Origin: Planctomycetota bacterium | Lineage (GTDB): Bacteria; Planctomycetota; UBA1135 | Direction of reading: 5' to 3' | DNA: 57,072 nucleotides | NCBI GenBank assembly: GCA_030749235.1 | Contig: JASMKM010000019.1 | Coordinates: 1-57,072, forward strand | In this document: piece after piece, positions 1 to 57,072 of the stretch | How positions within the stretch are numbered: the stretch's first letter is position 1 | How the letters are laid out: every line of letters starts with the position of its first letter | Program-made: the position numbers and the translations under genes | Notes under the pieces: generated by a model | What the model saw: only the letters and a program-made list of their open reading frames with translations | Database searches by the model: none | Told to the model about the DNA's origin: nothing

Positions 1-236
1 TTTTTGATGGTCTTGTAGGCAGGAATCTCGTCGTAAACATCCGTAGAACGGACAGTGCCTACCGTGGCAGTCCCTTTGACGTCGAACTTCGAAGCATTAC
101 CCCAACGCACTTTGGTCCGATCGAGCTTGACCTCGTCCATGCTGATCATGGAATTTTCAACACCAGCTTGCACCTGAGGTGCAGCCATGGCGAGAGACAT
201 CAGTCCGAGCAGTAGGGTCAGTAAGGCGATTTTCAT
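1..236 (-). CDS. Exported protein of unknown function, 3' part outside window
   Basis: The reading frame starts at the ATG at 236 and runs open off the left edge, so only the first 78 codons are visible. The N-terminus is a clear Sec signal peptide: a lysine at residue 2, a leucine-rich core, and a likely cleavage site after MSLAMA or a few residues later at VQA. The mature part begins with a polar, charged stretch (SMDEVKLDRTKVRWGN) and a beta-like segment. No cysteine follows the hydrophobic core, so it is not a lipoprotein. I do not recognise the family. It lies downstream of the pnp terminator and probably has its own promoter in the 196-base gap at 237-432. The exported location is well supported, but its job is unknown. 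Confidence 0.7.
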   Translation of the reverse strand, partial: MKIALLTLLLGLMSLAMAAPQVQAGVENSMISMDEVKLDRTKVRWGNASKFDVKGTATVGTVRSTDVYDEIPAYKTIK

Positions 237-432
237 GTCGTATCCAGGAACCTAAGTTCACAGTCTATTCCTGTAACGAGGCAAACGGAAGAATATTTGC
301 AAGAAATACCTCGTTAATGGCTATTTTAGGGCAATTCCTAGCATTTCCCTTTCGCCTCCACAATATCTAGTTCCAAAAACGGCCAAACTCCCACAAGAGA
401 GTTTGGCCGAAAAATAGATTCGCAAGGCGGTT
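237..432. other. Intergenic region between pnp and the left-edge gene
   Basis: This gap contains the pnp terminator (374-413) and about 130 bases leading to the exported-protein gene. On the minus strand there is a TAAAAT hexamer (323-328) that could be a -10 box, but I see no matching -35. No RNA gene or small ORF with a ribosome site is evident. Confidence 0.4.
374..413 (-). terminator. Rho-independent terminator of rpsO-pnp
   Basis: Perfect 11-base inverted arms (380-390 and 399-409, CGGCCAAACTC) enclose an 8-base loop. On the minus strand the stem is followed directly by TTTTT (complement of 375-379). It lies just past the pnp stop codon. A short T run on the other side might also let it stop transcripts from the plus strand. 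Confidence 0.9.
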
Positions 433-2715
433 TTAGACGCGCTCGCGACGTCCTCGGTCGCGATCACGGCCGCCGCGGTCGTCGCGACCTCGGCCACCAC
501 GGTCACGGCCCCGACCACGGTCATCACGACCGCGTGGTGGACGCGAAGGACGCGAAGCTGCCTCGATGGCGGCTGCGACCTCCTCTTCCGGCAACATTGC
601 AATGCGGCGACTTAGGCGGATCTTGCCAGAGCGCTCATCGACGTTGACCACGATGACGTCGAGGTTATCCCCCTCGTTGCAGACGTCCTCGACCTGCTCG
701 GTACGCTCGACATCCAGCTCGGAGATGTGGCACATGCCCTCCTGACCGCCGCCAAGATCGACGAAGCAACCGAAGTCCTTGACGCCGGTGACCTTGCCGC
801 TGAAGCGCTCACCGATGCCGATGACGCGGGTCTGCTGACGGATACGCTCGATGCAGGCATCGACGTTGTCGACCGGAGTACCGGAGACTTGGACGTTGCC
901 TTCGTCATCCATGATGTTCACGTTGACGCCAAACTCCTCCTGCAGCTCGCGGATGTTGGCACCCTTCGGACCAATCACAAAACCGATCTTCTCGGCTGGG
1001 ATCTTGATCGACTTGTTGGCTGGTGCGTAAGGCGAGATATTCTTGCGTGGACCATCTAATGCTTCCGCCATCTTCTCCAAGATGTGCAAGCGGCCATCCT
1101 TTGCCTGACCGATCGCTTCGGACATGATCTCGGCGCTCAAGCCCTTGACCTTGATGTCCATCTGCAGGCCGGTGATGCCTTCGGCGGTACCGGTGACTTT
1201 GAAGTCCATGTCGCCATGGTGATCTTCAGAACCGAGGATGTCGGACAGGATGTTGTACTGTCCAGTCTCCTCATCCATGATTAAGCCCATGGCGATACCG
1301 GCCACAGGTGCCTTCATCGGTACACCCGCATCCAGCATGGAGAGGCAACCACCGCAGACCGAAGCCATCGACGATGAGCCGTTCGACTCGGTGATGTCCG
1401 ACACAATCCGGATGGTGTAAGGGAAGTCCTGGTGATCCGGCAACATCGGGCGCAAGGCGCGCTCGGCTAAGTTGCCGTGACCCTTCTCACGACGCGAAGT
1501 ACCGCGCAGCATCTTCGCCTCGCCGGTACAGAACGGTGGGAAGTTGTAGTGCAGATAGAACTTGTTCTTGGTCTTCTCGGCATTTAGGCCATCGATGAAC
1601 ATTTCGTCGTCGACCGAACCCAAGGTGGTGGCGACGATCGCCTGGGTCTCACCGCGGGTGAACAAGGTTGAACCATGGACACGAGGCAGCAAGCTTGTCT
1701 CAATATCGATCTGGCGGATGTCCTTACCGTCACGACCGTCGACGCGCTTGTTGTTCAAGGTCATCTTGCGCTCGATGTCGTTAGCGACCTTCTTAGCGCC
1801 CTTCTTGTAGCGAGCCTGCTCAGCCTGCTCCTCTTCGGTATCGCCCTCAGGGGCCATCTCGGCAATCACCTGAGCGACGAAAGCATCCACGGCACCGTAA
1901 CGCTCGAACTTACCTTCGGTCAGCAGCACCTTCTCGACCGCATCTTCGCCGTACTTGGCGAGGATCTCGTCGGCAGTGGAATCGTCCTCGACAGGAGCTT
2001 CAACTTCCAGCTTCTCCTTGCCGCACATATCGCGCAGTTCATCGAGCATGCCGATGATCTCCTTGATTACTTCGTGGCCGGCAGCGAGCGCGCCTGGGAC
2101 TTCGGAGTCAGGAAGTTCCTTCGCACCGGCTTCCACCATGCAGACCGCGGTAGCGGTTCCGGACATGGTTAGGTCGAGGATGTTGTTGTCCATCTCCAAC
2201 ACCGACTTGGTTGGGTTGATGATGACGTTGCCGTCGACATAGCCCAAGCGTACGGCGCCCATGCCACCCTCGAAGGGGATGTGCGAAAGGTGGATTGCAG
2301 CCATGCCGCCGATCATCGACAGCACTTCCGGCTCGTTCTCCTGGTCGAAGGAGAGTACCGACGACATAATCTGGACTTCGTTCTGAAAGCCAGCCGCGAA
2401 CATTGGACGGACCGAACGGTCCAGCATGCGCATAGCAAGAACCTCTTTCAGGGTTGGTGCTGCCTCGCGCTTGAAGAAGCCGCCAGGAATCTTGCCGGCG
2501 GAATAGGTCTTTTCACGGTAATCCACCGTGAGTGGGAAAAATGGCAAGTCCTTGGGACCGCCGTCCACCGCAGTGGACATGACTACCGTTTCGCCATAGC
2601 TGACAATAACGGAGCCGGTTGCCTGCTTAGCAATCCAACCGGTTTCGATGGTGAGCGTACGACCACCGATCTCGCGAGAGACCGAGCGTACGTTTTTGTT
2701 GGAAGAGATCGTCAT
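433..2715 (-). CDS. pnp: Polyribonucleotide nucleotidyltransferase (PNPase)
   Basis: PNPase degrades RNA 3' to 5' by phosphorolysis and works as a trimer in mRNA turnover. The family order is visible: a first RNase PH domain opening with GGRTLTIETGWIAKQATGSV, an alpha-helical linker, a second RNase PH domain (KMTLNNKRVDGRDG onward), a KH domain with IGPKGANIRELQ, and an S1 domain (FSGKVTGVKDFGCFVDLGGG). The frame extends upstream to a TTG at 2766. I prefer the ATG at 2715 because the family N-terminus starts there; this gives 760 residues, against about 700 to 720 usually. The extra length is a C-terminal tail of about 35 residues made almost only of Arg, Gly and Asp. The gene follows rpsO on the same strand, the classical rpsO-pnp arrangement, with hairpins between them that may control it. 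Confidence 0.97.
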   Translation of the reverse strand: MTISSNKNVRSVSREIGGRTLTIETGWIAKQATGSVIVSYGETVVMSTAVDGGPKDLPFFPLTVDYREKTYSAGKIPGGFFKREAAPTLKEVLAMRMLDRSVRPMFAAGFQNEVQIMSSVLSFDQENEPEVLSMIGGMAAIHLSHIPFEGGMGAVRLGYVDGNVIINPTKSVLEMDNNILDLTMSGTATAVCMVEAGAKELPDSEVPGALAAGHEVIKEIIGMLDELRDMCGKEKLEVEAPVEDDSTADEILAKYGEDAVEKVLLTEGKFERYGAVDAFVAQVIAEMAPEGDTEEEQAEQARYKKGAKKVANDIERKMTLNNKRVDGRDGKDIRQIDIETSLLPRVHGSTLFTRGETQAIVATTLGSVDDEMFIDGLNAEKTKNKFYLHYNFPPFCTGEAKMLRGTSRREKGHGNLAERALRPMLPDHQDFPYTIRIVSDITESNGSSSMASVCGGCLSMLDAGVPMKAPVAGIAMGLIMDEETGQYNILSDILGSEDHHGDMDFKVTGTAEGITGLQMDIKVKGLSAEIMSEAIGQAKDGRLHILEKMAEALDGPRKNISPYAPANKSIKIPAEKIGFVIGPKGANIRELQEEFGVNVNIMDDEGNVQVSGTPVDNVDACIERIRQQTRVIGIGERFSGKVTGVKDFGCFVDLGGGQEGMCHISELDVERTEQVEDVCNEGDNLDVIVVNVDERSGKIRLSRRIAMLPEEEVAAAIEAASRPSRPPRGRDDRGRGRDRGGRGRDDRGGRDRDRGRRERV

Positions 2716-2767
2716 TTCCGCTGTGATCCGTTTAGGATTTTCTGTGTTGTTTCTATCGTTCCGCAAA

Positions 2768-2811
2768 GACCGTCTGTATGGACTGATGGTCCGTTCGAAT
2801 GCAGACGGTGG
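2768..2811 (-). promoter_or_regulatory. pnp leader hairpin
   Basis: An inverted repeat (ACCGTCTG at 2769-2776, CAGACGGT at 2803-2810) encloses a smaller GGAC/GTCC stem. It lies about 55 to 95 bases upstream of the preferred pnp ATG. In enterobacteria an RNase III-cut hairpin in the same place mediates PNPase autoregulation. An equivalent role here is inferred from position only. Confidence 0.45.
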
Positions 2812-2839
2812 GCCCTCTGACGCTGGCCCTGGAATGTAA

Positions 2840-2874
2840 CTCTGGCATCGCTCCTGCGATGACCAATGTCAGAG
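2840..2874 (-). promoter_or_regulatory. rpsO-pnp intercistronic hairpin
   Basis: Arms 2840-2848 (CTCTGGCAT) and 2866-2874 (ATGTCAGAG) pair with one mismatch. An inner CGC/GCG stem lies at 2849-2858. The hairpin starts 2 bases past the rpsO stop codon. No T run follows on the minus strand, so it is more likely a processing or 3'-protecting structure, or a weak attenuator, than a full terminator. Confidence 0.45.
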
Positions 2875-2876
2875 TG

Positions 2877-3149
2877 CTAGCCGCGAATGCCGAGTTTCTC
2901 TACCAGCTCGTGATGGCGGTGAGAATCGGTCTTCTTCAAGTAGCGCAAAAGCCGACGGCGACGCGCCACTTGGCCGAGCAGGCCGCGGCGGGTGCTGTTG
3001 TCCTTCTTATGGGTCTTGAGGTGCAGGGTCAGCTCCTTGATACTCTCGGTAAGCAAGGCAATCTGGACTTCTGCAGAACCGGTGTCACCCTCAGAACGGG
3101 CGAACTCCTTGACAATTTTGGCTTTAATTTCCTTATCAATGACGGGCAT
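2877..3149 (-). CDS. rpsO: Small ribosomal subunit protein S15
   Basis: S15 binds 16S rRNA at the central-domain three-way junction and helps organise the small subunit platform. The 90-residue product has the family length and signature segments: an N-terminal helix, then [17 protein letters not shown], then the RNA-contacting [16 protein letters not shown], and a basic C-terminal helix with [11 protein letters not shown]. The ATG at 3149 is preceded by GAGGAG five bases upstream. It heads the rpsO-pnp operon. S15 commonly represses its own mRNA, and small inverted repeats in the leader (3173-3198) could be the site, though no known S15 motif is recognisable. Confidence 0.98.
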
Positions 3150-3154
3150 GATTT

Positions 3155-3160
3155 CTCCTC
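3155..3160 (-). promoter_or_regulatory. rpsO ribosome binding site
   Basis: GAGGAG on the minus strand, five bases before the rpsO ATG. It is one of the few strong Shine-Dalgarno sites in the window. Confidence 0.8.
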
Positions 3161-3172
3161 TTTTGCTTCGTC

Positions 3173-3243
3173 GGCGTAGGCGGAATACCTACTACGCCTC
3201 AAATCCAGAATGAGGTATCCAGAAATGAGGACGGAGGATTATA
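3173..3243 (-). promoter_or_regulatory. Possible rpsO promoter and leader structure
   Basis: A TATAAT hexamer on the minus strand (complement of 3238-3243) would place transcription start roughly 80 bases before the rpsO ATG. No good -35 is visible at the right distance. Between it and the gene, GGCGTAG (3173-3179) pairs with CTACGCC (3192-3198), and GTAGG/CCTAC is a competing pairing. Two near-identical copies of TCCAGAA(A)TGAGG also lie in the leader. Confidence 0.4.
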
Positions 3244-3313
3244 ACGACGGACGGCCAAAACAGCGAACTTCCGGGCTTCGAACCCCGAAATCCTTCCGAA
3301 TTGGCCTCCCAAT

Positions 3314-6223
3314 CTAGAAATTCAGGTCGGGAGAATCTGCCGATTGGGCCCAGGCCTCGTAATCGCGCTCCAATTCCGAGAAGAAGAAGCCACGCTCAAT
3401 AAAGCCAAGGGGCATGCTGAAGGCCTGCATCGTCGCGGTCCAATGGCCACCGCTGGAAGTGTCCAGTGGCGGTGTGCCGACGGCTGCCCCGGCGGTCTCC
3501 TTCAAGGTAGGCAAGGTCAAGCTACCACCGACACCAGCACTACCGGCCAGCCAGATCTGCCAACTGCTGGACTCAACCGCGCTGTCGGTGATGGTCAGGC
3601 AGTAGTAGCCCTGATCGCCGCTGAGCGTGTCGGTGAAGTCGCGGGTGTAGGGATAACTGGCTCCTCCCCATGCCGCGGTGACCTCAGGGACGTCGGGCAA
3701 GGCGATTGGGGTGGCGGCCGGCGAGGCCTGCACACTGACGGTGGCACGGGCCATGGCCTGGTCGCCGTCGCTATCGATGGCATGGATCTGCAACTGTACG
3801 TCGGCAGCAGAAGCACCTTCGGCCACCGCCGCGCCCAGCAAGCTCAGCTCCAGTTCGGCAGCACCATTGGTGCCGCCACCGGAGAAGTCCACAGAACCGG
3901 CCCCGACTGCGCAGGGTCCGTTGATTCCTGGGATCGTGGTGGTAATCAAGGAGTTGCCCGATTCCGGCGGCAGGGACAGTCCGGCGCCTCCGGAAGCCTG
4001 GATTGGATAGATATAGTTTGTGGTGCCAGCGATTTGGTTGGTGCTTTCTATCATGGCGAACTCCGGAGTGACCACGGTGCTGCCCGAAGTCGGATCGACC
4101 AACACGCGGCTGTCGCCTGCGAAGAAGCGGAAGTAACGATTGGCCGAAGGGAAGTCGACAACATCGTGGAAGGCAGCGAACCAACCAGGACGGTTCATGC
4201 GAATGTCCAGGCCGCTTGCGAACAAATTCTCGAGGTCGTAGGTCTGCACGCCATTGGCATCGGCATCGCCATTGCCATCGGTAAGCAGGTTGCTGCTGAT
4301 GCTCGTGACGCCGGTGCTCAAGCCGGTGATCAAGGGACTCACCGCGGCGGTGAAGCGACCTTCCGCAATCATTGGGATGGAGAGTTCGCTGGCATCGAAA
4401 CCCATCAAGCTGACGGCGTGGAAGCCTTCAGCCTGGATGGTGATGGTCTGTGCCCCGACACGGCCACTGAAGCTGACCGAACCGTCACTGCCAGTGTTGG
4501 CACTATCTTCGTTACCGCCACCGAAATCCTCAATGAAGACGGTAGCGCCACTGATCTGATAGAGGCCTTCGCGATCAAAGGCGACCACCTGGACCTCACC
4601 GCTGATAATCGGCGTGGCCGAAAGGAAACCGCGAAACTCGACCACCCCAGGGGAAACGGTCGAAGCAGCGTTGCCAGCCTTGTCGGTCAGCGTGATGTCG
4701 AAAGCCAATGGACCTTCGAGGATGACCAGGGGGTCGAAGGCCGGACCGATGAAGAAGTTAGCCGTGGATGGTGTATCCACATCGCGGGTCTGAGCGCCGC
4801 TGCCCGGCGGGAAGGAGGCCTCGATGCGCGCGATTTGTTCGCTGGCCAAGCCATACGGACGAAACCACGGAGTATCGGTAAGGAACTGACTACCAAAGGC
4901 TCCCGCCGGTGGCCCATAACTGAAAAGCAAGGGCCGCACGGTGTCATGCGAAACCACGGCCTCAAAGCCGTCGCTGTCGCGGAAGGTCTGCACTGAAGAA
5001 CGCACGCCATCACGCTCCACATAACTGGCCAAGACCAATTCGGCACTCGACGAGAACAACGGTGCGCCGGAGCTATCGGTGAGGTCTAGCTCAAAGGCCG
5101 ATAAGCCACCACCGGCGATGGTCGTGGCGCTGACGAACTCCGATTCGTTGGTCTCATGCACCAACAAGGTAACCTCGTCGGCACTCAAAACCGAGATCGG
5201 CGTGGTGACGTCGGTCGGGAAGAGATCGACGTTCTGCAGGTTGACCGCGGGATCGAAGGGCGCAAAATTGGCATCGTCAAAAACGATTGAACTGGGGCGT
5301 CCGAAAGCCAGCGTATCCCATTCGGCTTGATAAGCCTCTGCAAGGAATTGTGGCACGAACTCGGCGTCGGTGATGCTGGTATTGATGTCCAGGCGCATGG
5401 TCGCGCCGAGGTCATTGCCATCATCAAGATGCGGGAACTCAAAAACACGATTGCCAACGTGGCGAAACTCCAGTTCACCGGCGGTGTCGTAATCGCCGAT
5501 CCCTGTGGTAGTAAGATTGGTGAAGCTGACGGCGTCGGTCAAGCCGGTGAAATCCATCGGTTCGGAGAACACGACGATTACCGACGTATCGTTGGGTTCA
5601 AGGGTGCTACCCCCTGGCGGGAAGGAGCCCAGCACCTGCGGCGAGATCCCGGCCAAGGAATCGGCTGTGCGAAAACGGAACAGCAGGCCATTGCTTGGCA
5701 GCGCGATGCGCTCCCCTTCCAAGTCGGTAATGTCGTTGGTGGCCACGACCTCGTATTCGGTGTCCGGCAACAAGGTACCGACCGGGTCCATCACCACGCA
5801 GCGATCCCCCGCCAACCAAGTGAAGTTGGCCGAGGCCCCCAGCAATGGATTGTCGACCGGGCGCAGCCGCAAGGAAGTGCTGGTCACGGTGTCTGCGCGC
5901 AGGCTTTCGTTGAACCATAAGGCCATGGCTGCATTGGGGTCGACGCTGGTGGCTGAGTCTGCCGGTGCACTGGCGCTCATCGAGGGTGGACCATCCTGAA
6001 GGATGGCACCGGCCATCGGGGCGGCTGAGGGGCCGTCCTCCAAGGGTGGGATTCCGCCACCACCACCGTCGCCACCCGAGCCGCCACCGGGGTTATCGGG
6101 GTCGAGGAAGGTACCCGGGTTGCCGGTACTGCCACAAGGACCAGCGAACAGGCCCAGCGTGAGGAGCAGGGCGAGGGCCGGTAACGTACGGCTTGCAATA
6201 GGTGAGGTGCGGCTGGCCAGCAT
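3314..6223 (-). CDS. Large exported protein with SbsA-type Ig-like domains
   Basis: A 969-residue protein with a signal sequence (hydrophobic core LPALALLLTLGLFAG) followed by Cys30. The lipobox is atypical because proline sits at -1, so lipidation is uncertain. A low-complexity Gly/Asp-rich linker follows at about 38 to 60. From about 85 to 300 there are two Ig-like domains of the SbsA (Big_5) kind, recognisable by SVDPNAAMALWFNESL, PDTEYEVVAT and the second start PPGGSTLEPNDTSVIVVFSE. A later segment, about 545 to 620 (ATVFIEDFGGGNEDSANTGS), resembles a carboxypeptidase regulatory-like or CnaB-type beta-sandwich. It is probably surface or periplasmic, structural or adhesive. No catalytic motif is apparent. 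It is transcribed divergently from the TPR lipoprotein, with only 14 bases between the two start codons. Confidence 0.75.
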   Translation of the reverse strand: MLASRTSPIASRTLPALALLLTLGLFAGPCGSTGNPGTFLDPDNPGGGSGGDGGGGGIPPLEDGPSAAPMAGAILQDGPPSMSASAPADSATSVDPNAAMALWFNESLRADTVTSTSLRLRPVDNPLLGASANFTWLAGDRCVVMDPVGTLLPDTEYEVVATNDITDLEGERIALPSNGLLFRFRTADSLAGISPQVLGSFPPGGSTLEPNDTSVIVVFSEPMDFTGLTDAVSFTNLTTTGIGDYDTAGELEFRHVGNRVFEFPHLDDGNDLGATMRLDINTSITDAEFVPQFLAEAYQAEWDTLAFGRPSSIVFDDANFAPFDPAVNLQNVDLFPTDVTTPISVLSADEVTLLVHETNESEFVSATTIAGGGLSAFELDLTDSSGAPLFSSSAELVLASYVERDGVRSSVQTFRDSDGFEAVVSHDTVRPLLFSYGPPAGAFGSQFLTDTPWFRPYGLASEQIARIEASFPPGSGAQTRDVDTPSTANFFIGPAFDPLVILEGPLAFDITLTDKAGNAASTVSPGVVEFRGFLSATPIISGEVQVVAFDREGLYQISGATVFIEDFGGGNEDSANTGSDGSVSFSGRVGAQTITIQAEGFHAVSLMGFDASELSIPMIAEGRFTAAVSPLITGLSTGVTSISSNLLTDGNGDADANGVQTYDLENLFASGLDIRMNRPGWFAAFHDVVDFPSANRYFRFFAGDSRVLVDPTSGSTVVTPEFAMIESTNQIAGTTNYIYPIQASGGAGLSLPPESGNSLITTTIPGINGPCAVGAGSVDFSGGGTNGAAELELSLLGAAVAEGASAADVQLQIHAIDSDGDQAMARATVSVQASPAATPIALPDVPEVTAAWGGASYPYTRDFTDTLSGDQGYYCLTITDSAVESSSWQIWLAGSAGVGGSLTLPTLKETAGAAVGTPPLDTSSGGHWTATMQAFSMPLGFIERGFFFSELERDYEAWAQSADSPDLNF

Positions 6224-6237
6224 GATTTCTACCTATA

Positions 6238-7992
6238 ATGACGCAAACCACGATGAGTTTCCGCCCAGAATTTCAGTCTCTTGCAATCCTTTGCCTCGCC
6301 GGCCTTATCGGCGGGTGCCAAGCAAGCCATCCCAAGACTACGGCGCCAGAGCCTCCACCACCGCTTCCTGGGAATCCATCCAATCCGAAAACCGGTGCGC
6401 AGATCGAAGTCGGACAGCGCCCCTCCATCGAGGAAATCCGCGCCCTAGCCGCCCAAAATCCTTCCGCTGCCCTCAACGAACTGGACCAATTTGAGGAGCT
6501 AGACGCCGAAATGTCGATGCTGTTCGGCGATACCAGCATGAACCTATTCAGCCAGAAAGCGGCCGCCGGCAGCCTCAGCCCAGCCCTAGCCGAGGACCTG
6601 ATGTACGAGGCTGAAGCCGCCTATCAGCGAGCCTATGAACAAGGTGCCAATCCGATCGCCGCCCTCAGCGGCATCCTGAACTCGCGTCGACTAGCTGGTG
6701 ACGCCCTCGGTGCATGGCAAGTTGGGCAGTGGATGTTCGAGAGAGTAGAACCGCAACTTGCTTCTGGAGAATACGTTGCGTCGAGTGTCTTACTGGAAAT
6801 CGGCTCCGCTGGGCTGGATTTTACGATAGCCTCGGTGCAGTCCGGCGACGCCCCGCCGGCCTCGGCCTACAAGGCTGCTGCCGCGCTCGAAGCCGCCCTC
6901 GGCATGGGAGTAACCAATGCTGCTCTTCCCTTGGCAGATCTCTACGCCTGGCAAAATGAGCCGGAGTTGGCCTTGGAAACTCTTTTTCAGAGCCTGAAGC
7001 TCTTACCGAACGACTTGACCTTGTACGGCCGCTTGCAGAATTTGGGCCCCAAGAACCGCAACCTACAAGTGGAATTGCTGGAGAAGCTGCGTCTGGACTG
7101 CCCAGGAGAAGCCACGCCGCTTTGGTACCTCGGCGAGGCGCGCTACTGGCAGGGCCGCGCTGCCCGCGACGCTGCAGATTCCCTGAAGGCGCTCGAGTGC
7201 TGGGATCGTGCAGAGGAGTCTTTCGAACAGGCAATGGCTCTAAATCCCGATTTTGAAGATACTTGTAGGGATTGGCTGCATTTTGTCCGCACCCAGCGGG
7301 GCTGGACCCTGCGGGATGAAGGAAGAATCGCCGATGCCGCTTCCAGCTTCCTCGATACGCTGGCGACGGATCCCAGCCGCCTGGAGGCCGAATCTGAGCC
7401 CAACAGCTTGCGACTCGGCATTGATGCCATCACCGCCGATTTCTACCGCACCAACCGCCTCAAGGCGGCCCGTGGCTTCCTTCGCCAGGTCTGCGCGATT
7501 CATGACTCTAACTCAAACTGGACAAACAACTTAGGTTTCTTTTGCCGGGATCTCGGGGTGGCTGCAGCGAGCAGTGGCGCCGAGGAACTAGCCGCACAAT
7601 ACTTCCAGGAATCCTGGGAGGCTTACAGCCGTACCGTTGAGTTGACACCCGAGGATGCCCGGCTTGTCAACGATCGTGCACTGATTGCGATCTATTACCT
7701 CGACGAGCATTGGGATTTCGCGGAACAGGAGTTGCATAGGGCTATAGAACTAGGCAACCAAACCCTAGCCGAGATGGGTGAAGATGTTCCCGAGGCGGAA
7801 CGAGAATACTTCGAAGAGGCCGTCGGCGACGCCTGGGAGAACCTCGCCTTCCTCTATCTCATCCGCCGCGGTGAGATCGGCGATTCTGAAACCTACATCA
7901 AGAACAGTCTCAAACATTTCCCCTACGAACAGCGCGACGGCATTCCACCCTTGCAAGCCAAACTCGAAGAACTGCGACCAAACAACCGATGA
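6238..7992 (+). CDS. TPR repeat lipoprotein
   Basis: A 584-residue protein with a lipoprotein signal peptide and good lipobox (LIGG followed by Cys27), then a Pro-rich linker. Most of the rest is helical repeats of the TPR type, clearest where A-x-x-x-Y/F spacing recurs (about 205 to 330 and 430 to 560, for example ALEAALGMGVTNAALPLADL and FEQAMALNPDF). TPR lipoproteins are typically scaffolds for envelope assemblies; no enzyme motif is present. The ATG at 6238 has no clear ribosome site, and the ATG at 6253 is an alternative that still keeps the signal peptide. It overlaps the next TPR gene by ATGA, so the two products are probably made together and may form a complex. Confidence 0.75.
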   Translation: MTQTTMSFRPEFQSLAILCLAGLIGGCQASHPKTTAPEPPPPLPGNPSNPKTGAQIEVGQRPSIEEIRALAAQNPSAALNELDQFEELDAEMSMLFGDTSMNLFSQKAAAGSLSPALAEDLMYEAEAAYQRAYEQGANPIAALSGILNSRRLAGDALGAWQVGQWMFERVEPQLASGEYVASSVLLEIGSAGLDFTIASVQSGDAPPASAYKAAAALEAALGMGVTNAALPLADLYAWQNEPELALETLFQSLKLLPNDLTLYGRLQNLGPKNRNLQVELLEKLRLDCPGEATPLWYLGEARYWQGRAARDAADSLKALECWDRAEESFEQAMALNPDFEDTCRDWLHFVRTQRGWTLRDEGRIADAASSFLDTLATDPSRLEAESEPNSLRLGIDAITADFYRTNRLKAARGFLRQVCAIHDSNSNWTNNLGFFCRDLGVAAASSGAEELAAQYFQESWEAYSRTVELTPEDARLVNDRALIAIYYLDEHWDFAEQELHRAIELGNQTLAEMGEDVPEAEREYFEEAVGDAWENLAFLYLIRRGEIGDSETYIKNSLKHFPYEQRDGIPPLQAKLEELRPNNR

Positions 7993-9446
7993 TTCTTAGC
8001 TCCCTCATCCTCCTTGCCATGCAGTCCGGTGGTCTGGAAACTTCGATCGCCGAAGCCGCCGCTCTTGGTGAAAAGCAAAACTTCCAAGGTGCCGTGCAAC
8101 TCCTGAAAGACGCCGGCGTCGAGGAATCTAAAGATGTCGCCGCCTGGAATGCCTATGGCATGTGGTCGATGCGCCTCACCGAATCCGGCATTGCCAGCGG
8201 GCAAATCGGCGGCTTGGATGCAATCGACTCCTGGAACGATGTCGCCTGGATCTTCGAATCCGCCGCCAAGCTGAATGATGCACCTGACCACACTTGGGTT
8301 AATTTGTCGGAAGCCTTACTAAACGCCAGCGACATCAAGAACAGCCTACGTTCCTGCGAGGATGGTTTGCAGGTCCATGACAAGTCGGCACTATTGCTGT
8401 TGCAGAAAGGTCGGGTCTTGATGGCAAAGGCGCGCGCCAGTTTCGAGATGGGCGACGAGAAGGACGGTAAACAGAGTTATGCCAACGCCGAACAGGCCTT
8501 CCGCAAGGCGATGGATGTAGGGCCCGAATTTGCTGCGCCTTGTATGCGTCTGGCGGAACTGCAATGGACGCTGCTCGCCGAAGGTGGCGACCCAGCCCTC
8601 AGGGAGAAGGCAATCAACAATTGGAAGCTTGCCGCGGAACGTGAGCCGAGTGGCGTCGATGGCGGCCTAATCACAGCCTGGATGGGTTTCGAGTCAATCG
8701 CCGTTTTTGACATTTTGGTCGAGAAGCAGCCAGACCAAGTGTTGCACTACTGGTATCGCGGTTCGGCCTACTACGCTGCCGGCCCCGACTACTGGAGCAA
8801 CATCCGCGATGATTTCCAGAAGGTATTGGAACTCAACCCTGGTTTCACCAACGCCTATTACTTCCTAGCCAACGGTGCCATGAGTCGCGGCACGCAGTTG
8901 TCGGGCCAAGGTGATCAAGAGACCGCCGAGAAAGCCTATAGCGCAGCGGGTAAATACTGGGCGCTCTACCTGAAGGACTTCGGGGGCGATTACTTCAACC
9001 AGCAAAAGGCAGCTGGAGCGCTCGACAACGCTGCCACCAACATGAACTGGTTGGCCGGTAAGGTGCGTAACCCTGAGCACATGATTATTCTGTTGCGCTT
9101 CGCCACCAACGCCAATCCCGATTTCGGCGATGCCTGGAACAACCTCGCCTTGATCTATCGCGATACCGGCCAAGCCGAACCATCGCGCGACGCCTACGAG
9201 AAGGCGCTGGCGCTGAACCCCACCGACCCGCAGTTGATGAACGACTATGCGGTAATCTACCACTACTACCTGAAGACCGAAGATGACCTAGTGCGCGACC
9301 TGTACAAGAAGGCCATCAAGCGGGCGCAGGAGATGCTGGAGAACGGCGAGGTCGCGGAAGCCGACATGGATCGCATCAAGACGGCGCTGCGCGACGCTAA
9401 GAACAACCTCAAGAAGCTCGACGCCGGCGACCGCAAAAACGGCTAG
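7989..9446 (+). CDS. TPR repeat protein, probably exported
   Basis: A 485-residue protein coupled to the preceding TPR lipoprotein gene by an ATGA overlap. A short hydrophobic N-terminus (MILSSLILLAMQSGG) may be a weak signal peptide. TPR units are visible through the length, best at about 30 to 75, 150 to 210, 265 to 300 (RDDFQKVLELNPGFTNAYYF) and 375 to 425 (GDAWNNLALIYRDTGQAEPS with the following AYEKALALNPTDPQLMNDYA). The C-terminal 60 residues are a charged helix. TPR proteins act as protein-interaction scaffolds, and the partner is unknown. The domain call is firm, but no biological role can be given. Confidence 0.75.
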   Translation: MILSSLILLAMQSGGLETSIAEAAALGEKQNFQGAVQLLKDAGVEESKDVAAWNAYGMWSMRLTESGIASGQIGGLDAIDSWNDVAWIFESAAKLNDAPDHTWVNLSEALLNASDIKNSLRSCEDGLQVHDKSALLLLQKGRVLMAKARASFEMGDEKDGKQSYANAEQAFRKAMDVGPEFAAPCMRLAELQWTLLAEGGDPALREKAINNWKLAAEREPSGVDGGLITAWMGFESIAVFDILVEKQPDQVLHYWYRGSAYYAAGPDYWSNIRDDFQKVLELNPGFTNAYYFLANGAMSRGTQLSGQGDQETAEKAYSAAGKYWALYLKDFGGDYFNQQKAAGALDNAATNMNWLAGKVRNPEHMIILLRFATNANPDFGDAWNNLALIYRDTGQAEPSRDAYEKALALNPTDPQLMNDYAVIYHYYLKTEDDLVRDLYKKAIKRAQEMLENGEVAEADMDRIKTALRDAKNNLKKLDAGDRKNG

Positions 9447-9517
9447 GGCCTAGGGCTTCCGACTCTCCCAACTACCCGCAGGGAATGTCCCCTTGCAGGT
9501 TGTTATCATTTCCACAC

Positions 9518-10879
9518 ATGAAGATTACCATCGGCGGAGAAGACGCTGTAGCCTTCCGTCTCGCGGAGGCCTTGATGGCGGATCACGAGGTCACCTTGAT
9601 CGTCCCCGAGGGTACGAGAGACACGACACTCGAGAAGCTAGACGTTCAGACTATCCACGGTCCGACATCCTCCGGCAGAACCTTGAAGGCCGCTGAGGTC
9701 AGCGAGGCCGATATCTTCGTGGCCTGTACGCCGGCCGATGAACGAAACCTTGTCGCCTGCGCCGAAGCCAAACGACTTGGTGCGCGCAGCGTGACCTGCT
9801 TCCTGCGTCGCCATGAGGTACAAACCAACGAATCCGAAGCGCAGTCCTTGGCCACATCCCTGCATATCGATCAGGTGATTCTGCCGGCCGCACGACTGGC
9901 GCGCGAGATTTTGCGCATCGTGATGGTGCCCGGTGCCTTGGAAGCGGACGCCTTTGTCAATGGCAAGGTGCGTCTGGTGAAGCGCTGCATCGAGAAGGAT
10001 GCGCACTTCACTGAAGGCACCCTGAAGGAAATTGGCGTGCCGAAGGATGTGGTGTTGGTGATGGTGCAACGCGGCAAGGAGACCTTCATCCCCAGGGGCG
10101 ACACCGCCTTCCAGGAAGGTGATCTCATCACCGCGATGGGAACTATGCAGGGCATCAACCGCCTGCTCACCCGTTACCTGACCACCCGCAAGCATGGACG
10201 CGACCCGCGCCGTGCCTTGGTGGTCGGCGGCGGTGCGGTTGGCTTCGCCGTAGCCGAAGGACTCGAGAAAGCTAACTGGGACGTGAAGCTGATTGAGTCC
10301 GACGAGAAGCGCGCCTTGGAGATTGCGCCGCAGTTGAAGTCGCTGGTCCTCTATGGCGATGGCACCAACCTGGAGCTGTTGCGCGAAGAACACATCGCCG
10401 ACTACCCAGTATTAATCGCCGTCACCAGCAACGACGAGAAGAATCTACTGGTGTCCCTGTTGGCCAAGCAACAAGGCGTTCAACGCATTATCACGCGAGC
10501 CGACAAGGAGTCCAACGAGATGCTGTTCGAGAGCGTCGGCATCGACGTCGTCCGATCAGCGACCGGTGCGGCAATCCGCACGGTGGTCAAGCGCACCAAC
10601 CGCTCCGAGAACGACTTGATCGCCGAGTTCGAGCATGGCTTGGTCAAGGTGCTGCGCATCGAGGTCCCCGCCGGCCAGGAGCCACAGGAGCTGCACAAGG
10701 TCAAGGCCTCGATGTTCGCCATCATCGGTGCCATCTTGCGTGACGAGAAGGTCATCATCCCGCAGGGGCAGGATTCCATCCAAGGTGGTGATCAGTTACT
10801 GGTCTTCTGCAAGGCCGACGATGCCGAGAGCACACGCCACTTCTTCGAGAACCTTCCACCCCTGGAAGCCAATACCTAA
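9518..10879 (+). CDS. trkA: Trk potassium uptake regulator TrkA
   Basis: TrkA is the cytoplasmic NAD(H)-binding gating ring of the TrkH/TrkA potassium channel. The product has the family's tandem layout: RCK_N (1 to 120), RCK_C (about 150 to 215), RCK_N (232 to 350), RCK_C (about 375 to 445). At 453 residues it matches the usual 458. The second nucleotide site is intact: VVGGGAVG with Gly237 to Gly242 and acidic Glu260 at the end of strand 2. The first is not: where GxGxxG is expected the protein reads IGGEDAVA, and the strand 2 acidic residue is missing. An ATG at 9485 is also in frame, but the ATG at 9518 fits the family start (MKITI). It sits 3 bases before trkH, as expected for partners. 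Confidence 0.93.
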   Translation: MKITIGGEDAVAFRLAEALMADHEVTLIVPEGTRDTTLEKLDVQTIHGPTSSGRTLKAAEVSEADIFVACTPADERNLVACAEAKRLGARSVTCFLRRHEVQTNESEAQSLATSLHIDQVILPAARLAREILRIVMVPGALEADAFVNGKVRLVKRCIEKDAHFTEGTLKEIGVPKDVVLVMVQRGKETFIPRGDTAFQEGDLITAMGTMQGINRLLTRYLTTRKHGRDPRRALVVGGGAVGFAVAEGLEKANWDVKLIESDEKRALEIAPQLKSLVLYGDGTNLELLREEHIADYPVLIAVTSNDEKNLLVSLLAKQQGVQRIITRADKESNEMLFESVGIDVVRSATGAAIRTVVKRTNRSENDLIAEFEHGLVKVLRIEVPAGQEPQELHKVKASMFAIIGAILRDEKVIIPQGQDSIQGGDQLLVFCKADDAESTRHFFENLPPLEANT

Positions 10880-10882
10880 GCT

Positions 10883-12361
10883 ATGCGCATCGCGCTCGTC
10901 CTCGGCGTCATAGGGCGCCTGCTGAAGGTCTTCTGCTTCGCATTTGTGCCGCCCTTGTGCCTGGCGGCGTGGGATGCTTGGCAGGGTGCCGGTAGTTGGA
11001 CGGAAGCTGGCCACTTCAGCATTTCCTTGGGCGTGACCTGGTGCTGCGGCTGGCTAGCTTCGCAGCTGTTTGTACCCAAAGCTGACTTTCGCCGTGCGGA
11101 AACCTTGGCGGTAGTGGCCGGTACCTGGATGGTAATCGCCCACTTTGCCGCAGTGCCGTACATGTTCGCCGGCCTCAGCTATGTGGATTCCTTCTTCGAA
11201 GCAATCTCTGGCCTTACGACCACCGGTGCCACCATCCTCACCGATTTCGACGCGCATGGCCGCGCCTTCTTTCTTTGGCGTTCGATGACGCAGTGGTTCG
11301 GTGGCTTGGGCGTAATCGCCTTGTTTGTCGTAGTCCTGCCACAACTGGGCATCGCCGGCCGCCAGATCTTCTTCGCCGAAGGATCCGCTGCTACCACCGA
11401 CGTGATTAGCCCCAGCGTGCGCCAATCCGCACGCCGCCTGTGGCAGCTCTACTGCTTCCTTACCCTGCTCGAGGTGGGCATGCTGCACCTGGTTGCCGGC
11501 ATGGGAATCTACGAGTCCTTCTGTCATGCGCTTACCAACGTGTCTGCCGGAGGGTTCTCCCCGCATGCAGAGTCCGTCGGCGGCTATGCCAATCCCACCG
11601 CGGAATGGATTGTCACCGGATTCATGCTGCTCAGCGGCGTGAGCTTCCCGCTGATTTGGGTGGGCTTCACCCGTCGCCCCAAGGAGTTCATGCGCGACGG
11701 CGAGTTCCGCTTCTACCTGCTCTGCGCGCTGACTGCTGCCGGCGGCATTGCTTTCATGCTTGCAGGCGGCGTACCCGGCGGCGAGGAGGTTCGTACCAGC
11801 CTGTTCCAGACAGCCAGCCTGATCTCCGGCACCGGCTACGCGAGCACCGACTATTCCGCCTGGCCTGACCGCATACGCATCCTACTCCTTGCGGTGATGA
11901 TTGTCGGCGGCTGCGCCGGCTCCGCTGCCAGTGGTCCGAAGGCAGTGCGCGTGCTTCTCTCAGTCAAGTTCATGTGGCGCGAGTTCACCAGGGTCCTGCA
12001 CCCGCGCGGGGTCATTCCCCTGCGTCACCGTGGGCGCGCGGTCCCCGAAGACGCCATGCGCGCGATCCTCAACTTGGTCCTGGCCTATATTCTCATGATC
12101 CTGGTCGTTGGCACGGTGATGGTTCTATTCGGCAGCGATTTCGTCACCGGATTCTCCTCGGCCCTAGCCTGCATCTGCAACATTGGCCCTGGCTTCGAGG
12201 CGGTGGGGCCGATGGAGAACTATGCCGCGCTGCACCCCGTGGCCAAAATCATCCTCACACTCGGCATGTGGATGGGGCGCCTTGAACTGCTCACTGTCCT
12301 GGTGCTGCTTCACCCCGACGTGCTGCGACGCCTGCGCTGGCGTGGGGACCGCCGCAATTGA
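10883..12361 (+). CDS. trkH: Trk potassium channel subunit TrkH
   Basis: TrkH is the membrane pore of the potassium uptake system. The 492-residue polytopic protein shows the four pseudo-repeat pore loops with their selectivity glycines: SGLTTTGAT, TNVSAGGFS, LISGTGYAST and CICNIGPGFE. It also has the family signature MTQWFGGLGVIALFVVVLP and the basic loop before the last helices. The length matches the family. It begins 3 bases after the trkA stop, and its own stop interlocks with the TTG start of the methyltransferase gene. The pairing with TrkA supports a functional K+ channel, relevant to osmotic adaptation. Confidence 0.95.
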   Translation: MRIALVLGVIGRLLKVFCFAFVPPLCLAAWDAWQGAGSWTEAGHFSISLGVTWCCGWLASQLFVPKADFRRAETLAVVAGTWMVIAHFAAVPYMFAGLSYVDSFFEAISGLTTTGATILTDFDAHGRAFFLWRSMTQWFGGLGVIALFVVVLPQLGIAGRQIFFAEGSAATTDVISPSVRQSARRLWQLYCFLTLLEVGMLHLVAGMGIYESFCHALTNVSAGGFSPHAESVGGYANPTAEWIVTGFMLLSGVSFPLIWVGFTRRPKEFMRDGEFRFYLLCALTAAGGIAFMLAGGVPGGEEVRTSLFQTASLISGTGYASTDYSAWPDRIRILLLAVMIVGGCAGSAASGPKAVRVLLSVKFMWREFTRVLHPRGVIPLRHRGRAVPEDAMRAILNLVLAYILMILVVGTVMVLFGSDFVTGFSSALACICNIGPGFEAVGPMENYAALHPVAKIILTLGMWMGRLELLTVLVLLHPDVLRRLRWRGDRRN

Positions 12362-13368
12362 TCAAGTATCTCGGTTCGAAACGCTTGTTGATTCCGGCCA
12401 TCGTCGAGGTGGTGCAGGAGATGCTGCCGAGTGGCACCGTATTGGACCTGTTCTCGGGAACCTCGCGCGTCGGCCATGCCTTGAAGCATGCCGGCTATCG
12501 CGTGATCTCGAATGACGTCAATGAATACGCTGCCACGCTAGCACGCTGTTACGTGGGGAGCGATGCCGGCCCAATTGCCGAACAAGCGCAGGCTTGGATT
12601 GACACGCTGCAGCAGATCCCACCAAAGGCCGGTTGGTTCACCCATACCTACTGCGAACAGAGCCGCTTCTTCAAGCCAGAGAATGGCGCGCGCATCGAGG
12701 CGATTCGCAACGCCATCGCCGCCGCCGACCTGGAACCTCGACTGGAAGCAGTGTTGTTGGTCTCCTTGATGGAGGCCGCTGATCGCGTCGACTCCACCAC
12801 CGGCCTGCAGATGGCCTACCTCAAGAGTTGGGCACCACGTGCATCCAATGCTTTGCAGCTACGGCTGCCGAAGTTGTTGCCGCGCCCAGAATCCGGGGCC
12901 TGTGAAGCTTGGTGTTTGGAAGCCGCCGAGGCTGCCGCGCGCTTCCAAGGGGACTTGGCCTATTTGGATCCTCCATACAACCAGCACTCCTATCTCGGCA
13001 ACTACCACATCTGGGAAACCCTGGTGCGATGGGATCAACCCGAAGTCTACGGCGTGGCCTGCAAACGAATCGATTGCCGCGAACGACGCAGCGCATTCAA
13101 CTCACGTCCGGCCTTCGCTGGCGCCTTTCGCGAGGTCGTCGAAGCTTTGGCAGACAAGCAACTGTTGGTGTCTTTCAGCGACGAAGGCTATCTGCAACGC
13201 AGCGAACTCGAGCATATCCTCCGCTCGCATGGCAAAGTCTCAATCATCGAACGCGACCATCCTCGTTATGTGGGTGCACGCATTGGTATCCATAACCCGC
13301 AAGGCGAGCGAGTCGGCAAGGTGAGCCATGTCAGGAACCGCGAGTTTCTGTTCAGGGTCGAGCCCTAG
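12358..13368 (+). CDS. Orphan DNA adenine methyltransferase (D12 class)
   Basis: A 336-residue methyltransferase of the D12 (Dam-like) N6-adenine group. Residues MIKYLGSKR at the start match the family opening, with the cofactor-binding motif I at 29 to 39 (LDLFSGTSRVG) and the catalytic motif IV DPPY at 204 to 207, followed by NQHSY. The region between carries the target-recognition segment. The start is a TTG whose last two bases belong to the trkH stop (TTGA), and the family N-terminus begins exactly there. No restriction endonuclease is adjacent, so this looks like an orphan enzyme for epigenetic control or mismatch-repair marking rather than half of a restriction system. Target sequence cannot be read from the gene. 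An RNA substrate is not excluded. Confidence 0.85.
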   Translation: MIKYLGSKRLLIPAIVEVVQEMLPSGTVLDLFSGTSRVGHALKHAGYRVISNDVNEYAATLARCYVGSDAGPIAEQAQAWIDTLQQIPPKAGWFTHTYCEQSRFFKPENGARIEAIRNAIAAADLEPRLEAVLLVSLMEAADRVDSTTGLQMAYLKSWAPRASNALQLRLPKLLPRPESGACEAWCLEAAEAAARFQGDLAYLDPPYNQHSYLGNYHIWETLVRWDQPEVYGVACKRIDCRERRSAFNSRPAFAGAFREVVEALADKQLLVSFSDEGYLQRSELEHILRSHGKVSIIERDHPRYVGARIGIHNPQGERVGKVSHVRNREFLFRVEP

Positions 13369-13388
13369 GGCCTGCGGGAGGTTGGCCG

Positions 13389-13805
13389 CTAGCCCTCGGC
13401 CTGAGCGATGTAGTCACGCATCTCGCGAACCTCATCCTTGATCAGGTCGCGGATCGACAATACGCCAGCCAGGTTGCCTTCCTTATCAAGGACCGGCAAA
13501 TGACGGATATGGTGACGCTTCAATAGAAAGCGAGCATCGTTGGTGTTGTGGCCGAGCTCGGCGCAGATTAAGTCGCGGGTCATCACATCGCGGACCAAGA
13601 CCTCATCGACGTCCAGGTTCCGTAAAAGCACGCGCTTCAGCACGTCTCGCTCGGTGAATAAGCCAACAAGCTTGGTCCCGTCCATGATTGCTGCTGCGCC
13701 GACGTTGGCCTCAGCCATTGCCTTGGCGGCATCGCGTACGGTGACGTGGTTACTGATGGAAACGACGCGTTTCTGTTTTCCAACCAGATCTTCAAGTTCT
13801 GTCAT
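13389..13805 (-). CDS. Two-CBS-domain protein
   Basis: A 138-residue stand-alone CBS pair. The first domain covers about 10 to 65 (VSISNHVTVRDAAKAMAEAN, then GLFTERDVLKRVL) and the second about 75 to 130 (VMTRDLICAELGHNTNDARF, then HLPVLDKEGNLAGVLSIRDL). CBS pairs bind adenine nucleotides such as AMP, ATP or SAM and act as energy sensors, often on a partner protein. The frame continues upstream to a GTG at 13826. The ATG at 13805 is clearly right because AAGGAGG lies seven bases before it. It is downstream of the Lrp-type regulator on the same strand and convergent with the methyltransferase. Confidence 0.9.
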   Translation of the reverse strand: MTELEDLVGKQKRVVSISNHVTVRDAAKAMAEANVGAAAIMDGTKLVGLFTERDVLKRVLLRNLDVDEVLVRDVMTRDLICAELGHNTNDARFLLKRHHIRHLPVLDKEGNLAGVLSIRDLIKDEVREMRDYIAQAEG

Positions 13806-13812
13806 GTAATTT

Positions 13813-13819
13813 CCTCCTT
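13813..13819 (-). promoter_or_regulatory. Ribosome binding site deciding the CBS protein start
   Basis: AAGGAGG on the minus strand, seven bases before the ATG at 13805. It settles the start against the upstream in-frame GTG at 13826. Confidence 0.85.
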
Positions 13820-13878
13820 GCTCCACCCTAACCCGGAATACAGCCGACGTAAAGGCATTATTTTGAAGAGGTTAAGGA

Positions 13879-14361
13879 TTAGCCATTCAAACTCTCATCA
13901 TCGGCCGGGATTAGACAGGGCCAAATAGATTTCCTCATTTTCGCGTAAATCAGCGAAGTCTGGATCTGCGCAATTTCTTTTCGCGTGGTGAAGGAGTCCA
14001 AAGCGAGGTTGCGCAGATGGTCGGCATCGCGCACCGCCACATGCACCAGGAAGTCGAATTCACCGGTCACGTGGTAATACCCGAGTACCTCGGAGACCCC
14101 CGTGAGATGTTCCTGTAGGTCCTTGACGTGATCTCGAGAGTGGCCCGCCAAGCGCACCTGGATCATTGCCTGCAGGCCCACCCCCAAGGCGGCCGGGTCC
14201 ACTTCGGCGTGGAAACCACGAAGAACCCCGTCGGCAGTGAGGCGTCGTGTCCGCTCCAAGCAACTGGATGGAGCCAACTTGACCCTAGCCGCCAGTTCTT
14301 TGTTGCTTAAACGTGCATTATTCTGCAATTCGCTGATTATACCGAAGTCAATTCTGTCCAT
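13879..14361 (-). CDS. Lrp/AsnC family transcriptional regulator
   Basis: A 160-residue regulator of the feast/famine (Lrp/AsnC) family. The N-terminal winged helix is at about 4 to 55 (DFGIISELQNNARLSNKELA, recognition segment SSCLERTRRLTADGVLRGFH) and the C-terminal RAM effector-binding domain at about 65 to 145, with GVSEVLGYYHVTGEFDFLVH. These proteins assemble as octamers and sense amino acids. The gene is divergent from the PLP-dependent Cys/Met enzyme with about 70 bases between starts, the usual setting for a regulator of its neighbour. Lrp also controls tdh-kbl in Escherichia coli, and tdh-kbl lies about 3.3 kb away here. A possible -10 (TAAGAT, complement of 14368-14373) sits so close to the ATG that the message might be nearly leaderless. 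Confidence 0.92.
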   Translation of the reverse strand: MDRIDFGIISELQNNARLSNKELAARVKLAPSSCLERTRRLTADGVLRGFHAEVDPAALGVGLQAMIQVRLAGHSRDHVKDLQEHLTGVSEVLGYYHVTGEFDFLVHVAVRDADHLRNLALDSFTTRKEIAQIQTSLIYAKMRKSIWPCLIPADDESLNG

Positions 14362-14431
14362 AGCCCTATCTTACCGCACAACCCGCAGCCTATTCGATGG
14401 ACTCCTGAAGAATTTCGGGCGAAGCTGAGGC

Positions 14432-15622
14432 ATGGACTATCACCTCCAGACCCAGGCCGTTCATGCAGGCCGCGACGACCTTCGCGAGCTTGGCGTCCAC
14501 GCTCCGCCGCTGGATCTCTCCACCACCCATCCAGTACGCAGTCTCGCCAGTGGGCGGGACTGCATTGATCGGTTGGCTGAAGGTGCAGCCGATGCTGAAT
14601 CTGCGATTTACTCGCGCCTACACAATCAGACAGTCCATCGTTATGAGGTGGCCTTCGCCAGCATGGAAGACGCAGACGGGGGCATCGCCTTCGCCTCCGG
14701 CATGGCCGCGATCACCGGAGTCTTGCAGGCACTACGCGTGCGCGACATGGAAGAGGGGCGGGTTCGCAACCACGTCATTGCCGTACGCCCGATCTATGGC
14801 TGCACCGACCACCTGTTGTCCTGTGGCCTGCTTGGATTCGAGGTGGATTGGGTGGAGCCGGATCAGATCGCCGCGACGGTAACCGAACAGACTGCGCTGG
14901 TGGTGATCGAGACTCCAGCCAACCCAACCTTGCACCTTGTCGACATTGCCGATGTGGTTCGCCAAGCTGGCGACGTGCCGGTCATGGTGGACAACACCTT
15001 CGCCACGCCGGTGCTGCAAGCGCCACTGGCGCTGGGCGCCACCTTCTCAGTGCATAGCGGCACCAAATACCTCGGCGGCCATGGTGACGTGCTGTCGGGC
15101 CTGGTGGCCACCGACGCCACCTGGGCAGCGCGAATCCGCCAGGTGCGCATCCTGACCGGTGCCAACCTGCACCCGATGGCGGCTTATCTCCTACACCGCA
15201 GCCTGCCAACCTTGCCGTTGCGAGTCATCAAGGCCCAAGAAAACGCCATCGAGCTGGTCGACAAGATGGCTGGCCATCCGGCCATCACTGAGGTTTACTT
15301 TCCAGGCTTCGGCGACTCTGACCCCACGGATATCGTCGGTCGCCAGATGAAGGGCCCTGGATCCGTAATCGCCTTCGAAATGAAAGAAGGCTTCGACGCC
15401 GCCGCCAAGGTCATGCTCGCGACCGAGCTGTTCTTGCCTGCAGTGAGCCTAGGTGCTACCGATAGCTTGATCGAGCACCCGGCTGGCCTCACCCACCGCA
15501 TTGTTTCGGAGGATGGCCTTGGCAGCGGTGGCATCACGGAAGGCCTGCTGCGGATCGCCGTCGGCATCGAATACACAGACGACTTGTGGACTGACCTGAA
15601 GAAAGCCTTGGATCAGGTCTGA
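14432..15622 (+). CDS. PLP-dependent Cys/Met metabolism enzyme (gamma-lyase or gamma-synthase type)
   Basis: A 396-residue fold-type I PLP enzyme of the Cys/Met metabolism family, which includes cystathionine gamma-synthase, cystathionine gamma-lyase and methionine gamma-lyase. The cofactor lysine is Lys212 in SVHSGTKYLGGHGD; Asp187 in VMVDNTFATP contacts the pyridine nitrogen; Tyr60-Ser-Arg62 contacts phosphate from the partner subunit. The usual asparagine-proline after YSR is asparagine-glutamine here (LHNQTVHRYE), a small departure. Sequence alone does not separate synthase from lyase. The divergent Lrp-type gene suggests control by an amino acid, and no other methionine-pathway gene is near. 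The ATG at 14432 gives the normal family N-terminus (QTQAVHAGRD). Confidence 0.92.
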   Translation: MDYHLQTQAVHAGRDDLRELGVHAPPLDLSTTHPVRSLASGRDCIDRLAEGAADAESAIYSRLHNQTVHRYEVAFASMEDADGGIAFASGMAAITGVLQALRVRDMEEGRVRNHVIAVRPIYGCTDHLLSCGLLGFEVDWVEPDQIAATVTEQTALVVIETPANPTLHLVDIADVVRQAGDVPVMVDNTFATPVLQAPLALGATFSVHSGTKYLGGHGDVLSGLVATDATWAARIRQVRILTGANLHPMAAYLLHRSLPTLPLRVIKAQENAIELVDKMAGHPAITEVYFPGFGDSDPTDIVGRQMKGPGSVIAFEMKEGFDAAAKVMLATELFLPAVSLGATDSLIEHPAGLTHRIVSEDGLGSGGITEGLLRIAVGIEYTDDLWTDLKKALDQV

Positions 15623-15701
15623 GGAGGCGCTGCTACAGGATGACGTTACGGTAAAAGAAACCTCTGGCCGCCGGTGCGATCTCGTCGTAGTGCAAGTTGA
15701 T

Positions 15702-17672
15702 CTACAAGCGGTCGCGGAAGAACTCAAGCGCCTCTGGGTTGGCCAGAGCCTCGGTGTTCTTAATCTTGCGACCATGCACCACATCGCGCACAGCAATTTC
15801 GGAAATCTTGCCGCTACGGGTGCGTGGAATGTCCTCCACCGCAAGAATCACCGACGGCACGTGGCGTGGTGTGGCGTTGGCGCGGATTTCGCTGCGGATC
15901 CGTGCGACCAGGTCCTCCGTCAGTTCTTGGTCGGAACCCAAACGTAAGAACAGCACGACACGCTGGTCACCATCACCTGTGTCCTGACCGATGACGATGG
16001 CCTCCTCGACGGCATCGAACTGTTCGACTTGGCGATAGATCTCGGCGGTGCCGATGCGCACGCCACCAGGATTGAGGGTGGCGTCGGAGCGACCGTAGAC
16101 GATCAAGCCGCCATCCTTGGTGAGCTCAACCCAATCCCCATGGCGCCAGATACCCGGATAGAAGTCGAAGTAGGCCTCTTGGTAGCGGCTGCCGTCACTG
16201 TCGTTCCAGAATCCAGTCGGCATCGACGGGAAGGGCTTGGTACAGACCAATTCGCCCGGGTCATCGACCAGACTTTGCTCGGGTTCACCCCAGACCTCCA
16301 CGGCCATGCCCAAGCCGCGTTTCTGCAGCTCACCACGACGCACCGGCGCGATCGGGCAACCGAGTGCGAAGCACGACACGATGTCGGTGCCGCCAGTGAT
16401 CGATGCCAGCATCAGGTCGGACTTGACCAACTCATAAATCCAATCGAAGGACTCGGGCACCAATGGCGAGCCGGTCGAAAGAATCGAGCGCAAGCGCCTC
16501 AGGTCATGAGTGGATGCCGGGGTCAGATCGGCCTTCTTGCATGCGTCGAGATACTTGGCCGAAGTGCCGAAGACCTCGATGCCTTCGCTGGCCACCATAT
16601 CCCACAAGGCGGCAGCGCTGGGGCGGAAGGGATTGCCGTCGAACAATACGATGGTGGAGCCACCGGCAAGCGCCGTCACCAACCAATTCCACATCATCCA
16701 ACCGGTGGTGGTGTAGTAGAAGAGCTTCTCGCCTTCGCGCAAATCGCAATGCAGGGCATGCTCCTTACGATGCTGCAGCAAGGTTCCGCCTTGGCCATGC
16801 ACAATGCACTTCGGCTGCCCAGTGGTGCCGGAACTAAACATCACATAGAGCGGATGGTTGAAGGGCAACTGCTCAAACTCTAGCTTGGTGGCCGGCGCCA
16901 CATCCAGCGCTTCGGCCCAAGTATGACGCGTAGGCTGTGGTCCTTCTCCTGCGGCATTGCCTGCCCGACGCCATGCCCGCACCGCATCGTCATCGGTGAA
17001 GGGCAACATGACAACGTTCTCCACTGTCGGTAGGCCGGCGATGATGGCATCCAACTTCTCGCAGCAATCGAAACGCCTGATTTTAAATAGGTAACCATCG
17101 GCCGCCAGCAGTACCTTCGGCTGGATTTGGCTGAAGCGATCGAGCACGCCGGCCACCCCAAAATCGGGTGAGCAAGATGCCCATACCGCACCGAGGCTGG
17201 AGGCGGCCAACATGCCGACCACCGCGGCCGGACAGTTGGGTAGGAAACCGGCGATGCAGTCACCAGGCTTAATGCCCCATTGCTGCATGGCTCCGCGCAT
17301 CAAGCGCACCTGCTCGACCAACTCATCACGACTGATGACCTGGCGGTTACCGCCTTCGCCACGAAAAAGGATTGCCGCCTGGTCACCACGATGGGCCAGC
17401 AGGTTTTCAGCGAAGTTCAGGCGTGCGTCAGGAAACCACGAGGCTCCGGGCATGACATCATGGATTAGGCAACGATCGCCCTTGTCTCCGATCACCCCAG
17501 TGAAATCCCAAAGCAAGGACCAGAACTGCTCACGGTTCTCAATCGACCATTGCCACAGGGCATCGTAGCCGTTGTCCGGGCCCTGCAAATCCACCCCCGC
17601 TGCTTTGGCGAAGGCGGTCATCTGCGAGGCAGCTACGGCCTCTTCACTTGGCTGCCACAGGATTTGAGACAT
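15702..17672 (-). CDS. aacS: Acetoacetyl-CoA synthetase
   Basis: A 656-residue ANL-superfamily acyl-CoA synthetase matching acetoacetate-CoA ligase in length and order, which activates acetoacetate with ATP and CoA. The N-terminal cap has the ACS-type FAENLL; the phosphate loop is at 277 to 289 (FSSGTTGQPKCIV); the A5-like core has TTTGWMMWNWLV; the acyl-adenylate region has YGRSDATLNPGGVR; and the catalytic C-terminal lysine is Lys622 in RTRSGKI. FDGNPF and IVHGQGG are typical of acetoacetyl-CoA synthetases rather than acetyl-CoA synthetases. It starts 8 bases after the kbl stop. Together with tdh-kbl, the operon would feed threonine carbon and acetoacetate into acetyl-CoA. It ends in TAG. 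Confidence 0.92.
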   Translation of the reverse strand: MSQILWQPSEEAVAASQMTAFAKAAGVDLQGPDNGYDALWQWSIENREQFWSLLWDFTGVIGDKGDRCLIHDVMPGASWFPDARLNFAENLLAHRGDQAAILFRGEGGNRQVISRDELVEQVRLMRGAMQQWGIKPGDCIAGFLPNCPAAVVGMLAASSLGAVWASCSPDFGVAGVLDRFSQIQPKVLLAADGYLFKIRRFDCCEKLDAIIAGLPTVENVVMLPFTDDDAVRAWRRAGNAAGEGPQPTRHTWAEALDVAPATKLEFEQLPFNHPLYVMFSSGTTGQPKCIVHGQGGTLLQHRKEHALHCDLREGEKLFYYTTTGWMMWNWLVTALAGGSTIVLFDGNPFRPSAAALWDMVASEGIEVFGTSAKYLDACKKADLTPASTHDLRRLRSILSTGSPLVPESFDWIYELVKSDLMLASITGGTDIVSCFALGCPIAPVRRGELQKRGLGMAVEVWGEPEQSLVDDPGELVCTKPFPSMPTGFWNDSDGSRYQEAYFDFYPGIWRHGDWVELTKDGGLIVYGRSDATLNPGGVRIGTAEIYRQVEQFDAVEEAIVIGQDTGDGDQRVVLFLRLGSDQELTEDLVARIRSEIRANATPRHVPSVILAVEDIPRTRSGKISEIAVRDVVHGRKIKNTEALANPEALEFFRDRL

Positions 17673-17680
17673 CTTCTTGC

Positions 17681-18907
17681 TCAGGAGATCACGCCGTGCT
17701 TGCGACCGACTTTGATGAAGGCCGAAACAGCCTGATCGATATGCTCCTGCGTATGGCCTGCAGAGATCTGCACGCGGATCCGTGCTTGACCGCGTGGCAC
17801 CACCGGGAAGCTGAAGCCGATCACGTAGATCCCTTCAGCCAACATGTCGTTGGCCATGTCGGCAGCGAGCTTGGCATCACCCAACATGATTGGGCAGATC
17901 GCATGAACCCCAGGCTTGATGTCGAAGCCGGCTTCAGTCATCTGCTTGCGGAAGGACAAGGTGTTGGCTTCCAGACGATCGCGCAACTCGGTGGTGGCGG
18001 ACAGGCGTTCGAAGACCGCCATACTGGCAGCAACGATTGGCGGTGCGACCGAGTTCGAAAACAGGTAGGGGCGCGACTTGTTGCGAAGGTAATCGATTAC
18101 CGGCTTCGATGCGCAGGTGAAGCCGCCGCTGGCGCCACCGAGGGCCTTACCCAAGGTACTCGTGATAATGTCAACCCTCCCCATCACGCCACAATGCTCA
18201 TGGGTGCCACGACCGGTCTTGCCCATGAAGCCGGTGGAGTGCGAATCGTCGACATGGACCATGGCGCCATAACGGTCAGCCAAGTCACAGATTTCATCCA
18301 GCTTGGCGACGAAACCGTCCATCGAGAACACGCCGTCCGTGGAAATCAGGATACGGCGGGCGCCAGCTTCCTGGGCCTGCTTCAGGCAGGACTCCAACTC
18401 GACCATGTCGTTGTTGGCGTAGCGAAAACGCTTGGCCTTTGACAGGCGGATGCCATCGATGATCGAGGCATGGTTCAACGCATCGCTGATTACCGCGTCG
18501 TCAGCTGTGAGCAAGGTCTCGTACAGGCCACCGTTGGCGTCGAAACATGAAGTGTAGAGGATGGTGTCCTCGAAGCCGAGGAAGTCGGAGATGGATGCCT
18601 CGAGCTGCTTATGAATATCCTGCGTGCCGCAGATGAAGCGCACCGAAGACATGCCGAAGCCGCGCTCATCGAGGCAATTGCGCGCCGCGGCAATCAATGC
18701 CGGGTCGTCAGATAGGCCTAGGTAATTATTGGCGCAGAAGTTGACCACCTTGGCGCCGCCTGCGACCTCGATGTCGGCATCCTGCGGAGTGACGATCACG
18801 CGCTCTGACTTCCATAGCCCGGCCTCGCGGATTTCGTTCAGTTCCTGTTCGATGCCGGCGAGGAAAGCCTTCTTGCCGGCTGTGATCGTTGGGGAGGAAT
18901 CAGTCAT
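17681..18907 (-). CDS. kbl: Glycine C-acetyltransferase (2-amino-3-ketobutyrate CoA ligase)
   Basis: Kbl splits 2-amino-3-oxobutyrate, made by threonine dehydrogenase, into glycine and acetyl-CoA. This 408-residue protein is an alpha-oxoamine synthase: PLP lysine Lys254 in [13 protein letters not shown], Asp220 and His223 in [18 protein letters not shown], and the family opening [18 protein letters not shown]. Escherichia coli Kbl has 398 residues. The frame is open further upstream, but those codons overlap tdh. The ATG at 18907, one base after the tdh stop (TGA-A-ATG), gives the right N-terminus. No ribosome site precedes it, so translation is probably coupled to tdh. Confidence 0.95.
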
Positions 18908-18908
18908 T

Positions 18909-19979
18909 TCAGCAGGTTGGGTCGAGGACCACTTTGTGTGCATGGCCACCATCGAGCAGTGCCATGCCTTCATGGAAGGAGGATAAAGGCAGACGGTGAG
19001 TGACGATGTGTTCGACATCCAGGCCGCGGGCCAGCAAGCTGAGCATCTCATCCCAAGTGGCGAACATGCGACGGCCGAGGATGCCGCGCCAAGTAATGCC
19101 CTTAAAGATGAAATCTTTGGAGAAGTCATGCACCATCAGGTCGCTGGCTGCGGGGATGCCGAGCTGCATCATTTCGCCACCGGGATAGAGCATCTGCATA
19201 CCGGCTTGGATAGCGGCAGGCGCGCCCGACATCTCGAGTACCGCATCGATGCCGCCGCAAGTCTGTTCCTTGACCTTCCGCACAAGGTCGGGCTCCTCGG
19301 CAGGATTATGTAGGTAGACCGGAATGCGCCCGTCAAGGCTGTCAATCCAGGCGCGGGCACGTTCTAGGTGACCAGGTTGGACCTCGGTAATGGTCAGGCT
19401 CTTGGCACCTTCGAAATGCACTACGGCAGCAGCCATGGCTCCGATAGAACCGTAGCCCGACATCAACACATGACGGCCTGCGATGCTGCTCGCCGATTGC
19501 ACCGTATGCACGGCATTGCCAAGAGCATCCAGAAAGGAACCGATATGTGGCGGCACAATCGACGGGTCGAGGCGCACCAAGTTGGCGGCTGGCACCACCA
19601 CGAACTCGGCGAAGCAACCATTACGGTGCAGGCCAGCAATCTGCGTATTTTCGCAGATGTGATGATTGCCCGCTTGGCATGCGCGACAATGATTACAGAC
19701 GATGTGCATCTCGGCGGAGACGTAATCGCCCTGGCTCCAGCCTTCGACGCCTTCGCCGCAAGCGTGGATAAAACCGCAGAACTCATGACCGATGGTGACC
19801 GGTGGCGTGAGCATATGGGACACCGATGGATCCCAATGGAAGATATGCCGGTCGGTGCCGCAGATGGCCGTGTTCGCGATGCGCACGCGCACCTCACCTG
19901 GTCCGGGTGTGGGAACATCGAGGTCGTCCACGACCATGGCTGCCCCCGCCTCGGGTCGGGCCATCTGGATTGCACGCAT
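18909..19979 (-). CDS. tdh: L-threonine 3-dehydrogenase
   Basis: A 356-residue zinc-dependent medium-chain dehydrogenase that oxidises threonine to 2-amino-3-oxobutyrate with NAD+. Catalytic zinc ligands are Cys40 in [13 protein letters not shown] and His65-Glu66 in TIGHEFCG. The structural zinc site is Cys95, Cys98, Cys101 and Cys109. The Rossmann motif is [11 protein letters not shown] at about 174 to 184. [10 protein letters not shown] and AICGTDRHI resemble Escherichia coli Tdh closely. It is followed at one base by kbl, the canonical partner. It lies 36 bases after rodA on the same strand, so it may be read through from the elongasome operon or have a promoter inside rodA. Confidence 0.95.
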
Positions 19980-20015
19980 TGGCGAGATTCTAGCAGGGCG
20001 TATCGACCGTAGAAC

Positions 20016-21152
20016 TCAAGCCTCGAAGGCCTTCGCCGAGAACAGCGGCGCGCGTTCGGCGCCCACCGCAACCGCTGCACCGACGGCAAGGCCGCTGATT
20101 ATCATTGAGCTGCCACCGAAGCTAACCATCGGCAAGGGTAGGCCGGTAGTCGGCCAGACGCCAAGGGTGACTCCCACATTAAGACACAGATGCACGAGGA
20201 AATGCACGCCGATGCCGGCCAAGGTCATGCGCGTGAAGGGGTCGCGATAACGTCCGGCAAATGCCAACAAGCAGAAGCCGAGGCTGGCATAGAGCAACAG
20301 GAACAAGGTGGCGCCGACGAATCCGAACTCCTCGGCCAACACAGGGAAAACGAAATCGTTATGACGTTCGGGCAGGCGATTGAGACGGTTCTGAGGGCCT
20401 TCACCCCAACCGAGTCCGGTGACGCCCCCGGAACCAACTGCCATCTTCGAATGCCATAGGTGGAAGCCGCCATCGGCCAGCTGCTCTTCAGTGAGTTCAT
20501 CCTGGTGGTACCAGGTCAGGATGCGTTCCTTTTGGTAATCCTGGATCACTAACCAACCCGCTGGCGCCAACAACAGCGGGATTAGCAATAACCAACGAAA
20601 ACTGCGCCACGGCAAGCCAGCTAACCACACCATCGATAGAAACAGCGGTGCGAAGACGAGTGCGGTGCCAAGATCCGGTTCAATCAGGATTAGGAAGGCA
20701 GGCACAGCGGCGAGTAGGCCAGGTTTCCAAACATGCTCCAGCTTGGAGGGTCGCGGGTGATCGGCAAACCAGCGAGCCAAAGTCAGGATCAAGGCCAGCT
20801 TCATGAATTCACTGGGTTGCAACTTGAAGCCGGCGGCGACGTCAATCCAACGGCGCGAATGGTTGGTTGCGCGGCCGACGAACAACACCAACACCAACAA
20901 CACCAAGGCGCCGGCATAGAACAGGAAGGCTGGATTGCGCCAACGCTTGGCGCTCCAGGCCACTGCCGCGAAGGCACAGAAACTCAACACGGCGACGCGC
21001 AGCACATGGCCAGAGGGCAACTGCAGGTCTGGATCGACACTCCATTGAAGCACCACGCCAACCAAGATGATGGCAGCGGTGATTGGAATCACCGGCCAAC
21101 AGGTGCGGCGTAGGAAGGACATCAAGCGATAGCGCAAGGATGGTCCCTTCAT
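20016..21152 (-). CDS. rodA: Peptidoglycan polymerase RodA
   Basis: RodA is the SEDS-family glycosyltransferase that polymerises lipid II during lateral wall growth with PBP2. The 378-residue protein has about ten membrane segments and family signatures: RWIDVAAGFKLQPSEFMKLA, IEPDLGTALVF, and the C-terminal TTGLPLPMVSFGGSSMI. The extracellular loop has NRLNRLPERHNDFVFPVLAE, where the catalytic aspartate region lies. Its ATG interlocks with the mrdA stop (ATGA), as expected for partners needed in equal amounts. Confidence 0.96.
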   Translation of the reverse strand: MKGPSLRYRLMSFLRRTCWPVIPITAAIILVGVVLQWSVDPDLQLPSGHVLRVAVLSFCAFAAVAWSAKRWRNPAFLFYAGALVLLVLVLFVGRATNHSRRWIDVAAGFKLQPSEFMKLALILTLARWFADHPRPSKLEHVWKPGLLAAVPAFLILIEPDLGTALVFAPLFLSMVWLAGLPWRSFRWLLLIPLLLAPAGWLVIQDYQKERILTWYHQDELTEEQLADGGFHLWHSKMAVGSGGVTGLGWGEGPQNRLNRLPERHNDFVFPVLAEEFGFVGATLFLLLYASLGFCLLAFAGRYRDPFTRMTLAGIGVHFLVHLCLNVGVTLGVWPTTGLPLPMVSFGGSSMIISGLAVGAAVAVGAERAPLFSAKAFEA

Positions 21153-23806
21153 TCCGTCGTCTCCTGTGGATCGCTAGCCGAGACTGAGGCCTGTTCCCCC
21201 AACAACACCTTGCCTTCCTCGGTGAACAGGAAATCCTTGAGAATATAGGAGGCGATCTGACCGCCATGCAAGCCGGTGTTCTCGCACAACACGGCGAAGG
21301 CATAACGCGGTTGATCAGCTGGGAAGTAACCGGTGAACCAAGCATGCGTTGGCACGTTTTTGGCGACTTCGGCCGTGCCGGTCTTGCCGACAATCTGCCA
21401 GCGTTCTGGGAACTCGGTGCGATGGGCGGTACCGCCGATCTCATAGACCACTGCGGACAAGGCTTCGGTAATCCGGTCGCGGGTCTGCCAGGAAATATCC
21501 ATCTGCGGTAGCGGTGCCGAAGCGGGGGTCGCCCCTCCACCTTCCAGCACCAACTTCGGCCGCACCAACTCGCCGCTGGCTAACCATCCGAACAGACGTG
21601 CCATTTGTAGTGGACTGGCACGTACGCCGACTTGGCCGATTGAGGTCCGCATGCGCTTGAGGATGTCGCGCTGCAAATCTTTCAATGGCGCTAAGTAATT
21701 GGCTTGGCGCTCCAACCGAGTTGCGACGCTCAACTCATGGCCGGTGCCTTCGAACACGCTGTCGAAACCTAGCTTGCTGGCCGTATCGTGCAGGATCTCG
21801 GCGCCGAGGTCATCACCCAACTCATAGAAATACACGTTGCAGGATTTCTTCAGAGCCTCACGCATGTCGATCTCGCCATGGCCAGTACGGTTATCGCAAT
21901 GAATCGGCTTGCTGGCCGCCGATGGTTTGATCGCCCCCAGACAGGAATAACGACGGTTCCAGATGGTCGGGTCCAGGTTCAACGCCGCGGCGGCGACCAT
22001 CGGCTTGAAGGTGGAACCAGGATAAGGCTGCTCGTTGCCGTAGAAGCCGCCACCAAGGGCCCGATTACGTAACGGCGTGCCATCCTTCATGTCGCGGTAG
22101 AGGTTGTAGTGGTCGCGGATCTCTTGGCGCGACACCGTCGGCATGCTGACCAACACCGGCACCTCGCCGCTTTCGATATCCATAATCACGAAACCCACCC
22201 GTTGCGCTTCGGGATCGAATTGCTGCAGCGCCTTAGTCAGATTGGTCGGTTGCTGGGTATGCAAGCGCGCCACCGTCTCGCGATAGACCTTGGTAATAAC
22301 GCGTTCGGCCGCGGCAATCATGCCGGCATCCAAGGACAGGCGAATGTCGACCCCGTTTTGCGGCGGCGAAAACAAAAGCTCCAGCGGCAACTCACCGTCG
22401 GCACCACCTTCCAGTTCCTGCAGGTAACCGCGACTGCCACGTAATACCGGTTCATAAGCCATCTCGATGCCATCCTGGCCTTTTCTTTCGTTGGCAGCCA
22501 GGGATTCGCTCCACCACCAATCACGCAAGCGACGGAACTCTGCTTCTTCTGCGTCGGTGCGAAACAGCTGGCGGCGCAGGTCCTGGAAACGATCGCGTCT
22601 GAGACGGTCTTCGACTAGGTCGTCTTCGGTGGGCAGGCGCAGGGAGCCGATGACCATGCGTGCGACGTCCAGGGGGTAGATGCGTTGGGTGACCTGCTGC
22701 AAGTAAAGGCCGGGGTAATCGTCGGCCTGCTGTGACAACAAGTCGACCAACTCGAAATCTAGGTCGCGTTCTAGGGCAATGACGCGCAAGCGATGAATCC
22801 GTGCGGTCTGCGCGCGCTTGACGCCACTGACATCGTCGAGCGCGACAGTGCGCAGGTGATTCAAGACTGCTTCGACCACTTCGGCTTGCTGCAAGTGCTG
22901 CAGTTGCTGGAAATCCTCGTAGGCCTGCTGGTCGGCGGTCGGCACTTGCCCCGCTTCGATGCTGGCGTAGCGCTTGGGCAAGGGTGCCAAGACGGTGCCA
23001 AAATGAGCCAAGGTGCCATCCAATTGCCAGCGCTCATGGAGATGACTGAGCATCTCCTCGCGTACTTCCCCAGGTTGAGACAACTGTTGGCGGATCCACG
23101 AAGCCGTACTGCTGTAGACCCGTGCGGCAGCACCCTGCAAGGCCGCACGCGCCACCATGACCTCGAGTTGTTGGCGTCGATCCTCCAGGCGTTGCAACAG
23201 CGAGCCGGGTTCTTCGACCTCGAGCAGGTTTTCGAGGAACTGCAGGTTATGGCGCGCCTCGACCAAGCGCTGATGGAAGTAGGCACGGGCCTCGGGAAAG
23301 GCGTCGGCAAAAGTGTCGTTGCCTTGCTCGAACCAATCCTGGATGGCCACCCGCCGTGCAAAGCTGCGATTGCCGGTCAGGCCTGTCAGGTAGAAACGCA
23401 AGTCATCCTGATGGGAGGTGGCCATGCCCTCCAAGTTCTCAGGTTTCAACGACAAACACCATTCGCCCAGTTGCTCGCCATTTTGCAGGCAGTCGACTAA
23501 ACCCGCTTGCGGGTAATCAAGTAGGCGCAGAGCCTCCAACAGTTGTGCGGCGACGAAGCCGCGGCGGAAGTCGCGATAGCGGAAGTAAAGGTCGTAGGCT
23601 TGGCGATCGGTGGCCAACACCGCACCATTGCGGTCAAGGATGCGTCCTCTCTGGAACGGGATGGTGTTCTGGCCGATGCGACTGTTACGCGCGGTCTCGG
23701 TCCAATGCTCATGCTCAATCACCTGCAAGTGGAACAGGCGCGCAATCAACAGGAGCAATACCGCGGCGAACACCATAGCCAATCTCTGCAGGCGCTGGGC
23801 CCTCAT
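21149..23806 (-). CDS. mrdA: Penicillin-binding protein 2 with enlarged N-terminal domain
   Basis: Class B transpeptidase of the elongasome that cross-links peptidoglycan made by RodA. It has a membrane anchor at about 9 to 30, the family motif GRILDRNG at 54 to 61, and an active-site set of Ser598 (GSTFK), Ser655-Cys-Asn657 (SCN) and Lys808-Thr-Gly (KTGTAE). The preferred ATG at 23806 forms an ATGA overlap with mreD and gives 885 residues, against about 630 in Escherichia coli. The extra length is about 250 residues of mostly helical, Gln/Leu/Arg-rich sequence between the anchor-proximal region and the linker GQDGIEMAYEPVLRG (444 to 458). That part is the pedestal that contacts MreC and RodA in known structures, so its interactions may differ here. 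Confidence 0.94.
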   Translation of the reverse strand: MRAQRLQRLAMVFAAVLLLLIARLFHLQVIEHEHWTETARNSRIGQNTIPFQRGRILDRNGAVLATDRQAYDLYFRYRDFRRGFVAAQLLEALRLLDYPQAGLVDCLQNGEQLGEWCLSLKPENLEGMATSHQDDLRFYLTGLTGNRSFARRVAIQDWFEQGNDTFADAFPEARAYFHQRLVEARHNLQFLENLLEVEEPGSLLQRLEDRRQQLEVMVARAALQGAAARVYSSTASWIRQQLSQPGEVREEMLSHLHERWQLDGTLAHFGTVLAPLPKRYASIEAGQVPTADQQAYEDFQQLQHLQQAEVVEAVLNHLRTVALDDVSGVKRAQTARIHRLRVIALERDLDFELVDLLSQQADDYPGLYLQQVTQRIYPLDVARMVIGSLRLPTEDDLVEDRLRRDRFQDLRRQLFRTDAEEAEFRRLRDWWWSESLAANERKGQDGIEMAYEPVLRGSRGYLQELEGGADGELPLELLFSPPQNGVDIRLSLDAGMIAAAERVITKVYRETVARLHTQQPTNLTKALQQFDPEAQRVGFVIMDIESGEVPVLVSMPTVSRQEIRDHYNLYRDMKDGTPLRNRALGGGFYGNEQPYPGSTFKPMVAAAALNLDPTIWNRRYSCLGAIKPSAASKPIHCDNRTGHGEIDMREALKKSCNVYFYELGDDLGAEILHDTASKLGFDSVFEGTGHELSVATRLERQANYLAPLKDLQRDILKRMRTSIGQVGVRASPLQMARLFGWLASGELVRPKLVLEGGGATPASAPLPQMDISWQTRDRITEALSAVVYEIGGTAHRTEFPERWQIVGKTGTAEVAKNVPTHAWFTGYFPADQPRYAFAVLCENTGLHGGQIASYILKDFLFTEEGKVLLGEQASVSASDPQETTE

Positions 23807-24294
23807 GCGCGCCCCCTGCTGAATGCCTTTTTCTTCAGCTGCGGGCGAGTGAACACCGCCACAAGCAGGCCCACCCATAAGCAGCGCATCCAGGCATCGG
23901 CGCTGTCCATGGGCGTACCGAGACGTTCAGCGACCAAGCGATCCAATACCGTCAACGGGATGGCGGCACAGAAACCTGTCAGGAAACGCAACAAGAAGCG
24001 GTATTCATTCAAGCGCCGCGACAAGGCTTCGCGCACGAACAGGGCCGCGCCCAAACCACCCCAAGCCACGAAGGGCGAGACCACGGTGACGCTGGAGCGC
24101 AACAGGCCGAACAGGAAGACCAATTGAATGGGACGTCGCCAGGAATCCGGCGCCGGCACTGGCACCGCCAGCAGCAAAATCAACAACCACAGATCGGGGA
24201 AGCCGCTGCCTCCGGGCAGTTGGCGGAACAGCGGTGCGAAGATCGTCAGGAGAATCGCCACCGGCAGAATGATGCGCAGACGAGGACTATTCAC
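23803..24294 (-). CDS. mreD: Rod shape-determining protein MreD
   Basis: A 163-residue very hydrophobic protein with about five membrane segments, in the position and size range of MreD, the integral membrane member of the elongasome. Sequence conservation in this family is low, so the call rests on context between mreC and mrdA plus topology. The frame opens far upstream, but the GTG at 24294 is chosen because it interlocks with the mreC stop (GTGA) and gives a short N-terminus (MNSPRLR) before the first helix. The C-terminus is strongly basic (RPQLKKKAFSRGRA). Confidence 0.85.
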   Translation of the reverse strand: MNSPRLRIILPVAILLTIFAPLFRQLPGGSGFPDLWLLILLLAVPVPAPDSWRRPIQLVFLFGLLRSSVTVVSPFVAWGGLGAALFVREALSRRLNEYRFLLRFLTGFCAAIPLTVLDRLVAERLGTPMDSADAWMRCLWVGLLVAVFTRPQLKKKAFSRGRA

Positions 24295-25484
24295 TGTCCA
24301 TCCTCCACCACGCCGTCGGCCTGCACGATGACGCTCAACTCCGAAGACGGTAATCGTGCCGCCTGATTGCGGAAGCCCAACCACAAGCCACGTGGTACGC
24401 CATTGCCACCGCGCGTGAACAACGGCAAGGCCTCGTCGACCTGTTGCCAATCCTTTTGACCTAGGACAGAAGTCGTTTCACTCTGCAAGGCCACCGCCTG
24501 CGACTGCCAACTCGCCGGCGCGGCGATGCGGAACCAACCCCAGTTACCGCGCCAACTGCTGCACCAACCACCAACCTGTCCTTGCTCGGCGAAGACTGCA
24601 GGCTTAACGGCAATATCGGCCGCCACCGCACACCATCCACTGCCTAGCACGGCATCGTCCAACAGTAAGCGGCGTGCGGGACGCTGGACCTGCAAGGGTT
24701 CGGCTACCAGACGCTCACCGACGGCACTGGCGGCAACGTAGAGGCGACCTTCCGCAGCGGTCGGCAAGCTTCCATCGATGGTCCAGACGGCGGTGCCGCG
24801 CTGCTCATCACCGATCCGTTTGGTCACTCCCAAACGCAACTGGGCGGCATGCAGGTTCGGCGGGTCCAAAGGGCGAGGCCGCCAGGTCAGACTCTGCCCT
24901 TCGGCGATGTGATTAGCTTCCTGCAACCATGGCAACACCGCCGGACCAGCGCGGCCGCGTCCCAAGCTCACGGCCTTGCTGCGGATGCCTGCTCGCCCTT
25001 GCAGCATGACTCCCGTGCGCACGTTCGGGGCGGTGACCAACTCCACCGTGGTCTGGTGGGCGCCGACCTCGGTAACGCGCCCTAGATAACGATCGCCATA
25101 AGCCACCACTTGACCGCTGGCAATGTGAAAATCCGACCCTGCAGCCAGGGTAACCCGCCCAACCTCGGTCTCGAGTGATACCACCGGCACCTCCAACCAT
25201 TCCATGCCCGGCAAGGCATCAGGTTTCCCAAGGCGGCGCTCCATCTCCACTAACACCGAATGTTCTAGGGCCTGGCGCTTCTCGGCCGGCTCGGCGGTCG
25301 GCACGACCACTTCGGCCGCAGCCGCACTAAGTTCGGTGATTGGACGGGTCAGCGGGCCAATCAATCGGTTGCAACCGTCCTCAAGCGGCTGCCATGGAAA
25401 GACCGCCTGAATCACCAGGAACACGACCAGCCCAGCACAAAACACCCCCCGCCGGTAGCGCTCGGCCCCTGGCAGCAAAAACAC
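24291..25484 (-). CDS. mreC: Rod shape-determining protein MreC (long form)
   Basis: MreC is a periplasmic scaffold anchored by one helix that activates PBP2-RodA. The 397-residue product has an N-terminal membrane segment (VFCAGLVVFLVIQAVF), a helical stretch at about 45 to 90, and the first beta domain at about 95 to 165 with the MreC-like IASGQVVAYGDRYLGRVTEV and TAPNVRTGVMLQGRAG. After about residue 245 it continues with an unusual Trp-rich beta region (WCSSWRGNWGWF) that I do not recognise from standard MreC. The GTG start at 25484 is supported by AGGGAG nine bases upstream. It follows mreB after 18 bases. Confidence 0.85.
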   Translation of the reverse strand: MFLLPGAERYRRGVFCAGLVVFLVIQAVFPWQPLEDGCNRLIGPLTRPITELSAAAAEVVVPTAEPAEKRQALEHSVLVEMERRLGKPDALPGMEWLEVPVVSLETEVGRVTLAAGSDFHIASGQVVAYGDRYLGRVTEVGAHQTTVELVTAPNVRTGVMLQGRAGIRSKAVSLGRGRAGPAVLPWLQEANHIAEGQSLTWRPRPLDPPNLHAAQLRLGVTKRIGDEQRGTAVWTIDGSLPTAAEGRLYVAASAVGERLVAEPLQVQRPARRLLLDDAVLGSGWCAVAADIAVKPAVFAEQGQVGGWCSSWRGNWGWFRIAAPASWQSQAVALQSETTSVLGQKDWQQVDEALPLFTRGGNGVPRGLWLGFRNQAARLPSSELSVIVQADGVVEDGQ

Positions 25485-25493
25485 GCGCCGCTA

Positions 25494-25499
25494 CTCCCT
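25494..25499 (-). promoter_or_regulatory. mreC ribosome binding site
   Basis: AGGGAG on the minus strand, nine bases before the GTG at 25484. It supports that GTG as the mreC start. Confidence 0.55.
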
Positions 25500-25502
25500 G
25501 GA

Positions 25503-26555
25503 CTAGGCCAGGTCCTCGCCGTCGGAAAGGAAGGAAGCGTACAGGTCCAAATCCTCGAGGAACTTGGCCGTGCCACGCGCAACAGCAGTGAGTGGTTCGG
25601 AATCGATGGCACAAGGCAACCCCGTGCTCTTCGACACATATTGATCCAAGCCTGGCAGTAAGGCGCCGCCACCGACGACGGTAATCCCTTGCTCAAGCAA
25701 ATCCGAACCGATTTCCGGTGGCGCCATCTCGAGACAATCCAGCACCGCGCGCATGATGCCACGCAGCGGCGTATCCAAGGCCTCGCGGATCTCCTCGGAA
25801 TTGAGGACCAACTTGCGTGGCATTAGGTTCAGCGAATCACGTCCGGCGACCTCGAGGGTTTTCTCATCGTCCAAAGCCCAAGCCGAACCGATGGTCTTCT
25901 TGACCAGCTCCGCGGTCAACGGACCAATTTGCAGGTTGTGTGTCTTGCGCACGAAATCGACGATGGCATCGTCCATATTGTCGCCCGCGACCTTTACCGA
26001 TTTTACCGTGACCGGCCCACCCAAGGCGAGGATGGCCACTTCCGTAGTACCGCCACCGATGTCGACGACCATCGAGCCTTGCGCTTCGGTAATCGGCAAC
26101 TCCACACCCAGACCAGCGGCCATCGGCTCATCGACTAGGTAAACCTTGCGTGCACCTGCGCGCTCGGCCGAGTTGATGACGGCGCGGCGTTCTACGGTGG
26201 TGATACCCGAAGGCACCGAGATCACGACTCGCGGACGGACCCACGAGCGCCCTTCATGGGCCTTACGCAAGAAGTAACGCAACAACTTCTCGGTAATCTC
26301 GAAATCGGCAATCACACCACCCTTCAGCGGCCGCACGGCCTCGATGTTGGTGGGCGTTTTGCCGAGCATGCGGTAGGCTTCGTCACCGACCCCCATGCCG
26401 TCGAGAATTACCTCGTTGGTGCCTTTATAGACCGCAACCACGGAAGGTTCATCGAGCAGGATGCCAAGGTCTTGAGAGGCGACCAGCGTATTTGCTGTGC
26501 CTAAATCGATGCCCAAATCTTCGGACAAGGAAAACCGACGGAAAAGCCAATCCAT
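25503..26555 (-). CDS. mreB: Rod shape-determining actin homologue MreB
   Basis: MreB polymerises under the inner membrane and directs the elongasome. The 350-residue protein has the actin-fold signatures: phosphate 1 (LGIDLGTANTLV, about 14 to 25), connect 1, phosphate 2 (MVVDIGGGTTEVAILALGG) and the adenosine motif (GITVVGGGALLPGL). The N-terminal MDWLFRRFS is a likely amphipathic membrane-binding helix. The ATG at 26555 gives the normal family length. It opens the mreB-mreC-mreD-mrdA-rodA operon, which may read on into tdh-kbl-aacS. A candidate promoter lies at 26600-26628, just after a terminator that isolates it from the upstream genes. Confidence 0.97.
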   Translation of the reverse strand: MDWLFRRFSLSEDLGIDLGTANTLVASQDLGILLDEPSVVAVYKGTNEVILDGMGVGDEAYRMLGKTPTNIEAVRPLKGGVIADFEITEKLLRYFLRKAHEGRSWVRPRVVISVPSGITTVERRAVINSAERAGARKVYLVDEPMAAGLGVELPITEAQGSMVVDIGGGTTEVAILALGGPVTVKSVKVAGDNMDDAIVDFVRKTHNLQIGPLTAELVKKTIGSAWALDDEKTLEVAGRDSLNLMPRKLVLNSEEIREALDTPLRGIMRAVLDCLEMAPPEIGSDLLEQGITVVGGGALLPGLDQYVSKSTGLPCAIDSEPLTAVARGTAKFLEDLDLYASFLSDGEDLA

Positions 26556-26599
26556 GTTTGCGTGTAGCGGGGAACCAGGAGCGGTACTTGCTTCTGAGG

Positions 26600-26628
26600 A
26601 GTATAGGGATTGGCGGCCCTCGGATAAA
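26600..26628 (-). promoter_or_regulatory. Candidate mreB promoter
   Basis: On the minus strand TATACT (complement of 26600-26605) and TTTATC (complement of 26623-26628) are spaced by 17 bases, between the upstream terminator and the mreB ATG. The -35 is weak. Confidence 0.45.
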
Positions 26629-26638
26629 CCGCTAAACC

Positions 26639-26680
26639 AAAAAGGAGAAGGCCGCCCCCCGGATAGAGGGACGACCTTCT
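26639..26680 (-). terminator. Terminator downstream of the small membrane protein gene
   Basis: On the minus strand AGAAGGTCGTCCC pairs with the GGGGCGGCCTTCT arm through G-U pairs, around a short loop (stem within 26646-26680). CCTTTTT follows (complement of 26639-26645). It ends the unit of the coiled-coil and small membrane protein genes. Confidence 0.85.
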
Positions 26681-26701
26681 TTCACCTGGGCCCGATTCGC
26701 T

Positions 26702-26950
26702 CTACTCAGGAGCCTCGTAGCTGTCCTTGAAGAACATGCCTCCACCGAACTGCTTGCCCTTGGCGAAATCGACCAGGACCAGAGCGGCAATCATCATGAT
26801 GCCCGTCACGATGGACATAACGACCTCGATTGGAGGTCCAGGGCTGACTTCCTTGGGCTCCTTGGCTGCTTTGGCCTTCTTAGGCTTGGCTTTCTTACCG
26901 CCACCCTTCCTAGGTGCGGCCTTCTTAGCGGATCTACGACGTGCTGCCAT
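26702..26950 (-). CDS. Small basic single-pass membrane protein
   Basis: An 82-residue protein. Residues 1 to about 33 are almost entirely Lys, Ala, Arg and Gly (RRRSAKKAAPRKGGGKK), giving a very positive, probably disordered and cytoplasmic tail. One membrane helix follows (VVMSIVTGIMMIAALVLVDF, about 44 to 63), then a short acidic periplasmic end. The tail resembles histone-H1-like sequences and could touch nucleic acid or lipid head groups. I do not recognise a family. The ATG at 26950 has AAGGAG seven bases upstream, and that site overlaps the stop codon of the coiled-coil gene, so the two are translationally coupled and probably work together. Confidence 0.7.
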   Translation of the reverse strand: MAARRRSAKKAAPRKGGGKKAKPKKAKAAKEPKEVSPGPPIEVVMSIVTGIMMIAALVLVDFAKGKQFGGGMFFKDSYEAPE

Positions 26951-26957
26951 CAATCAG

Positions 26958-26963
26958 CTCCTT
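26958..26963 (-). promoter_or_regulatory. Ribosome binding site overlapping the upstream stop codon
   Basis: AAGGAG on the minus strand, seven bases before the ATG at 26950. The stop codon of the coiled-coil gene (TAA, 26962-26964) is part of the sequence TAAGGAG. Confidence 0.75.
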
Positions 26964-27816
26964 ACAGGCGAGTTTTGACACGGTCGCCAGCAGCAATCAT
27001 GCCGTTACCGGCCATCTCCAGCGTTGCTGCAGACTTTGATTCGTTGACGGTCTGAACGTAAATCTGACCTTTGTAGGTCGAACCGTTGTAGACGTCGTAG
27101 GTGAAGCCTGGCTGCACAGAGTCATGCTTGCCGAGGTTGATGACGACGTAGGTCGTGCCTTCGACAGTGTCGACGCTCAACACGGAACCTTCCATCTGTG
27201 GCTGAGCACCGATGCTCTGCAGGTCGACCTTGTAGAGGCTCACAACCGTCTGAAGCTTGGCTTCGGCGACGGCTGCGCGCTCCTCGGAGCGAGCCAGCTG
27301 CAAGGCGAGGTCCGTGGCGCGACCTTCTGCCATGTTCTTGGCATCGGTGGCGGCGTTGGCCGTGGAGTTGGCGGCATCGCGTGCATCCAGTGCAGCGTCG
27401 CGCTCTTCACGAACAGCCTCGTACTGGTTGCGCACACCATCTAGGTCGCTCGCCAGTTGTCCATTGGTACCTTCCAGATCGCTCAGCTTGCCTTCGATGC
27501 CTTGCAGGCTCTCGCGCAGATCAGAGTTCTGCTGGCGCTCGGACTCGAGGCTCTCGGTGAGAGCAGTCTTCTCAGCGCTCAGCTTGCTGTTGTCAGAAAG
27601 GAGACGCTGGGACTCAGCCTTGGCCTGATCGCGCTCGTTGGTGAGTTTACCAACTTGGTCATCAAGACTTGCTTGTAGGTCAGCCTTAGATTTGACTTCT
27701 GTCTCATAATCCTTGCGATAGCTGTCGCTTTCTCCAATCAAGGAGGCAGACGCGCCCACGAAGAGCGCAGCAAGTGCAAGGTTCAGGACAACGAAAAATT
27801 TTCCGATGGTACTCAT
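26962..27816 (-). CDS. Membrane-anchored coiled-coil protein with C-terminal beta domain
   Basis: A 284-residue protein. An uncleaved-looking N-terminal membrane segment (FFVVLNLALAALFVGASASL) is followed by a long heptad-rich coiled coil at about 30 to 190, full of Glu, Lys, Ala, Leu and Gln. A beta-rich domain follows at about 195 to 284 (VLSVDTVEGTTYVVINLGKH, then PGFTYDVYNGSTYKGQIYVQ), ending in GDRVKTRL. The layout of anchor, coiled coil and small beta barrel mirrors MreC, although it is not MreC. It could be a periplasmic spacer or wall-binding protein. It lies between lnt and mreB with its own candidate promoter. No family name can be given with confidence. Confidence 0.75.
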   Translation of the reverse strand: MSTIGKFFVVLNLALAALFVGASASLIGESDSYRKDYETEVKSKADLQASLDDQVGKLTNERDQAKAESQRLLSDNSKLSAEKTALTESLESERQQNSDLRESLQGIEGKLSDLEGTNGQLASDLDGVRNQYEAVREERDAALDARDAANSTANAATDAKNMAEGRATDLALQLARSEERAAVAEAKLQTVVSLYKVDLQSIGAQPQMEGSVLSVDTVEGTTYVVINLGKHDSVQPGFTYDVYNGSTYKGQIYVQTVNESKSAATLEMAGNGMIAAGDRVKTRL

Positions 27817-27920
27817 CCCAGGTGGTTCAGACGGGTTTTTTTGGGGAGGCGGTGCGCAGGATTGCGCGGGTGCCAGTCTAGGCGCTCTCGGGCATTGGGT
27901 TTACGCCAGTTCGATGGAAA

Positions 27921-27949
27921 AATCTATCCATGCCCCTGCAAAGGGTCAA
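27921..27949 (-). promoter_or_regulatory. Candidate promoter of the coiled-coil protein gene
   Basis: On the minus strand TTGACC (complement of 27944-27949) and TAGATT (complement of 27921-27926) are spaced by exactly 17 bases. This is the best sigma-70-like promoter I find in the window. It would give a leader of about 100 bases before the ATG at 27816. Confidence 0.55.
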
Positions 27950-27962
27950 GCAAGCATCTGGG

Positions 27963-29657
27963 TTATCCCTGACTTGGCTGTGCATCGGACACCTTGCGAC
28001 GCCCACCAAAAAGGCAAAATAGCCCAATAACGGCCGTGCATAAGGTCCAAAGGGGCAGCAAAGCCCACCCCCAGCTGCGGTAGGCGGTGGTCGTCCCGGA
28101 ACTTGGCGCGATCGGCAAATCAGCCTGCCACCACGAAATTTCTCCTGGCGCAGGGCCCCAATCGACCTTGCCATCGGGATAAACCAGGCAAGTTCGGCCG
28201 GTATTGGTGCAGCGAAGGATGGCCAGACCACTTTCCAAGGCCCGCAAACGGGTGGCAGCCACCATCTGATCCATCTCGATGCCGTCATGGCCGAACCAAT
28301 CCTCATTGGAAAGAATCACGAAGGCTTGGGCGGCGTCATCGGCCTGGCTGCGGAAAGCGCTTTCGAACACGTTCTCCCAGCAGACCGCGCCGCCAAGTCG
28401 CGGCAATTGGCCAGTGGCCTGCAAAGGACCGGTTTGTTCCGTGCGGCCAAAATCGGGGCGCAAGCCGAAGGTACGGTGGGCCCAGCGCACGAAACCAGCA
28501 CTCCAGGGAAAGGAACCGCCGAAAGGCAGGTTTTCACCAAAGGGCACCAACTCCTGCTTGGAGAAATGCTGGATCAGGCTGCCGTAACGATCAAACAGCA
28601 CGAACTCGGTGTTGCGCGGCGAATACACGCCCTCTGGCGCGTCGGCGGCTACTGGATAGTAGAAATGGGCACCGGTCAGGAAATAGACCGGGCGCTCCGG
28701 CGGGTTGGTGGCTAACTCCAATGCCACCTTGACCATGGTCTTTTGGCGCTTGCGCACCGTCTCCATCTTGTGCACCTCATCGGGAAGGTCCACCCACGGC
28801 CGACGCATCTCGCCGACCGAATCCTCCTCCACTCCAGGGAAAGGCCACATAGTCTCGGCCCACAGCAGCAGATCCGGTTGAACCCCGGCCTTGAAGGCAG
28901 CGTCAGTGACCTCCATCTGAACCTTGAAGAAGTCCGAAGCCGACAAGATGCGGTTTTTGTCCTCTACTCTTACGACGGGTTGGATGCTCAAGCAGCTTAG
29001 GGTGCTTTCGGCCTCGGCCGGCGCACGATGCATCACCAGCGCCACCGCCAATAAAACGATGGCAGGGATCGCCAAGCCCCTGCGTGCCTGACCTAAAACA
29101 ACCAGCAACAAGGCGCCGCCGAAACTGGCGAACAACACCAAACCGGACTCGCCCAAGACGTCGGCCAAGGCGATCAACGGCGACGACTCCAAGGCGAAGC
29201 CAAGCGAAGCCCAGGGCACGCCGCCGACGAACAGATAGAACCAGGTCATGCGGAGGTACTCGGCCGCCGGCAGGGCGAACATGGCCGCCAAGTGGCTGGA
29301 GAGGCGTCGGTGGAGCAGGCGATAAAGCAGGCCTTCGGCGAACCAACAGCTGCCCAAAATTAAGGCCGCGCCGATGGGGGCGAGTGGGTGTACGTGCACC
29401 AGGAAGGCGAAGGACAAGCCCCAGAAAACCACCCCAGCAAGGTAGTCCAGCCACAGGTCCGACTTGCGCTGCCACCCTACATAGCGCAGTGCAACAGCCA
29501 CGAAGATCAGCGGCCAAGCCCAACCACCTAGCCAACCGGGCATCGCCACGGCGCGGCAAATGGCAGCGAGCAAGTAGAAGAGCCAGGTGGGCACGAGGTG
29601 AGTGCGGGTGTGGGAGTGGTTAAGGATTCGCCAACGGCAGGTAAGCCACGCGGTCAC
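27963..29657 (-). CDS. lnt: Apolipoprotein N-acyltransferase
   Basis: Lnt adds the third acyl chain to lipoproteins in the inner membrane. The 564-residue product has an N-terminal block of membrane segments (to about 210), a periplasmic nitrilase domain and a final membrane helix (WGWALLPLWTLCTAVIGLFCLF). The catalytic triad is visible: Glu268 (LLLWAETMWPF), Lys367 (HFSKQELVPFGENLPFG) and Cys426 (GGAVCWENVF). The start is uncertain. The GTG at 29657 overlaps moeA by 38 bases and leaves basic residues ahead of the first helix; the GTG at 29594 gives no overlap. Neither has a good ribosome site. Several lipoproteins in the window would be its substrates. Confidence 0.92.
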   Translation of the reverse strand: MTAWLTCRWRILNHSHTRTHLVPTWLFYLLAAICRAVAMPGWLGGWAWPLIFVAVALRYVGWQRKSDLWLDYLAGVVFWGLSFAFLVHVHPLAPIGAALILGSCWFAEGLLYRLLHRRLSSHLAAMFALPAAEYLRMTWFYLFVGGVPWASLGFALESSPLIALADVLGESGLVLFASFGGALLLVVLGQARRGLAIPAIVLLAVALVMHRAPAEAESTLSCLSIQPVVRVEDKNRILSASDFFKVQMEVTDAAFKAGVQPDLLLWAETMWPFPGVEEDSVGEMRRPWVDLPDEVHKMETVRKRQKTMVKVALELATNPPERPVYFLTGAHFYYPVAADAPEGVYSPRNTEFVLFDRYGSLIQHFSKQELVPFGENLPFGGSFPWSAGFVRWAHRTFGLRPDFGRTEQTGPLQATGQLPRLGGAVCWENVFESAFRSQADDAAQAFVILSNEDWFGHDGIEMDQMVAATRLRALESGLAILRCTNTGRTCLVYPDGKVDWGPAPGEISWWQADLPIAPSSGTTTAYRSWGWALLPLWTLCTAVIGLFCLFGGRRKVSDAQPSQG

Positions 29658-30867
29658 CAGCTTGCAGTTGACTATCCGGAGTCAGAAACAGCAGGGCGCT
29701 GGCGTAAGCCAACGAAGTCCAATCGCCAGAGCCGGATTCCTGGCACGGCGTGACCTGAAGCGCACCACCATCCTGGTCACCACTGAGAAAGCAAGGCAAC
29801 CAGCGCGGACGCTTGCGACTACGCAACTCAGTGGTGGTGGTGCCGTAGCGCAAAGGCCGTGGGTAAGCGGTGGTGGCGCCACCGAGTTGATCGACCACCA
29901 TACGTCCGAACAATTCCAACACTGTGAAGGAACTGACTGGGTTGCCCGGTAAGCCTAGCACGATGGTATTGCCACGGATGCCAGCCCACACCGGCTTGCC
30001 GGGTTGCAATGCAACCTTATGGAACAGGAACTCGACGCCGCATTCGACAAACACCCGCGGCATGAAATCCTTATCGCCCATACTGACGCCGCCGATGGTG
30101 ACGACCAAGTCGCACTGGTCGAGTGCTTTGCTGACGGCTTTCTTCAGGGCCTCTTCCTTATCCGGCACATGGCAGTCCATGGTGACCTGGGCACCGAAGC
30201 CTTGCAGCTGCAGTCGTGAGGCCAAGCGATTGCTGTCGCGGACCTGATGCAGGCCTGGAGTCTCGGTATAAGGCACGACCTCATCGCCGGTGGCCAACAC
30301 TGCAGCCTTCGGCTCGGAAAAAACCTTCACCTTTTCTAATCCACAGGAAGCAGCGGCGGCCAAATCTCCAGCACGAAGCCGATGTCCTGCCTTCAGAATG
30401 GCACGCCCCTTCAGACCCATCTCGCCGGCCGCCCGCACATGTTTATCCGCCGGCGGTGCGTCGGCCAAGATCAAGCGATCCCCGTCGCGCGCGGTAAGCT
30501 CCACGGGCACCACGGTGTCGGCGCCATGCGGAACAGTGCCGCCGGTCATGACAGCCATAGCCTGACCGCTTTGGATGGTGGGCAAGCCCGAGGTTCCGGC
30601 ATAGAGCACCCCAACGATCTCGCGTGCCGCAGCTCCATCGGCTGAGATGACGGCGAACCCATCCATCGCGGAACGTCGTACCGGGGGTTCATCGCGATCC
30701 AATGCAATTTCGGAGGCCAACACGCGGTCCAAAGCCTCAGGAAGAAGGACTTCCGAGACCGTCGGTTCAAAAGACATGCAGCGACTCTCCAACAAGGCAA
30801 GAGCCTCTGCGTAAGTCAGCAAAGGTTTCCTGACGGTTTCCTGGCTTTTGGTGTCTTGACTCTCCAT
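29620..30867 (-). CDS. moeA: Molybdopterin molybdenumtransferase MoeA
   Basis: MoeA inserts molybdate into adenylated molybdopterin in molybdenum cofactor synthesis. With the ATG at 30867 the product has 415 residues, matching Escherichia coli MoeA at 411. Signatures include RSAMDGFAVISADG, MTGGTVPHGADTVVPVE, VLATGDEVV, RDSNRLASRLQLQGFGA, the MoCF-type TIGGVSMGDKDFMPRVF, and GLPGNPVSSF. The frame opens 89 codons further upstream, but that part runs into the divergent gene and has no family resemblance. Nine consecutive G residues lie in the ribosome-binding region, just before ACAA-ATG. No other molybdenum gene or molybdoenzyme is in the window. Confidence 0.95.
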   Translation of the reverse strand: MESQDTKSQETVRKPLLTYAEALALLESRCMSFEPTVSEVLLPEALDRVLASEIALDRDEPPVRRSAMDGFAVISADGAAAREIVGVLYAGTSGLPTIQSGQAMAVMTGGTVPHGADTVVPVELTARDGDRLILADAPPADKHVRAAGEMGLKGRAILKAGHRLRAGDLAAAASCGLEKVKVFSEPKAAVLATGDEVVPYTETPGLHQVRDSNRLASRLQLQGFGAQVTMDCHVPDKEEALKKAVSKALDQCDLVVTIGGVSMGDKDFMPRVFVECGVEFLFHKVALQPGKPVWAGIRGNTIVLGLPGNPVSSFTVLELFGRMVVDQLGGATTAYPRPLRYGTTTTELRSRKRPRWLPCFLSGDQDGGALQVTPCQESGSGDWTSLAYASALLFLTPDSQLQAGDRVAYLPLANP

Positions 30868-30938
30868 TTGTCCCCCCCCCACATCAACTCGGCAGGAGAC
30901 ACCATAATAGAGAAACCTTGCGGCAGCTTCCCTACCCA
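30868..30938. promoter_or_regulatory. Divergent regulatory region between moeA and the efflux operon
   Basis: The 71 bases hold outward-facing AT-rich hexamers at about 30903-30909 (CATAAT on plus, TATTAT on minus) without good -35 boxes, and a run of nine C (30872-30880). Both transcripts must start in or very near this interval. Confidence 0.35.
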
Positions 30939-32165
30939 ATGCAACTACGCCCCCTCCCACTTCTCCTACTGGCGGTCTTCGCGCTGACACCAGCATGTTC
31001 TCGTTCCAGCGATTCCGACGAATCCGAGAGCACCCAAGGCGAAGGCGCGAGCCAGGAGGAAGGTGTCTCAAGTTCGACTGATGCCAATGCCAGCGGCGAG
31101 GAAGCCGACCCACAGAACAAGAACAAGCAGCCACAGCTGGTGCGAATTGCGCCGTTACGGGTAGGCCCCGTCGAGCGCCTGCTCGAGGCTACTGCCAACG
31201 TCGAGTCCTTGGATGTGGTAGACGTCATGCCTGAACGCGCTGAGCCAGTGACCGCGGTGCTAGTCGAGGAAGGCGATGCGGTCGAAGCCGGTCAGGTGTT
31301 GGCGCGCTTGCGCGATTCCAACGCCAAGTTGGCGGTAGCCGAAGCCGAGGTCCGCGTGACCGAAGCCAAGTTCGCGATGGAACTGGCTGAGCGCGAGCTG
31401 AAGCGTGACCAGCAACTGGTGGATAACCCAGGCCCTACGGTGATCGTCTCGGACCGTGACCTGGAGACCCGCCGCCAGACTTGGGAAGCCGCCAAAACCG
31501 CTCACCAAACCGCCGAGGTCGCCCTGCAACGCAGTCAGTTGGACCTGGCGCAATGCGAGCTGGTCGCGCCAATCGCCGGCACCATCAGTGTGCGCGACAT
31601 CTCGATTGGTGATATGGCCACGGTGGGCACGCGCGTCTTTCAAATCACCGACCTGTCGCACCCGAAAGTGATCATGTATCGCCCCCAGCGTGAGTTGATG
31701 GATCTGAAGGTCGGCCAACAACTGATCGCCAAGTCCGAAGCCTTGCCCGGCATCGAAGTCCCTGGGGCGATTGAGCGCGTGGCTCCGACCATCGATCTGG
31801 AGACCGGCACCGTCAAGGTGACCGCTGCCTTGGAGCCCGGAAAACTGCGCATTCCCGCCGGCATCCTGGTCAAGCTGGAGCTGGTTCTCGATCGTCATGA
31901 GAATGCCTTGCTGATCCCCAAGAAGGCCTTGTTTCATGAAGGCGACTATGTCTATTGCTTCGTGGTCCGTGATGGCAAGGCCGTACGCGTCGAGATCTTC
32001 GGCGGCTACGAGACCGATGAGGAGATTGAAGCCGGTGAAGGCACCGAGCTGCTGGCCGGCGATCAGGTGGTGGTGGTCGGCGCCGATCGCCTCGGCGATG
32101 GCGATGAAGTCAAGATTGCCGACGAGACCGAAGGTGACGCCGAGACCGCCGCGGAGCGCGACTAG
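30939..32165 (+). CDS. RND efflux periplasmic adaptor lipoprotein
   Basis: A 408-residue HlyD/AcrA-type membrane fusion protein. A lipoprotein-like signal (LLLLAVFALTPA then Cys20) is followed by an acidic Ser/Glu linker. The split lipoyl domain comes next (AEPVTAVLVEEGDAVEAGQV and CELVAPIAGTISVRDISIGD), flanking a helical hairpin at about 125 to 205. Beta-barrel and membrane-proximal domains follow (PKKALFHEGDYVYCFVVRDG). It links an RND pump to an outer membrane exit duct. A TTG at 30918 is in frame; the ATG at 30939 gives the better signal peptide. The stop is followed 2 bases later by the first permease gene. No outer membrane channel gene is nearby. Confidence 0.9.
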   Translation: MQLRPLPLLLLAVFALTPACSRSSDSDESESTQGEGASQEEGVSSSTDANASGEEADPQNKNKQPQLVRIAPLRVGPVERLLEATANVESLDVVDVMPERAEPVTAVLVEEGDAVEAGQVLARLRDSNAKLAVAEAEVRVTEAKFAMELAERELKRDQQLVDNPGPTVIVSDRDLETRRQTWEAAKTAHQTAEVALQRSQLDLAQCELVAPIAGTISVRDISIGDMATVGTRVFQITDLSHPKVIMYRPQRELMDLKVGQQLIAKSEALPGIEVPGAIERVAPTIDLETGTVKVTAALEPGKLRIPAGILVKLELVLDRHENALLIPKKALFHEGDYVYCFVVRDGKAVRVEIFGGYETDEEIEAGEGTELLAGDQVVVVGADRLGDGDEVKIADETEGDAETAAERD

Positions 32166-32167
32166 GC

Positions 32168-35100
32168 ATGAACGACTCGGAAAGACGCAGCGGCATCGGG
32201 GGCTTGTTCGCTCTCGGTGTGAAGCGGCCGATTGGCATGGGCATGATTGCCGCCGCCGCCGTGGTGTTCGGCTGGATTAGCTTGCAGAAGCTACCTGTCG
32301 ACCTGTTGCCGCCGGTGAACTATCCCTCGCTAACGGTCCGCACGACCTATAGCGGTGCGGCACCAGAGGACGTCGAGGAGCGCGTGACGGAACGATTGGA
32401 GGACATGTTGTCCACCGTCGGCAACCTGGTGAACATCAGTTCCAGTTCCCGCGCCGAGGTCTCCGAGATCCTGATGGAATTCGAGTGGGGATCAAACCTG
32501 CCCTTCCTGGTGCAGGACGTACGCGAACGCATGGACCGCGTGTTCCTGCCCAATGGCGTCGACAAGCCCCTGATTCTGCGTTACGACCCAAGCCTAGACC
32601 CTGTCATCCGCGTAGCCCTTTCCGGTGGGTCGGATCTTGTGCGCCTGCGCGACATCGCCGAGTCGGAGGTGGAGCGTCAACTCGAGGGCCTGCCAGGAGT
32701 CGCGGCGGTACGCGTCAAGGGTGGCTTGGAGGATGAGGTCCATGTGCTAGTCGATCCGCAGCGCTTGGCCTTGTTCAAGATCTCCGGTGAGGACATTCGC
32801 ACCCGCCTGCAGGAGGAGAACCTCAACGTGCCAGGCGGCAAGCTTGAGGAAGGTTCGGTGGAATATGTGGTTCGCACCCTGAACCAGTTCCGCAGCCTAG
32901 AGGAGATTGAGGCCCTGCCGATTAAGACGGTCAACCAGACCACCGTCAAGCTTCGTGACCTTGCCGTGGTCAAGCGCGCCAGTAAAGATCGCGACGTGAT
33001 CCAACGTGTTGACGGCCAAGAGTCGGTGGAGATCGCCGTCTACCGCGAAGCCGGCGCCAACATCGTGGCGGTCGCCGAGGCGGTAAGGCTAAAGCTGTTC
33101 GGCAAACCGGCTTCGATGATGCGCGGTCCACCCAGCAGGGATGAACCGCCCAAGCAACCCACCCACGTCGCATCCAAGCTACCTAGCGACGTCGAGCTGA
33201 CCCTGCTTTCCGATCAGTCGATCTTCGTCGCCGAAGCCATCTCCGAGGTCAACAGCGCCGCCATCTTCGGTGGCATCTTCGCTGTCTTGGTCTGTTATTT
33301 CTTCCTGCGCCGTTTCGGCACCACCTTTATCATCGGCCTGGCCGTCCCGATCTCGATTGTCGCCACCTTTGGTGCGATGTACAGCTCCGGCGTCTCGATG
33401 AACATCATGTCGCTAGGTGGCTTGGCCTTAGGTATCGGCATGTTGGTCGACAATGCCATCGTGGTGCTGGAATCGATTACGCGGTGCCGCGAGGAAGGCG
33501 ATCCACCGCATCGTGCTGCAATCCGCGGAGTATCGGAAGTGGGCAGTGCGGTGACCGCCAGTACTTTGACCACCATCGCGGTGTTTGCACCGATTATCTT
33601 CGTCGAGGGCATCGCCGGCCAGACCTTCGGCGACCAGGCCTTAACCGTGGTCGCCTCCTTGCTGATCTCACTGGCTGTGGCCTTGTTCTTCATTCCGGGC
33701 TTGGCGGCACGGATCCGCCTGTCGCAGTCGGACCAGCGCAAGAGCACTTGGCGCGCCCTGACTGGAGAGTTGTTCCCGCACATGCGCTCGGATCGCTTTT
33801 TCCACGACACCGGTCTCAGCAAGAGCAAGCTATTGATCGTGTTGGCGGTGGTTGGCCTTGCGGTCGGTGGTGCGCTCTTGGCTTTGGTCGTGCCTGGCAT
33901 GGATGATGAGTGGATCAAGCCCGGTACCAAAATCGAAGGAGATTGGAGCCCGGTGCCACCAGAAGTCCGAGAGACCATCGCCGCGGTGAAGTTGTTCGCC
34001 TTCGCTTGCTTCATCCCATTGGCATGGTTGGTCATCGTGCCCCTGACCACCTTGGCCGCGCGCTTCGCCTTCGACATGCTCGGCGTCGTCGTGTTCTTGA
34101 TTCGCGGCCTATCCGCCTTGCTACTCATCGCGATGTGGGCCATTTGTTGGCTGCCAGCTGCCTTCATCAACCTGGTCTTCCGTGCCAATGAAGCGGTCTA
34201 CCCGAAGGTCCTCAAAGGGGCGATCCGCGCTCCAATCATCGTGTTGCTGCTCGCTGGCGGCATCGCTTACGGAACCTTCCAGGCTGCCAGCGACATGGGC
34301 CGCGAACTGCTGCCGGAAGTTCTGCAAGGCGAGTTCACTGCCGAATTGTTTTTCCCTGCCGGTACTCCACTGACCGAATCCGATCGCATCGCCTCGAGCC
34401 TGGAAGGCTTGATCCGGAAGTTGGAAGGCGTCGAGGAGACCGCAATCACGTCGGGATCGGATCGCGACACGGTCTCCACCGAGGAGACTGGGCCGCATAC
34501 ATCACGCATCTCGATTCGCCTGGACACCAGCGGCAAGGATCCGCATGCCTTGGAGCTGAGTGCCGAAGACCGCATTCGCACCTTGCTCGGCAAGGAGCCG
34601 GCTCTAGCGCGTTACAACCTGCGCCGCCCGACTTTGTTGGCCCTGAATGCGCCGCTGGAGGTCGAGATTGTCGGCGATGACCTGGGCATCATTGGTGAGG
34701 TTGCGCGTGAGGCTGAACTAGCCTTGACCGACGTCCCCGGCTTGGTGGACCTGCGTTCGTCCTTGCGACGTGGCAATCCCGAAGTGCGCATTACCCCCGA
34801 TCGCGAGAAGCTGGCACGCCACAACCTGACCGCCGCACAGGTAGCGAATCGTCTGCGCTTGGCGGTGGAAGGCGAGACCGCCTCGACTTTCCCCGGGCGA
34901 GACGAGAGGATTGATATCCGGGTGCGAGCCGACACCGACACCTTGAAGCACATCGAGCAGCTCAAGGACCTACCAGTCAACCCCGATGCCGCCCACCCAC
35001 TGCCGCTCAGCGCGGTTGCAGATTTTGAGATCCAGGATGGACCTAGCGACATCCGTCATATCCGCGGACGTCGGGCGGCGGTGTTGTCGGCATCCCTTGC

Positions 35101-35752
35101 CGGATTCGACCTTGGTGCCACTGGCGAGGCCGTCGAGCAGCGCCTGAAGGACCTACCGCACCCACCGGAGGTGACGGTCTCCGTCGGCGGCCAGACCGAC
35201 GAGATGGCCGCGGCCTTGAGCAGCCTGATGTTCGCCTTGGGCTTGGCGGTATTTTTGGTCTACGCGGTCATGGCGGCGCAGTTCGAGAGCTTGCTGCAGC
35301 CCTTCCTGATTCTGTTCTCGGTACCACTCGCTGCCGTCGGTGCGATTCTTGCGATGATCGCCACTCATACGCCGATCTCGGTGGTGGCCATGTTGGGCGG
35401 AGTCATCTTGGCAGGAATCGTGGTCAACAACGCCATCGTCTTGGTCGACCGGATCAACCGTAACCGAATCGCCGGCATGGACATCGACGACGCCATCCTG
35501 GAAGGTGCCCGCGCGCGTCTGCGGCCGATTTTAATGACCACCACCACCACGGTCTTGGGCATGTTGCCGATGACCGGCTGGCTCCCGTTCCTCGGCGGCC
35601 AACAAGGCGCTGAGTTGCGTACGCCGATGGCCTTGGTTGTGATTAGCGGCCTGATCTCATCCACACTCCTGACCTTGATTGTGATTCCGACCGGTTATCG
35701 CCTTTTGGCCAAGATCGATCGCAAGAAAGCCCCAGAGCCGAAGCATGGATAA
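32168..35752 (+). CDS. RND efflux permease 1, with extra membrane segments
   Basis: A 1194-residue AcrB-type inner membrane pump driven by proton flow. Visible landmarks are TM1 after VKRPIGMGM, the porter domain opening YSGAAPEDVEERVTERLED, the TM4 relay Asp428 (LALGIGMLVDNAIVVLESI), and TM10 to TM12 (GIVVNNAIVLVDRINRNR, then GMLPMTGW). The usual length is about 1030 to 1050. The surplus is about 130 residues at 550 to 680, between TM6 and TM7, containing several further hydrophobic segments (LLIVLAVVGLAVGGALLALV, FIPLAWLVIVPLTTLAA, LLIAMWAICWLPAAF). The ATG start lies 2 bases after the adaptor stop. The substrate is unknown. Confidence 0.92.
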   Translation: MNDSERRSGIGGLFALGVKRPIGMGMIAAAAVVFGWISLQKLPVDLLPPVNYPSLTVRTTYSGAAPEDVEERVTERLEDMLSTVGNLVNISSSSRAEVSEILMEFEWGSNLPFLVQDVRERMDRVFLPNGVDKPLILRYDPSLDPVIRVALSGGSDLVRLRDIAESEVERQLEGLPGVAAVRVKGGLEDEVHVLVDPQRLALFKISGEDIRTRLQEENLNVPGGKLEEGSVEYVVRTLNQFRSLEEIEALPIKTVNQTTVKLRDLAVVKRASKDRDVIQRVDGQESVEIAVYREAGANIVAVAEAVRLKLFGKPASMMRGPPSRDEPPKQPTHVASKLPSDVELTLLSDQSIFVAEAISEVNSAAIFGGIFAVLVCYFFLRRFGTTFIIGLAVPISIVATFGAMYSSGVSMNIMSLGGLALGIGMLVDNAIVVLESITRCREEGDPPHRAAIRGVSEVGSAVTASTLTTIAVFAPIIFVEGIAGQTFGDQALTVVASLLISLAVALFFIPGLAARIRLSQSDQRKSTWRALTGELFPHMRSDRFFHDTGLSKSKLLIVLAVVGLAVGGALLALVVPGMDDEWIKPGTKIEGDWSPVPPEVRETIAAVKLFAFACFIPLAWLVIVPLTTLAARFAFDMLGVVVFLIRGLSALLLIAMWAICWLPAAFINLVFRANEAVYPKVLKGAIRAPIIVLLLAGGIAYGTFQAASDMGRELLPEVLQGEFTAELFFPAGTPLTESDRIASSLEGLIRKLEGVEETAITSGSDRDTVSTEETGPHTSRISIRLDTSGKDPHALELSAEDRIRTLLGKEPALARYNLRRPTLLALNAPLEVEIVGDDLGIIGEVAREAELALTDVPGLVDLRSSLRRGNPEVRITPDREKLARHNLTAAQVANRLRLAVEGETASTFPGRDERIDIRVRADTDTLKHIEQLKDLPVNPDAAHPLPLSAVADFEIQDGPSDIRHIRGRRAAVLSASLAGFDLGATGEAVEQRLKDLPHPPEVTVSVGGQTDEMAAALSSLMFALGLAVFLVYAVMAAQFESLLQPFLILFSVPLAAVGAILAMIATHTPISVVAMLGGVILAGIVVNNAIVLVDRINRNRIAGMDIDDAILEGARARLRPILMTTTTTVLGMLPMTGWLPFLGGQQGAELRTPMALVVISGLISSTLLTLIVIPTGYRLLAKIDRKKAPEPKHG

Positions 35753-38700
35753 GGCACCTGAGCAACGCGAGAACACCAGACTAGTCGAGTTCTTTCGCAG
35801 CTTGGTGCACCACCCAATCGGGGTGTTGATGATCTCGATCGCTTTGCTCGGCATGAGCTTTATCGCGGCCAAGCGCATCCCGCTGGAGTTGGTGCCTTCG
35901 GGTATGACTGATTCGTCGATTTCAATCAGCGCCGTATGGACAGGTGCCAACCCCAGTGAGTTGGAACAAAAGGTATTGAAGCCGCTTGAGAAAGAGCTGC
36001 GCACCTTGTCCAACCTTGAGGAAATCATCGCCTGGGCGTCGGACGGCTCGGTCGGCTTCAACCTCGACTTCCCCGGCAACCTAGACATGGATCTGGTCTA
36101 TGCCGAAGTGGCCGACCGCGTCGAGCGTGCACGCCCGCTGCTGCCCACCGAGGTCGACCGCATCCACATCCGCAAGGAAAGCATGGACCAGATCCCGGTC
36201 ATGTTCGCCGGTGTGCAATACCCCGGCATGGATGACACCGTGGCGCAGGACCTGATCTCCAACGTGATGGTCAAGCGCGTCGAGGCCATCGACGGCGTGG
36301 CCAGTGCATCGTCGATGGGCTTGACCCCGCTATCGATCCGCATCTGGCTGGATGAGGAACGCACCTTCGCCAACCGCGTCGACATCGGCGCTTTGGTGCG
36401 GCGCCTCCAAGGCGACAACATCTCGGCTCCGGTCGGCGACCTCGATGATTCCGGTGCGCGCACCATCATCCGCGTGGATTCACGCTTCAAGAGCCTCGAT
36501 GAAATCGAGAACTTTCCGGTGCGTCCCGGACTGCTGATTAAGGACATCGGCCGTGTCGAACAAGTACGCAGTGCGCCGGAGTTTCTCTTCCGCTTCGATG
36601 GTGTCTACGCCACCACCTTGCAAATCACCAAGGAGAGTTCGGCCAACACCTTCGACCTATGCGAGAAGCTGCGCATCGCCTTCGAGGAGGAGTTCCCGAA
36701 CGATCCGGTGCTCGGGCGTTTCGACTACCTCATCTACTTCAACCAGGGCGACATGATTGGCGCCAGCATCGAGAATCTAATCGATGATTCGCTGTTGGGC
36801 GGCAGCATCGCCTGCTTGGTGCTATTCCTATTCCTGCGGCGCTTCTCTTATACCCTGTTGATCACGCTTTCCATCCCCTTCGCGGTACTCATTGCCCTGA
36901 GCTTCCTGTACTTCAGCGGACGTAGCCTCAACCTGATGTCAATGATGGGCATCACCATCTCAATCGGCATGTTGGTCGACAACTCGGTGGTGATCGTCGA
37001 GAGCATCTTCAAGCGCCGCGAACGCGGTGCCTCCACCATCGATTCAATCAGCCGCGGCCCCGCCGAGGTGATGTTGGCGATCGTCACCGCCACCCTCACT
37101 ACCGTGGTCGTCTTCCTGCCGTTGATGCTCTTAACCGAGGACCGCACCCAACGCGTGGTCGCCGGTGCTATCGGCATGCCTTTGATCGTTGCGCTGCTGG
37201 CGGCTTTGGTACTGTCGATTGTGATGGTGCCGGTGGCTGCACGCTTTTTGCAACACAAGGGTAAGCGCGGCAAGAAGGATGCCAAGAACGCCGGCCATAT
37301 GCCAGCTTGGATGACTCGCCCCTTATTGGCTACCGTTCATTGGTCGATCAATCATCGTTTCCGTGCGATCTTCCTCTGCGCCTTCATCCTCATGTCGAGC
37401 TCGGTCGCCAAGGCCGGACGCGCCGCCGCAGGTACTGGTGGCGCAGGCGGCGGGCAGCTCGAAGTCAGTTTCGATTTTGCCGAAGGCACCACCTTGCTAG
37501 ACGGCGTCGAGGAAGTAAAGCTGATCGAGGCCGCCTCGATCGGATCAGCCGAGTTTGAGGAGCGTTTTCCCTATGTGGCTTCGGGCCTATGGTTCAACAA
37601 GGGCATGGGCCAGATCATGATTTGGCCAGAGCGGCCCCTGAAGGTGCATGAGAACGAGGCCCTGATGGCCTACATGCGGGAGGCCTTGCCGGAACGTGCG
37701 CGCGTTAAGTACCGCTTCGAGAAGGATTTCAACCAGGGCGCGAGCAATGACGTCGAGTGGACCCGCATCCGCATCGAAGGCGAGGATAGCCCGACTGTGC
37801 AGCGCATCCTCGACGACGTGCGTGCCGCCGCCAGCGTGAGCGAGGACTTCACCGAAGTCAGCAAGGAACGTGCCAAGAATCGCGAGATCCTAGTCAGCAT
37901 GGATCGCGACCGCATGAGTCGCTTAGGCATCAACAGCAGCGCCGTGATTGGCAACATCGAATGGACCATGCGCGGCTTCATGGTGTCGCGCTTTGAGACG
38001 CCGAATCTCGACTTGCCCCTGATCATCGAATATGACGAGCCGGTCAACCCCAACCGCTCCAAGCTCGAGGAGATGGTTATCGCCACCATGAATAACCTGG
38101 TGCCGCTGTCGACCTTCGCCGAGTTCACCGATTCCCGCTCCCCCAGCGGCATCTTCCGCCGCGACGGCAAACTGTCCGATTCAATCGGCCTGAAGGCCAA
38201 GAGCGAGGACGTCAAGGAAGCCTATTTGGCAGCTGCGCGCATGATGGAAGGCATCGACATTCCCGAAGGCTATCGATGGACCCAAGATGGTGGTTGGCGC
38301 AAGGCCGAGAGTGACATGCAGGAGCTGATGTACGCCTTGTTGCTGGCGGTCGGACTGGTCTTCCTGTTGATGGGCCTATTGTTCAACTCGGTGATACTGC
38401 CAATCTCGGCCCTGACCACCATTGCCTTCGCCATCCTCGGCGCTGACTGGGCCTTCTTCGTCATGAACACCGCCGTTGGCCCAATGGAATTCATTGGCAT
38501 GATTGTGCTGGCTGGGGTGGTGGTGAACAACGGTATCGTGCTGATTGACCGCATCCTGCAGTTCGAACGTAGCGGCTTGGCGGTCAACGACGCCATCCTC
38601 GCCGCAGTGCAAGACCGCATGCGTCCGGTGTTCATGACCGCCTTGACCACGGTCTGCGGCCTGCTGCCAATTGCGCTGTCCGAACCTACAGGCAGCGGCT

Positions 38701-38903
38701 TCTCCTTCCAGGGATTGGCCATCGGCATCGTCGGCGGCATCACTGTCGCGACTTTCTTCACGCTAACCGTGGTGCCCTTGTCTTTCTCGTTGCTGCGCGA
38801 CCTCGGTCACCTCTTCGCCAATGCCTTCATGGGTAAACCACTGCCATGGGCGCTGCGCGACGAGGCTAGACCTGCCGATGGCGCCACCGAAGGGAATTCC
38901 TGA
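35745..38903 (+). CDS. RND efflux permease 2
   Basis: A 1052-residue RND pump of normal length, overlapping the first permease by 8 bases. TM1 follows VHHPIGVLMISIALLG, the porter domain has WTGANPSELEQKVLKPLEKE, the TM4 relay is Asp412 (SIGMLVDNSVVIVESI), and the second half has GVVVNNGIVLIDRILQFERS and GLLPIALSEPTGSGF. A Gly/Ala-rich stretch (AGRAAAGTGGAGGGQ) precedes the second periplasmic part. The two permeases differ clearly, so this is not a simple recent duplication. Paired permeases served by one adaptor suggest a mixed trimer as in MdtBC, or two pumps sharing one adaptor. The substrate is unknown. Confidence 0.92.
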   Translation: MDKAPEQRENTRLVEFFRSLVHHPIGVLMISIALLGMSFIAAKRIPLELVPSGMTDSSISISAVWTGANPSELEQKVLKPLEKELRTLSNLEEIIAWASDGSVGFNLDFPGNLDMDLVYAEVADRVERARPLLPTEVDRIHIRKESMDQIPVMFAGVQYPGMDDTVAQDLISNVMVKRVEAIDGVASASSMGLTPLSIRIWLDEERTFANRVDIGALVRRLQGDNISAPVGDLDDSGARTIIRVDSRFKSLDEIENFPVRPGLLIKDIGRVEQVRSAPEFLFRFDGVYATTLQITKESSANTFDLCEKLRIAFEEEFPNDPVLGRFDYLIYFNQGDMIGASIENLIDDSLLGGSIACLVLFLFLRRFSYTLLITLSIPFAVLIALSFLYFSGRSLNLMSMMGITISIGMLVDNSVVIVESIFKRRERGASTIDSISRGPAEVMLAIVTATLTTVVVFLPLMLLTEDRTQRVVAGAIGMPLIVALLAALVLSIVMVPVAARFLQHKGKRGKKDAKNAGHMPAWMTRPLLATVHWSINHRFRAIFLCAFILMSSSVAKAGRAAAGTGGAGGGQLEVSFDFAEGTTLLDGVEEVKLIEAASIGSAEFEERFPYVASGLWFNKGMGQIMIWPERPLKVHENEALMAYMREALPERARVKYRFEKDFNQGASNDVEWTRIRIEGEDSPTVQRILDDVRAAASVSEDFTEVSKERAKNREILVSMDRDRMSRLGINSSAVIGNIEWTMRGFMVSRFETPNLDLPLIIEYDEPVNPNRSKLEEMVIATMNNLVPLSTFAEFTDSRSPSGIFRRDGKLSDSIGLKAKSEDVKEAYLAAARMMEGIDIPEGYRWTQDGGWRKAESDMQELMYALLLAVGLVFLLMGLLFNSVILPISALTTIAFAILGADWAFFVMNTAVGPMEFIGMIVLAGVVVNNGIVLIDRILQFERSGLAVNDAILAAVQDRMRPVFMTALTTVCGLLPIALSEPTGSGFSFQGLAIGIVGGITVATFFTLTVVPLSFSLLRDLGHLFANAFMGKPLPWALRDEARPADGATEGNS

Positions 38904-38959
38904 CCGCGTCGGCCATGGCGCAACGCCGGCAATGCCGTACAATATGCGGCTAACCAGTC

Positions 38960-39478
38960 ATGGCGACGTTCCTTGAAGGCATTCCGACTCTCACGACCGG
39001 CCGCTACGCGGTCGTAGTGGCACGTTTCAACTCCGACATCACCGAGTCGCTGCTCGATGGTTGTATGCACGCCTTCGAAGCCGCCGGCATCCCCTCCGGC
39101 AACGTCGATGTAGCACGAGTTCCCGGAGCCTTTGAGCTACCCCTGGCTTGCGAACGCCTTGCCGCAAGCGGCCGTTATCGGGCCGTCATTGCGCTCGGCT
39201 GCGTCATCCGCGGTGGCACCCCGCACTTTGATTACGTCTGTGCCGAGACCAGTCGCGGCATCATGGACGTATCGCTGCGCCACAAGTTGCCAGTGATGAT
39301 GGGCGTATTGACCTGCGACACCCTCGAGCAGGCACAGTTTCGAGCCGACCGCGAGGTGCTCACCGGCAGCGACCAGGCCGCCGAGGGTCGCACCCTAAAG
39401 ATCACTCCACGCTCCAACAAGGGCGCGGAAGCCACCGAAGCCGCCCTCGAGATGGTGGCGCTGCTGGACAAGATTTGA
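38960..39478 (+). CDS. ribH: 6,7-dimethyl-8-ribityllumazine synthase
   Basis: RibH joins the two riboflavin precursors into lumazine as an icosahedral or pentameric enzyme. The 172-residue protein has the signatures VARFNSDITESLLDGC, RVPGAFELPLA, the catalytic His89 in IRGGTPHFDYVC, PVMMGVLTCDTLEQA and the C-terminal SNKGAEATEAALEM. The length is normal. The arrangement ribH-nusB is very common in bacteria. A TACAAT hexamer at 38938-38943 may be the -10 of a short-leader promoter, but no -35 is seen. Otherwise the gene could be read through from the efflux operon, whose last stop is 56 bases upstream. Confidence 0.97.
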   Translation: MATFLEGIPTLTTGRYAVVVARFNSDITESLLDGCMHAFEAAGIPSGNVDVARVPGAFELPLACERLAASGRYRAVIALGCVIRGGTPHFDYVCAETSRGIMDVSLRHKLPVMMGVLTCDTLEQAQFRADREVLTGSDQAAEGRTLKITPRSNKGAEATEAALEMVALLDKI

Positions 39479-39489
39479 CCCTCAGGACT

Positions 39490-40098
39490 ATGACTGTACC
39501 CCTTCGTCGTAGAACCCGTGCCCGCGAGCTGGCACTGCAGTTCCTTTATATGTTAGAGCTCAGTGGCAGCGATGCCATGGAGGAGCTCCTCCCCTTTGTG
39601 GAGCATCACACCAAGGGTAGTCGCGATACCAAGGGGCGCGGCGAGGTGGCCGAGTTCACGCTGGCCTTGAGTCGCGGCGTGATTGGGAACCGCGAAGAAA
39701 TTGACACCTGGATTGAAGCCATCGCGCGCAACTGGCGCCTCGATCGCATGGCCCACCTGGACCGGAATATCCTGCGCTTGGCCATCTTCGAACTGGTTTT
39801 CCAGGCCGAGACTCCCTACAAGGTGGTCATCAACGAGGCAATTGACATCGCCAAGCGTTACTCTACCTCGCAGTCAGGCAGCTTTGTGAATGGCATCCTG
39901 GATCGTGCTCGCATTCTGATCGAGGAATCGCGCGCCAACAACGAAGGCCATCCGCTGCCGCCGAAGAACGCCGCGATGAAGTCGATTCCGGTGCCAGCCC
40001 CGCGCGGCCCAATCGACCAAGAGAATGACGGCTTCACCTCGGTATCCAGTTTCAACCCGTCTGAGCCACGCGGACGACAGAGCCGCCACGAAGACTAG
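39490..40098 (+). CDS. nusB: Transcription antitermination factor NusB
   Basis: NusB binds boxA with S10 and promotes rRNA antitermination. The helical NusB domain is visible from RRTRARELALQFLYMLELSG to RYSTSQSGSFVNGILDR. A C-terminal extension of about 45 residues, rich in Pro, Ser and charged residues, is beyond the usual 140 to 150 and is probably disordered. Two starts compete: the TTG at 39475, which interlocks with the ribH stop (TTGA) like other junctions here, and the ATG at 39490 preceded by AGGA. I chose the ATG, which still leaves the full domain. Confidence 0.93.
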   Translation: MTVPLRRRTRARELALQFLYMLELSGSDAMEELLPFVEHHTKGSRDTKGRGEVAEFTLALSRGVIGNREEIDTWIEAIARNWRLDRMAHLDRNILRLAIFELVFQAETPYKVVINEAIDIAKRYSTSQSGSFVNGILDRARILIEESRANNEGHPLPPKNAAMKSIPVPAPRGPIDQENDGFTSVSSFNPSEPRGRQSRHED

Positions 40099-40117
40099 AC
40101 TCCCACCATCAGCAGAC

Positions 40118-41047
40118 ATGGTTCTTTCGAGATTCCGCAAGGGCTTGACCCGCACCCGCAATCGCATTTCCAATGCGATGCGCCGCCTCGGCGGAGACAC
40201 CAGTGCCGCCGAAACCATTGAGGCTCTCGAGGAAGTGCTCTACACCGCCGACGTCGGCCCGCTGGCAACCCAACTCATTGAGGAAGCCGAGGGTGAACTG
40301 AAAAAGGGCAATCTGGCTGGAGCCGGCGAAATGCCCACGTGGTTGCGCGGCCGCCTTTTGGATGTCTGCAAGGGCCCGGAAGGCGAACCGCTGCCGATGG
40401 ACCAGATTGAAGGCCCGTGCGTGGTGCTAGTGGTCGGCGTCAACGGTTCTGGCAAGACCACCTCAATCGCCAAGTTGATCCATTGGCTGCGCGGCCAGGA
40501 AAAATCGGTGCTGGTGGCCGCATGTGACACCTTCCGCGCCGCGGCCGTCGAGCAACTGAGCATTTGGTGTGAGCGCGCCGGCGTCGATGTCATCAAAGGG
40601 CAGCAGGGCGTCGATCCCGCCGCCATTGCCCACGATGCCGCGGCTGCCGCCAAGGCCCGCGATGTGGATGTGCTGCTGGTCGATACCGCCGGTCGCCTGC
40701 ATACGCAGAAGAACTTAATGGCCGAATTGGAGAAGGTTTCGCGCGTGATTGGGCGTCAGATTGAGGGAGCCCCTCATCACACCGTGCTAGTCCTCGATGC
40801 CACCACCGGCCAGAACGCGGTCCAACAGGCCCGTCAGTTTGGCGAGACCGTGCCCTTGACCGGCGTCTTCCTGACCAAGCTGGACGGCACCGCCAAAGGT
40901 GGAGCCACCTTATCGGTCGGCCATCAACTCGGCCTGCCGGTGTTGTTTGTCGGCCTTGGCGAAGGCATGGGCGACCTCGAGGTCTTTGAGCCACAGGAGT
41001 TCCTCGATGCGATTTTGGATCCACGCAATGCGGAGGCAGAGGCCTGA
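40118..41047 (+). CDS. ftsY: Signal recognition particle receptor FtsY
   Basis: FtsY is the SRP-receptor GTPase that docks ribosomes for membrane protein insertion. The 309-residue product has the N domain (FRKGLTRTRNRISNAMRRLG) and the G domain with G1 at 107 to 115 (GVNGSGKTT), DTFRAAAVEQL at 137 to 147, DTAGR at 189 to 193 and TKLDGTAKGG at 253 to 262. The acidic A domain of Escherichia coli FtsY is absent, and membrane binding probably relies on the basic N-terminal helix. The frame opens upstream to 40025 inside nusB; the ATG at 40118 fits the family start. Its stop overlaps a possible CTG start of the next gene. Confidence 0.96.
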   Translation: MVLSRFRKGLTRTRNRISNAMRRLGGDTSAAETIEALEEVLYTADVGPLATQLIEEAEGELKKGNLAGAGEMPTWLRGRLLDVCKGPEGEPLPMDQIEGPCVVLVVGVNGSGKTTSIAKLIHWLRGQEKSVLVAACDTFRAAAVEQLSIWCERAGVDVIKGQQGVDPAAIAHDAAAAAKARDVDVLLVDTAGRLHTQKNLMAELEKVSRVIGRQIEGAPHHTVLVLDATTGQNAVQQARQFGETVPLTGVFLTKLDGTAKGGATLSVGHQLGLPVLFVGLGEGMGDLEVFEPQEFLDAILDPRNAEAEA

Positions 41048-41091
41048 AGGCCCAGCTGAGGTTTCCTGAGGTCGCTGCAGTAGCCTGCACG

Positions 41092-42966
41092 TTGGTGCCG
41101 CTGTGGAGTTATTCCAACTGGCGTCTGGATGAGCCACGTGCCGATGGCGCAATGTTCTCCCTATTGGTGCTGCTATTCGCCTCCTTCACACTGTGGAAGC
41201 ATCGCCGCCTTGAGGTCATCGCCGGGTCGAAGCTGCTCGGCGCCGCCGTAGCCTGCGGCCTGCTGCCCTTGCTGATTCTTGCGGGTAATCCCAGCGGTTG
41301 GGCCCCAACTCTCGGCGGCCTCGCCGACCGCGCACCCTTGTTGAGTGCTTGGGTCTTCGCTTGCACCATGGCCACCTGGCGTGAGCTCGACAAAACATGG
41401 CTGCTGCAAGCTCTGTTGGTGGTCGGTGCGTTGGCGTCCATCTACGCCCTTCCTCAAGCCTTCGGCTGGGTACCACCGGGTTGGGATCCAATCACGACAT
41501 ACCCTTCCTTCCCCTACCCAGGCATCATCCACGCCGTCGAGGTCGTCGTGCCGCTGCTGCTGTTGGCGCTGGCCACCCTGCCGGCCTTGCCGCAAGCACC
41601 GCGCCTATGGTTGCTGGTGGTCCCGCCCCTGGCGCTGCACGCCGGCATGATAGGCTCCAACGCCGGTCGCCTCGGCCTGATCGCCGGAGCCTTGCTGCTG
41701 CTGCGCGCCCTGCCTTTCCGCCGTTTCGGCACCGCCATCGCCCTAGTCCTCGTCCTGGTGGGCGAATTGTGTCGCGCCCTGTTTGGTGGCGGTCAGCACA
41801 CCGGCGACGTCTTCAGACAAGGCGAAAGGGTGCGCCCCAGCATGTATGCCGACACCTTGGTGCATTCGGCCACCCACCCACTCGGAATTGGAATTGGTCG
41901 TTTCCAGGCAGATTTCCCTGCGTGGCGTTCTGAAAATACCGCTCGCCTGCTGTCTCGGGATTGGACCGTGCATGAGCACCGCACGCCAAAGACCGTCCAT
42001 AGTGAACCGCTGATGGCCTTCGTGGAACTAGGTTGGGCTGGCTCCATCCTGTTGCTGGGCGGATTATGGCTACTGTGGCGCCAACGCCGTCTTGCCGCCA
42101 GTCAACAAGCACTGCTCGACACCACCCCCGCCTGGATTGCCTTGCTGGTCTCGGCTGCGGTACGTTCGCCGTTTACCGACAACCCAGCGGCGCTCGGTTT
42201 AGCCGCCATGCTGTTGGGGTTGGATCTCCGAACGGTAATGGCCTATCGCCCTCGACAGCAACCATCCGCGAAAGCGGCTTGGCGAAGTGTTTTGCCAACT
42301 GTGACGGTGATGGTGGTGGCCCTGGTCACCGTGCGCCCCGCTTGGGCACAGTTGCGCGGCGAGCAGTTGGTCGCCCGAGCCGCCCAGGATCAAGGGCACT
42401 TCGCCGAGCACATGAATGCCGCCACCCAAGCCCGCCCATGGGATACGCAGGCTTGGGTACTGCTCGGCAGTTATTACTACGCTCAACAGAAATGGGATTG
42501 GGCGCGCGACTGCTTCTACGAGGCTCTTTGGTACGACGCCAACAACCTGCCGGCCTTGACCGCCTTAATTCGCCTCGAGATGAAGGCGCCGGACGGTACC
42601 GAATCCAACTTGGTGGCTCTGATGGCACGCGCCGAGCAGTTCGCACCCAAACATCCGTCGGTCAAGGAAGCTCGCGTGGCGTGGCTGACAGCTCACCAAG
42701 AACACTTCCAGGTCGAGGCCGCACGCAAGGTCCAGGCCGGCGCTCGGGATGCTGGCCTGTGGTGGGCAGCCTCCTTCCTGGCGGAGGCGCAGATCGCCGC
42801 CGCCGAAGGACGTCGTGACGACGCATCCAAAGCCTTGTTCCGTGCCTCCGTCTGGGCGCCAAGCCATAAGGCCCTAATCGAGCGCACCGCACGAAAGGAA
42901 GAGATTGATCAGCAGACCATCGGCAAGCTGACCCGCGAGATCTACCCCACTTGGCCGCGCCTCTAG
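41092..42966 (+). CDS. O-antigen ligase/polymerase-like membrane protein with C-terminal repeats
   Basis: A protein of at least 624 residues with about ten to twelve membrane segments (to about residue 430), then a soluble TPR-like region (about 440 to 600, RPWDTQAWVLLGSYYYAQQK). A Wzy/WaaL-type motif lies in the large periplasmic loop: HPLGIGIGRFQADFP and then KTVHSEPLMAFVELGWAG. Such proteins polymerise or ligate polysaccharide repeat units. The standard start choices are the TTG at 41092 or the GTG at 41095, which leave little ahead of the first helix. A CTG at 41044 in the same frame would add MKAQLRFPEVAAVACTLV and form a CTGA overlap with ftsY, a more natural N-terminus. No glycosyltransferase is adjacent. 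Confidence 0.8.
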   Translation: MVPLWSYSNWRLDEPRADGAMFSLLVLLFASFTLWKHRRLEVIAGSKLLGAAVACGLLPLLILAGNPSGWAPTLGGLADRAPLLSAWVFACTMATWRELDKTWLLQALLVVGALASIYALPQAFGWVPPGWDPITTYPSFPYPGIIHAVEVVVPLLLLALATLPALPQAPRLWLLVVPPLALHAGMIGSNAGRLGLIAGALLLLRALPFRRFGTAIALVLVLVGELCRALFGGGQHTGDVFRQGERVRPSMYADTLVHSATHPLGIGIGRFQADFPAWRSENTARLLSRDWTVHEHRTPKTVHSEPLMAFVELGWAGSILLLGGLWLLWRQRRLAASQQALLDTTPAWIALLVSAAVRSPFTDNPAALGLAAMLLGLDLRTVMAYRPRQQPSAKAAWRSVLPTVTVMVVALVTVRPAWAQLRGEQLVARAAQDQGHFAEHMNAATQARPWDTQAWVLLGSYYYAQQKWDWARDCFYEALWYDANNLPALTALIRLEMKAPDGTESNLVALMARAEQFAPKHPSVKEARVAWLTAHQEHFQVEAARKVQAGARDAGLWWAASFLAEAQIAAAEGRRDDASKALFRASVWAPSHKALIERTARKEEIDQQTIGKLTREIYPTWPRL

Positions 42967-42973
42967 ATTCAGG

Positions 42974-43011
42974 CAAAGAAAAGAGCGGGCCACCCCGAAG
43001 GATGACCCGCT
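42974..43011 (-). terminator. Terminator of the pseudopilin/chaperone operon
   Basis: On the minus strand a 12-base stem (arms 42984-42995 and 43000-43011, two G-U pairs) closes on a TTCG tetraloop and is followed by CTTTTCTTTG. It lies between convergent genes and serves the minus-strand unit. Confidence 0.85.
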
Positions 43012-43054
43012 GAAACTGTTTGGACGAAGCCCCTTGCCGACACTCGGGCTCTGC

Positions 43055-44851
43055 CTACTCCTCCGAATCCTCTTCGATTTCGACGATCACCTTGGTCAAG
43101 CCATAGCTATCGGCGAAGCCTTCGAAGGACAATTGGTCGGTGAAGAACTCGGTGCGTGCAGTCTGGATGGCACGCGCTCGCGCATTGTCCAACTCGGCAG
43201 GCCACATCGAGTCGACATCGGCATCACGGCGGCCCTTCAGGTGGGCGACAGCAATGCCATCATCACCGAAGTTCTCGGGGCCAACGATTTGGTTGTCGAG
43301 CAGATCATCGAGGCCAAAACCAATGTTACTGCGCAAGCCGCGCAGAACGGCGGCGTCAGTAGGCCAGATAGGATCAACGGTACGTCGTGCAGTTCGCGAC
43401 AGCCAGCCGATCTGCTCGAGGGCTCGGCCCTCAGCACCAACGGCATTCGCGAAGGTCTCGGCATCGACGGTGACCGGGTCACCTTCGACGTAGTCCTCGC
43501 CACGTGGCAAGGCGGCCACGAAGGCATCGGCAGCCTCTTCGGCCAAGCGTTCCTTCTGTTGGTCCCGCCACAGGGTGACGACCTCATCGCGGATGTCGGC
43601 GAGCTCCGGCATGGTGCGCTCACGCTTCTCGGTAACCCGCACAAAATAAGTCATCCCGCGCTTCTTCAGTGGCTGGCTGGACCAGGTGCCGGCTTCCGAC
43701 TGGAACAGCACGTTGAGTTGCAGGTCGCCAATACGATCGACGTCGACCAGCTCCGAAGGCGTGACCATCTCGCCGTAGACCAAGTGCTCGGCACCACGCT
43801 CGGCCGCGAAAGCAGCGCTGTCCTCAGCGCCAACCAGGTCGAGGCCTAGCTGACCGATGGCTTGGTTCAGAAGGTAATCCTTACGCAGGTCATCGCCGAG
43901 CTCTTCCTTGCTCAGTAGGCGACCCAATTCCGGATCGGCTTCCTGACCTTCTTCTGGCTCAGGGCGCACGTAAATGCGCGACTTGTTGATCTGGTAGAAA
44001 CCATTGAGTTCCTCTTCGGTGGGCTCGACGACCGTGAACCAGGACTGCACCGTTTCTGATTCCAGCACCTCGGCGCTTAACAAGACAGCCTCGAAGGTGA
44101 CGGCCTGCGGAATCTCTAGTTTGCCACGCTCATATGGACCGAGGTCCTCATCAAAGAAAGTCTGCAGTTCCTCATCGGTGGGCTCGAGTGCCGCAGCTTC
44201 GTCCGCGAACTGCGATGGGTGCCAAACGGTGTACTGCACATCCATTTCCTCGTTGTCCTTCGCCCAAGTTTCAAAGACGGTGGATTCGGTCGGCACGGCA
44301 CTGGCCGAAAGCAGGTCGATGACAATCCAAACCTTCAAGGCGCGGGCGATTTGGGCTTCGAACTGCGCTGCGGTGCCGTAACCCAAACGCCGGTAGAAGG
44401 CCTTGTAGTTGGCCTCGCCAGCGGCGGCGAAGGGCGACAAAATGCCCTGCAGCTGATCGACCGTCACCATCAGGCCAAGGTCATCGGCCAACAGCATCAA
44501 GGTGCAGTAGGTCAGGATGTCTTCCTCGGAATCGCGACCGGGGAATGGATCCAGGCTCATCTGGCCAGGCAAGCTCGCGGCGAAGTTCTTCAGCGAAGCC
44601 GCCGTGCGGTAAGTGTTTACGTCGATCTCGGTGCGGCCACCCTCAGGCAGCTCGACGGTTGCGCGCAAAGGCGGGCCGCCTCCGAACATGCCTCCCAGGA
44701 CCTGGGTCATGGACCCAGTCACCGAGAAAATCAACAGACAGAAGACCGCAACACCAATGATGCTCCAGCGCTTCAGCGGAGACATGGTGTTGGTGTGAAC
44801 AGCCTCATGCTGATTCACAGGCTTGGGCTTGGATTGTTTATTCTTACTCAT
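43055..44851 (-). CDS. Membrane-anchored PpiD/SurA-like periplasmic chaperone
   Basis: A 598-residue protein with a basic cytoplasmic N-terminus, one membrane helix (WSIIGVAVFCLLIFSVTG, about 29 to 46) and a large periplasmic part. The N-terminal helical domain (ASLKNFAASLPGQ, LLADDLGLMVTVDQLQGILS) resembles the SurA_N/PpiD chaperone fold. Later helix-rich segments (FYRRLGYGTAAQFEAQIARA, LSKEELGDDLRKDYLLNQAI) fit the same architecture. The parvulin core is weak, only hinted at near GTWSSQPLKKRGMTYFVRVT, so prolyl isomerase activity is doubtful. The likely role is folding of exported proteins. It is the last gene of the minus-strand unit, 55 bases after scpB and just before the terminator. Confidence 0.72.
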   Translation of the reverse strand: MSKNKQSKPKPVNQHEAVHTNTMSPLKRWSIIGVAVFCLLIFSVTGSMTQVLGGMFGGGPPLRATVELPEGGRTEIDVNTYRTAASLKNFAASLPGQMSLDPFPGRDSEEDILTYCTLMLLADDLGLMVTVDQLQGILSPFAAAGEANYKAFYRRLGYGTAAQFEAQIARALKVWIVIDLLSASAVPTESTVFETWAKDNEEMDVQYTVWHPSQFADEAAALEPTDEELQTFFDEDLGPYERGKLEIPQAVTFEAVLLSAEVLESETVQSWFTVVEPTEEELNGFYQINKSRIYVRPEPEEGQEADPELGRLLSKEELGDDLRKDYLLNQAIGQLGLDLVGAEDSAAFAAERGAEHLVYGEMVTPSELVDVDRIGDLQLNVLFQSEAGTWSSQPLKKRGMTYFVRVTEKRERTMPELADIRDEVVTLWRDQQKERLAEEAADAFVAALPRGEDYVEGDPVTVDAETFANAVGAEGRALEQIGWLSRTARRTVDPIWPTDAAVLRGLRSNIGFGLDDLLDNQIVGPENFGDDGIAVAHLKGRRDADVDSMWPAELDNARARAIQTARTEFFTDQLSFEGFADSYGLTKVIVEIEEDSEE

Positions 44852-44906
44852 CGGTCAGATGCGGCGAATCGTAGCCCAGAAGTTTACCCCCTCCGAGCCG
44901 AATCGC

Positions 44907-45659
44907 CTACTTTCCTGTCGAAGACTCAGCGGCGGGTGATTCCGGCTCCAACTCCTGCTTATCGGCAATCTTCGCATCTTCTTTGCCAGGTCCTGCTGCT
45001 GTGGCAGCTTCTTCGGCGGACTTCCCAGCTGGTGCGGCGGGTTCGATACCCACCCCCTGCTCGGCAGGCGCAGCCAAGCGCCCTGCTTCCGGTAGGTCAG
45101 CAAGGTCGCGTAGACCGAAGCGGTCGAGAAACTCCTTGGTGGTGCCATAGAGGAATGGGCGGCCTGGCAGCTCGGCGCGGCCAAGGATCTTGACTAGGCG
45201 TAGATCCAGCAGGTGGCGCAAGTGCGAACCCGACTTCACGCCGCGGATGGCATCGATGTCGGCCTTCAGTACCGGCTGCCGATAGGCTACAAGCGCCAAG
45301 ACCTCTAATGAGGCTGGTCCGAGCTTGTCCTTGGTGGCGGTCTTACGGGCGGTGGCCAAATCGTCGGCCATATCCTCGGAAGTCAGGAGACGCCAACTGC
45401 GACCGACCTGATGCAGGCATAGCGGCAAATCGCGGGCGGCCAACCACAACTCCAGTGCCTCGATGTGCTGGCGCGGGCTGAAATGCTCCACCGGAGCTTG
45501 CTCCTCGCTGCCTTCCGGGGGTGCCGGATAGAGCACCTGGCGAATACGATCCAGGGTCACGGCCTCCGGCGAGGAGAACAACAAGGCGAACAGCAGGCGC
45601 AGCCGATCCTCCGGGATGGAGGGCGGCGCCGAGGCGGCTTCTTCAGCGGATGGGCACAA
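44907..45659 (-). CDS. scpB: Segregation and condensation protein ScpB
   Basis: ScpB dimers bind ScpA and the SMC ATPase to form bacterial condensin. Two winged-helix domains are visible: the first with LRLLFALLFSSPEAVTLDRI, the second with LGPASLEVLALVAYRQPVLK and ADIDAIRGVKSGSHLRHLLD. The KILGRAELPGRPFLYGTTKE that follows is a family hallmark. A Pro/Ala/Glu-rich tail of about 55 residues follows. The frame is open upstream inside the preceding gene. The TTG at 45659 (17-base overlap) gives the right distance to the first domain, but no ribosome site supports it. Neither scpA nor smc is in the window. Confidence 0.88.
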   Translation of the reverse strand: MCPSAEEAASAPPSIPEDRLRLLFALLFSSPEAVTLDRIRQVLYPAPPEGSEEQAPVEHFSPRQHIEALELWLAARDLPLCLHQVGRSWRLLTSEDMADDLATARKTATKDKLGPASLEVLALVAYRQPVLKADIDAIRGVKSGSHLRHLLDLRLVKILGRAELPGRPFLYGTTKEFLDRFGLRDLADLPEAGRLAAPAEQGVGIEPAAPAGKSAEEAATAAGPGKEDAKIADKQELEPESPAAESSTGK

Positions 45660-46566
45660 AGGCTTCGAGGGGTGCAGAGATTGGGACAAAAGTTGCGCTT
45701 GCAGTATAGCGACGGGACATCTCCTCAAACCATGCCCGCGCCTCAAGTGGGCCGACGGGATGTTCGCGGATATCCTCCAAGAGCACTGCCAACGGCGGCA
45801 GTGCCGCTGCGGCCGGCAGCACCTCAATGACACGGCCCGTCATCCAAGTGAAGTCGCCGGGCAACTGCAAGGGGCCGAGGACCTGGCCGACAACGGCATC
45901 GGCGAGCAACTCCCCTGCTTGGCCTGGTAGGTAATTGGCGATGGCAGGATAAGAGCCATCGGCCTCGGGGCCAGGGATTAAGGACTCGGTCAACATCGAC
46001 GCGGGGTTCCTACCGGACCTGAGGCTGCGTGCCCATGCCTCGGCCTGCTCCTCACTGCGACTCACCAACCACCACAACCTTGTGCGCCCAGTATGTATGG
46101 CGTCGGCGCGCAGTACCACCTGGTAAAGCAAGTTGTCTGCAAGATGACGACGATAAAGGGGACGCATCTTGGCCCATGCCTGTTGGTGTTGTTGCTGTGA
46201 CCAACTTTCCAGGTCACCGCCCGCACCGAGGCTTTGCAACAGGCTGTCCTCCAGGTCGGCGATGGTCCGGTCAATGGCCTCTTGCGGCAGGCGGATGCCC
46301 AACCGTTTGGCTTCGTGATGGGCAAACTCGCTACGCATCATGCTGCGCACCACCTCGGCACTCTGCTGTGGATAGACGAATTGCATCTCGGCCACGAAGG
46401 CGCTCATGTCTAGCCCGCTATCCTGCACGCGCACGCCATCCAACAACACGCCGCGGGTGGACTGCAGCAACACTCGATTACTCGGCGTGGACGATTGGCA
46501 GGCACTCAACAGCAGCACCGCACAGGCGGCACTGATGGCAAAGCGCGACGCAGCAACCAGGTTCAC
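45643..46566 (-). CDS. PrsA/SurA-like foldase lipoprotein
   Basis: A 307-residue lipoprotein (signal AACAVLLLSA, lipobox before Cys23). The N-terminal part (MSAFVAEMQFVYPQQSAEVV, EFAHHEAKRLGIRLPQEAID) is the helical substrate-binding arm of SurA/PrsA-type chaperones. The segment at about 160 to 255 (LWWLVSRSEEQAEAWARSLR and PGEADGSYPAIANYL-like continuation to TWMTGRVIEVLPA) matches a parvulin-type isomerase domain in layout, though catalytic residues are not clear. It starts with a GTG that interlocks with the stop of the zinc-motif protein (GTGA) and sits in the pseudopilin operon, so it may help fold those subunits. Confidence 0.72.
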   Translation of the reverse strand: MNLVAASRFAISAACAVLLLSACQSSTPSNRVLLQSTRGVLLDGVRVQDSGLDMSAFVAEMQFVYPQQSAEVVRSMMRSEFAHHEAKRLGIRLPQEAIDRTIADLEDSLLQSLGAGGDLESWSQQQHQQAWAKMRPLYRRHLADNLLYQVVLRADAIHTGRTRLWWLVSRSEEQAEAWARSLRSGRNPASMLTESLIPGPEADGSYPAIANYLPGQAGELLADAVVGQVLGPLQLPGDFTWMTGRVIEVLPAAAALPPLAVLLEDIREHPVGPLEARAWFEEMSRRYTASATFVPISAPLEAFVPIR

Positions 46567-48041
46567 TTGAAGGACACGCTGCGCCTAACCTGCACGCCAT
46601 GGCAAGTGGGGCACTTCTTGCGTTTCTTGCTCGAACCGCCCGATGAGGCCTCGATGGTTTCGAGAAAACCTTGGCCTGCGCAGGATGCGCACAAGGCGAA
46701 GCGCACGTTGACAATCTCATAGTCGCCAGAGAACTCCGCGTAGTATGCCAACAACCACTGGAAGCGCTGCGTGACGCTGGAGCGACGCCACCAATCCTCT
46801 GGACTGATGTCCTCGTCCTGGTTGGCCTTGGCCCGGCGTCCGGCCTCGAGGTTGTCCATGTAGCGCTTCATGCGCTCTTCCATCTTGCGCTGCTCCTCAG
46901 ACTTACCGTCGTTCTCGTCCTCGCCTTCGGCATCGCGCAAGCCAGCCTTGGCACGTTCCTCGCCGAGTACCCAAGAACCATTGCCAAAGCCTGCAGTATG
47001 CACGGTTGCTCCAATCTCCAAGCGAGCCAACCACCGTTCGTCGATGGTATCGAGGTTGAGGTCCTTGTCCATCGAGGTAATTTCGGTGAGCAGCTGCTGT
47101 CGAATCATCACCGGCAGCTCTCCTTCCAACCACGGCGTGACCTCATCCATTCGCAGGTCCTTATCCAAGGCCTTGCGCTTCAGTACTTTCAAGGCACGGT
47201 TGAACCAATGCCTTTCCAGATAACGGGTCACGGCAGCATCACGACGTCCGCCGAAGCGGTCGACGATGTCCAGGTATTCGCCACGCAGAGCGGCGCTCGG
47301 GAACATGCCGTCATAAGCTGCTAACATCTCCTCGGCCTCGGTAAAACGTTCTCGGTGCATCCGGTGACGGATGCTCTCGAGATACTCGGCCTCGGCACGG
47401 TTTGCGACTAGCTTCTCGACCTTGGTCACGGCACCAGCGACACGTTTGCTCAAGGCATCGTCGCCCTCGGCATCGGCCAAGGCACCACAGAGTTGATAGT
47501 GGGCCAAGGCCTGCTCTAACGCAAACATGACCTCGAGCTCTTGGGCAAAATCGAACTGCGCCATGGCATCGGTGGCATCGACCTGCGGCAGACGCTCGCC
47601 ATAGAACTGTTCCGGAGTGAGGATCGATGCAGCCTCGACCACGACGGGCTCCGGCGGTGCGGCCATCTGCTGTAGCGGCACCAATGTGGTAGTCTCGCCC
47701 GAACGCAGCTGGATGTTACGGTTGTCCTGCCGCATGATGCGGCCGATCAGCTCACGCCCGTTCGACAACAGAATGCGATGCGCAGTGGTCATCGGCACCT
47801 CGGCCTGGTTGCGGTAGCCAAAGGCATCGCGGAGACGATCGGCTTCGCCCGGGAATAGGTCGCTCCATGCCAGGGTGTAGCGGCCACCGTCACGTGCGGT
47901 GGTCAAGATGAAGCCATCGAGATTATGCTCGAGGATTGCGCCGACCAGCATGCGACCGTCACGCAGACGTACCACTTGATCGCCACCATCTTGAGGCATG
48001 GCGGGAAGTAGCAGGGTAGTTAACAGGAGTGGAAGAATCAT
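46563..48041 (-). CDS. Exported protein with two beta repeats and a DnaJ-like zinc motif
   Basis: A 492-residue protein with a signal peptide (LPLLLTTLLLPAM). Two similar small beta modules follow, about 22 to 75 (VVRLRDGRMLVGAILEHNLD, then GFILTT) and about 85 to 130 (RILLSNGRELIGRIMRQDNR), then a long helical region to about 420. The C-terminus carries Cys451-x-x-Cys454-x-Gly-x-Gly and Cys477-x-x-Cys480-x-Gly, the spacing of one DnaJ-type zinc centre. A zinc ribbon outside the cytoplasm is unusual. The ATG at 48041 lies 2 bases after the gspI stop. Its place between pseudopilins and a foldase suggests an assembly factor, but I do not recognise a family. Confidence 0.65.
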   Translation of the reverse strand: MILPLLLTTLLLPAMPQDGGDQVVRLRDGRMLVGAILEHNLDGFILTTARDGGRYTLAWSDLFPGEADRLRDAFGYRNQAEVPMTTAHRILLSNGRELIGRIMRQDNRNIQLRSGETTTLVPLQQMAAPPEPVVVEAASILTPEQFYGERLPQVDATDAMAQFDFAQELEVMFALEQALAHYQLCGALADAEGDDALSKRVAGAVTKVEKLVANRAEAEYLESIRHRMHRERFTEAEEMLAAYDGMFPSAALRGEYLDIVDRFGGRRDAAVTRYLERHWFNRALKVLKRKALDKDLRMDEVTPWLEGELPVMIRQQLLTEITSMDKDLNLDTIDERWLARLEIGATVHTAGFGNGSWVLGEERAKAGLRDAEGEDENDGKSEEQRKMEERMKRYMDNLEAGRRAKANQDEDISPEDWWRRSSVTQRFQWLLAYYAEFSGDYEIVNVRFALCASCAGQGFLETIEASSGGSSKKRKKCPTCHGVQVRRSVSFK

Positions 48042-48043
48042 GA

Positions 48044-48472
48044 TTATGGCTGCTGGGTGCGTCGCTCGATGGGAACGTCTCTCTCAAGCATAAAGGAAAC
48101 ACGCGTGAGCACGCGCTCGGGTGACTTGCGGTAGAAACGCAACTCGGCTCGACGCAAGGCCGGATTGTCGCCAGGAGGCCGCACGAAGAGGTCGAAACGG
48201 TATCCGGAGGCGCCTGGCACCTCGGTGCCGATGTATTCGCGCAATCCGGTAGGTGCACCGGAGGCGTCTAGCAGCCACGCATCGCGACGTAACTCAGCGA
48301 TCAGTGGCTCGATGGCGGGCGCCAATTCGGCGCGCACGCGGGCATCCTGCTCCATGTTGCCGCCCACTTGGAACAGGCCCAAGATGGCGGTAATGCCGAA
48401 CATGAAGATGGCGATGGCGATGATGACCTCGAGGATGGTGAAGCCTTGGTCGGAATTCTCCCAGGGGTTCAT
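48044..48472 (-). CDS. gspI: GspI-like minor pseudopilin
   Basis: A 142-residue type II secretion-type minor pseudopilin. The prepilin motif is G followed by FTILEVIIAIAIFMFGITAI: cleavage after Gly10, Phe at +1, Glu at +5, and a long hydrophobic helix with FMFG as often in GspI. The soluble part is short (GYRFDLFVRPPGDN, RRAELRFYRK). The ATG at 48472 gives a 10-residue leader. An in-frame TTG at 48511 interlocks with the gspJ stop (TTGA) and would give a 23-residue leader; the overlap pattern in this operon makes that a serious alternative. Confidence 0.82.
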   Translation of the reverse strand: MNPWENSDQGFTILEVIIAIAIFMFGITAILGLFQVGGNMEQDARVRAELAPAIEPLIAELRRDAWLLDASGAPTGLREYIGTEVPGASGYRFDLFVRPPGDNPALRRAELRFYRKSPERVLTRVSFMLERDVPIERRTQQP

Positions 48473-48507
48473 CTTTGCTGGCTTGACCGTGGCGCAAAGG
48501 AAGGGGT

Positions 48508-49419
48508 TCAATCCAGCCTCCTGCCGTCGGCGGCGATGCGATTGGTGCTCTCATAACGCGACGGCATATAGACCGGCGTGCGTTGAGCGTATTCCCCCGG
48601 CAAGGTGCCGCGTTCGCCGCGGGCACTGAAGCGGATGTTCGGGAAGGTGCCGTCGACCCGCACCCATTCATTGCCGATTGAAGCGTATTCGGGCAACTTG
48701 ATTGGCGCGATACCACGCAGGCGCACGGCCTCGGGTTCGCCGGCGATTGGATCGTCGAGGTTGGCCGGCTGTTTGCGCGCGTTACCTGATACGAACTCGA
48801 CGTTGAAGTCGATTACCGATGGGAAGTCGAACGGCATGTCGTTGTCAATGCGCAGGTTGCTGGTGCGTTGCCCATCGGTGTCGGTAGCGATGAACTCGGT
48901 CCACAACACGCCATCCATCACGGTCAAGCCTTCTCCATTACGCAACATCTCCTGCAATGTGCCGAGATCGCGCAAGCTACGCTGCGAGTTCTCGATGTTC
49001 GTGAAGCGCACCAATCGACCGAAACGTGAGGTGGCATCCTCGGGCACTACGGTCCACATGATCTCGACCGGTTCACGATTGCTGGGATCGATGTCGGTCA
49101 AGGCGGCACCGTCGGCGAGGAAGCGCACGCGCGGCAGGCTCCAGGCCAACACGCCTTCGCTGGCGGACCGCGCCTCCCAATGATCGACAATCAGCCAACC
49201 ACGCAAACCTGTATGCAAGGCGTTCAAGTCGCCGCGGAAGCGCTCCACCGCAGCAGCGAAGACCAAGTCCCCCTGGCCGCGGCGCTCGCCGCTGGACCAC
49301 AGGTTCACCACCGAGGTCATCACCTGCATGACGAAGGCCGACAGCACACCGAACAGAGCAAGGGCGATGACCAGCTCCAGCAAGGTCATGCCGCGACGCT
49401 TCTCAGCGCGCAGAATCAC
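48508..49419 (-). CDS. gspJ: GspJ-like minor pseudopilin
   Basis: A 303-residue pseudopilin with leader MILRAEKRRG and processed start MTLLELVIALALFGVLSAFV (Glu at +5). This is larger than the usual GspJ of about 200. A beta-rich soluble part runs from about 60 to 290, with PVEIMWTVVPEDATSRFGRL near the middle. The I versus J assignment rests on size and on the RGMTLLELVIAL start. The GTG at 49419 is firmly supported: it interlocks with the gspK stop (GTGA) and has AAGGAGG seven bases upstream. The frame opens 14 codons further, without support. Confidence 0.8.
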   Translation of the reverse strand: MILRAEKRRGMTLLELVIALALFGVLSAFVMQVMTSVVNLWSSGERRGQGDLVFAAAVERFRGDLNALHTGLRGWLIVDHWEARSASEGVLAWSLPRVRFLADGAALTDIDPSNREPVEIMWTVVPEDATSRFGRLVRFTNIENSQRSLRDLGTLQEMLRNGEGLTVMDGVLWTEFIATDTDGQRTSNLRIDNDMPFDFPSVIDFNVEFVSGNARKQPANLDDPIAGEPEAVRLRGIAPIKLPEYASIGNEWVRVDGTFPNIRFSARGERGTLPGEYAQRTPVYMPSRYESTNRIAADGRRLD

Positions 49420-52400
49420 TCCACCACCTCCTTGCTGTTCTCGACCCGAGTGGTCGCCCAATAGTTAAACATGATGTTGCGCAGGCGTGGCTCCATGGTC
49501 CAGCCGGTGGCGGTGTAGGTAGTCGGATCGAAGGCGCCTGGCCCCCAATCAAACATAAAGCGCGCATCCAGGCGATCGCTGTTGAGTTCCAACGATTGCG
49601 GCCCACCGCTGGCAGTACGCCCACGATGGAACTCAAGCAGGCCTGGCGTGGTGCGCGGATCATCTTCCCAATGGGCAAGACCGGCACGCACCAGCGCACG
49701 TACGGTAATCGAATTGTCCGGCAGCTCAGCCTGGTAGAACATCGATTGCCAATGAGCCTCGGGTTCCTCGAAACTGACCTGGAACCACGCACCGACACCG
49801 CTGTCGGAACGCGGGATGTAGTTATCCATCCAGCGGTTCGGGAAGGAAATCGCCACGCTGCCGTCGGCATGGTTGGCGATGTCGGTGCCGAAACGACCAC
49901 GTAACAAGCCTGTGCCGGGGTCGTCGTCGTCGTTGTCTCGCGTGCGCGGCATGCCGACGAAACCAGGACCGCGCATCGGTGCGTGCATCAGCTCCTGACC
50001 AATCAAGATCATGCCGGTGGTGGCGAATCCGTTGGTATCAGACAAGGGCACGTTCTCACTGCCGACTCCCATGCCACCGTTGAGTGCTACTGACGCACGA
50101 CCATCGACCATCCACACCCGCGTGCCGCGGCCATGGCCGCGCGCTTCGGTGCCCATCAAGCCGCGGCCATCCGGCGCGATGGTGATCTCGCCGTTGCTGA
50201 CATCAATCGCGTTGTAGGCGATGCGTTCGCCATCGATATCGAGGATGCCCGACTGCGGCATGAAGCCGAGATAGGTGCCTTGGGGCACGCCAGGCGTGTT
50301 CCAGCGACGACCGTCAAGCGACAGCTGCGAAGCGTTGACGGTGATGTTGCCCGCATAGGTGGCATCGAAATCCATCTCGAGGATCATCGCGCCGCGAGCG
50401 AACGGCCCGAGTACATTGCCCATGCCACCGACGTTATGCAGTGAAACCTCGTCTACTATGCCGCTGAACTCCGCTGCCGCACCACTGGTATCACCACCGA
50501 CGATGAAGTTGGCTAGATTGGCCGGCCGCTCATGATTCGGAAACTTGCTGAGGCGCGGGAATTCGCGCCAATCAGAATAGAACAGCGGCTCCTGCACCAG
50601 AGTCTGGTAGTCGTAGGATGTGACCGGGTTGTAGGTGGAATCCTCGAAGGCCACGTAGGTACAGCGAGATTCGAGACGCCCATCGTTCTCGCGCACCGCG
50701 GTCGCCCATTGCACCGTGTACCACAAGTTGGAGTTGGGACTCGTCGGATCCATCACCGCTACGCGGTCGAGGCGTCCAACGTACCCTTCTCCTGGAATGC
50801 TGTTCACCGCTTGGGCACCTGAGAACGGACGGATGGTCTTGAACACCGGCACAGCGCGATCGCCGGCGCTATGCGGATGGTCATAGGTGCCCATCACGCC
50901 ACGGAATTGCAGCAGCCATGAACGTTGCCAGATGGTGTAGCCTGCAGCGTCGGTATCACGCCCTTCCTCGGGATTGCCGATGGTCGGCCGTGAAGCCCAG
51001 ATATCCTCAGGATCCTGCTGCTGCATTGCTGGTGGCGCGGGGATCTCGTAGAGCGCCGGAGATACCACAATCGGGCCATCTGGAGAATCGGGTGCCTCAG
51101 GTGCATCTGGCCCCGATGGCGATGGCGGTTCCGCCGGTGGCTCGATATCGTCCTCCTCATCGTCCCACACCAATCCTTCCTGCATGCGATACAAAGCACC
51201 CCAATCATCACGCACGAAGCAACCATCGATGATGTTGTCGTAACGCACCCATTCGGTATTGGCCGGATCACCAGGAGCGGCTATCTGCACAACCTCAGAG
51301 CGGTTCGGCAGGCCTGGCATGTAGGTTACGTCGGTGGCGCCGCTGGTCTTCATTGAGATTGGCACGATGTAGACATCGAGCTGATGGATGTCACCGAGCA
51401 TGCGGCCGTCGGCGAGCTGCAGGTTATCCTCCCAGTTGGTAACGAAGGTGTTGCCGGCCTCGTTGAAAACCCCGTCGGTGGCTTCGACTACGCCCGGAGT
51501 CTGCACGTTGCGCTCGGCCAAGGTCAGCGTGGTGCCGACACGCGAGCTGTAGCGCACCACTTCCCACCCACCGATGCGGCTTTCGTCTTCGGCATTGCGC
51601 AGAGCCAGCGGTCCTTGGAACATGAAGGCATAACCACCATCGCTCTGGAAGGCCTCGGCGTAGTACTCGTCCTCGGCGTCAAAGCGCATCAACGGACTAA
51701 GTTCGATCGGCCCGAGGTAATCGCCGCTGATGCCCTGGCCCAGCCCAATCGGAAACAGCAACGGCGGGATCAGGGCAATGATCTCATCGATGCCGGTGGT
51801 GCAGGTGGCAATCGACCATGGCCCGACGTCGCCTGAAAGCGTATGACCACCAGGAGGCAGGCGTTCGAGAATCACCGTGGAGTAGCCGTAGAGTTCAACG
51901 CCGGCGCCCATTGGGTGCTCGGTGCCGGTGGCCAAGGCCAACAAGTCGGTGGCTTCCCGCAGCGAACGCCCGCCGAGGAACAAGGTGGGATCCCAATCTA
52001 GAACGAAGGAATTCGAGGTCTTGGAGCTGTAGTCGATTAATTCATTACCGATGCGTAGCACACCGCGATCGGGGAAGCCGTCGGTACTCTCGACATAAAT
52101 CTCGCCGCCGGCGGAAGCGGTCCATGCGTCCATAGCCTGGGTGAGATGGGTGAATCCGTCGATTTCGCCACGCGGTACGCCATCGATGCACACTTGCATG
52201 CCGCGCGCGGATTGGTTGCGCAAAGTCACCGAAATGTGGAACCAACGGTTGGTCAGGGCGTACTCGGCAAAGTCCAAGCGCTGGGTGATGGCTTCCTGCA
52301 GCGAGAAGGGGTCGCCCGGGTCCTCGCCGGTGGTGCTCCAACAACGCACGATCAACTCGTTGTTCTCGATCGCCACGCTGACCCGGTTGCGGTCGGTCTC

Positions 52401-54359
52401 GAAGCCGGCGAGGTCGAAGATATGGCCGTTGGTGAGGTTGTCGGCGCGGAACCACCCTTGGAAGTGCAACGGTTCAGCGTTGCTGATGGCGTTATCGTCG
52501 CCCACCCCCCAATCATTGAGCGGTTCGTTATAGGGCCCGAACTCGTTAATGTCGCGCCCCAGCGGCGAGGTTTCGTAATCGAAGTGTTCGGTACGACCAC
52601 GTCCATCGTGCGGGAAGCTATCGCTCTCACGTGCAGGCACCGGCACGATCGCACTGATCTCATGATCGGTCTCCGGCAGGCTGCGCCCTGGTCGGGTCAA
52701 AGCACCCACCTGCAAAGTCGGGCCGTTCAGCGGTTGACCGAAGTCGGTGGTGAAGCTGCCCATTGCATTCGGCAAGGTGGTCACGCCATGCAAGCCGCGT
52801 GACCATCGACCGAAGTCCTCGAAAACCTCCTGGCTGTTCAACAAGGAGATGGCCGGATCGGAGATTGCACTCGGCACGGCGTGCACGCGCTGCTCATAGG
52901 AGGCACGCGCCAAGGTGCGGCCGAGCCTAGAGCGGATTGCGGCATTGATGCGGTGTTGGTAGAGGTTGCCGCTGCGATACCCGAAGGAGGTCGTGCTTTG
53001 ACGCAAGCTACCGTTGTTGGGATCGATGCCATTGACATAGATTGCCCAAGCATCGATGTCGGTCAGCGAACCTTCGTCGGCCATCGGTGCGAGTACCCGC
53101 GCCCACAAGTCGGCCGGGCCCTGCAGCGGGCGCGCCGCCATCACGCGTTCGGTGAAGGCACGCGCTTCGGTCTCGCTGACCCATTCACGGCCCCGCGACC
53201 CCGACGTCTGGCGATCACTGACTACTGGCGGGTTGCCGAGGAAAGCTAAGCCGGTGACCATGGCGTTGAGCACTTCCGGCTTGCAGGCATTGATGTCGAT
53301 TGGCTCACGGCGCAGCGGATGTACGCGCGTCTGGAAAGGCACAAACCAGGTCGGCACCGGCGCCGACAGCAACAGACGGTTATTGAAGGCAACCATCACC
53401 AGGCGGTCGACGGCATCGGACAGATCGCCATCCTCTGGGATGATGCGGATTACGGTGCCGGCGTTGTACAGGCTGCCGTCACTGATCGAGATAATCTCGG
53501 GATTCTCGGGGTTGACCGCCCGCGTAAGCCAGCCGCCAGGTTCCCATTCGGCACTGCCATAGGAACCGGTGTCGAGACTGGCGAAGGATTGGATGCGACT
53601 CTTGTCGGCTTCTGGCAAGGTCTCGGCGTCGGCAGTGCCGAAATTGAAGTTCAGCATATCGCCGAAGAACTCGGGGGCGTGATGTCGGCCGGTTTGGAAT
53701 CGCGACAGCGCCAAGGCCTGAACGCGCGGGTCCTGGACCTCGCGCCCACGTCGGAAGCGAATCTGGTCGAGGTCTTCCGGTGCCTCTAGATCCTGCTGCA
53801 CTTCCGTGAACTTGCGCGCCTCGATACCGCCATAGACCACCCAGCGCGCACCAATCCACAACATGCCAGATTCCGGGAAACCATCGGTGGAAGTGACCTG
53901 GAGTTCACTGTCTCCATGGGAAGCGTCGGCAGTCAGGAAGCAGGGATGGATTAGGTTCTGCAGCAGCATCACCGGCGCAGTGGCCAGCGAAACCGTGGCC
54001 TGCACGCTCTGAATCTCTGCCCCCCACGCTTCGGTGCTCCCTTGCCAATCTTCACCGAGACTATGCGGCAGCGCTCCAAGCATGCTGCCATCCCATTCGT
54101 CGGTGGAATCCCACAGGGGTGTAGGGTCAATCGACGGGTGCGTGAGCGCTTCATGAAAGGCGGTCACGCGCGATGCCGAATCGACGGCGATGCGTGCACG
54201 CGAGCGATCGTAGGTCTCGCTGGCCGCTTCCGAACGCATCCTCGAGGCGAACAGGAAAGGGACGCCCAACGAGAACAACACCGCCAAGGACATCAACACG
54301 ACGAGCAAGGCGGCGCCGCGACGGCGCGCGCTGGCGGTGGACATCAGCCCTTTGCTCAT
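49416..54359 (-). CDS. gspK: Giant GspK-like pseudopilin with LamG and beta-repeat domains
   Basis: A 1647-residue protein; GspK normally has about 320. The N-terminus is GspK-like: basic leader ARRRG, then AALLVVLMSLAVLFSLGV with no Glu at +5, as typical for K. A helical segment with IDINACKPEVLNAM (355 to 367) matches the hairpin motif of the GspK helical domain. At about 630 to 740 lies a LamG/concanavalin-like domain (LHFQGWFRADNLTNGHIF, NRWFHISVTLRNQSARGM). A repeated beta motif of the form STDGFP-x-x-G-x-L-x-IG appears at about 157, 758 and 1441, the last followed by RGRFGTDIANHADGS. A Pro/Asp/Glu-rich linker spans 1066 to 1097, and a second LamG-like end (FSGIVDEVSLHNV) lies near 1310. 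It interlocks with gspH and gspJ by 4-base overlaps. Confidence 0.8.
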   Translation of the reverse strand: MSKGLMSTASARRRGAALLVVLMSLAVLFSLGVPFLFASRMRSEAASETYDRSRARIAVDSASRVTAFHEALTHPSIDPTPLWDSTDEWDGSMLGALPHSLGEDWQGSTEAWGAEIQSVQATVSLATAPVMLLQNLIHPCFLTADASHGDSELQVTSTDGFPESGMLWIGARWVVYGGIEARKFTEVQQDLEAPEDLDQIRFRRGREVQDPRVQALALSRFQTGRHHAPEFFGDMLNFNFGTADAETLPEADKSRIQSFASLDTGSYGSAEWEPGGWLTRAVNPENPEIISISDGSLYNAGTVIRIIPEDGDLSDAVDRLVMVAFNNRLLLSAPVPTWFVPFQTRVHPLRREPIDINACKPEVLNAMVTGLAFLGNPPVVSDRQTSGSRGREWVSETEARAFTERVMAARPLQGPADLWARVLAPMADEGSLTDIDAWAIYVNGIDPNNGSLRQSTTSFGYRSGNLYQHRINAAIRSRLGRTLARASYEQRVHAVPSAISDPAISLLNSQEVFEDFGRWSRGLHGVTTLPNAMGSFTTDFGQPLNGPTLQVGALTRPGRSLPETDHEISAIVPVPARESDSFPHDGRGRTEHFDYETSPLGRDINEFGPYNEPLNDWGVGDDNAISNAEPLHFQGWFRADNLTNGHIFDLAGFETDRNRVSVAIENNELIVRCWSTTGEDPGDPFSLQEAITQRLDFAEYALTNRWFHISVTLRNQSARGMQVCIDGVPRGEIDGFTHLTQAMDAWTASAGGEIYVESTDGFPDRGVLRIGNELIDYSSKTSNSFVLDWDPTLFLGGRSLREATDLLALATGTEHPMGAGVELYGYSTVILERLPPGGHTLSGDVGPWSIATCTTGIDEIIALIPPLLFPIGLGQGISGDYLGPIELSPLMRFDAEDEYYAEAFQSDGGYAFMFQGPLALRNAEDESRIGGWEVVRYSSRVGTTLTLAERNVQTPGVVEATDGVFNEAGNTFVTNWEDNLQLADGRMLGDIHQLDVYIVPISMKTSGATDVTYMPGLPNRSEVVQIAAPGDPANTEWVRYDNIIDGCFVRDDWGALYRMQEGLVWDDEEDDIEPPAEPPSPSGPDAPEAPDSPDGPIVVSPALYEIPAPPAMQQQDPEDIWASRPTIGNPEEGRDTDAAGYTIWQRSWLLQFRGVMGTYDHPHSAGDRAVPVFKTIRPFSGAQAVNSIPGEGYVGRLDRVAVMDPTSPNSNLWYTVQWATAVRENDGRLESRCTYVAFEDSTYNPVTSYDYQTLVQEPLFYSDWREFPRLSKFPNHERPANLANFIVGGDTSGAAAEFSGIVDEVSLHNVGGMGNVLGPFARGAMILEMDFDATYAGNITVNASQLSLDGRRWNTPGVPQGTYLGFMPQSGILDIDGERIAYNAIDVSNGEITIAPDGRGLMGTEARGHGRGTRVWMVDGRASVALNGGMGVGSENVPLSDTNGFATTGMILIGQELMHAPMRGPGFVGMPRTRDNDDDDPGTGLLRGRFGTDIANHADGSVAISFPNRWMDNYIPRSDSGVGAWFQVSFEEPEAHWQSMFYQAELPDNSITVRALVRAGLAHWEDDPRTTPGLLEFHRGRTASGGPQSLELNSDRLDARFMFDWGPGAFDPTTYTATGWTMEPRLRNIMFNYWATTRVENSKEVVE
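49427..49433 (-). promoter_or_regulatory. Ribosome binding site deciding the gspJ start
   Basis: AAGGAGG on the minus strand, seven bases before the GTG at 49419, inside the end of the gspK-like gene. Confidence 0.85.
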
Positions 54360-55360
54360 AGAGAGGCCTCCTGGGTGAAGCGCCCGACCACGAAGGTACC
54401 GATCTCCTCGTCCAGCTCCAACACCACCACCGGCACCGAGGTCGGATGCACGGCCGCATCCAGCATGCCATTGCGGTCGAAAAGCAGCGGCAAGCCCACT
54501 GGCAAGATCTCGATATTCTCGGGTACTTCGGGACCGGCTTCGGCGACTCGAGCCCAGACGGTGAATTCATCGAGCAAACCGACCCAACCTTTGTCGTCGT
54601 TACCGAGGATGGGCGCTGATCGCGGCGCCTGCAGGATTGGAGGGATCTCCATGCGGGCGACTTCCTGTCCGTTAATGCTCATCGCGAAACTTTGTTCCGC
54701 GGCGACCAGCTTCAGGTGTTGCCATTGGTTGATCTTCAGGCTGTCGGCCGGTGACTCCAGCAACATGTCTTGAAAAAACTCGCCATCACCGGCGCGCAAG
54801 GTTGCCGCAACCACGCCCGAGCGACGGATCTCGAGGTTCAGGAAGCCATCCCAGCCGAGCAGGTCGCCGCCGGTGCCAAGTTCACTGAAGAGGTCAAGGT
54901 CGAGGCCGAAGCCTTTGGTCAGGTCCGGCATGCCGCGCCCTTCGACGGTGATGGTGCCACCCTCGCGCAGGTCGGCGCAGCTGCCGAAGCGTCCGGTGGC
55001 GCCGATGGCTGCCGAGCCGGTGTACTGCAGGCCTTCACGCAACTGATAGGTCGGCTCAAAGGAGGCCTCCAGGGCGCGTCGGTAAACGAAGCGCATCAGG
55101 CGACGATCCTGTTCGGCAGTGGCAGGTATCTGCTTGACGCTAACAGGATGACCGGAGATGCGCGCACGGTCACGACTTCCCTCGAGGAAAGTCTCGATGC
55201 TGGCGCGCAGACCACGGTTACCAGGGTCGAAACGATCGATGCCGGCAACGCTGATGCCAGCCACCACCCCCAACACCACCATCACGATGATCAACTCGAG
55301 CAGGGTGAAGCCCGCAGAGCGCGATCGTGAGGAGGAACAAGATGGAAGCATGGCCAGCAT
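54356..55360 (-). CDS. gspH: GspH-like pseudopilin fused to a LamG-like domain
   Basis: A 334-residue protein; GspH is usually about 150 to 190. The prepilin motif is SAG followed by FTLLELIIVMVVLGVVAGIS (cleavage after residue 17, Glu at +5). A short GspH-like region follows (RASIETFLEGSRDRARISGH). Residues about 115 to 275 look like a LamG/concanavalin jelly-roll: LDLDLFSELGTGGDLLGWDG, then NQWQHLKLVAAEQSFAMSIN, ending in the very typical GLLDEFTVWARV. It lies 6 bases after gspG and interlocks with the gspK start (ATGA). GspH sits near the pseudopilus tip in known systems, so the lectin-like fold would be displayed there. GspH versus another minor subunit is judged from order. Confidence 0.78.
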   Translation of the reverse strand: MLAMLPSCSSSRSRSAGFTLLELIIVMVVLGVVAGISVAGIDRFDPGNRGLRASIETFLEGSRDRARISGHPVSVKQIPATAEQDRRLMRFVYRRALEASFEPTYQLREGLQYTGSAAIGATGRFGSCADLREGGTITVEGRGMPDLTKGFGLDLDLFSELGTGGDLLGWDGFLNLEIRRSGVVAATLRAGDGEFFQDMLLESPADSLKINQWQHLKLVAAEQSFAMSINGQEVARMEIPPILQAPRSAPILGNDDKGWVGLLDEFTVWARVAEAGPEVPENIEILPVGLPLLFDRNGMLDAAVHPTSVPVVVLELDEEIGTFVVGRFTQEASL

Positions 55361-55366
55361 GCTGGA

Positions 55367-55978
55367 TCAATCGGTAAACGAGTAGAGATCGTCGTCGGTG
55401 TTGAAGTAGCCGTCGGGCCCAGCCGAGACCAACTGGAAATCACTCGGCGCGTAGAAACTGTTGGTCACGCTGCTGCGTTGGGCAAAAACCACATCCTCTT
55501 CGAAATAACCGTCCTCGCCGGCAAGGGCCACGCAGCCGCTCTCGTCGGAATAATGCAGGCTCTCGAAGTAGAGAATCGGGTTACCCCATTCATCGCCGAT
55601 CTCGAACAAGGCGCGCGTACCGAGCATGGTCAGGTCGCGATTGGCCTCGTCGCCATCCGTGTTGACCAGCCACTCCTGAGACGGACGGGAACCGGTGTAC
55701 CTGGAATCAAACAAGGCAAGGAACAGGGCCTCGGCGTTGGAGTTCTTGGCGTTCATCGCCACCCCCTTGGCCAAGCGATCGTCCGGATACTCGCCTTCGA
55801 TGTTGCGATACTCGCGGATCATCGCGCTCAAGGAACGCAACTTGGCTTGTGCCGCCTTGGCCTTACTGTCGCCGAAGATGTTGCCGCCGAAACCGACGAA
55901 GACAGCGCTCAACACACCGATGATGACCAACACAATCATCAACTCCAACAGGGTAAATCCGTTTGCTCTGTATCTCAT
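55367..55978 (-). CDS. gspG: GspG-like major pseudopilin
   Basis: A 203-residue major pseudopilin. It has a short leader MRYRANG and the processed start FTLLELMIVLVIIGVLSAVF with Glu at +5. After the long helix there is a variable loop (KLRSLSAMIREYRNIEGEYP). The C-terminal GspG beta sheet with the calcium-binding loop follows: DEWGNPILYFES and later SAGPDGYFNTDDDLYSF, the family's calcium signature. It is longer than the usual 140 to 150 because of an insertion between these parts. It begins with an ATGA overlap with the TPR/LamG-like gene and is followed by the minor pseudopilins in the order H-K-J-I. Confidence 0.92.
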   Translation of the reverse strand: MRYRANGFTLLELMIVLVIIGVLSAVFVGFGGNIFGDSKAKAAQAKLRSLSAMIREYRNIEGEYPDDRLAKGVAMNAKNSNAEALFLALFDSRYTGSRPSQEWLVNTDGDEANRDLTMLGTRALFEIGDEWGNPILYFESLHYSDESGCVALAGEDGYFEEDVVFAQRSSVTNSFYAPSDFQLVSAGPDGYFNTDDDLYSFTD

Positions 55979-57072
55979 TGCTGCGCGAAGATCATCTCGA
56001 CGTTATCGATGCTGGCGTTAACGTCTAAGGCACCGGAAGTGGCCACGAACAGGCCACAGGCCATGCGGCCAGTCGGGTTTCGTAGGTTCGAGACCTGATC
56101 GGAGTACAGGACCTCGTCATTGAACCAGACGGTCAACACCGGCTGGTTGGCTTCGCGATTGACGCTGAAGCGCACCCGCCCGCTCTCGCCTTCCCGCAGT
56201 TGGAAACGCGTGACCACCGGTGGATCGACCCGCGTACCGCGCGACATCTCGTAAGTAATCTTGCTCTCGCGATCGCGGAACACGCGGAAATACCAAGTCT
56301 CCTTGTTGCGGTTCTGCAAGGCGATGTATGCGCCAGCCTCACCACGATGACCACTGCCGACATTCAGGTCAGTGGTGAAATCGCGGAAAGAGATGCCGGG
56401 CACGGTGCGGAAAGCCTTGGTCTCGCCGACGCCGGAGTGGCGTCCACTGACCCAGAAGGCGCCCTCCTCGAGACGGGGCTCCACCCCCAGGCGTGCGGCT
56501 TCCTGGGTATCCCAACCCGCGCGTAGGCGTCGGCCTTCGAAGGCGTCAACCCAGAGGCGCAAGCGAGCATGTTCCTCGACGCGGGCTTGCCAAATCCGGG
56601 CATATTGGGCCTGCGGATGATTCTCGGTCTCGCGCAAACTGTCCTGCAGGTACGCGAACTCGGCGATGGTGGCGTCGAAATCACCTTCGCGGTAATAGGC
56701 CATGCCCTTGGCGTTACGCGCGGCATGCAGCTCGGCATCCATGGACAAAGCCTGATCAAAGCTGGCCATGGCCAACTCCAGCTCGCTCAAGGCGAGGAAG
56801 TTTAGGCCGCGACGCAAAGTCAAGCCTGCCCATGCAGGTGCCGAAGGCGAGTTCAGTACGCCTTCGGGGAACAGCTCCTCGAGCCGACGGAAGGCTACCT
56901 CGGCCTGCACCTGCGAACCATCGGCGTACAGCAAGGAACTGAACTCGGCCAACACCGCTGCGCAGTTCGGCTGGATCCGTACCAAAGATTGCAACTCCTG
57001 GCGTGCGGCTTCGCTGTCGCCATCACGGGCGGCCCAGTTCGCCTTCAGGTACCGCGAGTAAAAGTGTTGCGG
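55975..57072 (-). CDS. TPR protein with C-terminal LamG-like domain, N-terminus outside window
   Basis: The frame is open to the right edge, so the true start is not visible; the in-frame TTG at 56994 is probably internal. The visible 365 codons hold TPR helices (RYLKANWAARDGDSEAARQE and FDQALSMDAELHAARNAKGM with YYREGDFDATIAEF). From about residue 180 to the end there is a beta-rich domain resembling a concanavalin/LamG jelly-roll (GEAGAYIALQNRNKETWYFR, EGESGRVRFSVNREANQPVL, ending ASIDNVEMIFAQQ). It interlocks with gspG by ATGA and so belongs to the pseudopilin operon. A role as scaffold or ligand-binding partner of the pseudopilus is inferred. Confidence 0.75.
   Translation of the reverse strand, partial: PQHFYSRYLKANWAARDGDSEAARQELQSLVRIQPNCAAVLAEFSSLLYADGSQVQAEVAFRRLEELFPEGVLNSPSAPAWAGLTLRRGLNFLALSELELAMASFDQALSMDAELHAARNAKGMAYYREGDFDATIAEFAYLQDSLRETENHPQAQYARIWQARVEEHARLRLWVDAFEGRRLRAGWDTQEAARLGVEPRLEEGAFWVSGRHSGVGETKAFRTVPGISFRDFTTDLNVGSGHRGEAGAYIALQNRNKETWYFRVFRDRESKITYEMSRGTRVDPPVVTRFQLREGESGRVRFSVNREANQPVLTVWFNDEVLYSDQVSNLRNPTGRMACGLFVATSGALDVNASIDNVEMIFAQQ

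Follow-up and report, generated by a model that had tools for sequence, protein, structure and literature searches.

Among described envelope proteins, those that come closest to the gene pair analyzed here are MreC, FlgT and TsaP, RodZ, the Lpp-type spacers and Rv3852. MreC and FlgT are periplasmic, and FlgT and TsaP belong to flagellar or pilus rings; to our knowledge, neither FlgT nor TsaP has a long anchored coil of the kind described below. Rv3852 is, we presume, a basic membrane-anchored protein. One study likewise places MreC in the periplasm (PMC8804602), and in E. coli the length of Lpp alone is reported not to set the width of the periplasm (PMC8824477). Planctomycetes are reported to be without FtsZ (PMC10632474) and without RodZ (PMC5147048), and P. 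limnophila is described as tolerating the loss of mreB, ftsI and ftsW (PMC6952346) and as able to dispense with pbp2 and rodA (PMC10632474).

We analyzed a window of 57,072 nucleotides from a Planctomycetota bacterium (contig JASMKM010000019.1), in which a pair of genes is placed between an lnt-like gene and mreB, all on the minus strand. The first gene of the pair (26962..27816, ATG start at 27816) encodes a protein of 284 residues, hereafter the coil protein, which the sequence and a structure model divide into a membrane anchor (about residues 5–25), a heptad coil (about 26–195) and a six-stranded beta barrel (209–281). The second gene (26702..26950) encodes 82 residues from an ATG at 26950, with a Lys/Arg-rich N-terminal tail, one predicted transmembrane (TM) helix and a short C-terminal segment. 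These reading frames and domains agree with the original prediction, made from the letters alone, of a membrane-anchored coil with a terminal beta domain followed by an 82-residue membrane protein, as does the position of the coil gene stop codon within the ribosome site of the small gene (TAAGGAG, 26958..26964, minus strand). Stop codon and Shine-Dalgarno sequence overlap in a comparable way in 13 of 75 relatives; the two genes are separated by a median of 23 nt. Upstream of the pair lies the lnt-like gene (27963..29657; CN_hydrolase, PF00795, E = 3.9e-08), which we take to be lnt. Downstream, mreB (25503..26555; PF06723, E = 6.6e-125) starts 147 nt past the small gene and is followed on the same strand by mreC (24291..25484; PF04085, E = 2.8e-08), which has hardly any coil from its TM segment to its barrel, by a gene for an mreD-like membrane protein (23803..24450) that is named from its position only and has no Pfam hit, and by a gene conserved downstream in relatives (21149..23878) that, from its sequence, we presume to encode a penicillin-binding protein 2 (PBP2)-like protein. 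Rfam models at the gathering threshold gave no match within the window. From sequence comparison and structure models, we propose at about even probability that the pair forms a two-part trans-envelope scaffold of Planctomycetota, probably tied to envelope growth.

The coil protein resembles MreC in its order of parts, an N-terminal TM segment, a coil and then a predicted beta barrel, and in being encoded in the same gene cluster; it differs in having one predicted barrel where MreC has two, and in a coil of about 170 residues. The genuine mreC, moreover, stands right after mreB in this cluster as a separate gene. The AlphaFold2 model of the whole protein consists of one continuous helix (residues 3–195) and strands at 209–281 (pLDDT 88.5, pTM 0.37), and a model of the barrel alone was confident over residues 20–100 of a 100-residue construct (pLDDT 85, pTM 0.75). 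For both models the two best Foldseek hits were MreC, with E values of 1.0e-3 for the whole model and of 2.8e-3 and 4.1e-3 for the barrel domain (r.m.s.d. 12–13 Å for the barrel, 12–14 Å overall), which bears out the MreC-like layout that had been read from the sequence. VIA-align placed the LPHT ring first (Z 11.1, r.m.s.d. 2.5, 77 residues aligned), with FlgT (Z 10.4, r.m.s.d. 3.3, 78 aligned) and MreC (Z 9.2, r.m.s.d. 2.5–2.7, 72–73 aligned) also matched, and the N-terminal barrels of F1-ATPase scored equally high (Z 9–10). Since these ATPase barrels score like MreC, we read the fold match as one to a common barrel shape, which in the models shows some leaning to periplasmic relatives. The MreC family PF04085 had no hit in the window protein or in its barrel and was weakly matched by two of the 72 barrel members (best E = 0.036), and hhalign of the coil protein against the MreC of the same loci stayed below 1%, that is, no sequence relation, on which ground homology of the coil protein to MreC was rejected.

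Barrel residues are among the most conserved positions of the coil protein. In the barrel alignment, which comprised 71 of 75 loci (L088, L089, L091 and L095 were left out), the Pfam family most often matched was FlgT_C (PF16538), found at E ≤ 0.1 in 31 of 72 members with a best E of 1e-5. These matches are weak and mostly cover a third of the profile; the best member, L048, reached 26.3 bits against a cut-off of 27, and the barrel of the window protein itself had no FlgT_C hit at E ≤ 0.1. The best PDB sequence match of the barrel was TsaP (E = 0.21, not significant). Such likeness to the FlgT C-terminal domain and TsaP, below the Pfam cut-off as it is, together with the LPHT ring and FlgT at the top of the VIA-align list, could be explained if the pair were an accessory ring of a surface machine, the barrel sitting like those of FlgT or TsaP round a secretin, a pilus or a flagellar base. 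The identified neighbours, however, are lnt-like and mre genes, the profile matches are partial and the barrel is a common one, and we regard this explanation as very unlikely.

The coil of the proposed scaffold is regular across relatives. A hydrophobic heptad period of 3.5 is present in 114 of 116 proteins, with a power of 2.0 versus a maximum of 0.73 among 200 shuffles, and proline is absent from the coil in 110 of the 116; both counts include two duplicates. The spacing from anchor to barrel, measured from N12 to V212, is 199.5 ± 1.2 residues over 76 proteins (that of the window and those of 75 named loci) and 200.7 ± 3.6 (range 191–208) in 38 distant loci. Total length is 285 ± 3 residues (n = 114; 274–295 in all 38 distant loci), against 416 ± 72 for MreC candidates as a rough control, and the length of the coil stays nearly fixed even in relatives with as little as 19% identity to the window protein. 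With a helix rise of 0.15 nm per residue, the roughly 170 helical residues of the modelled coil would span about 25 nm. Position 12 of the anchor is Asn in 100 of 114 proteins, and the conservation of this polar residue suggests that it packs within the membrane; the anchor could alternatively be a cleaved signal peptide. Matches of the whole-protein profile to coil-rich PDB entries such as myosin, tropomyosin and crescentin (among the best 60 of 236) were put down to coil composition, and weak matches to SMC and other coil families in NCBIfam and Pfam were discarded for the same reason.

Like the Lpp-type spacers, the coil protein has a coil that hardly varies in length and probably lies in the envelope, and the pair could be a passive inner-membrane tether or spacer with an Lpp-like role that fixes the width of the periplasm, the small protein only stabilizing the anchor and the position between lnt and mreB being historical. 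The near-invariant length of the coil, its general freedom from proline and the survival of the pair where no MreB is detected (see below) all fit this view. Unlike Lpp, however, the coil protein has an N-terminal TM anchor and no lipobox cysteine (there is not one Cys in the window protein, and 41 of 116 proteins lack it), and it ends in a barrel that a pure spacer would not need, yet whose residues are so well conserved. A purely passive role therefore seems to us unlikely.

Further genes of the same general build were seen in some genomes. At L141 (58 nt past the coil gene) and L165 (150 nt past it), a second membrane-anchored gene of 230–266 codons has a similar-looking C-terminal domain, as if duplicated, and in G237, G266, G321, G327 and other genomes extra frames of about 470–505 codons elsewhere in the genome match the coil-plus-barrel profile. 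These latter frames suggest a coil-plus-barrel family wider than the protein of the pair.

The small protein matches no Pfam family up to E = 1 and therefore has no helix-turn-helix domain. In this it differs from RodZ, in which HTH_25 stands before the TM segment; the likeness to RodZ is in a possible role only: beside MreB, the small protein might act as a membrane connector, and RodZ is reported to be absent from the phylum. The hydrophobic helix and some flanking residues are conserved across the small proteins, of which 74 of 76 loci were aligned (L090 and L094 were left out), and 15 distant copies missed by the profile scored 91.7% against it in hhalign, versus 0.2–1.8% for four control pairs, in a distant alignment that includes some truncated reading frames (L145, L150). 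The tail is far more variable. In the family of the window, 10–18 Lys/Arg residues precede the TM helix and the mean net tail charge is +12.2 (n = 15), as expected from the almost all-basic tail of the original prediction; that description does not carry over to other families, in which the tail is nearly neutral or acidic, with a mean of +1.7 over the 60 other named loci and a charge of zero or below in 20 of these and in 27 of 31 distant copies.

It had been suggested that the pair connects the envelope to cytoplasmic nucleic acid or ribosomes, and in that case the basic tail would serve as a tether between the envelope and chromosome, RNA or ribosomes. Apart from the charge of the tail in the window's own family, this idea draws on the sole NCBIfam match of the small protein, to Rv3852 (NF050153), which covers the tail region only (E = 0.036, 14.6 bits against a cut-off of 100) and reflects a basic tail and TM segment shared with the window's family only. 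Basic tails next to a TM segment are, however, also accounted for by the positive-inside rule, and as a shared function of the pair the link is not supported, the charge being lost in many relatives where the helix is kept. Because the tail charge varies while the helix stays, the conserved function of the small protein more likely lies in or at the membrane than in the basic tail. We consider a nucleic-acid or ribosome tether to be highly improbable as the role of the pair; such a putative link could be a lineage-specific addition in the window's family.

The two genes are usually found together. In the original prediction the pair was treated as coupled, a view that would have to be given up if the genes occurred apart in most relatives. 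This was not the case: a small TM reading frame lies directly downstream of the coil gene in 76 of 79 named loci and 31 of 38 distant loci. The three misses among named loci are two contig ends (L043, L051) and a run of N (L040), and in L014, which represents the same place as L040 in another collection, the small frame is present. Among the seven distant misses, L153, L158 and L167 have a longer TM frame at the same place, the small frame of L141 is displaced behind the second coil-barrel gene, L165 has the second coil-barrel gene and no small frame, and L154 and L161 have no acceptable small frame past the coil gene. Under a strict rule for small TM frames, 27 of 40 coil genes (the 40 include two duplicates) were followed by one, versus 8 of 462 other long reading frames. 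In L194 (f68), the coil gene lies near mreB and no small frame was called.

Relatives of the pair are widespread in the phylum. Within the order, a search with the coil protein gave a match at E ≤ 0.01 in 98 of 101 genomes (its own included; a few of the matches are weak and cover part of the coil only) and in all 43 of good quality. A 76-row profile was run against 292 Planctomycetota genomes sampled evenly; at E ≤ 1e-15 it matched 230 of them, and 163 of 209 in the good-quality subset. This stricter count was adopted in place of the 269 of 292 obtained at E ≤ 1e-5, which includes weak hits, because several families are only weakly matched; the weak matches inspected in f45 covered the coil region only. 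A scan of 84,980 species genomes, which is also the search that covered phyla beyond Planctomycetota, returned 89 relatives, and the 79 loci kept carry planctomycete-type names or just the name 'bacterium', one of them being the complete genome of strain Poly30. The named loci are mostly of the same order, with at least L091 and L102 in other families of the phylum; 75 of the 79 entered the coil alignment (L040, L043, L051 and L094 were left out). The distant loci were hand-picked among the stronger of the matches listed, with most families represented by one or two, and fractions among them are thus non-random; L091 and L102 recur in this set as L136 and L143, and 38 distant loci rather than 40 are counted. 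No Pfam or NCBIfam family scored above its cut-off for either protein, and we found no description of the pair in the open-licence PMC literature, searched mostly through titles and the starts of abstracts. With no curated family above cut-off and no description in the literature searched, the two genes represent a new family pair, though one whose architecture, an anchored coil plus a barrel, is of a known kind.

In close relatives the pair also has its own transcription signals. A sigma-70-type promoter sequence, TTGACC-17-TAGATT (27921..27949, minus strand), stands 105 nt ahead of the coil gene. The promoter scan is no evidence by itself, since one site was found versus 1.1 ± 1.0 in shuffles, a count equal to chance; the site is, however, unchanged in six of six aligned species from two genera. 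At the boundary between the pair and mreB, a predicted intrinsic terminator with a 15-pair stem (26646..26680, minus strand) lies in a 55-nt stretch with a minimum free energy of −31.5 kcal/mol (z = −4.35), and a stem is present at this place in five of the six species (counted by eye), in two of them with a different sequence. The promoter and terminator proposed from the window are thus retained in close relatives, and the pair is therefore likely to be a transcription unit of its own there, beside mreB. A CTATACT box ahead of mreB (26600..26606, minus strand) is invariant in the six species and is perhaps the −10 element of mreB itself. Between the promoter and the start of the coil gene, the sequence CGCCTAGACTG (27874–27884, minus strand) is likewise invariant in all six, and is a possible regulatory site.

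The expected linkage of the pair to mreB was confirmed well beyond these species. A same-strand MreB gene follows the pair in 73 of 79 named loci and in 28 of 38 distant loci (it is unlinked in the other 10), and lnt lies upstream of the pair in 77 of the 79. Five of the six misses in named loci are contig ends; the sixth, L105, has the pair and neither MreB nor PBP2 within 9 kb downstream. One explanation would be that the pair is a dedicated factor of the Rod complex (elongasome) that replaces RodZ and the coil of MreC, with contacts between the small protein and MreB and between the coil protein and PBP2/RodA. The same-strand linkage favours it, as do the reported absence of RodZ from Planctomycetes (PMC5147048) and the lack of a hit in the genome of the window for HTH_25, the one RodZ model used. 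HTH_25 was above cut-off in seven of 61 genomes, with partial hits, and matched in 14 of 14 control genomes; in view of the controls we regard it as a blunt test for RodZ, which weakens this part of the case.

The weak coil of MreC at most pair-bearing loci also favours this explanation. In heuristic picks of MreC reading frames from 87 of 103 loci with MreB (at least one pick, at L145, looks spurious), the median longest run free of Pro and Gly in pair-bearing loci is 17 (f1), 21 (other named loci) or 23 (distant loci); MreC thus mostly has no long coil beside the pair. In f45, possibly the anammox family, the three genomes L191, L192 and L193 have the order MoeA-Lnt-mreB and then mreC-like genes, and in none of them does the pair separate lnt from mreB (a PBP2 hit follows in two, and the stretch of the third ends early), and the MreC run is long (median 65, 47–75, n = 3). 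The gap between lnt and mreB in f45 is a natural empty site for the pair. Some distant MreC picks also have long runs, however (up to 67), and at L132 the pair occurs together with a coiled MreC.

A further point against a dedicated Rod factor is the fate of the pair in genomes without detected MreB. At E ≤ 1e-20, MreB was detected in 278 of 292 genomes, and eight of the 14 negative genomes have a completeness of 97% or more. The coil protein is present in each of these eight (E from 1e-15 to 4e-35), as is a small TM frame at the end of the coil gene, recognized by place and hydrophobicity; the small-protein profile matches one of them (L184, E = 0.006). No MreB was found within about 1.5 kb on each side of the pair in these genomes, which may yet encode a very divergent MreB elsewhere. 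With the ten unlinked distant loci and the absence of a sequence relation between the coil protein and MreC, this makes a dedicated Rod factor less likely than the scaffold, though likelier than the other alternatives. In f62, L174 and L175 have a divergent MreB directly past the pair, and five other genomes have no detectable MreB; f62 is perhaps a lineage losing MreB. In G318, which we take to be Planctopirus limnophila, the pair is present with no MreB within 7 kb on either side, and MreB is found elsewhere in the genome.

We therefore return to the two-part trans-envelope scaffold, a reading adopted because of the adjacency of the two genes, their linkage to lnt and mreB, the fixed length of the coil, the fold relatives of the barrel, the conserved N12, the retention of the pair in genomes without detected MreB and the empty site in f45. 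In such a scaffold the anchor would remain in the inner membrane and the coil would extend into the periplasm, where, at about 25 nm, it would hold the barrel at the peptidoglycan or outer-membrane side. The small protein may pair with the anchor in the membrane, through the conserved Asn N12, and give the complex its cytoplasmic face, its basic tail being an addition that appears specific to the window's family. The complex could then set the position or spacing, with respect to the outer layers, of the enzymes of envelope growth (MreBCD and PBP2 in species that have them), and it might be able to work without MreB. Because mreB, pbp2 and rodA are dispensable in P. limnophila, a role in growth there need not involve the Rod complex.

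A further and rather speculative history, which we think unlikely, would make the pair an invention of Planctomycetota that was placed between lnt and mreB after f45 had split off, took over the role of the MreC coil and of the missing RodZ connector and then ceased to depend on MreB; species that have lost MreB would still rely on the pair for envelope growth. As a trans-envelope scaffold or otherwise, a two-gene module that most of the sampled genomes contain, as a rule within the mre cluster, and that persists where no MreB is detected is a candidate envelope organizer. The pair could help to organize envelope growth in bacteria that are without some of the proteins usually responsible for division and cell shape.

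What the first reader, a model, noticed from the sequence alone, without database searches (positions are those of the whole stretch)
48044..57072. Pseudopilin operon in which several subunits carry LamG/lectin-like domains
The sequence shows a full G-H-K-J-I pseudopilin set with correct prepilin motifs: Glu at +5 in G, H, I and J, and absent in K. The H-like subunit, the giant K-like subunit and the protein encoded just before gspG all contain segments that look like LamG/concanavalin jelly-rolls (for example GLLDEFTVWARV in H, NRWFHISVTLRNQSARGM in K). Known GspH/K tip subunits do not carry these. Inference: a pseudopilus or fibre whose tip binds glycans or another surface, used for attachment or polysaccharide uptake rather than plain secretion. 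This is the best candidate here for an undescribed system.
Basis: partly seen in the sequence, partly recalled or inferred. Interest (0 to 1): 0.8.

Follow-up and report, generated by a model that had tools for sequence, protein, structure and literature searches.

The report
Planctomycete pseudopilus operon with lectin-like tips
Most of the Planctomycetota genomes sampled here carry a giant version of a secretion-filament tip protein, and in nearly all places examined it sits in a conserved gene cluster for a secretion-type filament whose tip proteins contain sugar-binding-type (LamG) folds, a candidate machine for how these bacteria grip or export large molecules.

Summary
The window is a whole contig of a Planctomycetota MAG. 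Its right end abuts contig C34, giving FHA – PilM/PilN-fusion (GspL-like) – M – TPR protein – G – H – K – J – I – zinc-finger protein. The core order L-TPR-G-H-K is kept in 42 of 45 K-bearing loci examined. H is a GspH pseudopilin with a LamG jelly-roll inserted in its fold (AlphaFold pLDDT 88; LamG in 41/43 homologues across the phylum). K is a GspK with a ~1,100-residue extension holding one confirmed LamG. Giant K occurs in 171 of 294 sampled Planctomycetota genomes. The operon has no motor, but K-bearing genomes usually carry a separate GspD-E-F-G-H-I-J operon (147/171 versus 15/123 without K; not corrected for phylogeny) in which no K, L or M was found. I read it as half of a split type-II-secretion-like machine with a modular tip. 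Lectin-bearing pilins are known (S. sanguinis PilC), so this is a new variant of a known kind. No ligand or function is shown; a link to planctomycete dextran-binding fibres is only a hypothesis.

The parts
55975..57072 (-). C-terminal 365 residues of a ~900-aa protein (N-terminal membrane anchor and RD[LPV]F/proline-rich stretch seen in relatives, TPR repeats, C-terminal possible jelly-roll); truncated by the contig end
   Evidence: rest of the gene on G000:C34
55367..55978 (-). GspG-like major pseudopilin (203 aa)
   Evidence: N_methyl 3.5e-8, T2SSG 0.0099 below cut-off; TIGR01710 gspG 9.6e-11, below cut-off
54356..55360 (-). GspH-like pseudopilin with an inserted LamG domain (334 aa)
   Evidence: N_methyl and Laminin_G_3 both over cut-off; TIGR01708 gspH 2.7e-6, below cut-off; AlphaFold pLDDT 88.2; Foldseek
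54521..55087 (-). LamG/concanavalin-type jelly-roll of the H subunit (about residues 92-280), flanked by short GspH-type strands at 73-78 and 309-325
49416..54359 (-). Giant GspK-like tip pseudopilin (1647 aa), no Glu+5
   Evidence: GspK core: T2SSK in 18 of 39 homologues, NF037980 T2SS_GspK to 1.3e-14 in distant homologues, below the curated cut-off
52740..54359 (-). GspK-like core of K (residues 1-540), with helix-hairpin-helix stretch REPIDINACKPEVLNAM
52140..52487 (-). LamG stretch of K (about residues 625-740)
50370..50912 (-). Second putative jelly-roll of K (about residues 1150-1330); not confirmed by sequence
48508..49419 (-). GspJ-like pseudopilin; the ORF opens at 49461, a start near 49419 is more likely from the homologue in L058
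   Evidence: N_methyl 1.3e-6; TIGR01711 gspJ 0.0062, below cut-off
48044..48511 (-). GspI-like pseudopilin
   Evidence: N_methyl 2.7e-6; TIGR01707 gspI 0.0027, below cut-off
46563..48041 (-). 492-aa protein with DnaJ-type CXXCXGXG-like C-terminus, a common downstream member of the cluster
   Evidence: weak DnaJ_CXXCXGXG 7.4e-4, below cut-off; kept next to I in the family- and order-level loci and most of the distant loci

Best explanation
This is the second half of a split, type-II-secretion-like type IV filament machine of Planctomycetota. One operon supplies secretin, ATPase, platform and a plain pseudopilin set (GspD-E-F-G-H-I-J). This operon supplies a PilM/PilN-fusion L, an M, a TPR protein with a GspC/PilP-like N-terminus, an FHA protein, and a second pseudopilin set G-H-K-J-I. 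By analogy with other HIJK tip complexes, H and K sit at the tip of a pseudopilus and present LamG modules, either to the substrate in the periplasm and secretin or to something outside. Shown: gene content, order, conservation, folds, co-occurrence of the two operons. Inferred: that the two operons work together, the tip position, that the modules bind a ligand, and the identity of that ligand.
For: Core order L-TPR-G-H-K kept in 42 of 45 K-bearing loci. LamG in H in 41 of 43 homologues, AlphaFold pLDDT 88 and Foldseek to jelly-roll domains. K is GspK-related with LamG. L is a PilM-PilN fusion (PilM 3e-42, PilN 1.9e-7). M has one N-terminal hydrophobic segment and a marginal T2SSM match in one of 31 members. 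D-E-F-G-H-I-J operon in the genus and in distant genomes, with no K, L or M found beside it in K-bearing genomes, apart from weak L-like hits in two loci. Presence of that secretin in 147/171 genomes with K versus 15/123 without. Own genome holds its D, E, F, G, H, I, J pieces and a prepilin peptidase.
Against: Co-occurrence is not corrected for phylogeny. 24 genomes with K lack a strong match to that secretin. The D-E-F operon already has its own G, H, I and J, so the second set may belong to another motor, such as the E-PilT-E-F cluster (L200), which is also widespread and occurs in genomes without K. The GspC likeness of the TPR protein is my reading of a motif and was not tested by a family match. 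No ligand-binding residues were examined.
Confidence: 0.55

Rival explanations
1. A surface-exposed type IV pilus-like fibre used for attachment or polysaccharide capture, powered by the widespread E-PilT-E-F cluster (with retraction), with LamG tips as glycan adhesins.
For: S. sanguinis PilC shows that a concanavalin-type lectin module on a minor pilin binds glycans (PMC9934059). Planctomycetes have pili-like fibres that bind dextran (PMC5394234). The E-PilT-E-F cluster has no pilins of its own in L200. Nearest folds to the H LamG include an arabinanase accessory domain.
Against: The E-PilT-E-F cluster also occurs in complete genomes without K (G070, G093, G079), while the GspD-E-F operon tracks K. 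LamG folds also bind proteins, so glycan binding does not follow.
Confidence: 0.2
2. A self-contained third machine whose motor is shared or variable; the LamG modules are structural, holding the H-K tip together rather than binding a ligand.
For: Conserved LamG columns in H are mostly glycine, tryptophan and aspartate of the fold, with low identity elsewhere. Three K genes stand alone without the rest (L217, L226, L228).
Against: GspH and GspK of studied systems assemble without such modules; H and K sequences diverge strongly, as expected of ligand-facing domains (interpretation).
Confidence: 0.15
3. Ordinary type II secretion system with decorated pseudopilins, exporting hydrolytic enzymes, with no special tip recognition.
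For: Complementary gene content of the two operons and association with the GspD-E-F operon.
Against: Two complete pseudopilin sets, a giant K and inserted LamG modules kept across the phylum are hard to explain as decoration.
Confidence: 0.1

Closest known systems
Modular type IV pilins, especially PilC of Streptococcus sanguinis (lectin module) and PilB (vWA module)
   Same: A pilin-type subunit carries a concanavalin/LamG-type module; PF13385 is listed among the common modules grafted on pilins, and a Planctomycetes protein is among the 15 example proteins of that survey (PMC8179133, PMC9934059).
   Different: Those modules are appended at the C-terminus of small T4P minor pilins; here the module is inserted inside a GspH fold, a second sits in a giant GspK, and both lie in a conserved T2SS-like operon of a phylum.
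Type II secretion system pseudopilus tip (GspH-I-J-K)
   Same: Order and motifs of G-H-K-J-I, Glu+5 present in all but K, GspK-type core, GspL/M-like partners, associated GspD-E-F operon.
   Different: Giant K, LamG in H and K, PilM-PilN-type L, FHA and TPR members, genes split over two loci, two pseudopilin sets.
Verru_Chthon cassette (TIGR02596-TIGR02600) and hormogonium polysaccharide Hps pseudopilins
   Same: Pilin-type cassettes with a very large member (from memory for Hps); one distant K matches Verru_Chthon_A over 59 residues at E=0.0014, far below its cut-off.
   Different: The match is confined to the prepilin N-terminus; no evidence of shared large domains.
MSHA-associated MshQ (LamG_3-containing, from memory)
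   Same: LamG-type domain encoded in a type IV pilus locus.
   Different: Not a pseudopilin as far as I recall; not tested here.
Dextran-binding pili-like fibres of crateriform structures in Planctopirus and Gemmata (PMC5394234)
   Same: Planctomycetes; fibres that bind a polysaccharide; genes not named in the passages read.
   Different: No evidence that this operon makes those fibres; presence of the operon in those named species was not tested.

Membership tests
Type II secretion system | Pseudopilins G, H, I, J with class III signal peptide and Glu+5, K without Glu+5 | tested here: met
Type II secretion system | Matches over curated cut-offs to gspG/H/I/J/K families | tested here: not met
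   All GspG-K NCBIfam matches lie below their cut-offs; only N_methyl passes
Type II secretion system | Secretin GspD, ATPase GspE and platform GspF in the genome | tested here: met
   on other contigs, not in this operon
Type II secretion system | GspL and GspM assembly-platform partners | tested here: inconclusive
   L is a PilM-PilN fusion; M has one hydrophobic segment and only a marginal T2SSM match
Type II secretion system | GspC with HR domain linking platform to secretin | tested here: inconclusive
   No GspC family match sought on the N-terminus; an RD[LPV]F plus proline-rich stretch after a single hydrophobic segment was seen by eye
Type II secretion system | Exports folded proteins through the outer membrane | not testable with these tools
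   needs a secretome of a deletion strain
Modular pilins (lectin type) | Pilin N-terminus joined to a concanavalin/LamG-type module in one protein | tested here: met
Modular pilins (lectin type) | Module binds glycans | not testable with these tools
   no ligand assay; binding residues not examined
Type IV pilus with retraction | Dedicated PilT retraction ATPase with the system | tested here: inconclusive
   No PilT in or beside the operon or the GspD-E-F operon; PilT genes exist elsewhere in the genomes
LamG domain (K residues 1150-1330) | Sequence match to a LamG family or profile | tested here: not met
Verru_Chthon cassette | Full-length match to TIGR02600 | tested here: not met
   only 59 N-terminal residues at E=0.0014 in one of five distant K proteins

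The most novel reading that the evidence does not exclude
The operon encodes the polysaccharide-capturing fibre of Planctomycetota: a pseudopilus with LamG tips that binds glycans outside the cell and takes part in bringing large polymers into the periplasm, the unidentified dextran-binding fibres of the crateriform structures.
Probability: 0.1. Interest if true: 0.9.

Novelty: new variant of a known kind. Interest (0 to 1): 0.6.

Why it matters
If the reading is right, much of a large bacterial phylum has kept a filament machine split over two operons with lectin-type folds at its tip, which I did not find described. It would extend the modular-pilin idea from type IV pili to the H and K tip of a secretion-type pseudopilus, and it gives a concrete gene set to test against an open question: which genes make the polysaccharide-binding fibres of planctomycetes and how these cells handle large polymers.

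Tried and rejected
Idea of a tandem pair of LamG domains in K: kept as a hint only, since the second region fails sequence tests. Idea that the TPR protein's C-terminus is LamG: not supported by Pfam. Idea that the E-PilT-E-F cluster is the dedicated motor: weakened by its presence in genomes without K. Foldseek hits of both models to clostridial toxin receptor-binding domains reflect the common jelly-roll fold at about 10% identity and were given no functional weight. Literature searches for planctomycete pseudopilin or LamG pseudopilin returned nothing on this operon; the library lacks most subscription papers.

Full report
What is in the window. The window is a complete contig (C19) of a 2.4-Mb, 123-contig genome. 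On the minus strand, five ORFs follow each other with little or no gap: G-like (55367-55978), H-like (54356-55360), K-like (49416-54359), J-like (about 48508-49419) and I-like (48044-48511). Upstream of G lies the C-terminal part of a TPR protein cut by the contig end.

Completing the operon. The nearest relative (L058, H and K 87-89% identical) shows the upstream genes: an FHA protein, a PilM-like protein, a 260-aa protein and a 899-aa TPR protein. In the window's own genome the same four genes, with the first 539 residues of the TPR protein, lie at the edge of contig C34, and the two contig ends share 17 bases (GAGTAAAAGTGTTGCGG), so they very probably abut. The full order is FHA - L - M - TPR - G - H - K - J - I - zinc-finger protein. 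The 24-sequence L profile matches PilM (E=3e-42) over its first part and PilN (1.9e-7) after it, so L is a PilM-PilN fusion, the arrangement of GspL. M has one hydrophobic N-terminal segment and a marginal T2SSM match in one member. The N-terminus of the TPR protein has one hydrophobic segment in most members followed by RD[LPV]F and a proline-rich stretch; I take this as GspC/PilP-like, by eye only.

H. The profile of 27 H proteins matches two separate things in the PDB: pilin N-termini at residues 3-63 and LamG domains of neurexin (3.5e-9), laminin and thrombospondin at residues about 145-264. AlphaFold with that alignment gives mean pLDDT 88.2, and Foldseek places the central part among jelly-rolls, first the accessory domain of a GH43 arabinanase (E=4.4e-8), also neurexin LNS and thrombospondin. 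In the model, strands at 73-78 and 309-325 flank the jelly-roll, so I read it as inserted within a GspH-type fold. Laminin_G_3 is found in 41 of 43 H homologues from across the phylum. The plain GspH of the other operon in the same genus is 182-184 aa, too short to hold such a domain.

K. The first ~540 residues are GspK-like: T2SSK in 18 of 39 homologues, NF037980 T2SS_GspK up to 1.3e-14 in distant members but below the curated cut-off. The remaining ~1,100 residues model well (pLDDT 83.2) and match tandem LG pairs such as laminin LG4-5 and neurexin in Foldseek, with poor overall superposition. By sequence only the stretch at about 625-740 is LamG (27 of 45 members; hhalign to the H LamG 96.6%). 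The region at 1150-1330 fails. A short module with GFP..G.L.IG.E.I.Y and RG..GT..H..G recurs three to four times in most K proteins; shuffled sequences gave no hits.

TPR C-terminus. Evidence for a jelly-roll is weak: hhalign to H LamG 82.7%, E=9.5e-6; one Pfam LamG match in 43.

Distribution. H and K are found throughout the family and order. A K profile finds matches at E<=1e-10 in 171 of 294 Planctomycetota genomes drawn evenly, 126 of 209 genera. Among 45 loci that I fetched for carrying K, 42 keep the order L-TPR-G-H-K; three have K alone. A scan of GTDB species representatives returned 72 loci; those with informative titles are Planctomycetota, apart from one MAG labelled Candidatus Kuenenia, also of that phylum, and some labelled only 'bacterium'. 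That scan used two short patterns, so absence elsewhere is not shown.

Which motor. The operon has none. The genus has three ATPase loci: a GspD-E-F-G-H-I-J operon, an E-PilT-E-F cluster, and a PilMNOPQ-type locus. The first is present in the two complete genomes Pla86 and Poly30 and in distant genomes, without K, L or M found beside it apart from weak L-like hits in two loci. Its secretin is found at E<=1e-100 in 147 of 171 genomes with K and 15 of 123 without (Fisher p about 4e-39, but genomes are related, so the p-value overstates). Several of the 15 belong to families in which K scores close to its threshold. The E-PilT-E-F cluster also occurs in complete genomes without K. I therefore favour the GspD-E-F operon as partner, at moderate confidence. 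The own genome has pieces of that operon on C38, C107 and C116 and a prepilin peptidase on C101.

Function. Tip position of H and K rests on other systems, where HIJK form a tip complex capped by K (PMC9934059). Lectin modules on minor pilins bind glycans in S. sanguinis, and PF13385 pilins were catalogued before, with a Planctomycetes protein among the survey's examples. Planctomycetes have pili-like fibres that bind dextran (PMC5394234). None of this shows that the present modules bind sugars; LamG folds also bind proteins.

Verdict.

Noticed in passing
window 57056-57072 and G000:C34 left end (L250 1-17): The window's right end and contig C34 share 17 bases and split one TPR gene, so the assembly breaks inside this operon.
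   Followed up: yes
L194, L195, L198, L230, L232, L233, L239, L248: A GspD-E-F-G-H-I-J operon (or its D-E-F part) with no K gene found beside it, recurring across Planctomycetota.
   Followed up: partly
K protein, window residues 152-204, 753-789, 1437-1506 (and about 1362-1412): A short repeated module (GFPxxGxLxIGxExIxY ... RGxxGTxxxxHxxG) in K, three to four copies in most homologues; one weak Pfam hit is to the C-terminus of a gene-transfer-agent tail protein.
   Followed up: partly
L080/L201 (G000:C53, G043:C62): A PilMNOPQ-type locus whose ATPase ORF is about 650-690 aa with an extra N-terminal part that looks like a STAS domain by eye.
   Followed up: no
window 46563-48041: Downstream 492-aa protein with a DnaJ-type zinc-finger-like C-terminus, usually next to I in relatives; function unknown.
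   Followed up: no
L217, L226, L228: Giant K genes standing alone, without the pseudopilin operon around them.
   Followed up: no
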